Program-made: the position numbers and the translations under genes
Notes under the pieces: generated by a model
Database searches by the model: none
Seen by the model: the letters and a program-made list of their open reading frames with translations, nothing else
What the model was told of the DNA's origin: nothing
Source: Bacteroidota bacterium
Lineage (GTDB): Bacteria > Bacteroidota > Bacteroidia > Bacteroidales > PUMT01
NCBI GenBank assembly: GCA_003554865.1
Contig: PWHJ01000028.1
Location: 1 to 40,183, forward strand
Length of the DNA stretch: 40,183 bases
Reading direction: 5' to 3'
Part shown: piece by piece, positions 1 to 40,183 of the stretch
Position numbering within the stretch: the stretch's first letter is position 1
Layout: the number at the start of each line of letters is the position of its first letter

Positions 1-344
1 CCATACAGGTAGCACTTGTCGGACCGCACCAGGCGCAGGACAAGGAAATCGGCTATTACGTGGCCGATCAGCTCTATCGTGACACTGACGCCAACAGGCT
101 GAGGGTGGAACAGCCCGACCATGACGAGTGGGTTCTGATGGAAACAACCGCTGAAGAAGGGGTTGACTATAACATCCTCGACGGGGGCATTATAACAATC
201 CCCGCAAACAGCAGCTTCGGCCCGCTGAGCATGGAGCTGACCCCAACAGGAGATGTAGAGCTGTTCATTGTACTGGAGGAAAGGGACCTGGCACCGAGCG
301 AAAACTACAAGTTTTTCCGCCTTAATATTATGCCGGCGGAATGA
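1..344 (+). CDS. C-terminal part of a SusD-associated surface lipoprotein (5' end outside window)
   Basis: The reading frame is open from base 3 to a TGA at 342-344, so the gene is cut by the window edge; the GTG at position 60 is internal and not a start. The visible part is nearly the same as the C-terminal two thirds of the lipoprotein at 5474-6022: I count about 26 base differences over the first 319 bases. The encoded region has a beta-strand-rich look (GVDYNILDGG, then ITIPANSSFG) that recalls Calx-beta or DUF4843-like domains found downstream of SusD genes, but I cannot assign the family firmly. By analogy with the second copy it probably ends another SusC/SusD operon lying to the left. 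A terminator follows 70 bases later. Function is unknown; a role in glycan or nutrient binding at the cell surface is inferred only from context. Confidence 0.8.
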   Translation, partial: IQVALVGPHQAQDKEIGYYVADQLYRDTDANRLRVEQPDHDEWVLMETTAEEGVDYNILDGGIITIPANSSFGPLSMELTPTGDVELFIVLEERDLAPSENYKFFRLNIMPAE

Positions 345-411
345 TAACAACAGCTTCATCTGTGAGCATGGTACCGCTTGAAGCTGAAGAATAAAATACT
401 GATTAAATTTT

Positions 412-448
412 AAAACACCTTGCATAAAAGATGCAAGGTGTTTTTTTT
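412..448 (+). terminator. Rho-independent terminator after the partial lipoprotein gene
   Basis: A perfect hairpin with arms at 412-425 and 431-444 (core ACACCTTGCAT / ATGCAAGGTGT), a five-base loop AAAAG, and a run of eight T at 441-448. It separates the left lipoprotein gene from the SusC operon. Confidence 0.85.
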
Positions 449-950
449 ACCAATACACGCGGATTTCAATATGTTTTTTTTATAAAATATTAACATTTTT
501 AACAATTTTTTGCAGTTTACTGCAACTTTTTATTATTTTTATGCATCTTTTAAGTAAGAAACATTTTGGGATAATAATAATCAAAAAAAATCAACTTTAT
601 AAAATTACATATATAAATATACCAATACAATCTCCACCAAATTGTTTGTTTTTTGCAATCTATGTATAAATACACCTATATAACTTCCCATCAAATTGTT
701 TTTTTCATAAATATATAAACATTAGCAACCATATATATTTCATGTTACACATCCAGGCTAAGAATTCCTTACATATTGTTAATTTTTAAAAACGGCAAGC
801 CAATATGGTATGGCATTGCTTTATTGCTATTTGAAAATAATGCTAAATAGAGACACAGTATTAAATAAAAGAATAAAAATGGTCTGAAGCGACCAGTTGG
901 GTGCCGGATCATTTATTTGTTTTTATTATTAATCTTTTAATTTTTTTAAC
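449..950 (+). promoter_or_regulatory. 500-base AT-rich leader of the susC-like operon
   Basis: No gene is visible in this gap. It is very AT-rich and must carry the promoter of the SusC/SusD operon, although I found no exact TAnnTTTG -7 box. It contains a small palindrome at 510-525 (TTGCAG TTTA CTGCAA), a degenerate direct repeat about 53 bases apart (around 611-650 and 664-703), and a GC-rich patch at 881-910 that begins with the hairpin TGGTC/GACCA (880-895). These could be operator or leader-RNA elements; that is inference. No sigma/anti-sigma gene pair is adjacent. Confidence 0.5.
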
Positions 951-3947
951 ATGAGGAAAAAACTGCTGTTTAGTATTCTGTTATTGCTGATAATGAGTTT
1001 TTCGGCAGCAATTGCACAGGAAATTACAGTTACAGGTACGGTCACCTCGGCTGAGGACGAAGAGCCGATCCCCGGTGTATCTGTTGCTGTAAGAGGAACC
1101 ACAATCGGAACTGCAACCGATATTGATGGTTCCTATTCCATTGAAGTTCCTTCAGAGGAATCTGTATTACAGTTCACTTTTGTCGGTATGCTCTCCAGGG
1201 AGATCATGGTAGGCGACCAAAGGACAATTGATGTTGAACTCGAACCTGACATCGTAGGTCTGGATGAGGTCGTTGTAACCGGCTACGGGGCTATTCGCAG
1301 AAGAGATCTTACCGGATCGGTTGCATCTGTTCGCTCGACTGAGATCGAAGGTATGGCCGTTGAACATGTCAGCAGGGCTATCCAGGGTCGCGCTGCGGGC
1401 GTACAGGTTACATCCAGTTCAGGGGCTCCCGGTGGAGGAATTTCAACCATTATTCGTGGAATAGGCTCATTTTCCAGCAACACACCCCTATGGATTGTTG
1501 ATGGTGTTGAAATCTCCGGCAGACTCTCATCACTTGATTTTAACGATGTGGAGACGATCGACATCCTGAAAGATGCGGCGGCTTCAGCAATTTACGGCGC
1601 AAGAGGCGCGGCAGGTGTTATTATTATAACCACCAAAAGAGGGGAAGAAGCTGAAGAGACCAATTTTACCCTTGATGTATCAAGAGGTTACAGCCAGGGG
1701 ATAACTGATCTTGACATGATGGACGGCACCCAGTTTGTAGAGCTTTACCTTGAAGGTTATAAAAACAGGCTTGGTGAAGACCACTGGTTCACGCAGGACC
1801 GGATTCAAGATGCAGTAAACCTTGGGTGGATGGAAGTAGCAGCAGACGGCTCATACGATTTTTCCAACACACCAAATCACAACTGGGTGGATGCTGTAAA
1901 CCGCACGGGTAATTATACAGATCTCAGGCTGAACGCCTCAGGCGGTTCCGAAAATACAAGGTTTTATTCGTCTCTCTCTCACAACAGGACGGAAGGGCAC
2001 ATAGTCGGATATGACTTTGACAGAAGCAGCTTCAGGTTGAATCTCGACCATGACGCTTCAGACAGGCTTACAGTCGATGTTCAGGCCAATGCCAACGTAG
2101 CTTCAAGAGATATAACACGAGGCGGAGGAGCATTCACAAACCCCATTCTCTCGGCATACTTTGTGCCACCGATAAATGCAATATATGACGAGGATGGCAA
2201 TTTTACAAATCATCCACGCGGTCTCTGGGGAATGGTGCCCTCGCACAGTCTCTACAGCATGGAGGTAGACCATTTCATAACCACTAACGTTAAAACTTTG
2301 CTGAATTTAGGTGCCTCGTACGATCTGACCGACCATCTGGCTTTCCGGAGCGTATTCGGGCTTGATTTCAATTTCTACGACAATGAGTACTGGTATGACC
2401 CGCGGGGGAGTGACGGAATGGACAACAACGGCATGCTGACCGATTCGGAAAGTAACGACTTTTCCTACCAGACAACCCAGACGCTTAATTACAACAATAT
2501 TTTTGGAGATGTCCACAGTTTTAACGCAGTTGCAGGTTTTGAAACATACAGCATGATTTCGAGAAGTTCTTCCGCCACCGGTATTAATTTTCCCAATCAT
2601 CATATGAATGTTATGAACGCGGCAGCTGAAGTTACAAGCTTCGGTGGAAATGAAACCGAGCGCTCCCGCATGGGTGTTTTCAGCAGGTTAAACTATACAT
2701 TCGATGACAGATACATGTTAACTATGACGGGGCGCTATGACGGCAGCTCCAGGTTCGGTGCCGACAACAAATGGGGTTTTTTCCCGGCTGCGGCAATAGG
2801 ATGGAGAATTTCTTCCGAACCTTTCATGGCAGGAATAGACCAGCTTGACAATTTGATGCTGAGACTGAGCTACGGTGTTTCAGGATCAGACGCTGCAGGC
2901 AGTTACGCGGCCCTGGGACTTTGGAGCGGAGGAACCCAATACCAAGGAAACGTTGGCATATATCCCACACAGCTGCCAAACCGCTTCCTGACATGGGAGG
3001 AAAGCAGGACGCTGAACCTTGCAATAAATGCCGGTGCATTCGGAGGCAGGCTAAACATGGAAATAGACCTCTACAACCGCTGGTCTGAAAGACTGCTGCT
3101 GGGAAGGCCTTTGCCCGCAACTACGGGCTGGACAAGTATAACGGAGAATATTGGAAGAACTGTTAACGAAGGAATTGAAATATCTCTTAACACGGTGAAT
3201 ATTCAAACTGATAATTTCCAGTGGAGCACAAACTTCAATATTTCATTTGTTCAAAACGAAATACTTGAGCTTCTGCCAGGACAGGAATTTTTCAGTACCC
3301 GAAGGAAGGTTGGCCGGGCAATAAATGACTGGTATATACCTCAATGGGCAGGTGTAAATCCGGCTGACGGAAGACCGATGTATTACGATGCTGACTGGAA
3401 TATTACCTATAACCCGGTATACGAAGACAGGCACTGGATGGGTCCGGTACAGCCTACAAGATACGGTGGTATTACCAATGAGTTCCAAATCGGCAACTTT
3501 GCTGCCTCAATATTTTTCCAGTATTCAGGTGGCAGCTACAGGTATGCTAATCATAACAGGTATGTGCAGATGCACAATACAATGAATCTGAACCAGCTTG
3601 CTTCGGTATGGACAGAGAGGTGGCAGGACCCCGGAGATATGACGGAAATGGTTAGACCTGTTCATGCAAATGTTTATGCAGGTGATGTAATGACTCCAAC
3701 AAGCTACAGCTCCCGTCTTATTGAAAGAGTTGACTATATAAGACTTAAGGATGTGGATATATCCTATACGATCCCAAGGGCATTCACACAGCGTTACAAT
3801 ATTGACAGACTGTCTGTATATGCAAGGGCAACGAACCTTTTAACATGGGATGACTATTCTGGCTGGGACCCTGAATTTACCGGCTCGGACTTTTTCACCT
3901 ATCCTCAGGGCAGAACTGTTACCGTAGGGATCCGGACTAATTTTTAA
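951..3947 (+). CDS. SusC/RagA family TonB-dependent outer-membrane transporter
   Basis: This is the 998-residue TonB-dependent channel of a SusC/SusD uptake system, which moves oligosaccharides or other nutrients across the outer membrane using TonB energy. It has a signal peptide (cleavage expected after AIA at residue 22), an N-terminal carboxypeptidase-D regulatory-like domain (about 25-100, with VTGTVTSAEDEEPIPGVSV), the SusC signature DEVVVTGYG at about 105, a plug domain (about 115-230) and a 22-strand-type barrel ending in a terminal phenylalanine (VGIRTNF). Length is normal for the family. The ATG at 951 gives the complete signal peptide. There is no extra N-terminal domain of the kind that talks to an anti-sigma factor. 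The susD-like gene starts 33 bases downstream and no carbohydrate-active enzyme is nearby, so the substrate cannot be predicted. Confidence 0.95.
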   Translation: MRKKLLFSILLLLIMSFSAAIAQEITVTGTVTSAEDEEPIPGVSVAVRGTTIGTATDIDGSYSIEVPSEESVLQFTFVGMLSREIMVGDQRTIDVELEPDIVGLDEVVVTGYGAIRRRDLTGSVASVRSTEIEGMAVEHVSRAIQGRAAGVQVTSSSGAPGGGISTIIRGIGSFSSNTPLWIVDGVEISGRLSSLDFNDVETIDILKDAAASAIYGARGAAGVIIITTKRGEEAEETNFTLDVSRGYSQGITDLDMMDGTQFVELYLEGYKNRLGEDHWFTQDRIQDAVNLGWMEVAADGSYDFSNTPNHNWVDAVNRTGNYTDLRLNASGGSENTRFYSSLSHNRTEGHIVGYDFDRSSFRLNLDHDASDRLTVDVQANANVASRDITRGGGAFTNPILSAYFVPPINAIYDEDGNFTNHPRGLWGMVPSHSLYSMEVDHFITTNVKTLLNLGASYDLTDHLAFRSVFGLDFNFYDNEYWYDPRGSDGMDNNGMLTDSESNDFSYQTTQTLNYNNIFGDVHSFNAVAGFETYSMISRSSSATGINFPNHHMNVMNAAAEVTSFGGNETERSRMGVFSRLNYTFDDRYMLTMTGRYDGSSRFGADNKWGFFPAAAIGWRISSEPFMAGIDQLDNLMLRLSYGVSGSDAAGSYAALGLWSGGTQYQGNVGIYPTQLPNRFLTWEESRTLNLAINAGAFGGRLNMEIDLYNRWSERLLLGRPLPATTGWTSITENIGRTVNEGIEISLNTVNIQTDNFQWSTNFNISFVQNEILELLPGQEFFSTRRKVGRAINDWYIPQWAGVNPADGRPMYYDADWNITYNPVYEDRHWMGPVQPTRYGGITNEFQIGNFAASIFFQYSGGSYRYANHNRYVQMHNTMNLNQLASVWTERWQDPGDMTEMVRPVHANVYAGDVMTPTSYSSRLIERVDYIRLKDVDISYTIPRAFTQRYNIDRLSVYARATNLLTWDDYSGWDPEFTGSDFFTYPQGRTVTVGIRTNF

Positions 3948-3980
3948 CAAAAATTTTATACACAAATAAATTGATTTATC

Positions 3981-5441
3981 ATGCATAAACATAATTTTAT
4001 TTACTCATTAATCCTTACGGCTGCAATTCTTATAGGGGCAGCCTCGTGTGAGGATTATCTTGAAAAATACCCAAGGGCCTCCATGGCCTCGGAGCTTGCA
4101 ATGGCAGACCTGGAAGGTATTGAAGCTACCCTATACGGTTTGTACAACAGGATGCAGGGATGGCATCTTGCCACACATTACCTTGCAGGCGGACTTTTGA
4201 CTGATGAGCTCAAAGTGGCAGCTGCAAACTCGGGGCGTATGATAACCTATCCGACAAACCAGGAAAACACCTCTTCCTTTGTCTCATGGTCCGGGCGCTA
4301 CAACGATATAAACCGGCTAAACATGATGCTCTACTATGTCGATGAGCTGGAAGGTGATTTTGACGAAACAAGGCTTAACAGGCTAAAGGGTGAAGCGCAT
4401 GCCATGCGCGGATATATATACTTCAATCTGCTTAAGGTATACGCACGGCCATATATGTATCAGACACCTCTTGTTCAGGGTGAGCCTCTGGGGGTAACAA
4501 TAAAGCTTGATCCTTTTATGGGTATTGACGAGGACAGTTTTGAACCACGTGCAACAATAGATGAAGGCTACCAGGTTGTACTTGATGAACTTGAAATGGC
4601 AATAAGCCTCTTGCCGGAAACAAATGATGATTTCCCCTACAGGTTCACAAATATCTCAGCTAAAGCGCTTCTGGCAAAAATTCATTTGTATATGGGTAAC
4701 TGGACCGAAGCAGCCAGCTATGCAGAAGATGTGATAGCCGACGGTAATGTTAACCTCACCGGTACTGATAACTACATTGATGCTTTTGCGGAAACTCCCG
4801 GCAGTGAATCAATACTGGAGATGGGCTACACCTCTGATGACAGGCCCGGCATGAATGAAAGTATTCAAGGTCTTGCCTGGTATGATCCCCCAACAGGCTA
4901 CGGCGACTTAATTCTTCGCAGAGACCTGATTAACCTGCTTGAAGAGTACCGTACTAAGGGAGATGTACGTCCCGAGATGACATATGAATACACTAAGGTT
5001 GGAGAAGATGTAGTCTTCCAGGACAAGTTTGCAGGTTATGCAGGGCCTCATGCTTACTGGGACGACTATCCGGTTATACGCACGGCCGAAATGTACCTGA
5101 TAGCAGCCGAAGCGTATGCAGAACTTGATCAGCTGACAGATGCCCGTAACATTCTTACAGATTTCCGCGAGCACAGAATGGATCAGGAAAACGCAGAAGT
5201 AACAGTGGATACAAAAGAAGAGTTGATTGATCTTATTCTGACTGAGAGAAGAGTAGAGTTTTTCTGTGAAATGTCGCACCGCTGGTTCGATCTAAGGCGC
5301 AGGGGAATGGGCATACCCAAAGGATGTCCCGATGAAGATCCAGGCATTCCTCTTGAATTTGATGACTACAGAATAGTGGGCAGAATACCGAATGCGGAAA
5401 TGGAAGCAAACGAAAACGCTATCCAGAACCCTGGTTATTAA
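3981..5441 (+). CDS. SusD/RagB family nutrient-binding outer-membrane lipoprotein
   Basis: A 486-residue SusD-type lipoprotein, the surface lid that captures ligand for the SusC channel. The signal peptide ends in a lipobox (IGAASC, Cys23), followed by EDYLEKYPR, a typical SusD start. Helical TPR-like segments are visible, including the conserved GEAHAMRGYIYFNLLKVYARP region (split here as GEAHAMRGYIYF, then NLLKVYARP) near residue 140 and the C-terminal RRVEFFCE...HRWFDLRRRG signature near 425-445. Length is normal. It lies between the susC-like gene and a small lipoprotein gene, all in the same direction with 33-base gaps, so the three are almost certainly one operon. The ligand is unknown. 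Confidence 0.94.
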   Translation: MHKHNFIYSLILTAAILIGAASCEDYLEKYPRASMASELAMADLEGIEATLYGLYNRMQGWHLATHYLAGGLLTDELKVAAANSGRMITYPTNQENTSSFVSWSGRYNDINRLNMMLYYVDELEGDFDETRLNRLKGEAHAMRGYIYFNLLKVYARPYMYQTPLVQGEPLGVTIKLDPFMGIDEDSFEPRATIDEGYQVVLDELEMAISLLPETNDDFPYRFTNISAKALLAKIHLYMGNWTEAASYAEDVIADGNVNLTGTDNYIDAFAETPGSESILEMGYTSDDRPGMNESIQGLAWYDPPTGYGDLILRRDLINLLEEYRTKGDVRPEMTYEYTKVGEDVVFQDKFAGYAGPHAYWDDYPVIRTAEMYLIAAEAYAELDQLTDARNILTDFREHRMDQENAEVTVDTKEELIDLILTERRVEFFCEMSHRWFDLRRRGMGIPKGCPDEDPGIPLEFDDYRIVGRIPNAEMEANENAIQNPGY

Positions 5442-5473
5442 TCAATAACAAACAATTTAAAATATTCAGAAGT

Positions 5474-6022
5474 ATGAGAAAAATCATTATATCACTTACA
5501 ATTATTGTGGCCATGGGTTTTGTAACCCAATCGTGCTTCGACGGGCTTAACGACTTCACCTATGACGGTCCGCCGGTAGTGGAATTCTCCAACCTTTCAC
5601 ATGACAACGCAAGCTGGACATCCGTGGGTGCGCACTGGTCGGCCGTTATTGAAGGCGACGACCCGGATGCCGCCATACAGGTTGCACTGGTCGGACCGCA
5701 CCAGGCGGAGGACAATGAAATAAGCTACTATGTGGCCGATCAGCTCTATCGTGACACCGACGCCAACAGGCTGAGGGTGGAACAGCCCGACCACGATGAA
5801 TGGGAGCTTATGGAAACAACCGCTGAAGAAGGGGTTGACTACAACATTCTCGACGGGGGCGTTATAACAATCCCCGCAAACAGCAGCTTCGGCTCGCTGA
5901 GCATGGAGCTGACACCCACAGAAGATGTTGAGCTGTTCATCGTGCTTGAGGAAAGGGACCTGGCACCGAGCGAAAACTACAAGTTTTTCCGGGTAAATAT
6001 TTCACCTGAAGCAGCTGAATAA
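5474..6022 (+). CDS. Small surface lipoprotein of the SusC/SusD operon
   Basis: A 182-residue lipoprotein with a signal peptide and lipobox at Cys21 (VTQSC). The mature part begins with a region around YDGPPVVEFSNL and continues with a beta-rich segment (GVDYNILDGG, ITIPANSSFG, ELFIVLEERDLAPSENYKFF). The general form resembles DUF4843 or Calx-beta-like domains that often sit third in SusC/SusD operons, where such proteins are thought to be accessory surface binders; I am not certain of the family. It starts 32 bases after the susD-like stop and is followed by a strong terminator. Its distal two thirds are nearly identical to the truncated gene at 1-344, so the two are recent duplicates or have undergone gene conversion. 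Confidence 0.85.
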   Translation: MRKIIISLTIIVAMGFVTQSCFDGLNDFTYDGPPVVEFSNLSHDNASWTSVGAHWSAVIEGDDPDAAIQVALVGPHQAEDNEISYYVADQLYRDTDANRLRVEQPDHDEWELMETTAEEGVDYNILDGGVITIPANSSFGSLSMELTPTEDVELFIVLEERDLAPSENYKFFRVNISPEAAE

Positions 6023-6084
6023 ATACCGGAAAAGGAAATGGGAAAGGGTGTCACACCGGACTCATTTTCTCTCATAAAGCATGC

Positions 6085-6119
6085 AAGGGGCTGCCTGAAA
6101 AAGGGCAGCCCCTTTTTTT
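6085..6119 (+). terminator. Rho-independent terminator of the SusC/SusD operon
   Basis: A nine-base-pair GC-rich hairpin (GGGGCTGCC at 6087-6095, GGCAGCCCC at 6104-6112) is followed by a T run. It lies 60 bases after the third gene of the operon. Confidence 0.9.
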
Positions 6120-6220
6120 AATATCTACAATTATCGGGGGCTTCTTTTCAGGGGTTTTTTATTTGTCAATTGCCGTATGTCTGCTTTCTTAAGTAAATCA
6201 CCAAACATTTATATTAAATG

Positions 6221-6263
6221 TTAAAAAGGATTGCACCAAATTCTCATACCGGCACAATCCTTT
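6221..6263 (-). terminator. Probable terminator of the TolC-like operon
   Basis: On the minus strand, AAAGGATTG and CAATCCTTT form a nine-base-pair stem around a 21-base loop, followed by further T residues. It lies just downstream of the TolC-like gene and faces the previous operon. The large loop lowers certainty. Confidence 0.6.
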
Positions 6264-6291
6264 AAAAACCAACTTATAACCATGAAAAAGT

Positions 6292-7644
6292 CTACTCCAG
6301 GCTTATTGGTTTTCCCATAAAATAATCGAGAAAAACAAGCCGGAGCATAAGATCGTACCTTGCTCTTGCAAGCTCCGATTCTGCGCTGATATAATTATTT
6401 TGAGCATGCCGGAAATCGACAAAACTTATCAGTCCGAGTTCGAATTCCCGTTTGGCATGATTGAAAGCTTCCCGGGCAAAAACTCCGGCCTTTTCTGCTG
6501 ATTCGAAATTATCCCTTGCTGCTTCGGCATCGTTGTATTGCTGATGAACCTGAGAGTACAAATTTTGTTTGATTTCCTCCAGCCTGTATTCTGCATCCAA
6601 AAGATCGGTCCGGGCCCTGTTTATACGGGTCCTTGCCTGCCAGCGGTTGAATATGGGAATACTTACTGAGACAGCTAAATACTGGCCGTAATTGTCACGC
6701 AATTGCAGGTCATAAGGATAATCATTAGAGGAATTGTTTTGTCTCGGGTCCCTTGCAAGCTCACTGTACCTGGAGCCTAAACCTGCGCTTACCGAAAGGG
6801 TTGGATACAAAAAGCTTCTGCTAGCCGCAAGTGATCTTTCGGAACTTTTCAGTAAATATTCGGCACTCCTTACCTGAGGAACCCTGTTGTGAGCTTCATC
6901 ATATATTGCCTCAACAGGATTAAGCAACACGCTTGCGTCGGTTTCAGCGTTCATCTCAGGACCCTTCACCCTGAAGTCCACTTCCATATCCAGTTGCAGC
7001 ATCTGCTTCAGCTCAAGGTATGCCGACTTCACCCGGTTCCCGGACAATGTAACCCTATGACGGATAGCAGCATTTTCAGACTGCAGCTCATAAAGCCTTC
7101 TTTTTGGCACATCACCCAGCTCATAACTTAACCTTGCATTCTCCACCTGCATATTACTCAGCTCCAGTTGCTGTTTGTCAATTTCCAGAAGCTCTTTCTC
7201 ATACAATATTTGCAAAAAGACGGCGACAATGTTAAGGGAAATATCATCCCTTGCTCCTTCGACTTCATAGAGTCCCGCCTGAAGATTGTAATACTGCCTC
7301 CTTATATTGTGACGGTTGTAAAAACCATTGAAAAGATCCATATTGGCCGACATTGAAACATTTCCGGAGCCATGTGGAATATCAATGTACTCGTAGGTTA
7401 TCATATCCAGAGAGCGCCCCCTGGAATATGTGTGTGATCCTCCGGCACTGATTCCGGGCAACACATCCAGCCAGGACTGACGGTAATTGTATTTACCGTG
7501 TTCTACCTGCAGCTCCTGCCGCTTTAAGCGGATATTCTTCTCCAGGGCATAATCTATGCAATCCTCCAGTGTCCAGTACTCCTGTGCACTCACAGCCATA
7601 GATGTAAACAAAAAGACGACCAAAACGATAAAGAGCCTGCTCAT
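6292..7644 (-). CDS. TolC-family outer-membrane efflux channel
   Basis: A 450-residue outer-membrane factor that forms the exit duct of a tripartite exporter. It has a signal peptide (cleavage expected after VSA, residue 20), starts the mature chain with the typical EYWTLEDCIDYALEKNI, and has the two-fold repeated long helical segments of the family; the second half contains SVSIPIFNRWQARTRI, matching the conserved TolC P-I-F element. Length is normal. It is the last gene of a minus-strand operon behind an ABC ATPase and a membrane fusion protein, 51 bases after the ATPase stop. The substrate is unknown. The missing partner is an inner-membrane permease, which is not found next to it. Confidence 0.92.
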   Translation of the reverse strand: MSRLFIVLVVFLFTSMAVSAQEYWTLEDCIDYALEKNIRLKRQELQVEHGKYNYRQSWLDVLPGISAGGSHTYSRGRSLDMITYEYIDIPHGSGNVSMSANMDLFNGFYNRHNIRRQYYNLQAGLYEVEGARDDISLNIVAVFLQILYEKELLEIDKQQLELSNMQVENARLSYELGDVPKRRLYELQSENAAIRHRVTLSGNRVKSAYLELKQMLQLDMEVDFRVKGPEMNAETDASVLLNPVEAIYDEAHNRVPQVRSAEYLLKSSERSLAASRSFLYPTLSVSAGLGSRYSELARDPRQNNSSNDYPYDLQLRDNYGQYLAVSVSIPIFNRWQARTRINRARTDLLDAEYRLEEIKQNLYSQVHQQYNDAEAARDNFESAEKAGVFAREAFNHAKREFELGLISFVDFRHAQNNYISAESELARARYDLMLRLVFLDYFMGKPISLE

Positions 7645-7695
7645 AAATATTTGATTTTTGTTGCTTTTTTGTAAAAATGTGCACTAAAAACTCAT

Positions 7696-8379
7696 TCAAA
7701 GGAGCTTTGTTACGTTTTCTGTAACAATATGTCCGTCAAACAGCTGGATAATCCTGTTTGCCTTTTCCGCATCGCTGGGTGAATGGGTAACCATTACAAT
7801 GGTAGTGCCTTCACCGTTAAGATAGGTAAGCAGATTCATCACCTCTTCGCCGTTTGCGGAATCAAGGTTACCGGTAGGCTCGTCGGCAAGGATAAGGGCC
7901 GGGTTTGTAACAACAGCACGGCATATGGCCACACGCTGCTGTTGTCCGCCGGAAAGCTGCTGGGGGAAATGTTTTGCCCTGTGACCAATCTTCATTTTAT
8001 CCATTACGGCTTCAACCTTTTTCCTGCGCTCCGAGGCGGGCATATTCAAATAAAGCAAGGGGAGCTCAACATTTTCATATACATTTAATTCATCTATCAG
8101 GTTAAAGCTCTGAAAAACAAATCCTATGTTTGCCTTTCGCATATTGGTACGCTGCCTTTCGGAAAAACCGGAAACTTCGGTGCCGTTAAACCACAGCTCC
8201 CCGTCAGTGGGATTGTCAAGCAAACCGACTATATTGAGCAGGGTTGACTTACCGCAGCCTGAAGGTCCCATTACTGCAACAAATTCACCTTCTTCCACTT
8301 CCAGGTTAACTTTGTTCAGTGCAGTTGTTTCCACCTCATCTGTGCGGAAAACTTTTACAAGATCATTTGTTTTAATCAT
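7696..8379 (-). CDS. MacB/LolD-type ABC transporter ATP-binding protein
   Basis: A 227-residue ATPase of the MacB/LolD/FtsE group, which normally powers a FtsX-like permease. Visible motifs are Walker [10 protein letters not shown] (about 39-47), the Q-loop region [11 protein letters not shown], signature [14 protein letters not shown] (about 142-155), Walker [14 protein letters not shown] and the H-loop VTHS. It is complete. The group works in macrolide or peptide export and lipoprotein trafficking, without importing substrate. Its neighbours are the membrane fusion protein (156 bases upstream) and the TolC-like channel (51 bases downstream). No permease gene is adjacent, so the ATPase must pair with a permease encoded elsewhere, or the permease gene has been lost. 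Confidence 0.93.
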
Positions 8380-8535
8380 GATTTTAAAATTTTAAATGCT
8401 TATTAATTATTTTTAAAACTTCTTTTGCATCAAAACTTAAGGTTTTACCCCCCCCTGGCAACATAGCCCGTTTAACTTTATAATACCCCGGCTGCAAATT
8501 CGGCGGGGTTAGTGCTGCCTACGGCACCGTTGGGT
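8380..8535 (-). other. Intergenic gap between the fusion-protein and ATPase genes
   Basis: A 156-base gap inside an otherwise compact operon. Read on the plus strand it holds CCCCG/CGGGG (8486-8490 with 8504-8508), GTGC/GCAC (8512-8527) and a run of eight C (8448-8455, G8 in the transcript). No reading frame with similarity to a permease is visible. It may be a processing or attenuation site, or a deletion scar. Confidence 0.4.
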
Positions 8536-9783
8536 TTATCTTAGCATAAGCTTGTCTACATTTCCAAAATTATCATAGCTTGATACAATAACCTTTTCAC
8601 CGGGCTCCAGGCCTTCAAGAACCTCGTAATACCTCGGGTTTTGACGGCCAATGCGTATCTCCCGCCTGGAAGCAACGCTTTCGGAAGGATCAAGCACATA
8701 CACCCATCGTCCGCCGGTGCTCTGATAGAAACCTCCCCTCGGGATCAAAAGGGCGGTCCTTGACTCCCCAAGCTCCAGGCGAATACGAAAAGTCTGACCT
8801 ATTCTTATCTGCCCGGGTACACTATCGTTAAATTCCATATCAACCGCAAAGCGCCCTGCTTCAACTTCAGGGTATATGCGGGTTATTTCCAGCTCATAGT
8901 TGTCGCCGGCAAACTCAAACTCACCCTGCAATCCGGATACAACCCGGGAAATATAATGCTCATCTATCTCAACCCGCAGCTTGTATGAATCAAGCACATT
9001 TATCCTTCCAAGGGTTTGACCGCGGTTTATAATCTGTCCGACTTCAAGGTCCAGATAAGCCAGCTCACCGTCAACAGGAGCTCTCACGTCAAGGGCTTCC
9101 AGGCGCGTTGAAACCAGCTCCAGATTGCTCTCCATAGCTTGCAGGGACTCCTCCATCGATTCAAGCTGGGCCACCCTGTAAATTGAATCGTGCCGGTAAC
9201 TCTCATGAAGCAGCTCAAACCTCCTTTTTGTATTCTCGTACTGCTCCTTTGACAGCTCGAACTCCTCCTGTGAAATATGCTCCTCCTGCCTTAACACACT
9301 GTTCTTTTTGTACCTTCTTTCAGCCTGCCGGAGGGAATAGGAAAGATCCAGAAGATCGTTCCTGTATCGCAGATTTTGCTGGTCGAGCTGTATCCTGGTC
9401 ATACGGAAATCATTAACATTCCTGGTAACTTCAGCCTCATGGCGTGAAATTTCAAGCAAAAGGTTAATATTGCTTAAACTGGCCAGTTTGTCGCCCTGTT
9501 CAACATCACCGTCCCTTTTAAAGATGCTGTCAACTGTTCCTCCTTCCACCGCGTCAAGGAAAATTGTTTGTATAGGCTCAACTGTTCCGTTAACTGCAAT
9601 ATAATCCAAAAAAGCGTCTTCGCGTATCTCCTCTATTGTGATTTTGTCAACATCCACATTCAGCCGCGAACTTTTGTCGCCGAAAATAATCTGGTAAAAA
9701 ACGACACCCACAAAAACAGCCGATACCGAGATCCAGATAATCATTCTTCTTTTTTTGGCTTTGTTTTCTATTTTACGGTCCAT
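8536..9783 (-). CDS. HlyD/MacA-type periplasmic membrane fusion protein
   Basis: A 415-residue periplasmic adaptor that links an inner-membrane pump to the TolC-like channel. It has one N-terminal transmembrane anchor (MIIWISVSAVFVGVVFYQII), a lipoyl/barrel-sandwich half around GTVEPIQTIFLDAVEGGTV, a long coiled-coil hairpin (about residues 95-210, rich in E, L, R and Q), the second half of the sandwich (VDGELAYLDLEVGQIINRGQ) and a C-terminal beta-barrel/membrane-proximal domain ending VIVSSYDNFGNVDKLMLR. I chose the ATG at 9783 (MDRKIENKAKKRR), the usual start in Bacteroidota homologues; the frame is open to 9831, but that would add 16 unlikely residues. It is the first gene of the export operon and diverges from the two-component genes. 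Confidence 0.9.
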   Translation of the reverse strand: MDRKIENKAKKRRMIIWISVSAVFVGVVFYQIIFGDKSSRLNVDVDKITIEEIREDAFLDYIAVNGTVEPIQTIFLDAVEGGTVDSIFKRDGDVEQGDKLASLSNINLLLEISRHEAEVTRNVNDFRMTRIQLDQQNLRYRNDLLDLSYSLRQAERRYKKNSVLRQEEHISQEEFELSKEQYENTKRRFELLHESYRHDSIYRVAQLESMEESLQAMESNLELVSTRLEALDVRAPVDGELAYLDLEVGQIINRGQTLGRINVLDSYKLRVEIDEHYISRVVSGLQGEFEFAGDNYELEITRIYPEVEAGRFAVDMEFNDSVPGQIRIGQTFRIRLELGESRTALLIPRGGFYQSTGGRWVYVLDPSESVASRREIRIGRQNPRYYEVLEGLEPGEKVIVSSYDNFGNVDKLMLR

Positions 9784-10087
9784 TCCCATAATAAAGCAAA
9801 TTAAAATGTTTTCTCTCTTTACAATGATCACGAATTATGCCAAAACCCACATAGTGTTATTTATCAGAATTTTGCCGCATGAGCAAGCAACAAAAAAAGC
9901 ATGGCTGTGTACGGTAATGAAACAGGCAACGTACGATTCCGAACATTTTTTAATAATAAACTCCCTTTTGAAACAAATTAAGTAATATATTTACAATATG
10001 CAATTGATACAAGCTTTTACTGTTTAATATTGCCGGGATGCGATTTTCCTGATTGATATAATAAAAATATCAAAAAATAAAAACAAA
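9784..10087. promoter_or_regulatory. Divergent promoter region between the export operon and the two-component operon
   Basis: A 304-base gap between divergent genes, which must carry promoters for both directions. I found no convincing TAnnTTTG box and no clear sigma-54 -24/-12 element on either strand. A short inverted repeat GTACG/CGTAC lies at 9909-9934. No gene is visible. Confidence 0.4.
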
Positions 10088-11470
10088 ATGGAAAAGGAAA
10101 AAAAGAAAGGAAGAGTGCTTGCTGTTGACGACAACGAAGACATTCTTTTTTCACTGAAGCTGCTGTTAAAGCATCATGCGGAGCTGATCAAAACCACATC
10201 GGATCCTTCTGAAATACCGGAACTGATGAAGAATAACGACTTCGACGTTATTCTCCTGGATATGAATTTCACCAAGGATGCTATAAGCGGACAGGAAGGA
10301 TTTGACTGGCTGGAGAAGATACTTGAGATAGATCCTGAAGCGGTTGTTGTATTTATCACCGCATACGGGGATGCCGAAAAAGCGGTAAAAGCAATAAAGT
10401 CGGGTGCTATTGATTTTGTGCTAAAACCCTGGCAAAATGAAAAGCTGATAGCAACAGTATCCTCATCAGTACAATTAAGGCGGTCACGTGTAGAAGCCAG
10501 CGGATTAAGAAGAAAGCAAAAAGAGATAAGCAAGGTGCTTGACCAGCCTTTCCATGATTTCATAGGGGTCTCTCCTGAAATGAAGGAGGTTTTTTCAACT
10601 ATACAAAAAGTTGCCAAAACAGATGCCAATGTTTTGATCCTCGGGGAAAACGGTACCGGCAAAGAACTGGTCGCAAGAGCTCTTTACCGCAATTCTCCGC
10701 GTAAAGACGAGGTGTTTATAAGCGTTGACCTTGGGTCTATAAGTGAAACCCTTTTCGAAAGCGAGCTGTTCGGCCATGAAAAAGGAGCCTTTACCGATGC
10801 CATAAAGGAAAAAGCCGGCCGCTTTGAAATTGCCTCCGGCGGCACACTGTTTCTGGATGAAATTGGCAACCTTTCACTCCCGCTTCAGGCCAAGCTGCTG
10901 AGGGTCATTGAAAACCGGCAGGTTATAAGAGTTGGCTCCAACAAGCCGATTCCTGTTGACATACGGTTAATATGCGCAACCAATTACGACATACATGAGC
11001 TGGTGGCAAACGAAAAATTCCGCCAGGATTTGCTATACCGCATAAACACGGTTGAAATCAAGCTGCCTCCCCTGCGGGAAAGAACGGGAGACTTGCCGGT
11101 TTTGGCCGGGCATTTTCTGAAAACTTACTGTAAAAAATATAAAAAAAATATCTCAAAGATCAGCCAGGATGCAATGAAAAAGCTCTCGCGGCACCACTGG
11201 CCCGGCAATGTGAGGGAACTGCAGCATGCAATTGAAAGGGCTGTTATTATGAGCGAGACCGAAATACTTCACCCCGAGGATTTCCTGCTTTCTTCTGCCG
11301 GAAAAAAAGGGGAAGAAATGGAACTTGACACATTCAATCTTGAAGAAATAGAAAAAAGCGTTATTTCAAAAGTGATGAAACAAAACCAGGGAAATATCTC
11401 TCAGGCCGCAAGCGAGCTCGGGCTTACAAGGACATCCCTGTACCGGAGAATGGAAAAATATGGTTTATAA
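10088..11470 (+). CDS. NtrC-family sigma-54-dependent response regulator
   Basis: A 460-residue transcription activator with three domains: receiver (about 8-130; acidic pair D14-D15, phospho-acceptor D58 in VILLDMNF, K near the end of the domain in FVLKPW), AAA+ ATPase (about 160-385; Walker A GENGTGKE near 184, Walker B GGTLFLDEI near 256) and a Fis-type helix-turn-helix (about 425-460, GNISQAASELGLTRTSLYRR). The sigma-54 contact loop reads GAFTDA (about 233-238) instead of the standard GAFTGA. It overlaps the histidine kinase gene by 11 bases, so the two form a cognate pair. The divergent position beside the export operon suggests it controls that operon through a sigma-54 promoter; this is inference. 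Confidence 0.95.
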   Translation: MEKEKKKGRVLAVDDNEDILFSLKLLLKHHAELIKTTSDPSEIPELMKNNDFDVILLDMNFTKDAISGQEGFDWLEKILEIDPEAVVVFITAYGDAEKAVKAIKSGAIDFVLKPWQNEKLIATVSSSVQLRRSRVEASGLRRKQKEISKVLDQPFHDFIGVSPEMKEVFSTIQKVAKTDANVLILGENGTGKELVARALYRNSPRKDEVFISVDLGSISETLFESELFGHEKGAFTDAIKEKAGRFEIASGGTLFLDEIGNLSLPLQAKLLRVIENRQVIRVGSNKPIPVDIRLICATNYDIHELVANEKFRQDLLYRINTVEIKLPPLRERTGDLPVLAGHFLKTYCKKYKKNISKISQDAMKKLSRHHWPGNVRELQHAIERAVIMSETEILHPEDFLLSSAGKKGEEMELDTFNLEEIEKSVISKVMKQNQGNISQAASELGLTRTSLYRRMEKYGL

Positions 11471-12812
11471 AAACTTCAGGACAGTCAGCCTGATCAGGAT
11501 AATACTGATTGCTGCAACAATATTTCTTTTCTTTTACACCCTGTTTTTTTACAGCCTGCTTGTTACACCTTTGCTGATAGGGTTGCTCATTGTTGTGCAG
11601 GTATACCTTTTATTTAAGCATGTTGACAGGACCAACCGGGATTTGGCAAGTTTTCTTGAATCCATCCGCTATTCGGAATTCACCCGTTCTTTTGAGATCG
11701 ACAGGCTCGGTTCGTCATTCGACCAGCTTAGCAATGCTTTCAACAATGTGATAAGGGATTTTCAAAAAGTACGCTCCGAAAAGGAAGAACATTACCAGTA
11801 TCTTCAAAGCATCGTACAAAATATCGATGTAAGTATTATTGCCTACCTGCGCAGCGGAAAAGTAGAGATGATAAACAAATCGGCCATCAAGCTTTTTCAG
11901 GTAGGCAGTCTGCAAAACATAAAAAAGCTCAACAGCTTGAGTCCGCAACTGGTTGAAACGCTCCTTGAAATAAAAGCCGGGGAAAGCAAGCTGGTTAAGG
12001 TTCAGGAAGAGGATGATATACTTCAGCTGGCAATCTACGCAACTGAGCTGAAGATACACAACAAGGAGATAGTGCTTGCAACCATTAAAAATATACAGCA
12101 CGTTCTGGAAGAACAGGAAACCGAAGCATGGCAAAAATTAATAAGGGTGCTCACCCACGAGATCATGAACTCAATTACCCCCATAGCCTCACTCTCTTCA
12201 ACACTTGACATTATGTTCAAAAGTGCGGGGGTTAGCGAAGGGGAGGAAAATTTTGACAGTGAAAGCATAAATGAGATACAACAGGCACTTCAGACCATAA
12301 ACAAAAGAAGTACGGGATTGCTCCATTTTGTTAATACCTACCGCAACCTTACCAGAATACCCAAGCCCAACTTCAGGATCTTCAAGGTTAAAGACCTTAT
12401 ATCAAATGTAAGGCTTTTTATGGACAAAGAGCTGGAAGAGAACAATGTTAACCTTGAAGTTTCGGTACAGCCTGAGGATTTGAAATTATCGGCCGACGAA
12501 CAACTTCTCGAGCAGGTTCTGATAAACATTATGCAGAACGCCATACAATCGCTTTCCTCCAGTTCCGATCCGAAGATCAGAATAAGGGCTTTCATAAACA
12601 AACGCGGCAGAGGCACAATTCAGGTTACCGACAATGGTCAGGGTATCCTGAAAGATGTTCTGGACAAGATATTCATACCTTTTTTCACCACGAAACCCAA
12701 AGGGTCAGGAATAGGTCTCAGCCTTTCGCGCCAGATAATGAGGCTGCACGGGGGGGCTATTACTGCCCAATCGGAGCCTGAAAAAGGTGCCACTTTTACC
12801 CTGACTTTTTAA
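11460..12812 (+). CDS. Membrane-bound sensor histidine kinase
   Basis: A 450-residue kinase partnered with the overlapping response regulator. Two adjacent N-terminal transmembrane segments (about 10-50) leave almost no periplasmic loop, so the signal is probably sensed in the membrane or the cytoplasm. Next come a HAMP/PAS-like linker (about 60-210), the dimerisation and phosphorylation helix with the H box LTHEIMNSITPIASL (about 230-245), and the HATPase domain with the N box NIMQNAIQSL, G1 box DNGQGI and G2 box GSGIGLSLSRQI. The E right after the phospho-histidine is retained. The ATG at 11460 lies inside the regulator's last codons, indicating translational coupling. The ligand is unknown; a cell-envelope stress role would fit the neighbouring exporter. 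Confidence 0.93.
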   Translation: MVYKNFRTVSLIRIILIAATIFLFFYTLFFYSLLVTPLLIGLLIVVQVYLLFKHVDRTNRDLASFLESIRYSEFTRSFEIDRLGSSFDQLSNAFNNVIRDFQKVRSEKEEHYQYLQSIVQNIDVSIIAYLRSGKVEMINKSAIKLFQVGSLQNIKKLNSLSPQLVETLLEIKAGESKLVKVQEEDDILQLAIYATELKIHNKEIVLATIKNIQHVLEEQETEAWQKLIRVLTHEIMNSITPIASLSSTLDIMFKSAGVSEGEENFDSESINEIQQALQTINKRSTGLLHFVNTYRNLTRIPKPNFRIFKVKDLISNVRLFMDKELEENNVNLEVSVQPEDLKLSADEQLLEQVLINIMQNAIQSLSSSSDPKIRIRAFINKRGRGTIQVTDNGQGILKDVLDKIFIPFFTTKPKGSGIGLSLSRQIMRLHGGAITAQSEPEKGATFTLTF

Positions 12813-12820
12813 ACGGAGTT

Positions 12821-12990
12821 TGGTTCCAGGCAGCCTCATACAGGTTGCCTGCTTATATGGTGGGGTCAACCTACCGCATCAGGTTATGGTTCCCGGCAGC
12901 CTCATACAAATTGCCTGCTTATATGGGGGGCTCAACCCGCCGCACCATATTATGGTTCCAGGCAGCCCCCCAAACAGGCCGCCCGCTTAT
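12821..12990. repeat. 66-base tandem repeat, about 2.6 copies
   Basis: Copies begin at 12821, 12887 and 12953 with TGGTTCC; the third stops after 38 bases. Copies 1 and 2 differ at 10 of 66 positions. Each copy holds a potential hairpin: in copy 1 AGGCAGCC pairs with GGTTGCCT (one G-U pair) around TCATACA; in copy 3 GGCAGCC faces GGCCGCC with one mismatch; copy 2 keeps only four pairs. The array starts nine bases after the kinase stop codon and ends 44 bases before the convergent glycosyltransferase gene. Because 66 is a multiple of three, it produces a repetitive open frame (12845-13051) that I do not take for a gene. Confidence 0.85.
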
Positions 12991-13034
12991 TAAAAACCTG
13001 AAATGTTTCATCCAGCCCTTAACGGTCATAGAGA

Positions 13035-14063
13035 TCATTTGCCAAAATTAAGGGAGGAGAAATACCTTTTACCCCTGATGAAAAAATCTGCAACAATACT
13101 TTTCCTGTAGATCTGTGGGTGAAGATCAACTTTTCTTTCCTTCTGAAGTTTTTTTCTGATCTTTGAATAAGAAGGCAATAAAAAAAAGAATGCGAAATGG
13201 GCTTTTATAACTGCAAAAGCATTTGAAAACGACAATGAAAAAAGAAATTTTAACACGGAAAGCATATCCATCTCGAGCCTCAAAAGCAAAACCCACGGCA
13301 TTTGTTTCGATGGCAGGTTTTTATATAACAAAAGCAGGTTGTTCCTGAAATTGAGAAATGTCTTCCGCGGACTGGCCTGTTCCAAAGTACCACCTCCAAG
13401 GTGAAAGACCTGCGATTCATGGCATACCATGATTTTGTATCCGCGGTTTTTGAGTCTCCAGCAAAAATCTATCTCCTCCATATGGGCAAAGAACTTTTCG
13501 TCAAAACCGCTGTTTTCGTGCCAAAGATCACCCCTTACAACCATACATGCCCCGCTTGCCCAGAAAATCCTGCAGGTGCTGTCATACTGGCCGGTATCTT
13601 TTTCTGTAACATCAAATATTCTGCCCCTGCAGAAAGGATAGCCCAAAAAATCAATAAACCCTCCGGCTGCACCTGCATACTCAAAATAGCCAGAATCCTC
13701 CAGCGACTTGATCTTGGGCTGGCATGCGGCTATCGAAGTATCACTTTCCATTAACCTTATAAGAGGCTCCAGCCAACCGGGCGAGGTTTTTGCATCTGAG
13801 TTCAGCAACACATAGTAGCCTGCACTTATCATGTCAAGCGCTTTTACGTAACCTCCGGCAAAACCGTAATTCTGCCCGAGCTCTAAGATCTTTACTTCAG
13901 GATGATTCTCCATGACATAAGGAATCGAGCCGTCAGCCGACCCGTTGTCGGCAACCCATATTTCAAAGTTTTCACCGGGAGTGTTTTTTACAACATCGGG
14001 CAAGAACTTCTCAAGGTAGTTTTTGCCGTTCCAGTTCAGTATAACCACAGCAACTTTTATCAT
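13035..14063 (-). CDS. GT2-family glycosyltransferase
   Basis: A 342-residue GT-A fold transferase. It starts VAVVILNWNGKNYL, has the nucleotide-binding WVADNGSADGS (about 38-48), the DxD-equivalent VLLNSDAKTSPGWLEPL (about 85-100) and a FFAHMEEIDFCWRLKNRG block (about 205-222) typical of rhamnosyl- and related transferases. I chose the ATG at 14063 over the upstream frame start at 14105: it overlaps the preceding stop as ATGA and fits the family. It is the last gene of the mtaB operon, directly after two lipid A-type acyltransferases, so it probably glycosylates a lipid or cell-envelope glycan. The exact acceptor is unknown. Confidence 0.9.
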   Translation of the reverse strand: MIKVAVVILNWNGKNYLEKFLPDVVKNTPGENFEIWVADNGSADGSIPYVMENHPEVKILELGQNYGFAGGYVKALDMISAGYYVLLNSDAKTSPGWLEPLIRLMESDTSIAACQPKIKSLEDSGYFEYAGAAGGFIDFLGYPFCRGRIFDVTEKDTGQYDSTCRIFWASGACMVVRGDLWHENSGFDEKFFAHMEEIDFCWRLKNRGYKIMVCHESQVFHLGGGTLEQASPRKTFLNFRNNLLLLYKNLPSKQMPWVLLLRLEMDMLSVLKFLFSLSFSNAFAVIKAHFAFFFLLPSYSKIRKKLQKERKVDLHPQIYRKSIVADFFIRGKRYFSSLNFGK

Positions 14064-14959
14064 TCCGCCTCTTCTTTTGTATATTTCCATCTTTTGTGTG
14101 ACCAAAGCCAGTACTGCGGCTTTTTACGTATTATGCGCTCCAGTATCCTTGTATGCTCCTCGGTAATTTGAAAGGGAGCGGTTGAACCAGGATCATCAAA
14201 AAGGGGAATTATTTCAACTTCATAGTACCCTCTTTTAATTTTTTGAATATCAAAAAAAAGGACAGGCTGGTCCAGCTTCCTGGAGATCTTTTCTACCCCC
14301 ATAAAAACAGGTGTTTCACGGTTAAAAAAGGTAGTCCAGTGATGAATACGTGTTAATTTGGGCCTCTGATCGCCCAGAAAAAGTGTAAGTGTCTGCTCCC
14401 CTTTCTTTTTGTATTCCATAAGGACCCTTAACGCTTTTTTCTCAGGCACCGCCCGAATTCCGAATTTTTGACGCAATGACAGGACAAGGCGGTCGAAATT
14501 TTTGCTCCTCAGAGGTTTATACAATGCCAGCACCTTGTAGGGAGTAATAAGAGGCAACCCTGCTAGCCATTCCCAGTTGCCGTAGTGGCCGAAAACAACA
14601 GTCACACTTTTTCCTTCGGCATAATAACGGCTAAGCACCCCGGGGTTCCGGTATCTGAATCTTTTCATTATTTGCCTCTTTCCCAGTCCCATCAGCGCTA
14701 AAGTCTCAACGAGGGAATCACACAAATGGCGGTAAAAGGAACGGGCAATTGAATTTATCTCGGCTGCACTTTTCTCAGGAAAAGCGCGGCGAAGATTCTC
14801 ATAAACCAACTTTCGGCGGTAACCGGGAAAATAGCAGGCAAAAAGATAAAAGATATCTGAAACCAGATATTGGATCCTTAAAGGCAAAAGGGTAAAGAGC
14901 CTGCAAATTCCGTAAAATATACTAAAAATCAAATTGTTGATCATATTTAAACACTTCAT
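14060..14959 (-). CDS. LpxL/HtrB-family lysophospholipid acyltransferase (second copy)
   Basis: A 299-residue inner-membrane acyltransferase of the LpxL/LpxM family, which adds secondary acyl chains to lipid A. It has an N-terminal hydrophobic anchor (about 8-45), the catalytic HX4-E/D-type motif in FGHYGNWEWLAGLP (about 124-137) and the family C-terminal signature PQYWLWSHKRWK (about 282-293). Length is normal. It is a paralogue of the gene directly upstream (15011-15889), with a 51-base gap, and overlaps the GT2 gene by four bases. Two such genes in tandem could provide two acylation steps or two chain specificities; which chains cannot be told from sequence. Some relatives acylate other lipids, such as aminolipids. 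Confidence 0.9.
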   Translation of the reverse strand: MKCLNMINNLIFSIFYGICRLFTLLPLRIQYLVSDIFYLFACYFPGYRRKLVYENLRRAFPEKSAAEINSIARSFYRHLCDSLVETLALMGLGKRQIMKRFRYRNPGVLSRYYAEGKSVTVVFGHYGNWEWLAGLPLITPYKVLALYKPLRSKNFDRLVLSLRQKFGIRAVPEKKALRVLMEYKKKGEQTLTLFLGDQRPKLTRIHHWTTFFNRETPVFMGVEKISRKLDQPVLFFDIQKIKRGYYEVEIIPLFDDPGSTAPFQITEEHTRILERIIRKKPQYWLWSHKRWKYTKEEAE

Positions 14960-15010
14960 CGACCTCTGAAGCGGTCAACCTGCTCGAAAATGCAAATATA
15001 AAAAAGTTTT

Positions 15011-15889
15011 TCACCTTACACCGGGCGGCTCTTTCCAGCGCCGGTGACTCCAAAGCCAGTATTCAGGCTTTTCCTTTATCTGGCTCTCAAGATGTTTCAC
15101 ATAAAGATCAAGAGCCTCATTTTTTTGGGTGGAGGTGTCGCAGCTACTTATATCAACCACTTCAACTTCGTAGTATCCTCTTGATCTTTTTTGCATCTTC
15201 ATAAACACAAAAGCGTACTGATCAAGTTTTGCAATACGGGCCAGTCCGGAATGGAACGGTGTGTCTTGTTCAAGAAACCGGGTTATGAAGTAACTTCCCT
15301 CGCGCACGGGCGACTGGTCGGCTATAAATGCCGTAACGGAGGGGAGGCAACTTTTCCGCATACTTAAAATATGCCGTAATGCCCTTTTGAAGGGGACAAG
15401 GCGGCAGCCAAACCGGCCGCGGAGATTGAGCATGAATTGATCGAACACCTTGCTTTTCAGCGGTTTGTAAACAGAAAATATTCTGAAGCTGCTTACAAGG
15501 GGGAAACCGGACATCCATTCCCAATTTCCGTAATGTGACATTAGTGCAACAACATGCTTTCCCTCTTCATAATACTTATCAAACACCTCCATATTTTTAT
15601 AGGTAACCCTGGCCTTGAGCTCTTCAGATGAAATAGTAAGCATTTTAAGGGTTTCAACTATCACATCGCAGAAATGACGGTAAAAACCCTTTTCAATTTT
15701 TTTTATTTCAGCCCGGTCTTTTTCGGGAAAAGAGTTTTTAAGGTTGGCCGAAACTATTTTACGCCTGTAACAAAGTACGTGGTAGACAAGGCAGTATAAA
15801 AATCCTGAAACCCTGTATAAAAAAGAAAGCGGGAACAACGCTGCAAGCCTTATTAAAAAAACCGTTAAACGAAACATTGCAACATTCAC
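15011..15889 (-). CDS. LpxL/HtrB-family lysophospholipid acyltransferase (first copy)
   Basis: A 292-residue paralogue of the next gene in the operon. It has an N-terminal membrane anchor (about 8-40), the catalytic motif MSHYGNWEWMSGFP (about 116-129), a DQSP motif in the acceptor region and the C-terminal PEYWLWSHRRWK. Length is normal for LpxL-type secondary acyltransferases. Its start codon overlaps the stop of the inositol monophosphatase gene by four bases (ATG at 15887-15889, stop at 15886-15888), indicating translational coupling. A role in lipid A or related lipid acylation is established for the family; the donor chain is not predictable here. Confidence 0.9.
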   Translation of the reverse strand: MNVAMFRLTVFLIRLAALFPLSFLYRVSGFLYCLVYHVLCYRRKIVSANLKNSFPEKDRAEIKKIEKGFYRHFCDVIVETLKMLTISSEELKARVTYKNMEVFDKYYEEGKHVVALMSHYGNWEWMSGFPLVSSFRIFSVYKPLKSKVFDQFMLNLRGRFGCRLVPFKRALRHILSMRKSCLPSVTAFIADQSPVREGSYFITRFLEQDTPFHSGLARIAKLDQYAFVFMKMQKRSRGYYEVEVVDISSCDTSTQKNEALDLYVKHLESQIKEKPEYWLWSHRRWKEPPGVR

Positions 15890-16689
15890 TTTTTCTCCCT
15901 TTCCATAAACCCGTTGATCATTTGGAAAAATTCTTTGAATACAAAAGAATTTGCGGCAATGATCTCACCACCGTATAAAAATTTGTCGCCGCCCGAAAAA
16001 TCTGTCACCTTCCCCCCTGCCTGCTGAATTATAAATCCGCCGGCTGCCACGTCCCATGGACTAAGGCCGTATTCATAAAAAGCATCGAAGCGCCCGCATG
16101 CCAGATATGCCAAATCAACTGCTGCCGAACCGAGACGCCTTACACCGCGCGATTTTTGCATACAATGTTCAAGACATTTTAAAAACGGTCTGATAAGACT
16201 GTAATCGGTAAAGGGAAAGCCGGTAGCTATAAGGGAGTCGTTTACTTTTTTTGTTTCGGAAACGTTTATTTGCCTGCCGTTCAAAAATGCAGGTGCCCCT
16301 TTCCATGAATAAAAGCACTCGTTGAGATTTATCTCGTGGACAACACCTGCCACAACTTTTTCCTCTTCCAGAAGGGCAACGCTGACTGAATAAGGAGGCA
16401 GTCCGTGAATAAAATTTGTGGTCCCGTCAAGTGGGTCTATCACCCAATTATATTCTCCATCCTTTTTTTCAGCGGTACCTTCCTCAGTTATAAACCCGCT
16501 TCCGGGAAGTATTTCCGACAATCTTTCCACAAGCATCTTTTCTGCTGTTGTATCAACGCGGGTTACAAAATTGTGCAGCCCTTTTTCTTCAATATTTATT
16601 GAATTTTTACGGCCTTTCTCGCAGGCTATATATTCTCCGGCTTCCTTTACTGCTGAAACCGTTTGTTTGCAAATTTTTTCAAGATCCAT
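15886..16689 (-). CDS. suhB: Inositol monophosphatase family protein (SuhB-like)
   Basis: A 267-residue magnesium-dependent phosphatase. The metal-binding residues are visible: E in FITEEGT (about 67-73), D, D and T in WVIDPLDGTTNF (about 81-92) and D in LSPWDVAAGG (about 208-217). It hydrolyses inositol-1-phosphate or related sugar phosphates; some family members act on 3'-phosphoadenosine phosphates or bind ribosome/NusA complexes, so the substrate is open. Length is normal. It follows mtaB by 25 bases and overlaps the first acyltransferase. The link with lipid acylation genes suggests a role in envelope lipid metabolism, but operon membership alone does not prove it. Confidence 0.9.
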   Translation of the reverse strand: MDLEKICKQTVSAVKEAGEYIACEKGRKNSINIEEKGLHNFVTRVDTTAEKMLVERLSEILPGSGFITEEGTAEKKDGEYNWVIDPLDGTTNFIHGLPPYSVSVALLEEEKVVAGVVHEINLNECFYSWKGAPAFLNGRQINVSETKKVNDSLIATGFPFTDYSLIRPFLKCLEHCMQKSRGVRRLGSAAVDLAYLACGRFDAFYEYGLSPWDVAAGGFIIQQAGGKVTDFSGGDKFLYGGEIIAANSFVFKEFFQMINGFMEREKK

Positions 16690-16714
16690 AATATAAAATT
16701 TTAAAATGAGTAAT

Positions 16715-18040
16715 TTAAGTTATCCTGCAAAAAACCTTTCCTTCCTGGCTTATCCCTGTCAGTTCGACCGGTGAAAGCCGGTTGACTAGTGAAGGGTCGC
16801 ACTTTGCCTCAACTTTTATGTAATTTCCCGTAAAACCATACATAACACCCTTTTGTGTACATCTCTCAAAAAGAACATTTTGCCTTGAATTTGAGGATAT
16901 ATTGCGCCTGTAAAAATCAGTGAGTTTAAGGTCAGACAATTTATGCAAAATTTTGCTTCTCTCCTCTTTTCTTTTGGGTTCTACTTTACTGGTCAGCCTG
17001 GCAGCTCTTGTATGCTCTCTTTCTGAATAAGTGAACACGTGCAAATAGGAAATATCTGTCTCCTTTAGAAACTTCAGGGTTTCTTCAAAACACCCTTCTG
17101 TTTCCCCGGGAAAGCCGGTAATAACATCGGCCCCCACTCCGGCAAAGGGGATAATGGTGCGAATTTTTTCAACCCTTGAAGCAAACAGCTCTCTTGTGTA
17201 GTTGCGGTTCATCTTCTTGAGAATGGTATTGCAACCCGATTGCAAAGGTATGTGAAAATGGGGGGCAAATTTTTTAGAACCGGAAACAAATCTTATAATC
17301 TCATCGGTAAGCAGGTCGGGTTCAATTGATGATATACGGAAACGTTCAACACCCTTTACCTGATCAAGCTTTTTGATAAGCTCAAAAAATGATTCACCCG
17401 TGGTTTTTCCAAAATCACCAATATTCACCCCGGTAAGAACAACCTCCTTCACCCCTGCCCCGGCTATATCACTGACACTCTCCAAAACATCCTTCACGGC
17501 CATATTCCTGCTTCTTCCCCTTGCAAGCGGAATTGTACAATAAGAACAGAAATAATCACAACCATCCTGAATTTTGAGAAAAGAACGTGTTCTTTCAGAT
17601 ACCGACCAGGCCGGATAAAATTTTTCATCCCTTTCAATTTCACACGAATAAATAGCCGGAGCCTCTTTTTTCTCTATTTTGTCTATATAATCAAAAACGT
17701 TGAATTTCTCCCCGCTTCCAAGCACAAGGTCAACACCGGGCATTGCGGCTATCTCTTCAGCATTTAGCTGGGAATAACACCCCGCAACTATTACCAAAGC
17801 ATCCGGGGAAGTCCTTAAGGCCCTTCCTATAATATTCCTGCACTTTTTCTCCGCCTTTGAGGTAACCATGCACGTATTTATAAAAACAACATCTGCCCTC
17901 TCTCCAAACTCGCACTTTTGAAACCCTTTATCCATAAAGGTTTTCTCAATGACCGATGTTTCGGAAAAATTCAGTTTGCAGCCAAGCGTGTAAAAAGCCA
18001 CACGGGGATAATTATCTGTTTTATCTATCTTTTTCTCCAC
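16715..18040 (-). CDS. mtaB: tRNA t6A37 methylthiotransferase MtaB (radical SAM)
   Basis: A 441-residue MiaB-type enzyme that converts t6A at position 37 of certain tRNAs to ms2t6A. The N-terminal UPF0004 domain supplies three cluster cysteines (TLGCKLNFSE at Cys21, INTCMV, VAGCYS). The radical SAM domain holds CDYFCSYC, the CxxxCxxC motif (about 156-163), followed by TIPLARGRSRN. A TRAM domain closes the protein (about 385-441). The KLNFSE sequence after the first cysteine is typical of MtaB; MiaB usually has QMNxxD. It is the first gene of a five-gene minus-strand operon with short gaps or overlaps. Confidence 0.94.
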   Translation of the reverse strand: MEKKIDKTDNYPRVAFYTLGCKLNFSETSVIEKTFMDKGFQKCEFGERADVVFINTCMVTSKAEKKCRNIIGRALRTSPDALVIVAGCYSQLNAEEIAAMPGVDLVLGSGEKFNVFDYIDKIEKKEAPAIYSCEIERDEKFYPAWSVSERTRSFLKIQDGCDYFCSYCTIPLARGRSRNMAVKDVLESVSDIAGAGVKEVVLTGVNIGDFGKTTGESFFELIKKLDQVKGVERFRISSIEPDLLTDEIIRFVSGSKKFAPHFHIPLQSGCNTILKKMNRNYTRELFASRVEKIRTIIPFAGVGADVITGFPGETEGCFEETLKFLKETDISYLHVFTYSEREHTRAARLTSKVEPKRKEERSKILHKLSDLKLTDFYRRNISSNSRQNVLFERCTQKGVMYGFTGNYIKVEAKCDPSLVNRLSPVELTGISQEGKVFCRIT

Positions 18041-18352
18041 CTTTTGAAAATTCTTTTTGCAAAAATAATCAAATTAATTCAGCACCCGGAGAAGGATAAC
18101 AACACGAACCTTCGGCAAACGACTTCCTTACCCGTTTCCCCTTTAAATACACCCTCGACGATTTTTAATTAATGTATCAACAATTTAATAATTGATATAT
18201 GAAGAACTTTTTGTTTCTTTGTAATGAGAGTAACGGAAGACTCTTTTTTATTTTTTTCTCAAAATACCCTGAAAACAATACGTTTTTAATGAAGAGCATT
18301 TTAGTGTTTTTTTTAAAAACCTCTCTGATTGTATAACAAAACAGCGGTAAAA
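18041..18352. promoter_or_regulatory. Divergent intergenic region between mtaB and the nitroreductase gene
   Basis: A 312-base AT-rich gap. It holds a candidate mtaB -7 box at its left edge and an inverted repeat TATCAA/TTGATA at 18175-18197 that can also fold as CAATT TAAT AATTG. An ATG-started frame of 45 codons (18199-18336) is low in complexity and probably chance. Confidence 0.4.
18060..18067 (-). promoter_or_regulatory. Candidate -7 box for the mtaB operon
   Basis: TATTTTTG on the minus strand fits the Bacteroidota -7 consensus TAnnTTTG, 20 bases before the mtaB start codon. I see no TTTG at the usual -33 distance, so this is tentative. Confidence 0.3.
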
Positions 18353-18871
18353 ATGGAAGCAATCGAAAACATTCTCACAAGAAGAAGTATAAGAAAATTC
18401 AAACAGGAAAAGGTAGCCGAAAAACAAATAGAAACTGTTTTAAAAGCGGCAATGTATGCTCCCTCAGCCCGCAACGAACAACCCTGGCATTTTATCGTAA
18501 TCGATGACAGCCGGCTGAAAGAACAGATCAAGCAGGCACATCCCCATGCCAAAATGCTTTCAGACTCCCCGGCAGCCATACTTGTCTGCGGAGACAAGAA
18601 CCTTGAGCTGAGTCCCGACTACTGGCCTGTTGATTGCGCGGCAGCCACCCAGAACATTTTGCTGGCAGCTCATGCAATCGGACTGGGAACCGTATGGCTG
18701 GGAATTCACCCGCGGACCGAACGAAAAAAAGCAATAAGGGAAATATTCGGTCTCCCGGACAATATTGAACCTTTTTCCCTGGTTGCAATAGGTATGCCTG
18801 ATGAAGAAAAAGAAGTGCCTGAACGTTTCAGGCCGGATCGAATAAAAAGAAACCGATGGGAGGAATATTAA
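18353..18871 (+). CDS. Nitroreductase-family FMN oxidoreductase
   Basis: A 172-residue flavoprotein of the nitroreductase superfamily. It has the N-terminal FMN-phosphate contact TRRSIRKF (about 9-16), the APSARNEQPWHF motif (about 34-45) and the C-terminal GLGTVWLGIHP and VAIGMPDEEK segments. Such enzymes reduce nitro-compounds, quinones or flavins with NAD(P)H; the physiological substrate is unknown. The ATG at 18353 is preferred over an in-frame TTG at 18329, because the family starts right before this point. Its last 16 bases overlap the start of folC, so the two are co-transcribed. It is shorter than classical NfsB, like many Bacteroidota homologues. Confidence 0.92.
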   Translation: MEAIENILTRRSIRKFKQEKVAEKQIETVLKAAMYAPSARNEQPWHFIVIDDSRLKEQIKQAHPHAKMLSDSPAAILVCGDKNLELSPDYWPVDCAAATQNILLAAHAIGLGTVWLGIHPRTERKKAIREIFGLPDNIEPFSLVAIGMPDEEKEVPERFRPDRIKRNRWEEY

Positions 18872-20169
18872 AAAAACGGTTGAGTTACAGGCAAACAATC
18901 GAATACCTTTACGAGCATTTGCCAATGTACCAGCGTATCGGCAAAGCCGCTTACAAGGCTGACCTGAGCAATACCCTGGCTCTTGATGAATATTTCGGCC
19001 ATCCTCATTTGCAGTTCAATACCATTCACATAGCAGGAACCAACGGGAAAGGCAGCGTTTCTCACATTCTGGCTTCCATATTTCAGGAAGCAGGTCGGAA
19101 GACCGGCCTTTATACTTCCCCACACATGAAGGATTTCCGCGAAAGAATAAAGATCAACGGGGAGCCTGTACCAAAGGACTACGTGGTTGAGTTTTTCGCT
19201 GAGCACAAGGAGACCTTCGATGCCATCAAGCCCTCGTTTTTTGAAATGACCGTAGCACTGGCATATGAATATTTTGCAGACCAGGAAGTGGATATTGCCA
19301 TTGTTGAAACAGGCCTGGGGGGACGGCTGGATTCGACAAATATTATAACCCCGATTGTTTCGGTCATTACCAATATTGGCACTGATCATTCTGAATTCCT
19401 TGGAAACTCACCTGAAGAGGTGGCAGCGGAAAAAGCCGGTATAATAAAGCCCAAAATACCCGTAGTAATAGGTGAAAGGCAAAAAGAAACAGCCGGCATA
19501 TTCGATTTAAAAGCCGAAGAGTTCGAATCACTGATTGTTTTTGCATCCGATAATTATACCTGTACCTCCTCAGCCGGAAAACAAAAAAAGAGGCAGGTAT
19601 TTCAGGTCAAAAACAAGATCGGTGCGGGATATAAAAACCTCCAAACCGACCTGAGGGGAGAGTATCAGAAAAAAAACGCCGTTACTGCACTGCAGACACT
19701 TGAAGTTTTAAAAAGGCACAATCTGGAAATAAGCAGAGAAGAAATTTACAGGGGTTTTAAAAATGTTGTTAAAAATACAGGTCTGCTTGGAAGGTGGCAA
19801 ATTTTGGGTCAAAACCCCAAAATAATCTGTGATTCAGTACATAACACCGAAGGGATGAAGGAAGTAATAAACCAGCTTCGCAACTGTGCCGGCGATCATC
19901 TGCATATGGTGCTGGGGTTTACAGATGATGAAAAAGTTGACAATATTCTAAAACTGCTCCCAAACAACGCCACATACTATTTCACGCATGCATCACTGCC
20001 AAGGGCTATGAAAGCCGATAAGCTGATGAAAAAAGCCCATATTGCAGGATTAAAGGGTAGTGCATATAAAACCCCTCATGAAGCTCTCAATCAGGCAAAA
20101 AAGCAGGCATCTCCTTCAGATATTATTTTTGTGGGCGGAAGCACTTATGTTGTTGCAGAAATTATTTGA
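18856..20169 (+). CDS. folC: Bifunctional folylpolyglutamate/dihydrofolate synthase
   Basis: A 437-residue Mur-ligase-type enzyme that adds glutamate to dihydropteroate and to reduced folates. Visible motifs: LPMYQRIGKAAYK near the N terminus, the P-loop HIAGTNGKGSVSH (about 57-69), YTSPHMKDFRERIKING, the metal/ATP region IVETGLGGRLDSTN (about 148-161), TNIGTDHSEFLG and the C-terminal domain with ICDSVHN and VGGSTYVVAE. Length is normal. The ATG at 18856 overlaps the nitroreductase end; a TTG at 18880 is an alternative start that would remove eight residues. The tRNA-Val gene follows 57 bases after the stop. Confidence 0.94.
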   Translation: MGGILKKRLSYRQTIEYLYEHLPMYQRIGKAAYKADLSNTLALDEYFGHPHLQFNTIHIAGTNGKGSVSHILASIFQEAGRKTGLYTSPHMKDFRERIKINGEPVPKDYVVEFFAEHKETFDAIKPSFFEMTVALAYEYFADQEVDIAIVETGLGGRLDSTNIITPIVSVITNIGTDHSEFLGNSPEEVAAEKAGIIKPKIPVVIGERQKETAGIFDLKAEEFESLIVFASDNYTCTSSAGKQKKRQVFQVKNKIGAGYKNLQTDLRGEYQKKNAVTALQTLEVLKRHNLEISREEIYRGFKNVVKNTGLLGRWQILGQNPKIICDSVHNTEGMKEVINQLRNCAGDHLHMVLGFTDDEKVDNILKLLPNNATYYFTHASLPRAMKADKLMKKAHIAGLKGSAYKTPHEALNQAKKQASPSDIIFVGGSTYVVAEII

Positions 20170-20187
20170 AAAATCGGATATATTTTT

Positions 20188-20215
20188 TTTGTAAAAATTA
20201 AATATATTATATTTG
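20188..20215 (+). promoter_or_regulatory. Promoter of tRNA-Val
   Basis: TATATTTG at 20208-20215 matches the Bacteroidota -7 consensus TAnnTTTG exactly, and a TTTG lies at 20188-20191 as the -33 element (16-base spacing, slightly short). The tRNA begins 12 bases after the -7 box, so transcription would start about at the 5' leader. Confidence 0.6.
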
Positions 20216-20226
20216 CACATCATTTG

Positions 20227-20301
20227 GGGCGATTAGCTCAGCTGGTTCAGAGCACCTGCCTTACAAGCAGGGGGTCGCTAGTTCGAATCTAGCATCGCCC
20301 A
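20227..20301 (+). tRNA. tRNA-Val, anticodon TAC
   Basis: A full cloverleaf: acceptor GGGCGAT pairs with ATCGCCC, D stem GCTC/GAGC, anticodon stem CCTGC/GCAGG with loop CTTACAA (anticodon TAC), T stem GCTAG/CTAGC with loop TTCGAAT, discriminator A. The next bases are CC then T, so the terminal A of CCA is not encoded and must be added after transcription. Confidence 0.96.
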
Positions 20302-20311
20302 CCTCAAAATC

Positions 20312-20348
20312 AAAGGGTTGCAGCTTTAACAGGTTGCAGCCCTTTTTT
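20312..20348 (+). terminator. Terminator of tRNA-Val
   Basis: AAAGGGTTGCA pairs with TGCAGCCCTTT (one G-U pair), with a loop of about 12 bases, and a T run follows. It lies 10 bases after the tRNA. Confidence 0.8.
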
Positions 20349-20537
20349 ATTTGCATACAGATTTACGTGATAAATAAAACAAGTGCCATTTTGCCTTTAC
20401 TCCTCAACCTGCTTTAAAAAATAAAAACATATTGCTAAAGGCTATTTTACGGCTTCTTAAGGAAATGATTCAGCAGCCTTTTTTTAACCTGAAAGCTTTT
20501 CAAAAATTGAAAAATCTTCGTTTTTATTCCCGCCAGC

Positions 20538-21014
20538 TTAAAAACTGTAAGTTATACCGCCCCTTACAATTGGGTTTTGCACAGGGCTGTCCCTGTGCAG
20601 CAGAACATCATACAAAACCATTCCGTAGGCCCTTGTCCTGTCAGTTAAACTATAACGGTACCCCCCTCCCAGGGGAAGACCAGTAATCCACTTCCGGTCA
20701 CCTGCAACCTCAATATTGCTTGCTTCAAACTCACCGTGCAGGAAAACATTGGGAATAATGGTGAACTGGGTAAATAACCTGTTGCCGTAGGAATACTTGC
20801 TGCTTTTGTCGCTGTACTCGCGATAGGAGAAAAATGGAGATACGCCCGCATCGATTTTTCCGAAACGGTAACCGATCAAAGGTGATGCATCCATATAAAA
20901 CCCGTCCCTGTAATGCAGTCCAACACTGCCGCCTGTGTAAAGCTGGGCCTGGGATTCGTCAACAGATATGGAAAGCAGAAAAACTGCAAAAACTGAAAAG
21001 GCTAAATTTCTCAT
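20538..21014 (-). CDS. Small predicted outer-membrane beta-barrel protein
   Basis: A 158-residue exported protein. It has a signal peptide (MRNLAFSVFAVFLLSIS, cleavage expected after the AQA-like end near residue 23), alternating hydrophobic/aromatic segments such as GGSVGLHYRDGFYM, GYRFGKIDAGVSPFFSYR and GGGYRYSLTDRTRAYGMVLY, and a terminal phenylalanine, all as expected for a small barrel (perhaps eight strands). I chose the ATG at 21014, which gives a clean signal peptide; the longer frame would put eight residues before it. I do not recognise a named family. It stands alone on the minus strand between the tRNA and the methyltransferase gene. Function unknown. Confidence 0.82.
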   Translation of the reverse strand: MRNLAFSVFAVFLLSISVDESQAQLYTGGSVGLHYRDGFYMDASPLIGYRFGKIDAGVSPFFSYREYSDKSSKYSYGNRLFTQFTIIPNVFLHGEFEASNIEVAGDRKWITGLPLGGGYRYSLTDRTRAYGMVLYDVLLHRDSPVQNPIVRGGITYSF

Positions 21015-21239
21015 AGGTTTGATTATTTGACAGTTCAAAAAATAAATATACTAAATATTTTAAAATAATTATCCTGCACGCAGCCAGTTTATTCCGTATA
21101 AACTTTATTACCCCTTAAACCCTAAGTGTATTTAAATTTAAAAAAATTTACACTTTATTCTGTTCTGTAATTTGTCTTTTAAATTATTATTATTAAAATT
21201 GAATTATTAAAAATACACTATAATCTTTAATTTATAGAA

Positions 21240-22136
21240 ATGGAACCAAAACCCCTTAAGAAAAAAATTTGCTCTTGTTTTGTCTCTTTTCTGGCAGGTT
21301 TACCGGGAAAGCATACATTTTGCAAAACAGCAGAGTCAAAAGGCAAAGCACTGGCAGCAATGGTTCTCCTGTTAGCCTTTACCCACGGGGTAACAGCACA
21401 GGACCTGGATGTTCCCTATGTTCCCACCCCTAATAACGTGGTCGAAAAAATGCTGGATATTGCCAATGTAGGACCTGGAGATTACGTGATAGATCTGGGC
21501 TCGGGTGACGGACGCATAGTTATTGCCGCAGCAAAGCGGGGCGCCTTCGGTCACGGGGTAGACATTGATCCAAGGCGGGTTGAAGAAGGAGAAGATAATG
21601 CCCTGAAAGAAGGTGTAGCCAACAGAGTAATGTTTTTGGAAGAAAATATTTTTGAAACTGACTTCAGCAGGGCAAACGTTATAACAATGTACCTGCTGAG
21701 TTCAGTAAACCTTAAGCTTCGCCCCGATCTTCTTGAGAACCTGGACCCGGGAACACGTGTCGTATCGCATGACTTCAATATGGGCGACTGGGAAGCCGAT
21801 ATACATGTAAGGGTTGACAACCGTGACATCTATTACTGGGTTATACCGGCGGATGTGGAAGGCAACTGGAGCTGGAATTCTGGTGGAAACAATTTCTCAA
21901 TGTCAATCAAACAGGAGTTTCAGGAGATCACTGCCAAATCGGGAAACAGAAACCTGAAAATTGAAAACAGTGTACTTTCAGGTGAAAGGATCAGCTTTAC
22001 CGCTGTGAACACATCCAACGGACACAATTATGTCTACAGCGGAAAGGTTGAAGGAGATACGATAAACGGAACTGTTCAGATCCGCAGGGAGAACAGCAGA
22101 AGTGTGGAAAACTGGACGGCCACATCCGGTAAATAA
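21240..22136 (+). CDS. Exported class I SAM-dependent methyltransferase-like protein
   Basis: A 298-residue protein with a Rossmann methyltransferase domain (about 55-190): motif I VIDLGSGDGRIVIAAA (about 82-97), the acidic loop GVDIDPRRVEEG at the end of strand 2, then YLLSSVNLKLRPDLL and RVVSHDFNMGDWEAD. Before it is a hydrophobic segment ending in a signal-peptidase-like site (MVLLLAFTHGVTAQ, Met41 onward), so the enzyme appears to be exported. A C-terminal beta-rich domain (about 195-298) follows. The family is known from other bacteria with the same signal-like N terminus, but its substrate is not established. The start at 21240 gives an unusual 40-residue basic extension; Met41 is a possible real start. 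It is followed 15 bases later by a permease gene, so the two are one operon. Confidence 0.85.
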   Translation: MEPKPLKKKICSCFVSFLAGLPGKHTFCKTAESKGKALAAMVLLLAFTHGVTAQDLDVPYVPTPNNVVEKMLDIANVGPGDYVIDLGSGDGRIVIAAAKRGAFGHGVDIDPRRVEEGEDNALKEGVANRVMFLEENIFETDFSRANVITMYLLSSVNLKLRPDLLENLDPGTRVVSHDFNMGDWEADIHVRVDNRDIYYWVIPADVEGNWSWNSGGNNFSMSIKQEFQEITAKSGNRNLKIENSVLSGERISFTAVNTSNGHNYVYSGKVEGDTINGTVQIRRENSRSVENWTATSGK

Positions 22137-22151
22137 AAATTTATATTCAAT

Positions 22152-23510
22152 ATGCAGAAATCCATGAAGCCCTTTCCCGGAAAGGGACCGATACCTTCTT
22201 TTACCACCCTGAGTTCAATTGCAGTTATAGTGGGAATTGTTGTCGGCACCGGAATTTTTCGCCTGCCTCCGATCGTTGCCGGCCACTCGGCAAATGAATT
22301 TCAGTTTTTGTTTTTTTGGCTGGCAGGCGGCATTGTTTGCCTTCTGGGGGCACTTTGTTATGCAGAGCTTGCATCTTCCAAACCCGACGCAGGAGGTGAA
22401 TATCATTTCCTAAGGCAAGGTTTCGGGCCTGCACTGGGCTTTCTTTTTTCATGGGGAAGGATGACGGTGATCCAGACTGGCTCAATTGCCCTTGCTGCAT
22501 TTATACTGGGGGATTATGCCTCGTTGCTCTTAAATCTTGGAGAATACAGCTCAGCCATATATGCTGCCCTAACAGTAATACTGCTTACCGGCATAAATAT
22601 AATGGGAACTAAACATTCCCGAAAAATACAAATGGTATTCACTTCGCTGATAGTTTTAGTGATTATAGCGGTATCTGTATCGGGACTCGTTTCTGTACCG
22701 TCAGCCACTCCTGCAGAAACTGTTCAGGCTAACGGTGAAGGATCGATATTTTCACAGGGGGCGGCCGGGCTGGCCATGATATTCGTGCTTCTGACCTACG
22801 GGGGATGGAACGAAGCTGCCTACCTTTCAGGTGAGCTGATCAATGTTCGCAAAAATATAATTAAGGTCCTTATAACAGGAATCGGAGTTATAACAGGCCT
22901 CTATATTCTTGTAAACACTGCGTACCTCCATGTCCTGGGCCTTGAAAAACTAAAGGCGTCAGAAACCGTTGGGGCTGATCTTACCGGAGAGATCTTCGGT
23001 CCTGCCGGCTCTATTATTGTTACATTCATAATTATTGTGGCAGCCCTTTCTACCGCGAATGCTACCATAATAACGGGAGCCCGCACCAATTACGCCCTGG
23101 GCAGGGATTTTAAGCTGTTTAATTTTATAGGCAGCTGGAACACTTCCAAAAACACCCCTGTCAATGCACTGCTTCTTCAGGGTTTCATAACTCTGTTCCT
23201 GATAGGACTCGGGGCCTGGTCAAAAACGGCGGTTGAAACAATGGTTGACTACACTGCTCCGGTTTTCTGGTTTTTCATGCTGCTTACAACAATAACACTT
23301 TTTATATTCCGATACAGGTACTCTAAAGAAGACCTGCCTTACAAGGTACCCTTATACCCGGTGATTCCGCTGCTATTTTTGGCATCCTGCGGATATATGT
23401 TATACTCCAGTCTGACATTCACCGGAACAGGCGCCCTTATAGGCTCGCTTTTCCTGATTGCAGGCATACCTGTATATATTCTCTCACGTACCCGCAAAAA
23501 CAAATCATAA
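22152..23510 (+). CDS. APC-superfamily amino acid permease
   Basis: A 452-residue inner-membrane transporter with about 12 hydrophobic helices. The first helix holds the substrate-binding glycine run VVGTGIFRLPP, followed by the conserved CYAELASSKPDAGGEYHFLRQGFG, here seen as CYAELASSKP and GGEYHFLRQGFG. The helix-6 region FVLLTYGGWNEAAYLSGE matches LAT/basic amino acid antiporter relatives. It probably moves amino acids or polyamine-like compounds with protons or by exchange; the solute is unknown. It lies 15 bases after the exported methyltransferase gene in the same direction, a pairing that suggests a shared pathway or shared regulation. Confidence 0.9.
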   Translation: MQKSMKPFPGKGPIPSFTTLSSIAVIVGIVVGTGIFRLPPIVAGHSANEFQFLFFWLAGGIVCLLGALCYAELASSKPDAGGEYHFLRQGFGPALGFLFSWGRMTVIQTGSIALAAFILGDYASLLLNLGEYSSAIYAALTVILLTGINIMGTKHSRKIQMVFTSLIVLVIIAVSVSGLVSVPSATPAETVQANGEGSIFSQGAAGLAMIFVLLTYGGWNEAAYLSGELINVRKNIIKVLITGIGVITGLYILVNTAYLHVLGLEKLKASETVGADLTGEIFGPAGSIIVTFIIIVAALSTANATIITGARTNYALGRDFKLFNFIGSWNTSKNTPVNALLLQGFITLFLIGLGAWSKTAVETMVDYTAPVFWFFMLLTTITLFIFRYRYSKEDLPYKVPLYPVIPLLFLASCGYMLYSSLTFTGTGALIGSLFLIAGIPVYILSRTRKNKS

Positions 23511-23534
23511 TCGAACATTTTTGAATCCATATTA

Positions 23535-23542
23535 TAAATTTG
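23535..23542 (+). promoter_or_regulatory. Candidate -7 box for the FISUMP lipoprotein gene
   Basis: TAAATTTG matches TAnnTTTG, 88 bases before the start codon. The nearest TTTG upstream is only 11 bases away, so the -33 element is uncertain. Confidence 0.3.
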
Positions 23543-23630
23543 CAGAAATAACTGTTTTACTCATATATGGCAAAATATTTATCTGATAATATCCGTATTA
23601 TTATTTTGTATCCACTTTAATCTTTCAACA

Positions 23631-25298
23631 ATGAGTTCCTCCCCCTTTCAGGAAGTTAAAATAATATCAAAAAAAAGCAGGCAAATAATCAATAAGATAT
23701 GTCCTCTTTTCATCCTGTTTATACTGGCAACACTCCTTAACTCATGTGAAAAAGAAGAGCCCGTGAGGACTCCTGTTGTTACAACGGCCGAAGTTTCTGA
23801 TATTACAGGCATTTCTGCAGTTGTAGGAGGTGAGGTAATAGATGACAGCGGATACGAAGTAACGGAATACGGCGTTTACTGGGGTACACATCACAGGCCC
23901 CGGATGTCGGGAAACAAGGTAGAGATGGGAAGCGGTACCGGCAAATTCAATGACACCCTGACCGGGCTTTCCGAAAATACATATTATTACATTAAAGCTT
24001 ATGCAACTAATGAAAGGGGGACCTCTTACGGTGACAAAAAGCGTTTTATTACCTCACCCACATATGCAACCGTAAAAACCCTCCCCGCTCTGTATATAAC
24101 CTCAAATTCGGCATATGTAAGAGGGTCTGTGACAGATGACGGGGGAACAGATGTAAAGGAACGCGGGATATACTGGAGCACCGAACCGGAAGCTGAAAAA
24201 ACAGGGGAAAAATTTACAATCGGAAGTGGTGAGGGAGATTTTGCTGACACACTGGACGGTCTTTCATATCAAACCGAATATTATATAAAGGCTTTTGCCA
24301 CGAACGAAAAGGGAACCGCATACGGAGATGAAAGAAGCTTTACCGCACTGGACATGCCTATTGTGAAAACCACACCCCCGGAAGATGTTACCTCAAGCTC
24401 AGCAATTCTGGGAGGCGATATAACTGATGAGGGAAGCTCTCAGGTTATCAGTTACGGCATATACCTGAGCACTTCACCGGATGCGGAGGAAACCGGACAA
24501 AAGAGAGAAATGGGGCACGGTACGGGAGAGTTCAGCTCCAAAATAACAGATATAACAGATAACACCACATATTTCGTAAAAGCCTACGCAACCAATCAGG
24601 AAGGCACCTCTTACGGTGCGGAATATGAATTTGAAACATGGGCACTGGAAAGCAGTGTAAGAGACATAGGGGGCAACAAATATAAAACAAAGGTTATAGG
24701 CGAGCAGAAATGGATGGCAGAAAACCTTGCAACTACGAGATTCCGTGACGGGTCATCAATAGAATATGTAGGTGAAGAAGACGATCAATGGAGGACCACC
24801 TCGCAGCCTTATTACGGCGTTTATGAAGATGAGGGCGACAATCAGTCGACATACGGGTTCCTTTACAACTGGTATGTTATAGAGGATGAAAGGTGTGTTT
24901 GCCCTGAAGGATGGAAGGTCCCATCAGAAGAAGACTGGCAGGAGCTTGAAAGGTATCTGGGTATGGATGATTATGAAATTGAACGTACTGAACTACGCGG
25001 AAGTGACCATGGCGGTAAATTAAAGGCAACAGGTACTGTAAGAGATCAAACCGGGTTCTGGCGTTCTCCAAATACCCTTGCAACAAATGAAACCGGTTTT
25101 ACTGCACTGCCCGGAGGATTTCGTGACCAGAGGGGGTATTCCGAACAGCTCCACTACATAGGAAACTGGTGGAGCTCAACCACGGCTGAAGCCGACAGCG
25201 CCTGGATCAGATACCTCTTTCACGACAGCGGCCAGATCGGCAGGTTTTACTTTCCCAAAAACATGGGTTTATCAATAAGATGTATTAAAAAGAAATAA
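23631..25298 (+). CDS. Lipoprotein with three FN3-like repeats and a C-terminal FISUMP domain
   Basis: A 555-residue surface lipoprotein. The lipobox lies at Cys39 (LLNSC). Three similar FN3-like repeats of about 95 residues follow (about 48-140, 141-240, 241-338); each has the pattern Y(G/R)xYW or YGIYLS, a GSGTGxF-type turn and YYIKAYATNExGT or a close variant. The last 200 residues form a Fibrobacter succinogenes major paralogous (FISUMP, TIGR02145) domain, with KWMAENLATTRFRDG, YGFLYNWYVI, CPEGWKVPSEEDWQELE, TGFTALPGGFRD, WWSSTT and a terminal SIRCIKK. The FISUMP fold is related to formylglycine-enzyme/C-type lectin-like modules. The protein is probably a surface adhesin or binder; no catalytic function can be claimed. 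It is monocistronic with a terminator downstream. Confidence 0.9.
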   Translation: MSSSPFQEVKIISKKSRQIINKICPLFILFILATLLNSCEKEEPVRTPVVTTAEVSDITGISAVVGGEVIDDSGYEVTEYGVYWGTHHRPRMSGNKVEMGSGTGKFNDTLTGLSENTYYYIKAYATNERGTSYGDKKRFITSPTYATVKTLPALYITSNSAYVRGSVTDDGGTDVKERGIYWSTEPEAEKTGEKFTIGSGEGDFADTLDGLSYQTEYYIKAFATNEKGTAYGDERSFTALDMPIVKTTPPEDVTSSSAILGGDITDEGSSQVISYGIYLSTSPDAEETGQKREMGHGTGEFSSKITDITDNTTYFVKAYATNQEGTSYGAEYEFETWALESSVRDIGGNKYKTKVIGEQKWMAENLATTRFRDGSSIEYVGEEDDQWRTTSQPYYGVYEDEGDNQSTYGFLYNWYVIEDERCVCPEGWKVPSEEDWQELERYLGMDDYEIERTELRGSDHGGKLKATGTVRDQTGFWRSPNTLATNETGFTALPGGFRDQRGYSEQLHYIGNWWSSTTAEADSAWIRYLFHDSGQIGRFYFPKNMGLSIRCIKKK

Positions 25299-25317
25299 TA
25301 AAATGCATTAAATAAAA

Positions 25318-25359
25318 AACCGGTCCGGTTTGAACAAATTTTCAACTGCCGGACCGGTT
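25318..25359. terminator. Strong hairpin between convergent genes
   Basis: AACCGGTCCGG (25318-25328) pairs with CCGGACCGGTT (25349-25359). The stem lies in an A-rich setting between the FISUMP lipoprotein gene and the convergent serine hydrolase gene. There is no long T run, so it may end transcription weakly in either direction. Confidence 0.6.
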
Positions 25360-25421
25360 AAAGCAAGCTTTTACACAAGCCTTTCCGGTTAAAACAACCT
25401 TTTACACCCCCCGGACCGGTT
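25354..25421. repeat. Short direct repeats beside the intergenic hairpin
   Basis: CCGGTTAAAGCAAGCTTTTA (25354-25373) recurs 31 bases later at 25385 with two changes, both copies ending TTTTACAC; a third CCGGACCGGTT (25411-25421) follows. The left arm at 25318-25328 can therefore pair with either of two right arms. Confidence 0.6.
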
Positions 25422-25454
25422 CTCTTTAAAATATAATTTTCCCTGCTTTAAATG

Positions 25455-26552
25455 CTACTCCTCTTCTTCCTCTTCAATTTCAAACGGTACATCATAGAGG
25501 ATTTTGACAATATTTTCAACAATTTCACTCCTGTCGATCGGGCGCACATTTGCAAGTACCGTTACAAAGTAGTCATCCTCGGGTAACCTTGTGGTAAGGC
25601 ACTGAAATCCGTTTGTCGACCCTCCGTGACTGTGGGTGAGTACACTGTCATTCTCATTCAGATCCATGTAACTGATACGCCACCCGTAACCGTAATCTGA
25701 AATGTTCGGCTCAAAAAGGAGCGACTGGTACTCTTCCTCAAGCAAAGTATTATTACGGATCGCCTCATCCCACAAAACCATATCCAATACGGTGGTATAC
25801 ATGTCGCCTGTGGCAAGGGCGGTTGACAAGTCCCTGAACTCAGCAAGAATAAGGCTGTCTTCTTCTATGGAATAACCGCCTGCCTTGTTATCCAATATGG
25901 TCACATGATCCACCAATCCGGTGTTATACATCCCTAAAGGATGAAGTATCCGTTCATCAAGCAGCTCGTCAAAGTCTTTCCCCGACACCTTTTCAAGAAT
26001 GTAACCCAGAAGGTAATATCCTATACTGCTGTAACTGTATTCCTCTCCGGGTTCAAATTCAAGGTCGAAATCCCAGAACACCTCGACAAAATCTCTGTGT
26101 TCCCAGGGTTGACGGCTGTAATCCGGCGAAAACTGCGGCTCAAATGGTCCATAATGCGGCATTCCGGAAGTATGGGAAAGAAGGTGATGAATTGTTATTA
26201 TATCACCCTGCGGCTCGGGATAATCCTCTATATATTCACGTATGGTATCATCCAGATCCATTTTCCCTTCGGCAACCTTCTGCATAACCAGCATTGAGGT
26301 GAACTGCTTTGATACGGAGGCTATCCTGAATTTGGTTTCAGGGCGGTTTGGCACATTATGCTCATGACTTGCATTGCCGAAGCCCCTGGCATATTCAACT
26401 TCACCTTCTTTTGCAACAACCACCGAACCGTTGAAAAGTTCTTTTTCATGGTAATGCTGCATCAGCTCATCAATTTTCCTTTCGGTCTCATCCTTGCAAC
26501 CTGTTACAACAAGGAATAAAATAATAATTGGTAAAATAAAAAAAAGTCTCAT
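25455..26552 (-). CDS. Class C beta-lactamase-like serine hydrolase lipoprotein
   Basis: A 365-residue member of the serine beta-lactamase/peptidase S12 family. The lipobox lies at Cys19 (VVTGC). The catalytic S-x-x-K is SVSK (Ser79, Lys82); the second motif reads YSS (in EYSYSSIGYYLLGY) where the family commonly has Y-x-N; the third, HGG, lies in HSHGGSTNGF. It ends in an unusual run of six glutamates. Family members include D-aminopeptidases, esterases and penicillin-binding-protein-like enzymes; beta-lactam resistance should not be assumed. It is a tandem paralogue of the next gene upstream (26667-28106) and shares a nearly identical central block with it. Confidence 0.9.
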   Translation of the reverse strand: MRLFFILPIIILFLVVTGCKDETERKIDELMQHYHEKELFNGSVVVAKEGEVEYARGFGNASHEHNVPNRPETKFRIASVSKQFTSMLVMQKVAEGKMDLDDTIREYIEDYPEPQGDIITIHHLLSHTSGMPHYGPFEPQFSPDYSRQPWEHRDFVEVFWDFDLEFEPGEEYSYSSIGYYLLGYILEKVSGKDFDELLDERILHPLGMYNTGLVDHVTILDNKAGGYSIEEDSLILAEFRDLSTALATGDMYTTVLDMVLWDEAIRNNTLLEEEYQSLLFEPNISDYGYGWRISYMDLNENDSVLTHSHGGSTNGFQCLTTRLPEDDYFVTVLANVRPIDRSEIVENIVKILYDVPFEIEEEEEE

Positions 26553-26666
26553 AATTTCCTGTTTAGTTTAAATTTCAATTAATCAAAAAAATGAACATAG
26601 TTTCGCTTACTTCCAATATTTTTAAATTTCGGGTAACTCAGGCTAACAAAATAACAGGCTCACCGG

Positions 26667-28106
26667 CTAATTTAAATCCTCTGCCCTTCTGAATCTCCTA
26701 AGTATCCCCCTGTGCCCGGGATCTATCAAAAGCCCCTTAGCATAATATTTAACAGCTTCTTCCGCTTCACCATTTGCATAATATGCATTACCGGCAAGCA
26801 TGTGTGCATTGGCCGATTCATCGTGAAGCTCAACTGCCAGCTCCCCGAAAGCGACAGCTTCCCCGGTACGATCAATGCCGATGAGATCTGAAACCAGACT
26901 GCTGAGCTGACCGAGTCTTACATCATAAGTTTCAGAACGCTCTTCGGAAAGATAGCGGAAATGAGCTACCGCTTCATCCACCCCTTCCTCATCCAGAACG
27001 CGTGCTGTGGCTATTTTTGACGAACGGCTGAAATCCACAGGTCTGTCATTGAGTATATTTATTATATTGTTGGTTATACCTGTTGTTGGTCCCGGACGAG
27101 CATTTGACAGAACTGTAATCAGATACCTCTCCTCCGGCAATCTTGTTGTCAGGCAATTGAACCCGTTGGTGCCACCCGAATGCCGGTGGGTCAGGATACT
27201 GTCATTATCGTTTATATCCCTGTAGTCAACAAACCAGCCATAACCGTAATTTGAAAGATTAGGTGTAAAAATAAGAGACTGGTACTCTTCGTCAAGCAGG
27301 GTATTGTCATAAAGAGCCTTATCCCACAAAACAATATCCTTAACTGTGGTATACATATCGCCCGTTGCCAGGGCTGTTGACATATCTCTGAACTCGGCAT
27401 TCAAAAAGCTAGCCAGTGAATGATTATAACCGTTTGCCCTGTTTTTAAGGATACTTACATGGTTGTCAATACCTGTATTATACATCCCGAGCGGGTGGAG
27501 TATCCTTTCATCAAGCAGCTCGTCAAAATCTTTGCCGGATACTATTTCAAGAATGTATCCCAGAAGGTAATATCCTAAACTGCTATAACTGTATTCCTCT
27601 CCGGGTTCAAACTGAAGGTCGAAATCCCAGAACACCTCGACAAAATCTCTGTGTTCCCAGGGTTGACGGCTGTAATCCGGCGAAAACCGGGGCTCAAATG
27701 GTCCATAATGCGGCATTCCGGAAGTATGGGAAAGAAGGTGATGAATTGTTATTATATCACCCTGCGGCCCGGGATAATCCTCTATATATTCACGAATGGG
27801 ATCATCCAGATCCATTTTTCCCTCTGCTACTTTCTGCATAACCAGCATTGAGGTAAACTGCTTTGAAACGGAGGCTATCCTGAACTTGGTTTCAGGGGTG
27901 TTTTTTACCCCCAGTTCATAATTGGCATATCCGAAGCCCCCGGCATACAAAATTTCTCCATCCTTAGCCACCACAACGGCCCCGTTAAAATTGTTATGTT
28001 CATGGTAATCATTTACCAATTGATCGATTTGTTGTTCGGCGGTTTGGGTAAAAGCCGGCATTACTGTAAACAGAACAACAATAAATGAAAGGTACGATTT
28101 TATCAT
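26667..28106 (-). CDS. Class C beta-lactamase-like serine hydrolase with C-terminal TPR region
   Basis: A 479-residue paralogue of the downstream hydrolase. It has a cleavable signal peptide (ending PAFTQ, without a lipobox), the same SVSK nucleophile motif (Ser79, Lys82), YSS in EYSYSSLGYYLLGY and the HSG of HRHSGGTNGF. After the catalytic domain (about 25-370) comes a helical extension with TPR-like repeats (about 385-475, including AVELHDESANAHMLAGNAYY and EEAVKYYAKGLLIDPGHRG). It is probably periplasmic, whereas its partner is lipid-anchored. The two genes are separated by 114 bases and may be co-transcribed. The substrate is unknown; peptides, esters or peptidoglycan fragments are possible. 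Confidence 0.9.
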   Translation of the reverse strand: MIKSYLSFIVVLFTVMPAFTQTAEQQIDQLVNDYHEHNNFNGAVVVAKDGEILYAGGFGYANYELGVKNTPETKFRIASVSKQFTSMLVMQKVAEGKMDLDDPIREYIEDYPGPQGDIITIHHLLSHTSGMPHYGPFEPRFSPDYSRQPWEHRDFVEVFWDFDLQFEPGEEYSYSSLGYYLLGYILEIVSGKDFDELLDERILHPLGMYNTGIDNHVSILKNRANGYNHSLASFLNAEFRDMSTALATGDMYTTVKDIVLWDKALYDNTLLDEEYQSLIFTPNLSNYGYGWFVDYRDINDNDSILTHRHSGGTNGFNCLTTRLPEERYLITVLSNARPGPTTGITNNIINILNDRPVDFSRSSKIATARVLDEEGVDEAVAHFRYLSEERSETYDVRLGQLSSLVSDLIGIDRTGEAVAFGELAVELHDESANAHMLAGNAYYANGEAEEAVKYYAKGLLIDPGHRGILRRFRRAEDLN

Positions 28107-28577
28107 CTTACAATATTTTAAGTTAATAAACTGGATTTCACCCCAGGGGCAAACAAAAAACTGCCATTACTCAAACAGCGGGTAAAAATTGCAATTAATG
28201 GCTAAAATAAAACATTTTGCTGATAGTGTAAAGTGGTTTATTGAAATTTTAGGCGCATGTAGTAAAAAGCAGAACACCTTTCTTTAATAATATACCCTGG
28301 ATCAGTATCCGAAAGAATCATAAACAAAGAGATCTTTGACAAACATATAATATTTATACATAAAACAGCTAAAACCGCTTGGAATAAAAAAAAAATCACT
28401 TACAACTCTCTGCAGAACAATATTTTACAATATACGTCACTCATTTTTTATCATTTGTCTATCAGCTTGTACACTTAATAAAAAGAAAGTAAAATTTGTA
28501 ATAATTAATGCATCAATTGTGTATTTTGTATTGACTTTGTATTCACTAAAACCAGCGGTTAAAGCACCTTTCAGAAG
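28107..28577. promoter_or_regulatory. Intergenic region before the polysaccharide locus
   Basis: A 471-base AT-rich gap between divergent genes. It must contain the promoter of the polysaccharide operon, yet no exact TAnnTTTG box is visible. A short direct repeat TTTGTATT occurs at 28525-28532 and 28536-28543. There is no UpxY-type antiterminator gene and no visible JUMPstart-like element. Confidence 0.4.
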
Positions 28578-30098
28578 ATGGCAAATGCAATCAATACAAT
28601 GCAAATCAATACCCCTGCAAATATACGGGGTAAAACCAGCATTAAAAATGTATTGGACTTAATTGAATTTACCGCTGTTTTGTTTTGTATCCCTTTGTCC
28701 TATAACATTTCAAAATACATAATTACCCACTCAGACTTAATGTTTAGCCTTCAAACCTATTTCAAGTTTTTGTTTTTAAATCATTTTAATTACTACAATG
28801 TTTCATGGCAGTTTAACGCTCCTGAATTTATAGTATTCACCTTTATTTTAATTATTTCATGGTTTGTACTCTCCCATATTACTTCTATGGCAATGCTTCC
28901 AAGGGAGAGAAGATCACTTACGGTGATAATCAATTTTGTAAGGAGCAACATCCTGGTTTTGGCTGTTTTGATTATTCTTAAATTCGCCCTGGATCTACGC
29001 TCAATTTCTGTGATATTTATTTTAACCTATGTTCTGCTTAGCATGACAGTAACACTGTCAATCAGGCTAATTGCCATACACCGGCTGGGAATATGCAGGG
29101 CAAAAGGAAATAATCTGAGGCATGTGGCAATTATTGCAAATGAAAATTCAGAAGGGGTGATTGATAAGATCATAAACCAGAAGGATTGGGGATTCAAAAT
29201 AAATTCTATAATTACCGGTTCAGAAATAATAAAGGAAAAATACGGGGGAAAAATAAAAATACATCCTGCCACAAAAGATTTAAAAAGCATTCTTGACAAC
29301 AATGTAATAGATGAAGTACTTTATTGTAAAAACAAAATAGATGAAAAAGAAATTGACGCGATAGTGGACATATGCAACGAAGTAGGTGCACTATTCCGGC
29401 TTCAGTCGTGCATATCGCCCATAGATGCGGTAAATCTTCAGCTGAAAACGGTCAGTAAACTAAAGAACCTGAAACTGGTTGACATTCCTTCACATGAAAC
29501 CACCTATGTTATAAAAACAATGGGTGATATTTACATTTCTTTAATAGCGGCAATTTTGCTGCTCCCCTTTTTCCTCCTGGTAGCTGCAGCAATTAAACTC
29601 GATTCGAAAGGTCCGGTATTTTTCAAACAGGAAAGGATCGGCTTGAGGGGAAGGAAGTTCAAACTATATAAGTTCCGGACAATGGTATCCAACGCCGAAG
29701 AACTTCTGAAAAACCTAAAGGAGAGTAATGAAATGGACGGTCCGGCCTTTAAAATGAAAGAAGACCCGCGGATCACACGCACAGGGAGGCTCCTGAGAAA
29801 AACCGGGATAGATGAATTTCCTCAGCTTATAAATGTTATATCAGGAGAAATGTCCCTTATCGGTCCGCGCCCCCCGCTGGAATCGGAAGTCAAACAATAC
29901 AAGCGCTGGCAACTGAGAAGATTGTCGGTTAAACCCGGCATAACTTGCACTTGGCAAATAGTTCCAAACCGTAACGAAGTTAACTTTGAACAATGGATGT
30001 GCATGGATCTGAACTACATTGACAACTGGACGCTCGGCAAGGATTTTAAGCTTTTTTTCAGAACCATAGGCACATTTTTTATGGCCGGGGGAAGATAA
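28578..30098 (+). CDS. Polyprenyl-phosphate sugar-1-phosphate transferase (WbaP/WcaJ type)
   Basis: A 506-residue initiating enzyme of polysaccharide synthesis, which moves a sugar-1-phosphate from a nucleotide sugar to undecaprenyl phosphate. The N-terminal half has about four membrane helices (about 28-165), then a Rossmann-like middle domain (about 180-300, HVAIIANENSEGVIDKI). A further helix (about 315-340) leads into the catalytic bacterial sugar transferase domain (about 340-506), with DSKGPVFFKQERIGLRGR, KLYKFRTM, DEFPQLINVISGEMSLIGPR and WQIVPNRNEVNFEQWM. Length is normal. It opens the exopolysaccharide locus; the export gene follows after 133 bases. The first sugar cannot be read from the sequence, though glucose or galactose are usual. 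Confidence 0.93.
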   Translation: MANAINTMQINTPANIRGKTSIKNVLDLIEFTAVLFCIPLSYNISKYIITHSDLMFSLQTYFKFLFLNHFNYYNVSWQFNAPEFIVFTFILIISWFVLSHITSMAMLPRERRSLTVIINFVRSNILVLAVLIILKFALDLRSISVIFILTYVLLSMTVTLSIRLIAIHRLGICRAKGNNLRHVAIIANENSEGVIDKIINQKDWGFKINSIITGSEIIKEKYGGKIKIHPATKDLKSILDNNVIDEVLYCKNKIDEKEIDAIVDICNEVGALFRLQSCISPIDAVNLQLKTVSKLKNLKLVDIPSHETTYVIKTMGDIYISLIAAILLLPFFLLVAAAIKLDSKGPVFFKQERIGLRGRKFKLYKFRTMVSNAEELLKNLKESNEMDGPAFKMKEDPRITRTGRLLRKTGIDEFPQLINVISGEMSLIGPRPPLESEVKQYKRWQLRRLSVKPGITCTWQIVPNRNEVNFEQWMCMDLNYIDNWTLGKDFKLFFRTIGTFFMAGGR

Positions 30099-30231
30099 CA
30101 GCCACTGATTAAAAAGCCGGGATAAAATAAAAGCAACATAATCTGGAAGCCCTTATATCATTCGCTAAACAAAAACCTGTAAAAACGAACTATTCAGGAA
30201 ATTTTAAATCACACTTTAAATTTAAATTTCG

Positions 30232-30999
30232 ATGCAAAAGCTTTACAAAGCAACACTCTTTTCAGCATTAATTGCAATAGTTTTTTTTAACTCATGTGTT
30301 CCAATAAAACAGTTGGCTTACGTGCAATCCGAAAGCGAAGTGGACCTGGAAGAGACTTTCTTTGAAGGGCAACCGATTGACAACATTATCCGCCCCGGTG
30401 ATGAGATATATATAAGGATCACCAGTGCAGATGAAGAAAGAAGCAGTTTTGTCGCACAGGGTCAACCCGGCGGCGTGTACGATCCCACTTTTCTGAGCTA
30501 CACCGTAAGCGATGACGGTACTGTCAAGCTGCCCTACATAGGGCGGATACCTCTTGCCAATCTTACACTCGAAGAAGCAACCGACAGCATAGAGGTGAAC
30601 CTGGCACAGTACCTTTTCATACCTTCGGTTTACATGCGCTTTATAAACACCAAAGTTACGGTACTGGGCGAGGTCAACAGTCCGGGTGTATTCATGTTCA
30701 ACTACAAGAACATCAACATTATGCAGGCCATAGGCTATGCAAATGACATAACCGAGTTCGGCAACCGCAGAAATGTGCTGATCATAAGGGAAGACGGTAC
30801 AAGGAAAAGGAAAAAGCATGTAAACCTTTTATCTGACGAGCTTCTGGAGTCGGAATGGTACCTGATAAAATCCAACGATATAATTTATGTCGAACCTTTG
30901 GGCAGGAAAAGGTGGGATATGAGAACCGTCCCCTACAACCTGATCTTCTCGGCGATTACCACCGCTGTAATGATACTGACATTTGTGGGCACAAATTAA
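30232..30999 (+). CDS. Wza-like polysaccharide export lipoprotein
   Basis: A 255-residue outer-membrane export protein. It has a lipobox at Cys22 (FFNSC), a Poly_export domain (about 50-140, starting IRPGDEIYIRITSADEE and including GTVKLPYIGRIPLANLTLEE), an SLBB-type domain (about 143-225, VTVLGEVNSPGVFMF) and a hydrophobic C-terminal segment (NLIFSAITTAVMILTF). It forms the outer-membrane pore or conduit for the polymer with the Wzc-like protein encoded 18 bases downstream. Compared with E. coli Wza it is shorter, as is usual in Bacteroidota. Confidence 0.93.
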   Translation: MQKLYKATLFSALIAIVFFNSCVPIKQLAYVQSESEVDLEETFFEGQPIDNIIRPGDEIYIRITSADEERSSFVAQGQPGGVYDPTFLSYTVSDDGTVKLPYIGRIPLANLTLEEATDSIEVNLAQYLFIPSVYMRFINTKVTVLGEVNSPGVFMFNYKNINIMQAIGYANDITEFGNRRNVLIIREDGTRKRKKHVNLLSDELLESEWYLIKSNDIIYVEPLGRKRWDMRTVPYNLIFSAITTAVMILTFVGTN

Positions 31000-31017
31000 T
31001 TTATAAATAGGTTGATT

Positions 31018-33426
31018 ATGAGAAACTCAGATGACATTTTGAAAAACAACATGATAGCCGTAATGAAAGATTTGCTGAAATACTGGCATCTTATTGCAGC
31101 ATGTCTGGTGATAGCTATCATCTCCGGCTCTTTTTACCTTAAATACAGTGCAAAGACATACAAAGCCAGCTCATCCATTCTGCTTAGAATTGAAAGGGCA
31201 CAAAACTTTGGAAGAGGTTCAGATGACATATTGAGGGCTTTTGACTTTATGATACAGGACAAATCTTTTCAAAATGAGATATATTTCATCCAGTCCCTCC
31301 CCCTTATAAAAGAAGTGGTGGATGATATGGATCTGCGGGTTTCATATCTAATGCAGCAGGGGGGGATCCCAAAAAGATTTACGTTCAGCCGCCAAACACT
31401 CTACCGGGACTCTCCATTTATTGTAATTCCCAACGAAGATCATCTTCAACCGATAAACATGGAATTTCATCTTAAAATTCTCGATGAGGAAAAATTTCAT
31501 CTTTCAGCCGAAGCCGAAAATGTTGCACTGATGGATCTTAAAAGCGAACGAACAATCACCCATTCTGATTACTCGATTGACGGAACTTACCGCTTTGGCA
31601 GCCAAATAGACAACAATAACTCCTCATTCAGCATTGTGCTGAGCTCAAGCTTCATCCCCGAAGAGCATCTGGATAAAGACCTTTTCTTCAGGATAAACAA
31701 CCTGAATCAGGTTGCCGCAAGCTTCAAGGGGGCGCTTAGCATTGATGCAAGGGGAATCGAGTCGACAATGGCAGAGCTCTCATTTAAAAGCGGTAACATA
31801 AATATTGCTACAACATTTTTGAATAAGCTTATCGATGCTTACATAGATGCCAATATTGAAGAGGCAAATTACATGGCAAACAGGACTATTGAACATATTG
31901 ACAGACAACTTGTGGATGTATCCGACGATCTGAGCCTTTCTGAACAGCAACTTCAAAACCTGAAGAGTGCACAGAGCGTAATGAACATAGAGGAAAAAGC
32001 ACAAAACGTTTACAATGAGTTGCATGCATCGCGCAACCTTCGTGATGAAGCACAACGCAGATTAAACTACCTGCAGCAACTCAACGATCACTTTGTTCAG
32101 TATAAAGACTCCTCTGCGATACTTGCACCATCATCTCTGGGGCTGCCCGATCCGCTTCTCAATAACCTTATACAGGAGCTTACCACCCTTAACTCCGAAA
32201 AACAGAGAATCATAAGTCAGGATCAGCTAAGAAACCCGAGGCTTCAGACAATAGACATAAGCATTGAGACACTTAAAAATGCAATTTCCGACAATCTCAC
32301 ATTTACGATCAGTACAACCAAACGAGAGATTGATGACCTGAACGCAAAAATCAACGAACTGAACCGTGAATTTTCAGAGCTTCCAAGCACACAAAGGGAG
32401 CTTCTGGGTATCGAGCGGAGATTCAATCTAAATGATGCAATTTACACCACTCTTCTTGAAAGAAGGATACAGGCACAGATAATCAAAGCATCAAAGCTTC
32501 CCGATGCAAAAGTAATAGAGCCGCCAAGGTATGCGGGTGTGGCCGCCCCAATTCCTGTCCTTATACTGTTTTTTTCAGTTTTTATGGGGGCTTCTATTCC
32601 TTCATCTTTCATCCTGCTGAAAAAAGCTATAGCAAACCGTATTTCAAACAAGGAGGATATAAAACAGATCACAGCGGTTCCCGTTATAGGATCGGTTTCA
32701 CACAATGAAAATCACGAGCAGAATGTAGTCAAGCATTATCCCAGATCGCCACTTACCGAGTCGTTTCACATTTTAAGAAGCAATCTGGTATACTTTCTGC
32801 ATGGAAAAAGCAACAAGATAATTCTTGTAACCTCATCCCTGCCCGGTGAAGGAAAATCTTTTACGGCAATAAACCTTGCATCGAGCTTTGCAGTTTCAAA
32901 AAACAAAACCGTTCTGGTGGAGTTTGATCTGCGCAATCCAAGTAAATTCCCGGATGTCTTTGACGCGAACGAGCTGGTTGGAGTAAGCTCACACCTTATC
33001 AACAAGGCAACCCTGGATGAAATCATCATCCCCTCTGAAATACCGAACCTCGACATTATACAATCGGGGCAGATACCGCCCAATCCCATAGAGCTTATTT
33101 CGAGCAGCAAAACAACCGAAATGCTCGAGGAACTCAAAAAACGCTATGAATACATTATTCTGGACACACCGCCCTATGGACTGGTAACCGATGCATTTAT
33201 GCTTATGCACTACTCCGATATCAAACTTTTTGTGGCAAGGCTGGGATATATAAAGAAAAAAGCTTTCACACTCAATATTGAAGATATAGAGGATAAAAAA
33301 ATTGAAAATCTTTATATCGTGCTGAACGATGACAAGGAAGACAAGCTTGGGTATGGCAAATATGCTTACATGAAAAAGAACGGGAAGTCAAAAGGGTTAT
33401 TCAAAAAAAAGATAGCGGTATTTTGA
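31018..33426 (+). CDS. Wzc-like chain-length determinant with tyrosine kinase domain
   Basis: An 802-residue inner-membrane co-polymerase and BY-type tyrosine kinase that controls polymer length and export. It has a first membrane helix (about 25-45), a Wzz-type periplasmic part with coiled coils (about 270-470), a second helix (about 508-530) and a cytoplasmic kinase domain with Walker A LPGEGKSFTAINLA (about 606-620), Walker A' VLVEFDLRNP (the first Asp is replaced by Glu) and Walker B YIILDTPP (about 710-717). The C-terminal tail has only a small tyrosine cluster (GYGKYAYMKK). I chose the ATG at 31018; an in-frame TTG at 31012 would add two residues. It follows the Wza-like gene by 18 bases and precedes the WecG-like gene by 12. 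Confidence 0.93.
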   Translation: MRNSDDILKNNMIAVMKDLLKYWHLIAACLVIAIISGSFYLKYSAKTYKASSSILLRIERAQNFGRGSDDILRAFDFMIQDKSFQNEIYFIQSLPLIKEVVDDMDLRVSYLMQQGGIPKRFTFSRQTLYRDSPFIVIPNEDHLQPINMEFHLKILDEEKFHLSAEAENVALMDLKSERTITHSDYSIDGTYRFGSQIDNNNSSFSIVLSSSFIPEEHLDKDLFFRINNLNQVAASFKGALSIDARGIESTMAELSFKSGNINIATTFLNKLIDAYIDANIEEANYMANRTIEHIDRQLVDVSDDLSLSEQQLQNLKSAQSVMNIEEKAQNVYNELHASRNLRDEAQRRLNYLQQLNDHFVQYKDSSAILAPSSLGLPDPLLNNLIQELTTLNSEKQRIISQDQLRNPRLQTIDISIETLKNAISDNLTFTISTTKREIDDLNAKINELNREFSELPSTQRELLGIERRFNLNDAIYTTLLERRIQAQIIKASKLPDAKVIEPPRYAGVAAPIPVLILFFSVFMGASIPSSFILLKKAIANRISNKEDIKQITAVPVIGSVSHNENHEQNVVKHYPRSPLTESFHILRSNLVYFLHGKSNKIILVTSSLPGEGKSFTAINLASSFAVSKNKTVLVEFDLRNPSKFPDVFDANELVGVSSHLINKATLDEIIIPSEIPNLDIIQSGQIPPNPIELISSSKTTEMLEELKKRYEYIILDTPPYGLVTDAFMLMHYSDIKLFVARLGYIKKKAFTLNIEDIEDKKIENLYIVLNDDKEDKLGYGKYAYMKKNGKSKGLFKKKIAVF

Positions 33427-33438
33427 TCTTTCAGTTTT

Positions 33439-34209
33439 ATGGAAACGGTAATAATTAAATCAAAAGATCCGGTAAGTTTAAAAACCGGGTTTTACAATAT
33501 AAAACTGGATTTAACTGACCGAAAAAATGTTCTTGAAAAGTGTGACCAATTTTTCGGTTCAAACTCTATTCACACGATTTTTTTTCTGAACGCCCACTGT
33601 TTCAACATTGCACAGAAAAACGACGATTACAGCCGTGCAATAAACAATTCCGATCTGTTGCTAAATGACGGTATAGGCATTAAAATCGCCTCTCTTCTGT
33701 CAGGCATCAGATTAAAGGAAAATCTTAACGGGACTGATCTGATACCTGAAATTCTGGTTCTGGCAGCGGAAAAAAAGAAGAAAATATTCTTGCTTGGAGG
33801 CGCAAACGGTATTGCCGAAAGGGCAGCCGGTAAAATTAAAGAGATGATACCCAGGGCCGAGATAACGGGGTATCATTCAGGATATTTCAGTGAAAAAGAA
33901 GAAAAGAAGGTTCTGGAAAAGGTTAACAGTTGCCGTTCAGAATTGCTTGTGCTGGGAATGGGTGTTCCCAGGCAGGAGCTGTGGGCAATTAAAAACAAAA
34001 GTAAGCTTACAGGAACAAAAATTATAATAGGCGGCGGTGCAATACTTGATTTTATATCCGGGAATGTTAAGCGTGCTCCTTTATGGATGAGAAAAATGAA
34101 CATCGAGTGGGTATACAGGTTGATAAATGAGCCGGGGAGATTATGGCGGAGATATGTAATCGGAAACGCACTGTTTTTATATCACATTATTCGTTTAAAG
34201 TTAATATAA
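33439..34209 (+). CDS. WecG/TagA/CpsF-family glycosyltransferase (GT26)
   Basis: A 256-residue transferase that usually adds the second sugar (for example ManNAc or ManNAcA) to a lipid-linked GlcNAc or similar primer. Visible signatures: LLNDGIGIKIASLLSG (about 73-88), LNGTDLIPEIL (about 96-106), KKIFLLGGANGIAE, and LVLGMGVPRQELWA (about 170-183), with GGGAILDFISGNVKRAP near the end. It lacks a classical signal or membrane helix and acts at the inner face of the membrane. It sits 12 bases after the Wzc-like gene and 16 before the next glycosyltransferase gene. Confidence 0.92.
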   Translation: METVIIKSKDPVSLKTGFYNIKLDLTDRKNVLEKCDQFFGSNSIHTIFFLNAHCFNIAQKNDDYSRAINNSDLLLNDGIGIKIASLLSGIRLKENLNGTDLIPEILVLAAEKKKKIFLLGGANGIAERAAGKIKEMIPRAEITGYHSGYFSEKEEKKVLEKVNSCRSELLVLGMGVPRQELWAIKNKSKLTGTKIIIGGGAILDFISGNVKRAPLWMRKMNIEWVYRLINEPGRLWRRYVIGNALFLYHIIRLKLI

Positions 34210-34225
34210 CTGACTAAATAAACGC

Positions 34226-35230
34226 ATGAAGAAAGCATATTTATACCCGGTTTCCGCCAGATGCAAAAAAGAGCATTACAATCCTTATTTAGACAATTTC
34301 ATGAACTCCATCGAGGAAGATTTTGTCTTTTTAAACCGTTACAGACCTTCCAATATAGGGCTTTTTGATATTTTTAAATATATAGGGAAAATTGACTATG
34401 TTTTTTTCCATTGGGCAGAGAACATATGTGAGAAAAAATTCGGTTTAATTCAAACTCTGTTATTGTTTTTATTAATACCTGTTTTAAAATTTAAAAAAGT
34501 TTATATAATATCTGTAGTTCACAACAAAATCTCACACTCAAATAATTATTATAAGCTAAAAAGATTGATATCAAAAAAACTTATAAAGCAGAGCTCTTGT
34601 ATTATCACACATTCTAAAGATGGAATACCTTTTATAAACTCGCTTGTGAAAAAGAAAAATAACATTGTGTTTTTCCCCCACCCTGTAATGGACGAAAGGC
34701 CCTTTCCTGACGTTAGAAAAGATATTGATGTTTTAATATGGGGCAACATTGCTCCATATAAAGGGATACATAATTTCCTTGAACAAATTGCAAAAAAAGA
34801 GTCCGCTTCAAACTGGAAAATAGTTATTGCTGGCAAGTTCTCTTCAAAAGCATATTATCAAAAAATCTTCAATCTTAAAACTGAGAATGTAAAAATTATT
34901 GACGACTATATAGATGACAATCAACTTAAATTGTTAATAACACGAAGTAAAATTGTCTTGTTTCCTTATCATTCGGATACAATTTTAAGTTCAGGTGCTT
35001 TTGCTAAATCGATCGTGTTTCCGGTACATATTATAGGCCCACGATGTGGATCTTTCAGTGATTTTGCTCATTTTAATCACATTGACACATTCAGTAACTA
35101 TAATGAAATGGTTAGGCTTATAGAGTCCAGGTTATCAGAAACAAACAATGCAAAAAAAGATTTGCCTGCAAAAATAATTAACCTATACTCATGGCAAAAA
35201 TTTGGAAAGACCTTATTATCAAACTATTAA
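34226..35230 (+). CDS. GT-B glycosyltransferase, GT4-like
   Basis: A 334-residue protein that looks like a GT-B fold glycosyltransferase. The N-terminal half holds YVFFHWAENI and VVHNKISHSNNYY, which resembles the acceptor-side HN motif of several GT4 relatives. The C-terminal half begins with DVLIWGNIAPYKGIHNFLEQ (about 169-188), followed by WKIVIAGKF and the conserved LLITRSKIVLFPYHSDTILS with SGAFAKS (about 230-260), where an E-x7-E motif is not clear. Coding DNA is markedly more AT-rich than the preceding export genes, suggesting separate acquisition. The sugar and acceptor are unknown; it belongs to the polysaccharide operon by spacing. Confidence 0.8.
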   Translation: MKKAYLYPVSARCKKEHYNPYLDNFMNSIEEDFVFLNRYRPSNIGLFDIFKYIGKIDYVFFHWAENICEKKFGLIQTLLLFLLIPVLKFKKVYIISVVHNKISHSNNYYKLKRLISKKLIKQSSCIITHSKDGIPFINSLVKKKNNIVFFPHPVMDERPFPDVRKDIDVLIWGNIAPYKGIHNFLEQIAKKESASNWKIVIAGKFSSKAYYQKIFNLKTENVKIIDDYIDDNQLKLLITRSKIVLFPYHSDTILSSGAFAKSIVFPVHIIGPRCGSFSDFAHFNHIDTFSNYNEMVRLIESRLSETNNAKKDLPAKIINLYSWQKFGKTLLSNY

Positions 35231-35273
35231 AATAGTAGCATTATTAAATACCTTAATTTAATAATATTTTATC

Positions 35274-36755
35274 ATGGCAAAATTTATATTCAGCAGACGT
35301 TCATTTATAAAAATGGCCTGCTTAGGAAGCATAGCAATAATTAAAGGATGCAGGAGCCCTGAGGATTCATATCCAATTAGCGAGCCCGGTCCAAAGCCTT
35401 ATATACCCTTCAGGGATATTACCTGGGAAGACATTTATACAGATGAGGTATATGATCATTATAACGGGATATTCCCCAATGAAAATAATTATGCCAACAA
35501 AGTATATATTGACCCCGAATATAAAGGCGGGGATTCTGATGGAACAATAGAAAAACCTTTAACATCATTACTTGACATTAAAACTGCAAAAGATACAGCG
35601 TACTTAGTAAAAAGAGGAACCACTCATTCTATAGATGGCCCTTATCGCCATACTATTGCTGCGGAAAATATAATGGTCGGTGCATACGGGGAAGGGCAGA
35701 GACCAGAAATTACCGACCGTGGAATTGAATTAAAGGGGCTTGGAAATGTGTTTAGAGATATTGTTTGTGATGGTGTCTCACTTGGCAGTTATGGAGACCC
35801 GGATGGTGATGAGAGTATTTTATTTAATGTTAAGACAAAAGGGATAGCTGTGTGGTCAAGAAATAACAAAATAATTGGATGTGAAGTTACAGAAGCGTCA
35901 ACAAATGGAATTTTTATTCAACAAAGGGATATGGATCAGGATAGCGATATGGAAATTGCATATTGCTATATTCATAAAATAAATCAACTTTGGTTTGGGC
36001 CTCCGCGGCAAAATCAAACAGTGGCCAGTGGCGACTGCATACAACTTGGAACATCTTTTCGTGGCGATTTTTGGTTGCATCACAATATACTTGACAGGTC
36101 TGACACAGGTAATAAGTTTTGCATAATATGCAATATCATCGGCTACGACTCTCCTGTTACCGGGACAATAGAAAATAATCTGTGCTTTGGTCCAATGAGC
36201 GACCCTGATTCAGGGAACATAATATATTTAGAACAAGGAGATGATTACATTGGCCCATTTACTATACGCAACAATATTTTAGTTGGCACATACGATGATG
36301 AATCTGGCAGGTGGACGGGGGGTGGAATAGTTTTAAGAGGAGCAAGCGCAAATATATATGGAAATATAATTAAAAATGTAAATACAGCTTTATCCATGAG
36401 CAATGATGCTGGAGCTCTCAATTATTTTTACAACAATACTGTAGTTGATATTACGGGTCAAAATATAATGTCAGCACCATTAACAGCATTGCATAACAAT
36501 ATTTTTGAAAGCAATTCATATTACATTGGAGATGCAATACAAGAGAATAATATATTTCTTGATACAGAATCACACAAACCCGAAAATATTTTTAAAGCTC
36601 CGGAAGAAGAAGATTACAGATTAAAAAAAGATAGCCCGGCAATTAACGCAGGTGTATGGAAAGAATATATGCACGATAACTGGGAGAAAGACATGCTGGG
36701 CCATGTCATTCCTCATGACGATACCATAGATATTGGTGCAATACAATATAATTGA
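35274..36755 (+). CDS. Tat-exported lipoprotein with right-handed parallel beta-helix fold
   Basis: A 493-residue protein. The N terminus SRRSFIKMACLGSIAIIKGC combines a twin-arginine motif (R8-R9, SRRSFIK) with a lipobox-like Cys26, so it is predicted to be a Tat-exported lipoprotein. After a linker rich in acidic and aromatic residues, the repeated short strands with N, G and I (for example IENNLCFG, IRNNILVG, IYGNIIKNV, YFYNNTVVDI, LHNNIFES) are typical of parallel beta-helix proteins such as polysaccharide lyases, epimerases and tailspike-like hydrolases. The end DSPAINAGVWKEY...DIGAIQYN is a common closing element. Location inside the polysaccharide locus points to trimming, epimerising or lysing the polymer; no active site can be assigned. 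Confidence 0.85.
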   Translation: MAKFIFSRRSFIKMACLGSIAIIKGCRSPEDSYPISEPGPKPYIPFRDITWEDIYTDEVYDHYNGIFPNENNYANKVYIDPEYKGGDSDGTIEKPLTSLLDIKTAKDTAYLVKRGTTHSIDGPYRHTIAAENIMVGAYGEGQRPEITDRGIELKGLGNVFRDIVCDGVSLGSYGDPDGDESILFNVKTKGIAVWSRNNKIIGCEVTEASTNGIFIQQRDMDQDSDMEIAYCYIHKINQLWFGPPRQNQTVASGDCIQLGTSFRGDFWLHHNILDRSDTGNKFCIICNIIGYDSPVTGTIENNLCFGPMSDPDSGNIIYLEQGDDYIGPFTIRNNILVGTYDDESGRWTGGGIVLRGASANIYGNIIKNVNTALSMSNDAGALNYFYNNTVVDITGQNIMSAPLTALHNNIFESNSYYIGDAIQENNIFLDTESHKPENIFKAPEEEDYRLKKDSPAINAGVWKEYMHDNWEKDMLGHVIPHDDTIDIGAIQYN

Positions 36756-36834
36756 ACATGTAGGGATTTCACTCGCTCTAAAAATAAGCAGTCAGTTATT
36801 TAAGATTAACAATCAAGTATATATGTTTTGTTGG

Positions 36835-36891
36835 ATGAACCCCCATGCTTGTACACCATATTTTGTCTGCCAAAGGCTGATGGGCGTTCAT
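36835..36891. repeat. Imperfect inverted repeat in the polysaccharide locus
   Basis: ATGAACCCCCAT (36835-36846) and ATGGGCGTTCAT (36880-36891) are reverse complements at 11 of 12 positions around a 33-base loop. It lies in the 171-base gap between the beta-helix and GT2 genes. No T run follows. It could be a processing site, a protein-binding site or a mobile-element relic. Confidence 0.5.
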
Positions 36892-36926
36892 TAATTTAAA
36901 AATAAACCTCTAAAAGACAAAATTGT

Positions 36927-37790
36927 ATGGGCAGTTATTTGATTATTTCACCTGTCAGAAATGAAGAAGCTTACATTGAAAAAACAATTAATTCAGTTTT
37001 GAACCAAACTATTAGACCCATTGAATACATAATAGTAAATGATGGTTCAACAGATAATACAGAATACATAATAAGCAAATATGTCAATAAACATAAATGG
37101 ATAAAAACCATAAAACGTCCCCCAAAGGATCATGCCCCCGGGGCTGGAGTTGTAAAAGCTTTTTATGAAGGACTAAATAATATTTCTTACAAAAATTGGG
37201 ATTTTATTGTTAAGCTTGACGGAGACCTTCAGTTTGAATCAAAATATTTTGAAATCCTTCTTCGAAGGTTTAATAATAACTCTAAACTTGGAATTGCCAG
37301 TGGAAAAACATACCAATACAGGAACGGGAGACTTGTTATGGATAGCATGCCTGACGATCATGTAAGAGGACCGGCAAAGATGTATAGAAGAAAATGCTGG
37401 GAAGATATAGGGGGGTTACGCAAAGTTCTCGGCTGGGATACTATTGATGAATTAAATGCCCAGGTATTGGGATGGGAAACTAAAAGCTACAAAGATCTGG
37501 TTCTAATTCATTTTAAACCAATCGGATATAAACAAAAGAATATATTCAAACGTGAAACAACAGCAGGTGAAAGACAACATTTTTTGGGTTACCTTCCAAC
37601 TTTTGCAATTTTTAGAGGAGTTTACAGAATGTTTCAAAAACCATATTTTATTGCAGGATTTCTAAACATATATGGTTTTTTAAACGCTCTGTTTTTTAGT
37701 AAATCTCGAATTAATGACCAAAATATTATAAATCATTTAAGAAAAAAGCAGAAACAAAGGTTATTGCTAAAGAGAAGACTTATCAACTAG
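36927..37790 (+). CDS. GT2-family glycosyltransferase
   Basis: A 287-residue GT-A fold transferase. It starts YLIISPVRNEEAYIEKTINS, with IEYIIVNDGSTDNT (about 32-45), the metal-binding DxD in VKLDGDLQF (about 95-103), MYRRKCWEDIGGL (about 152-164) and DTIDELNAQVLGWETK (about 171-186) placed where the catalytic base is expected. The C-terminal end is basic and has a hydrophobic region (about 225-260), suggesting membrane association. It sits 171 bases after the beta-helix gene and 78 before the next glycosyltransferase gene. The sugar specificity is unknown. Confidence 0.9.
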   Translation: MGSYLIISPVRNEEAYIEKTINSVLNQTIRPIEYIIVNDGSTDNTEYIISKYVNKHKWIKTIKRPPKDHAPGAGVVKAFYEGLNNISYKNWDFIVKLDGDLQFESKYFEILLRRFNNNSKLGIASGKTYQYRNGRLVMDSMPDDHVRGPAKMYRRKCWEDIGGLRKVLGWDTIDELNAQVLGWETKSYKDLVLIHFKPIGYKQKNIFKRETTAGERQHFLGYLPTFAIFRGVYRMFQKPYFIAGFLNIYGFLNALFFSKSRINDQNIINHLRKKQKQRLLLKRRLIN

Positions 37791-37868
37791 AACTTTTTTC
37801 ACCATTTATGCCCACAAACAAGATCAATCAAGCTAATATTCAGTAAGTTATCACATAACTTCAACTAA

Positions 37869-38978
37869 ATGGCACCCAAAAAAATTTTACATATAGTCCG
37901 GCAGTTTTATCCAATGGTTGGTGGAATCGAGAACTATGTCTTTTATTTATCACTTCACCAATTACGTTACGGTTATGAAGTAAGTGTTTTAACATTGAAC
38001 AGAGATTTCATGACAAAAAGAAAACTGCCACATTTTGAACTACATTCTTCAGGTATTAAAATTATTCGTATTCCTTATTTTTTCTTCAAAAAATATCCAG
38101 TTGCTCCGGGAGTATTTAAACATTTAAATAAATTTGATATAATAAATGTTCATGCAGTTGATTTTTTTGCCGATTTTATTGCATTAACAAAAATATTTCA
38201 TAAAAAAAAAATAATCCTGACAACTCATGGAGGTTACTTTCATACAAAATGGGGCCGTCTTATTAAAAAACTCTATTTTGCAACTGCAACAAAATTTACA
38301 GTTAGTTTATATGATTATCTAATAGCTTGTAGCAATAATGATTACAAAATTTTTAAAAAAATTTCCAAAAAAATTCTCACTATAGAAAACGGGGTTAATA
38401 TTGACCCATATTTAAATACTCCAAAAAAAATCAATAATAATGAGCTTTTGTATGTAGGCAGACTGGACCATCACAAAAGGATAGATCTGCTGATTAGCAT
38501 TGTAGCAAGTCTTAAAGAAAAAGGGCATTCAGTACATTTAAACATTGTTGGGCCGGATTGGAATAATATCGCTGCCAAATTAAATGATTATGCGAAAAAA
38601 CTAAATGTTCAAAATAGTATTTCCTTTAAAGGTGCTGTTAATCAAGACGAACTTAAAAAGTTATACTCAGAGGCTTTCCTTTTCGTTTCGGCATCGGAGT
38701 ACGAAGGTTTTGGGATTACAGCTATTGAGGCAATGGCATCAGGCACTCTTTGTGTTTTAAACAGAATTAAAAGCTTTGAAAAATTTCTCGATAATAATTT
38801 ATTTGGAAGTTTGTGCAATTTTCATGATAAAGATGAAACTGTTTTGTCAATTACTAAAATGTTAAATACAGATTATGTGACTTACACTAAATTAAGTCAG
38901 GCTGCGAGGGATTTTTCTAAAAATTATTCATGGAACACTGTAATCAAAAAGTATAATAAGATTTATAACGAATTTTAA
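37869..38978 (+). CDS. GT4-family glycosyltransferase
   Basis: A 369-residue GT-B fold transferase. The N-terminal domain opens with ILHIVRQFYPMVGGIENYVF (about 5-24), the usual GT4 glycine-rich acceptor-side loop. The C-terminal domain has ENGVNIDPY, LLYVGRLDHHKRIDLLI (about 192-208), FKGAVNQDEL and the nucleotide-sugar-binding SASEYEGFGITAIEAMASG (about 278-296) with the E-x7-E motif. Length is normal. It is the last plus-strand gene of the polysaccharide locus in this window, 21 bases before the convergent ATP-grasp gene. Donor and linkage are unknown. Confidence 0.92.
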   Translation: MAPKKILHIVRQFYPMVGGIENYVFYLSLHQLRYGYEVSVLTLNRDFMTKRKLPHFELHSSGIKIIRIPYFFFKKYPVAPGVFKHLNKFDIINVHAVDFFADFIALTKIFHKKKIILTTHGGYFHTKWGRLIKKLYFATATKFTVSLYDYLIACSNNDYKIFKKISKKILTIENGVNIDPYLNTPKKINNNELLYVGRLDHHKRIDLLISIVASLKEKGHSVHLNIVGPDWNNIAAKLNDYAKKLNVQNSISFKGAVNQDELKKLYSEAFLFVSASEYEGFGITAIEAMASGTLCVLNRIKSFEKFLDNNLFGSLCNFHDKDETVLSITKMLNTDYVTYTKLSQAARDFSKNYSWNTVIKKYNKIYNEF

Positions 38979-38999
38979 TTACTTTAAACAATTGGTTTA

Positions 39000-39905
39000 T
39001 TATAGGTGCTTTGAAGAAAGAGACCAATAGGAGCCAAGTTCAAAATCAAAACTTTCAGGCTCAAACCTGGCTAATCCAGAGCCGTCGTAATGAGTAAGTT
39101 CGCCGAAAAAAACCCGGCCATCGCAATAATAGAAATCAACCCTTACTGCATCGAATTCTGAAGAAATTTTCTCGGCAAGATTAATAAGATATTTCAAGTT
39201 TTCAGGTTTTTTAAACCCAATGTTTACGCTTTTATAACCAGGGTTAATGACAGGAAGCATATTCCATTCTATATCAAAATAAGCTGAATTATTTCCAGAA
39301 TCGAAGCGATTATCAGATACACGAATAAGACAACATTTGGAATTAAAACAGTAAAATTTGTAATCCAGCGGCAAGCTACCATCCCTGGTTTCAAGAAGTT
39401 TTTCTAAAATTATTTTTCTTTTAATATTTCTGTATGCCCATTCATAGTGATAAAAACCATAATTTGTTCGAAGCCATTCTTTGCATTTTCTTTTGATGTA
39501 TTCTTTGTAAACAGGTTTGTCTCCTTTATGAATTATGTGCATTCTGCTTCCGTGATTCGGTTTTATTACAAACCTGTCCGGCAAATCAGAAAATGGTATT
39601 TTACGCGGGTCACTGGTAACATAATAAACAGGAACAATTATTTTATTAGCTTCCTCATCCCCGAGAAGATTTTTTAAGTAGGCTCTAACTTCATATTTAT
39701 CTGTAGTTACAGTAAGAAGGCGATTTCTATCATAAAGTTTTTTCCATACAATTTTTTCATTGAAAGACCTTGGGTTATCCAAATTCAATTCATAACCGTT
39801 TCTTTCACGAAATAATGCTTTTAATTTACGGTAACCCCTGAGCCTGTCAATAAATAATTTAAAATCAGAATAAATTTTGTTTATTGACGGGGGAAAAAAT
39901 CTCAT
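39000..39905 (-). CDS. TupA-like ATP-grasp protein
   Basis: A 301-residue member of the TupA-like ATP-grasp family (PF14305), first named for teichuronopeptide synthesis and common in polysaccharide loci. Signatures: NLDNPRSFNEKIVWKKLYDR (about 42-61), DKYEVRAYL, DRFVIKPNHGS with basic residues for ATP binding, LPLDYKFYCFNSKC, and the metal/ATP region VRVDFYYCDGRVFFGELTHY (about 254-273). I chose the ATG at 39905; the frame is open to a GTG at 39956, which would add 17 residues. Such enzymes form amide or ester links between carboxylates and amines, so it may add an amino acid to uronic acids of the polymer; this is inference. Confidence 0.85.
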   Translation of the reverse strand: MRFFPPSINKIYSDFKLFIDRLRGYRKLKALFRERNGYELNLDNPRSFNEKIVWKKLYDRNRLLTVTTDKYEVRAYLKNLLGDEEANKIIVPVYYVTSDPRKIPFSDLPDRFVIKPNHGSRMHIIHKGDKPVYKEYIKRKCKEWLRTNYGFYHYEWAYRNIKRKIILEKLLETRDGSLPLDYKFYCFNSKCCLIRVSDNRFDSGNNSAYFDIEWNMLPVINPGYKSVNIGFKKPENLKYLINLAEKISSEFDAVRVDFYYCDGRVFFGELTHYDGSGLARFEPESFDFELGSYWSLSSKHL

Positions 39906-40136
39906 TAAATAAATCCTTCCGTCATCAGAAGCATAAGTGTTCAACCAGGCTTTCACTTTCTAATAATGGTATCTCAAGTGATTTTAACACTTTGATTAAT
40001 TAATATTATAAAGTTAACAAAAAATCAACTTTAAGAGATATTTTTTTCACAAAAACAATAACTTTACTAAAGTTTCGCACTAAATTAATATGCTAAAAAA
40101 CAGCAAAAAAAGATAAAAAAAGCAGCATGGTACTTA

Positions 40137-40167
40137 TGTTAATATACAGAATATTAGTATATTAACA
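40137..40167. repeat. Perfect 11-base inverted repeat near the right edge
   Basis: TGTTAATATAC (40137-40147) and GTATATTAACA (40157-40167) are exact reverse complements around nine bases. It lies in the AT-rich stretch 39906-40183, where I see no gene, and could be an operator for the ATP-grasp gene or for the next gene beyond the window. Confidence 0.55.
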
Positions 40168-40183
40168 GTGTAATCCAAAACAC

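Follow-up and report, generated by a model that had tools for sequence, protein, structure and literature searches.

Genes and domains at the locus

The window is the whole stretch of DNA that was analysed (40,183 nucleotides, contig PWHJ01000028.1 of a Bacteroidota bacterium). A methyltransferase ORF (21240-22136) is followed after 15 bases by a transporter ORF (22152-23510), and both ORFs and the gap are as the earlier note had given them for a methyltransferase with an APC permease downstream. The features of the gene pair are listed below.

21240..22136, plus strand: gene of the methyltransferase, predicted to be exported (ORF, 298 aa; coordinates include the stop)
21240..21398, plus strand: predicted signal peptide, residues 1-53, with cleavage-like site VTA/Q (direct sequence reading)
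21411..21851, plus strand: aKMT/FAM173-like methyltransferase domain, residues 58-204 (PDB 5bxy, E 7.6e-45; aKMT 5fa8, E 2.2e-34)
21492..21515, plus strand: SAM-binding motif I, DLGSGDGR, residues 85-92 (invariant but for S88 in alignment A3)
21852..22133, plus strand: predicted C-terminal avidin-like eight-stranded barrel, residues about 205-298 (model m46f3f3afe8e6)
22152..23510, plus strand: partner transporter of the APC superfamily, LAT-like (ORF, 452 aa; PF13520, E 3.5e-50)

The Pfam class I methyltransferase models PrmA (34.8 vs 22) and Methyltransf_31 (34.3 vs 27) scored above their cut-offs. The Foldseek comparison of the domain with 5bxy, the Salinibacter ruber 'RNA methyltransferase' that was solved with SAH according to its title, gave E 2.9e-20 and an rmsd of 1.1 over 150 columns with 53% identity. 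The Pfam score, the fold, and motif I place the protein among the class I (seven-beta-strand) SAM methyltransferases. The best NCBIfam match was NF041081 (aKMT protein-lysine methyltransferase), which scored below its equivalog cut-off (121.1 vs 200 bits), and the enzyme is described here as aKMT-like and is not counted as a member of NF041081. Lysine is its likely target by homology alone.

The conservation of the SAM pocket was read from alignment A3. In its 94 rows, which were chosen from the long signal-bearing form only and to which the counts refer, D85, L86, G87, G89, D90, G91, and R92 are identical in 94/94 rows, S88 is present in 93/94, and residue 108 is Asp or Glu in 94/94. The intact SAM-binding motif that the earlier note had reported is confirmed as near-invariant, and the conservation of motif I and of the acidic residue 108 rules out a degenerate SAM pocket. 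Conservation extends beyond the pocket to the stretches T149-Y151-L152-L153...N157 and R173...S176...W184, which are common to aKMT in the alignment (with Phe at Y151). Of the 80 named loci, 73 contributed rows to A3. The seven that did not are L122 (at a contig edge), L137 (which has no signal), L058, L059, L060, L065, and L089; the alignment was also built without L008, L009, L014, L015, L033, L040, and the short forms L041-L048.

The same methyltransferase domain is found in aKMT (aKMT4) of Sulfolobus islandicus (PDB 5fa8, 5fad, and 5jwj; 44-46% identity by structural match), for which SAM and SAH complexes are known by title. Both proteins share the VPYVPTP start, motif I, and the M-Y/F-LL and SH motifs. 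However, aKMT is an archaeal protein of 161 residues whose solved chain has no signal peptide or extra domain, and it is described as having no substrate recognition domains (PMC4639711), whereas the window protein is predicted to be exported, ends in a predicted avidin-like barrel, and has a transporter encoded next to it. The deposited 5BXY chain (158 residues) also has no signal peptide. A 150-residue stretch of this chain occurs unchanged within a signal-bearing ORF (L046/L196). That ORF has no avidin-like domain (L046) and follows directly on an APC gene that belongs to the clade of the window transporter (L196), in reversed order compared to the window. The literature items found for 5BXY concern other subjects by title.

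The beta-rich C-terminal domain noticed earlier proved to be real. It was predicted alone as an eight-stranded barrel with a mean pLDDT of 90. The best VIA-align match of this model was monomeric streptavidin (Z 12.6, rmsd 1.9 over 90 residues), which makes the predicted barrel avidin-like. Foldseek alone gave no match for the barrel at E<=0.001, no Pfam model matched the window protein in its C-terminal region, and no avidin model was present among 25 of the 65 Pfam families for the 94 relatives. A C-terminal domain that is alignable to the barrel recurs in relatives across phyla.

The transporter matched PF13520 (AA_permease_2) with 171.6 against a gathering cut-off of 27, which places it in the APC superfamily. 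The score against TIGR00911 (L-type amino acid transporter) was 178.9 bits, below the cut-off of 701.8, and the protein is called LAT-like only. The nearest solved structures are 9h76 and 6f2g (E 2.7e-52 for 6f2g), which we take to be BasC, followed by eukaryotic LATs, among them b0,+AT and LAT1; BasC and the eukaryotic LATs (SLC7) belong to the same family as the window transporter. LATs carry neutral amino acids, and TM6 of the window transporter reads TYGGWN without the Asp of cationic LATs, a presumable resemblance to the neutral-amino-acid LATs and not to the cationic ones. No column diagnostic of the transporter clade was found in a comparison with seven other transporters. BasC exchanges Ala, Ser, and Cys, whereas the window transporter is coupled to a methyltransferase that is apparently exported.

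Yeast Sam3 and Candida Gap4 belong to a different APC branch. Both differ in taking SAM up into the cytoplasm, which was counted against a SAM supply role for the LAT-like transporter, and we know of no methyltransferase partner for either. Both are reported as SAM transporters of the amino acid permease family within the APC superfamily (PMC5177730), and LATs are described as amino-acid exchangers (PMC6472337).

Predicted export of the methyltransferase

The N terminus of the window methyltransferase reads ...SKGKALAAMVLLLAFTHGVTA / QDLD, where the cleavage-like site precedes Gln54. At about 36 residues its n-region is unusually long, but the two relatives from the same genus also have long ones (about 29 residues, read from their sequences). 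By direct reading the window protein has a Sec-type signal, taken as a signal peptide with a cleavage site or a lipobox; the relatives were judged with a crude scorer.

The relatives were 306 ORFs with domain scores >90, reduced to 251 non-redundant ones, three of which had no N terminus and were left unscored. The controls were 21 other methyltransferase ORFs with domain scores <50. A signal-like N terminus was found in 241/248 relatives, and the scorer was also positive for 8/21 controls. The mature part has no cysteine in 217/248 relatives compared to 1/21 controls (Fisher 1.8e-15), which lends indirect support to a location outside the cytoplasm. Seven relatives were scored as having no signal. 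Three of these (L076, L119, and L169) look signal-bearing by eye, one (L122) is truncated where its contig stops, and three (L137, L184, and L187) appear to be without a signal; the host genomes of the last three do not have the transporter clade.

A loose lipobox pattern is present in 23 of the 241 signal-bearing relatives and is convincing by eye in at least five (L096, L201, L208, L212, and L216). Tat export of a cofactor-loaded enzyme is ruled out as the general rule because a twin-arginine-like motif is carried by only 6/241. A false signal created by a start-codon artefact is also rejected because relatives with different n-regions retain the hydrophobic core and the cleavage-like site. 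The signal-peptide-like N terminus described in the earlier note is therefore upheld by direct reading and by the relatives, and, given how many relatives have signal peptides and how few have cysteine in the mature part, its alternative that the protein is not exported is unlikely. Export of the methyltransferase is well supported at the level of sequence.

Genomic coupling with the transporter

Methyltransferase relatives were found in 14 of 15 genomes of the same genus or family (E<=1e-100), the 15th having a fragment only, and transporter adjacency at loci was determined with tblastn. The transporter was adjacent at 13/13 of the same-genus or same-family loci with room for it; at L150 the sequence stops 2 bases past the match. 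The distribution of the methyltransferase is patchy because 25 genomes from the same order but from other families gave no strong match (best 3.9e-5). Both trees of the analysis were constructed with FastTree.

Three genome samples were surveyed. The transporter was found in 17 of 395 genomes from the own phylum, all 17 of which have the methyltransferase as a same-strand neighbour. It was found (E<=1e-100) in 4 of 349 genomes from Pseudomonadota, with the methyltransferase in 4/4 and adjacent in 3/4; at most four candidates were scored per genome in these two samples, and APC-rich genomes could hide a transporter. The sample of 190 Alphaproteobacteria gave adjacency in 3/3 transporter genomes, one of which was already in the Pseudomonadota sample. 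The pooled samples hold 23 genomes with the transporter clade at a limit (E<=1e-100) that was chosen after the hits were seen, and the methyltransferase is present in 23/23 and a same-strand neighbour in 22/23. The weakest paired transporter has E 3.7e-106, and six further Pseudomonadota have a transporter at E<=1e-70 (35-41% identity, best 8.4e-98) without the methyltransferase.

The gene order varies, with either gene first. The three samples and the reversed order rule out chance neighbours, and together with the same-genus and same-family loci the samples also exclude a pairing confined to one strain, a doubt raised in the earlier note, which had proposed such a genome survey. The coupling of the two genes is well supported by these sequence comparisons. 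Signal-like N termini, the SAM motif, the alignable C-terminal domain, and the neighbouring permease recur across phyla beyond chance. The earlier reading of an exported SAM methyltransferase with a permease has accordingly gained predicted export, an intact SAM pocket, and a pairing beyond the strain.

The transporter is present at 88/149 loci, where the next neighbour clusters reach at most 14. No third gene recurs across phyla at the 149 loci, barring the methyltransferase itself and ORFs taken as antisense to it. Relatives of the methyltransferase were found in 80 named loci, where the fetched gene was paired in 37, another pair was present in 3, the locus was too short in 13, and the gene was unpaired in 27. 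In 39 genomes the fetched methyltransferase either had no partner beside it or lay at the end of a contig, and 18 of these genomes had no transporter match at E<=1e-60. The other 21 had a transporter (E<=1e-60) at 23 places, 20 of which were fetched, and 19 of these adjoin a methyltransferase (the exception is L173).

The transporter clade is absent from 10 of the 33 methyltransferase-bearing genomes in the three samples, and 8 of their 10 methyltransferases keep a signal-like or hydrophobic N terminus. The transporter may therefore be dispensable, substituted, or missed in draft genomes. Arrays of 2-6 methyltransferases with one transporter occur at some betaproteobacterial loci, and one genome (G368) has six methyltransferases and one transporter (E<=1e-70). 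The presence of several methyltransferases per single transporter is in keeping with a shared cofactor.

A possible envelope methylation module

We tentatively propose, with slightly less than even confidence, that both genes form a conserved envelope methylation module in which the transporter exchanges SAM for SAH. The proposal starts from the signal peptides, the intact SAM pocket, and the tight genomic coupling, all of which are seen in the sequences; we infer the periplasmic activity, the lysine target, the SAM/SAH cargo, and the role of the barrel. The methyltransferase would leave the cytoplasm unfolded and cofactor-free since its route would be mainly Sec, and it would fold in the periplasm or, where a lipobox is present, as a lipid-anchored protein. 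The aKMT-type domain would transfer methyl groups, most likely onto lysines of envelope proteins, and the avidin-like barrel, where present, might serve in docking or substrate recognition. The LAT-like inner-membrane exchanger would carry SAM out and SAH (or a related amino acid) back in, and would supply the cofactor to one or several exported methyltransferases. The exchanger activity of LATs and the existence of SAM transporters within the APC superfamily speak for such a role. The methyltransferase-bearing genomes without the transporter clade, the weaker unpaired transporters of Pseudomonadota, and the TM6 sequence that resembles neutral-amino-acid LATs weigh against the module, and we know of no report of free SAM in a periplasm.

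FAM173A and FAM173B (ANT-KMT and ATPSc-KMT) are relatives of the methyltransferase and act in mitochondria, a compartment descended from bacteria into which SAM is carried across a membrane. The carrier is SLC25A26, which imports SAM and belongs to a family unrelated to the LAT-like transporter. A review suggests a bacterial origin for both enzymes and describes a hydrophobic N-terminal anchor that is uncleaved, with activity on the matrix side (PMC9006661).

It is unlikely, yet worth weighing, that the acceptor is a small amine or an amino acid, which the exported enzyme would methylate outside the cytoplasm. The transporter would then import the methylated product or export the acceptor, and SAM would be supplied by the lysis of neighbouring cells or by another exporter. 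The transporter does belong to an amino-acid family whose LAT members carry neutral amino acids, and it was never found without the methyltransferase in the three samples (23/23, E<=1e-100). However, the closest characterised relatives of the domain (aKMT and FAM173) methylate proteins, the source of SAM would still have to be explained, and the arrays, in which as many as six divergent methyltransferases accompany one transporter, point to a transporter role that is common to all of them.

It is distinctly unlikely that the methyltransferase-like protein is no enzyme any more and instead binds SAM and SAH in the periplasm, capturing them for the transporter to take up. This would require the SAM pocket only and would agree with the familiar layout of an exported binding protein beside a transporter, and with the SAH named in the 5BXY title. 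Nevertheless, the conservation of T149...N157 and R173...W184, common to aKMT, exceeds the pocket, LAT-type exchangers use no binding proteins, and several paralogues per transporter would be odd.

It is very unlikely that the transporter, or a complex containing it, is itself the methylation substrate, as a mitochondrial carrier is for ANT-KMT (FAM173A), even though the two genes are tightly coupled and the membrane proteins that FAM173A/B methylate include a transporter (PMC9006661). The arrays of several methyltransferases with one transporter and the source of SAM would both be left unexplained. A cytoplasmic protein, or one facing the cytoplasm on an uncleaved anchor as in FAM173, with a pairing that reflects ordinary amino-acid metabolism, would suit the long n-region and the positive controls of the scorer but is highly improbable given the cleavage-like sites, some convincing lipoboxes, the near-absence of cysteine, and the positive residues before a single hydrophobic segment, which by the positive-inside rule put the domain outside.

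Searches of an open-access library gave no description of a system of exported methyltransferase and transporter. SAM is regarded as a cytosolic cofactor, and methylation of bacterial envelope proteins is assumed to precede export. Many bacteria have an apparently exported methyltransferase beside its own amino-acid-type transporter, which suggests methylation outside the cytoplasm. We put forward, more tentatively than the module itself, that several phyla may run a SAM economy outside the cytoplasm in which a dedicated LAT-like exchanger would release SAM and recover SAH, and one or more secreted aKMT-type enzymes, many with avidin-like domains presumed to serve in recognition, would use the SAM to methylate envelope proteins. 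If the envelope methylation module is true, the view of SAM as cytosol-only and the assumption of methylation before export would be overturned, a bacterial SAM/SAH transporter clade would be identified, and genes bearing only general family names would gain a function. The module would parallel, in the envelope, the mitochondrial arrangement of SAM carrier and FAM173, would bear on the origin of the FAM173 enzymes and their SAM supply, and would be the first dedicated SAM supply line into the bacterial periplasm.

The gene pair and the domains of the methyltransferase

The source genome comprises 3.2 Mb in 243 contigs. The two genes and the parts of the methyltransferase are listed below.

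Features of the gene pair
21240-22136, + strand: methyltransferase ORF, 298 residues
N terminus of the methyltransferase: long basic n-region, then a hydrophobic segment and a cleavage-like site, VTA/Q
Residues about 58-204: class I methyltransferase domain
Residues about 205-298: C-terminal beta domain
22152-23510, + strand (same strand): transporter ORF, 452 residues, 15 bases from the methyltransferase

The methyltransferase, signal-like N terminus, and extra beta-rich C-terminal domain described in the earlier note are all present in ORF 21240-22136, and both the APC family of the permease and its distance of 15 bases were borne out. The closest named relatives of the methyltransferase gene are from Bacteroidales, Mariniphaga, and Balneolales assemblies. 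The protein matches general methyltransferase models in Pfam. Its top NCBIfam model is NF041081, archaeal protein-lysine methyltransferase (3.5e-35), whose curated cut-off it misses (121 vs 200 bits). Among solved structures, Salinibacter ruber 5bxy and the Sulfolobus islandicus aKMT entries come closest to it. The closest solved structures of the transporter are 9h76/6f2g, which we take to be BasC, and eukaryotic LATs.

The SAM-binding motif, previously noted as intact, is conserved across the alignment of 94 long, signal-bearing relatives (numbered by the window protein). D85, L86, G87, G89, D90, G91, and R92 are invariant, S88 differs in one relative, and position 108 always holds Asp or Glu. 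The 5BXY entry is titled 'RNA methyltransferase from Salinibacter ruber in complex with S-adenosyl-L-homocysteine'. A 150-residue stretch of its chain is matched exactly within ORF L046/L196, which lies immediately downstream of an APC gene of the transporter clade and whose predicted start gives the signal peptide MSRLRFLSVVLLALGLLLGHGPRSGYAQ/Q... Because that stretch sits in a signal-bearing ORF, the domain crystallised with SAH is that of an apparently exported family member. For the same reason, the deposited name 'RNA methyltransferase' disagrees with the likely compartment.

In the whole-protein model, block pLDDT is at least 92 beyond about the first 60 residues (residue 61 onward), and the C-terminal part has eight strands. 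This part modelled by itself reached pLDDT 90. Foldseek returned weak matches for the isolated part and none at E<=0.001. VIA-align, run as a second pass over Foldseek's own list, put avidins at the top, with Z 12.6 and an rmsd of 1.9 across 90 residues, so the domain is avidin-like by its modelled fold; neither avidin membership nor biotin binding is claimed. The barrel may provide a substrate recognition domain, since aKMT4 has been described as being without such domains (PMC4639711).

Two further regions of the window encode exported-looking proteins. The gene at 23631-25298 (+) encodes repeated modules and a C-terminal domain, presumably of the fibrobacter-major-paralogous type, and its counterpart also adjoins the transporter in both same-genus relatives. 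Two adjoining, similar genes at 25455-28106 (-) encode serine-hydrolase-like proteins that we assume to be beta-lactamase-fold-like.

Predicted export of the methyltransferase family

A signal peptide was recognised by eye in 14/14 full-length relatives from the genus and family. The 80 named loci span Bacteroidota, alpha-, beta-, and gammaproteobacteria, delta-type groups, cyanobacteria, and a few others, and a crude scorer detected a signal in 74 of them. Of its six misses, four have a genuine-looking signal on inspection, a contig end truncates one, and the sixth (L137) is seemingly without a signal. The final non-redundant set held 251 relatives, three of them without an N terminus. A relaxed scorer was positive in 241 of the remaining 248 vs 8 of 21 other methyltransferase ORFs (domain score under 50) used as controls; a stricter scorer was positive in 3/20 controls. 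The mature part is Cys-free in 217/248 relatives vs 1/21 controls (Fisher 1.8e-15, with rows that are not independent), and Cys makes up 0.09% of mature parts in relatives vs 1.8% in controls. This count does not depend on the signal scorer. A loose lipobox pattern was matched by 23 of the 241 signal-bearing relatives, some surely falsely, and is convincing by eye in L096, L201, L208, L212, and L216. Different signal types precede the same domain, which suggests that export itself is what selection keeps. Export is well supported by sequence; a methyltransferase that is not exported is one of the rival readings.

L137, L184, and L187 are apparently without a signal peptide and may be a cytosolic offshoot. 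Their genomes are without the transporter clade, which fits, but the number is small.

Pairing with the transporter

The transporter follows the methyltransferase at 13/13 genus and family loci with room. Whole genomes were searched for the transporter to avoid looking only beside methyltransferases. Within the window's phylum, 17 of 395 genomes have the transporter (E<=1e-70; weakest 1.1e-122). Each of them belongs to the 21 genomes that carry the methyltransferase (E<=1e-22), and the genes are same-strand neighbours in 17/17 (Fisher 2e-26 if genomes are independent). Among 349 Pseudomonadota, the methyltransferase is present in eight genomes and the transporter (E<=1e-100) in four, all carrying the methyltransferase and three with adjacent genes; in G444, on which the sample was centred, the genes are not adjacent. 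A further six genomes have weaker transporter matches, with 35-41% identity and E from 8.4e-98 to 2.9e-80, and no methyltransferase; the 1e-100 limit was chosen after these had been seen. Among 190 Alphaproteobacteria, the transporter is present in three, all adjacent, one of which was already in the Pseudomonadota sample.

The genome survey proposed in the earlier note thus gave, over three samples, 23 genomes with the transporter, 23/23 with the methyltransferase, and 22 with adjacent genes (21/21 without the sample centres G000 and G444). Related genomes are not independent; those counted here span families f1, f29, f36, f50, and f62 and include at least five from Proteobacteria. Gene order varies in a set fetched partly through either gene: the methyltransferase is first for 133 long-form genes, and the transporter for 12 short-form and 6 long-form genes. 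The paired label takes three changes on a FastTree transporter tree whose 87 rows comprise 79 paired, 7 unpaired, and 1 with the genes on opposite strands. The unpaired rows take two, one of which is L173 (G444), so a single branch separates off the six weaker transporters.

Across 149 loci, the methyltransferase is present in 143, the transporter in 88, and ORFs taken as antisense to the methyltransferase in 117; no other recurrent neighbour is comparable to the transporter, the remaining clusters being present in 14 loci or fewer. Functional coupling of the two genes is well supported at the level of sequence.

The dependence is one-sided: no transporter without the methyltransferase was found at E<=1e-100 in the three samples, but 10 of 33 methyltransferase-bearing genomes are without the transporter. 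In 8 of those 10, the N terminus of the methyltransferase is signal-like or hydrophobic. Among 39 genomes selected because the methyltransferase fetched from them had no partner or sat at a contig end, the transporter is elsewhere in 21 and absent in 18 (E<=1e-60). Pairing switches at least 24 times on the methyltransferase tree vs 58.7 with shuffled labels, so it is clustered, yet with many gains or losses, or with pairs that draft assemblies miss.

L222 and L223 from Alphaproteobacteria encode two tandem aKMT-like domains preceded by a hydrophobic segment at the N terminus; their genomes have no match to the partner transporter at E<=1e-70.

Proposed cofactor supply and methylation targets

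Betaproteobacterial loci have two to six divergent methyltransferases in a row before one transporter, and the genome G368 has six with a single transporter. The factor shared by these paralogues is the cofactor pair SAM/SAH, not a particular product, which counts against the rival that the transporter takes up a methylated product. Beside such arrays, a divergent gene (L069:3083-4690 and L128:3285-4865, both -) encodes a protein whose N terminus is hydrophobic and which has a spermine/spermidine-synthase domain (PF01564, E 9.3e-8 and 2.7e-9); an ORF cluster taken as overlapping it on the other strand occurs in 14/149 loci.

The transporter TM6 motif is TYGGWN, which we take to be of the neutral-amino-acid kind and to count against a SAM/SAH cargo. 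Two other rivals are SAM scavenging by a methyltransferase-like binding protein and a transporter that is itself the methylation target.

A Sec-exported enzyme reaches the outside without its cofactor. LATs have been described as exchanging amino acids asymmetrically (PMC6472337), and the amino acid permeases include SAM transporters, yeast Sam3 and Candida Gap4 (PMC5177730). The enzyme's relatives aKMT and FAM173A/B methylate lysines (PMC5828452, PMC9006661, PMC4639711). On these grounds the simplest account, hypothetical in both parts, is that the transporter would bring SAM out and take SAH away, and that the exported enzyme would methylate envelope proteins.

The literature on exported or periplasmic methyltransferases, SAM transporters and exporters, FAM173/aKMT, and combinations with APC transporters was searched. 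No description of an exported methyltransferase and transporter module was found in titles and abstract openings among the papers listed from open-access PMC. A few of these use the term 'secreted methyltransferase', including two reviews that deal with host chromatin or with epigenetics during infection. A 2022 review notes aKMT homologues in alphaproteobacteria and suggests a bacterial origin for FAM173 enzymes; 12 of its 24 matching passages make no mention of export of the bacterial homologues (PMC9006661). The finding of an apparently exported, paired methyltransferase is real, and it is wider than the earlier note could know.
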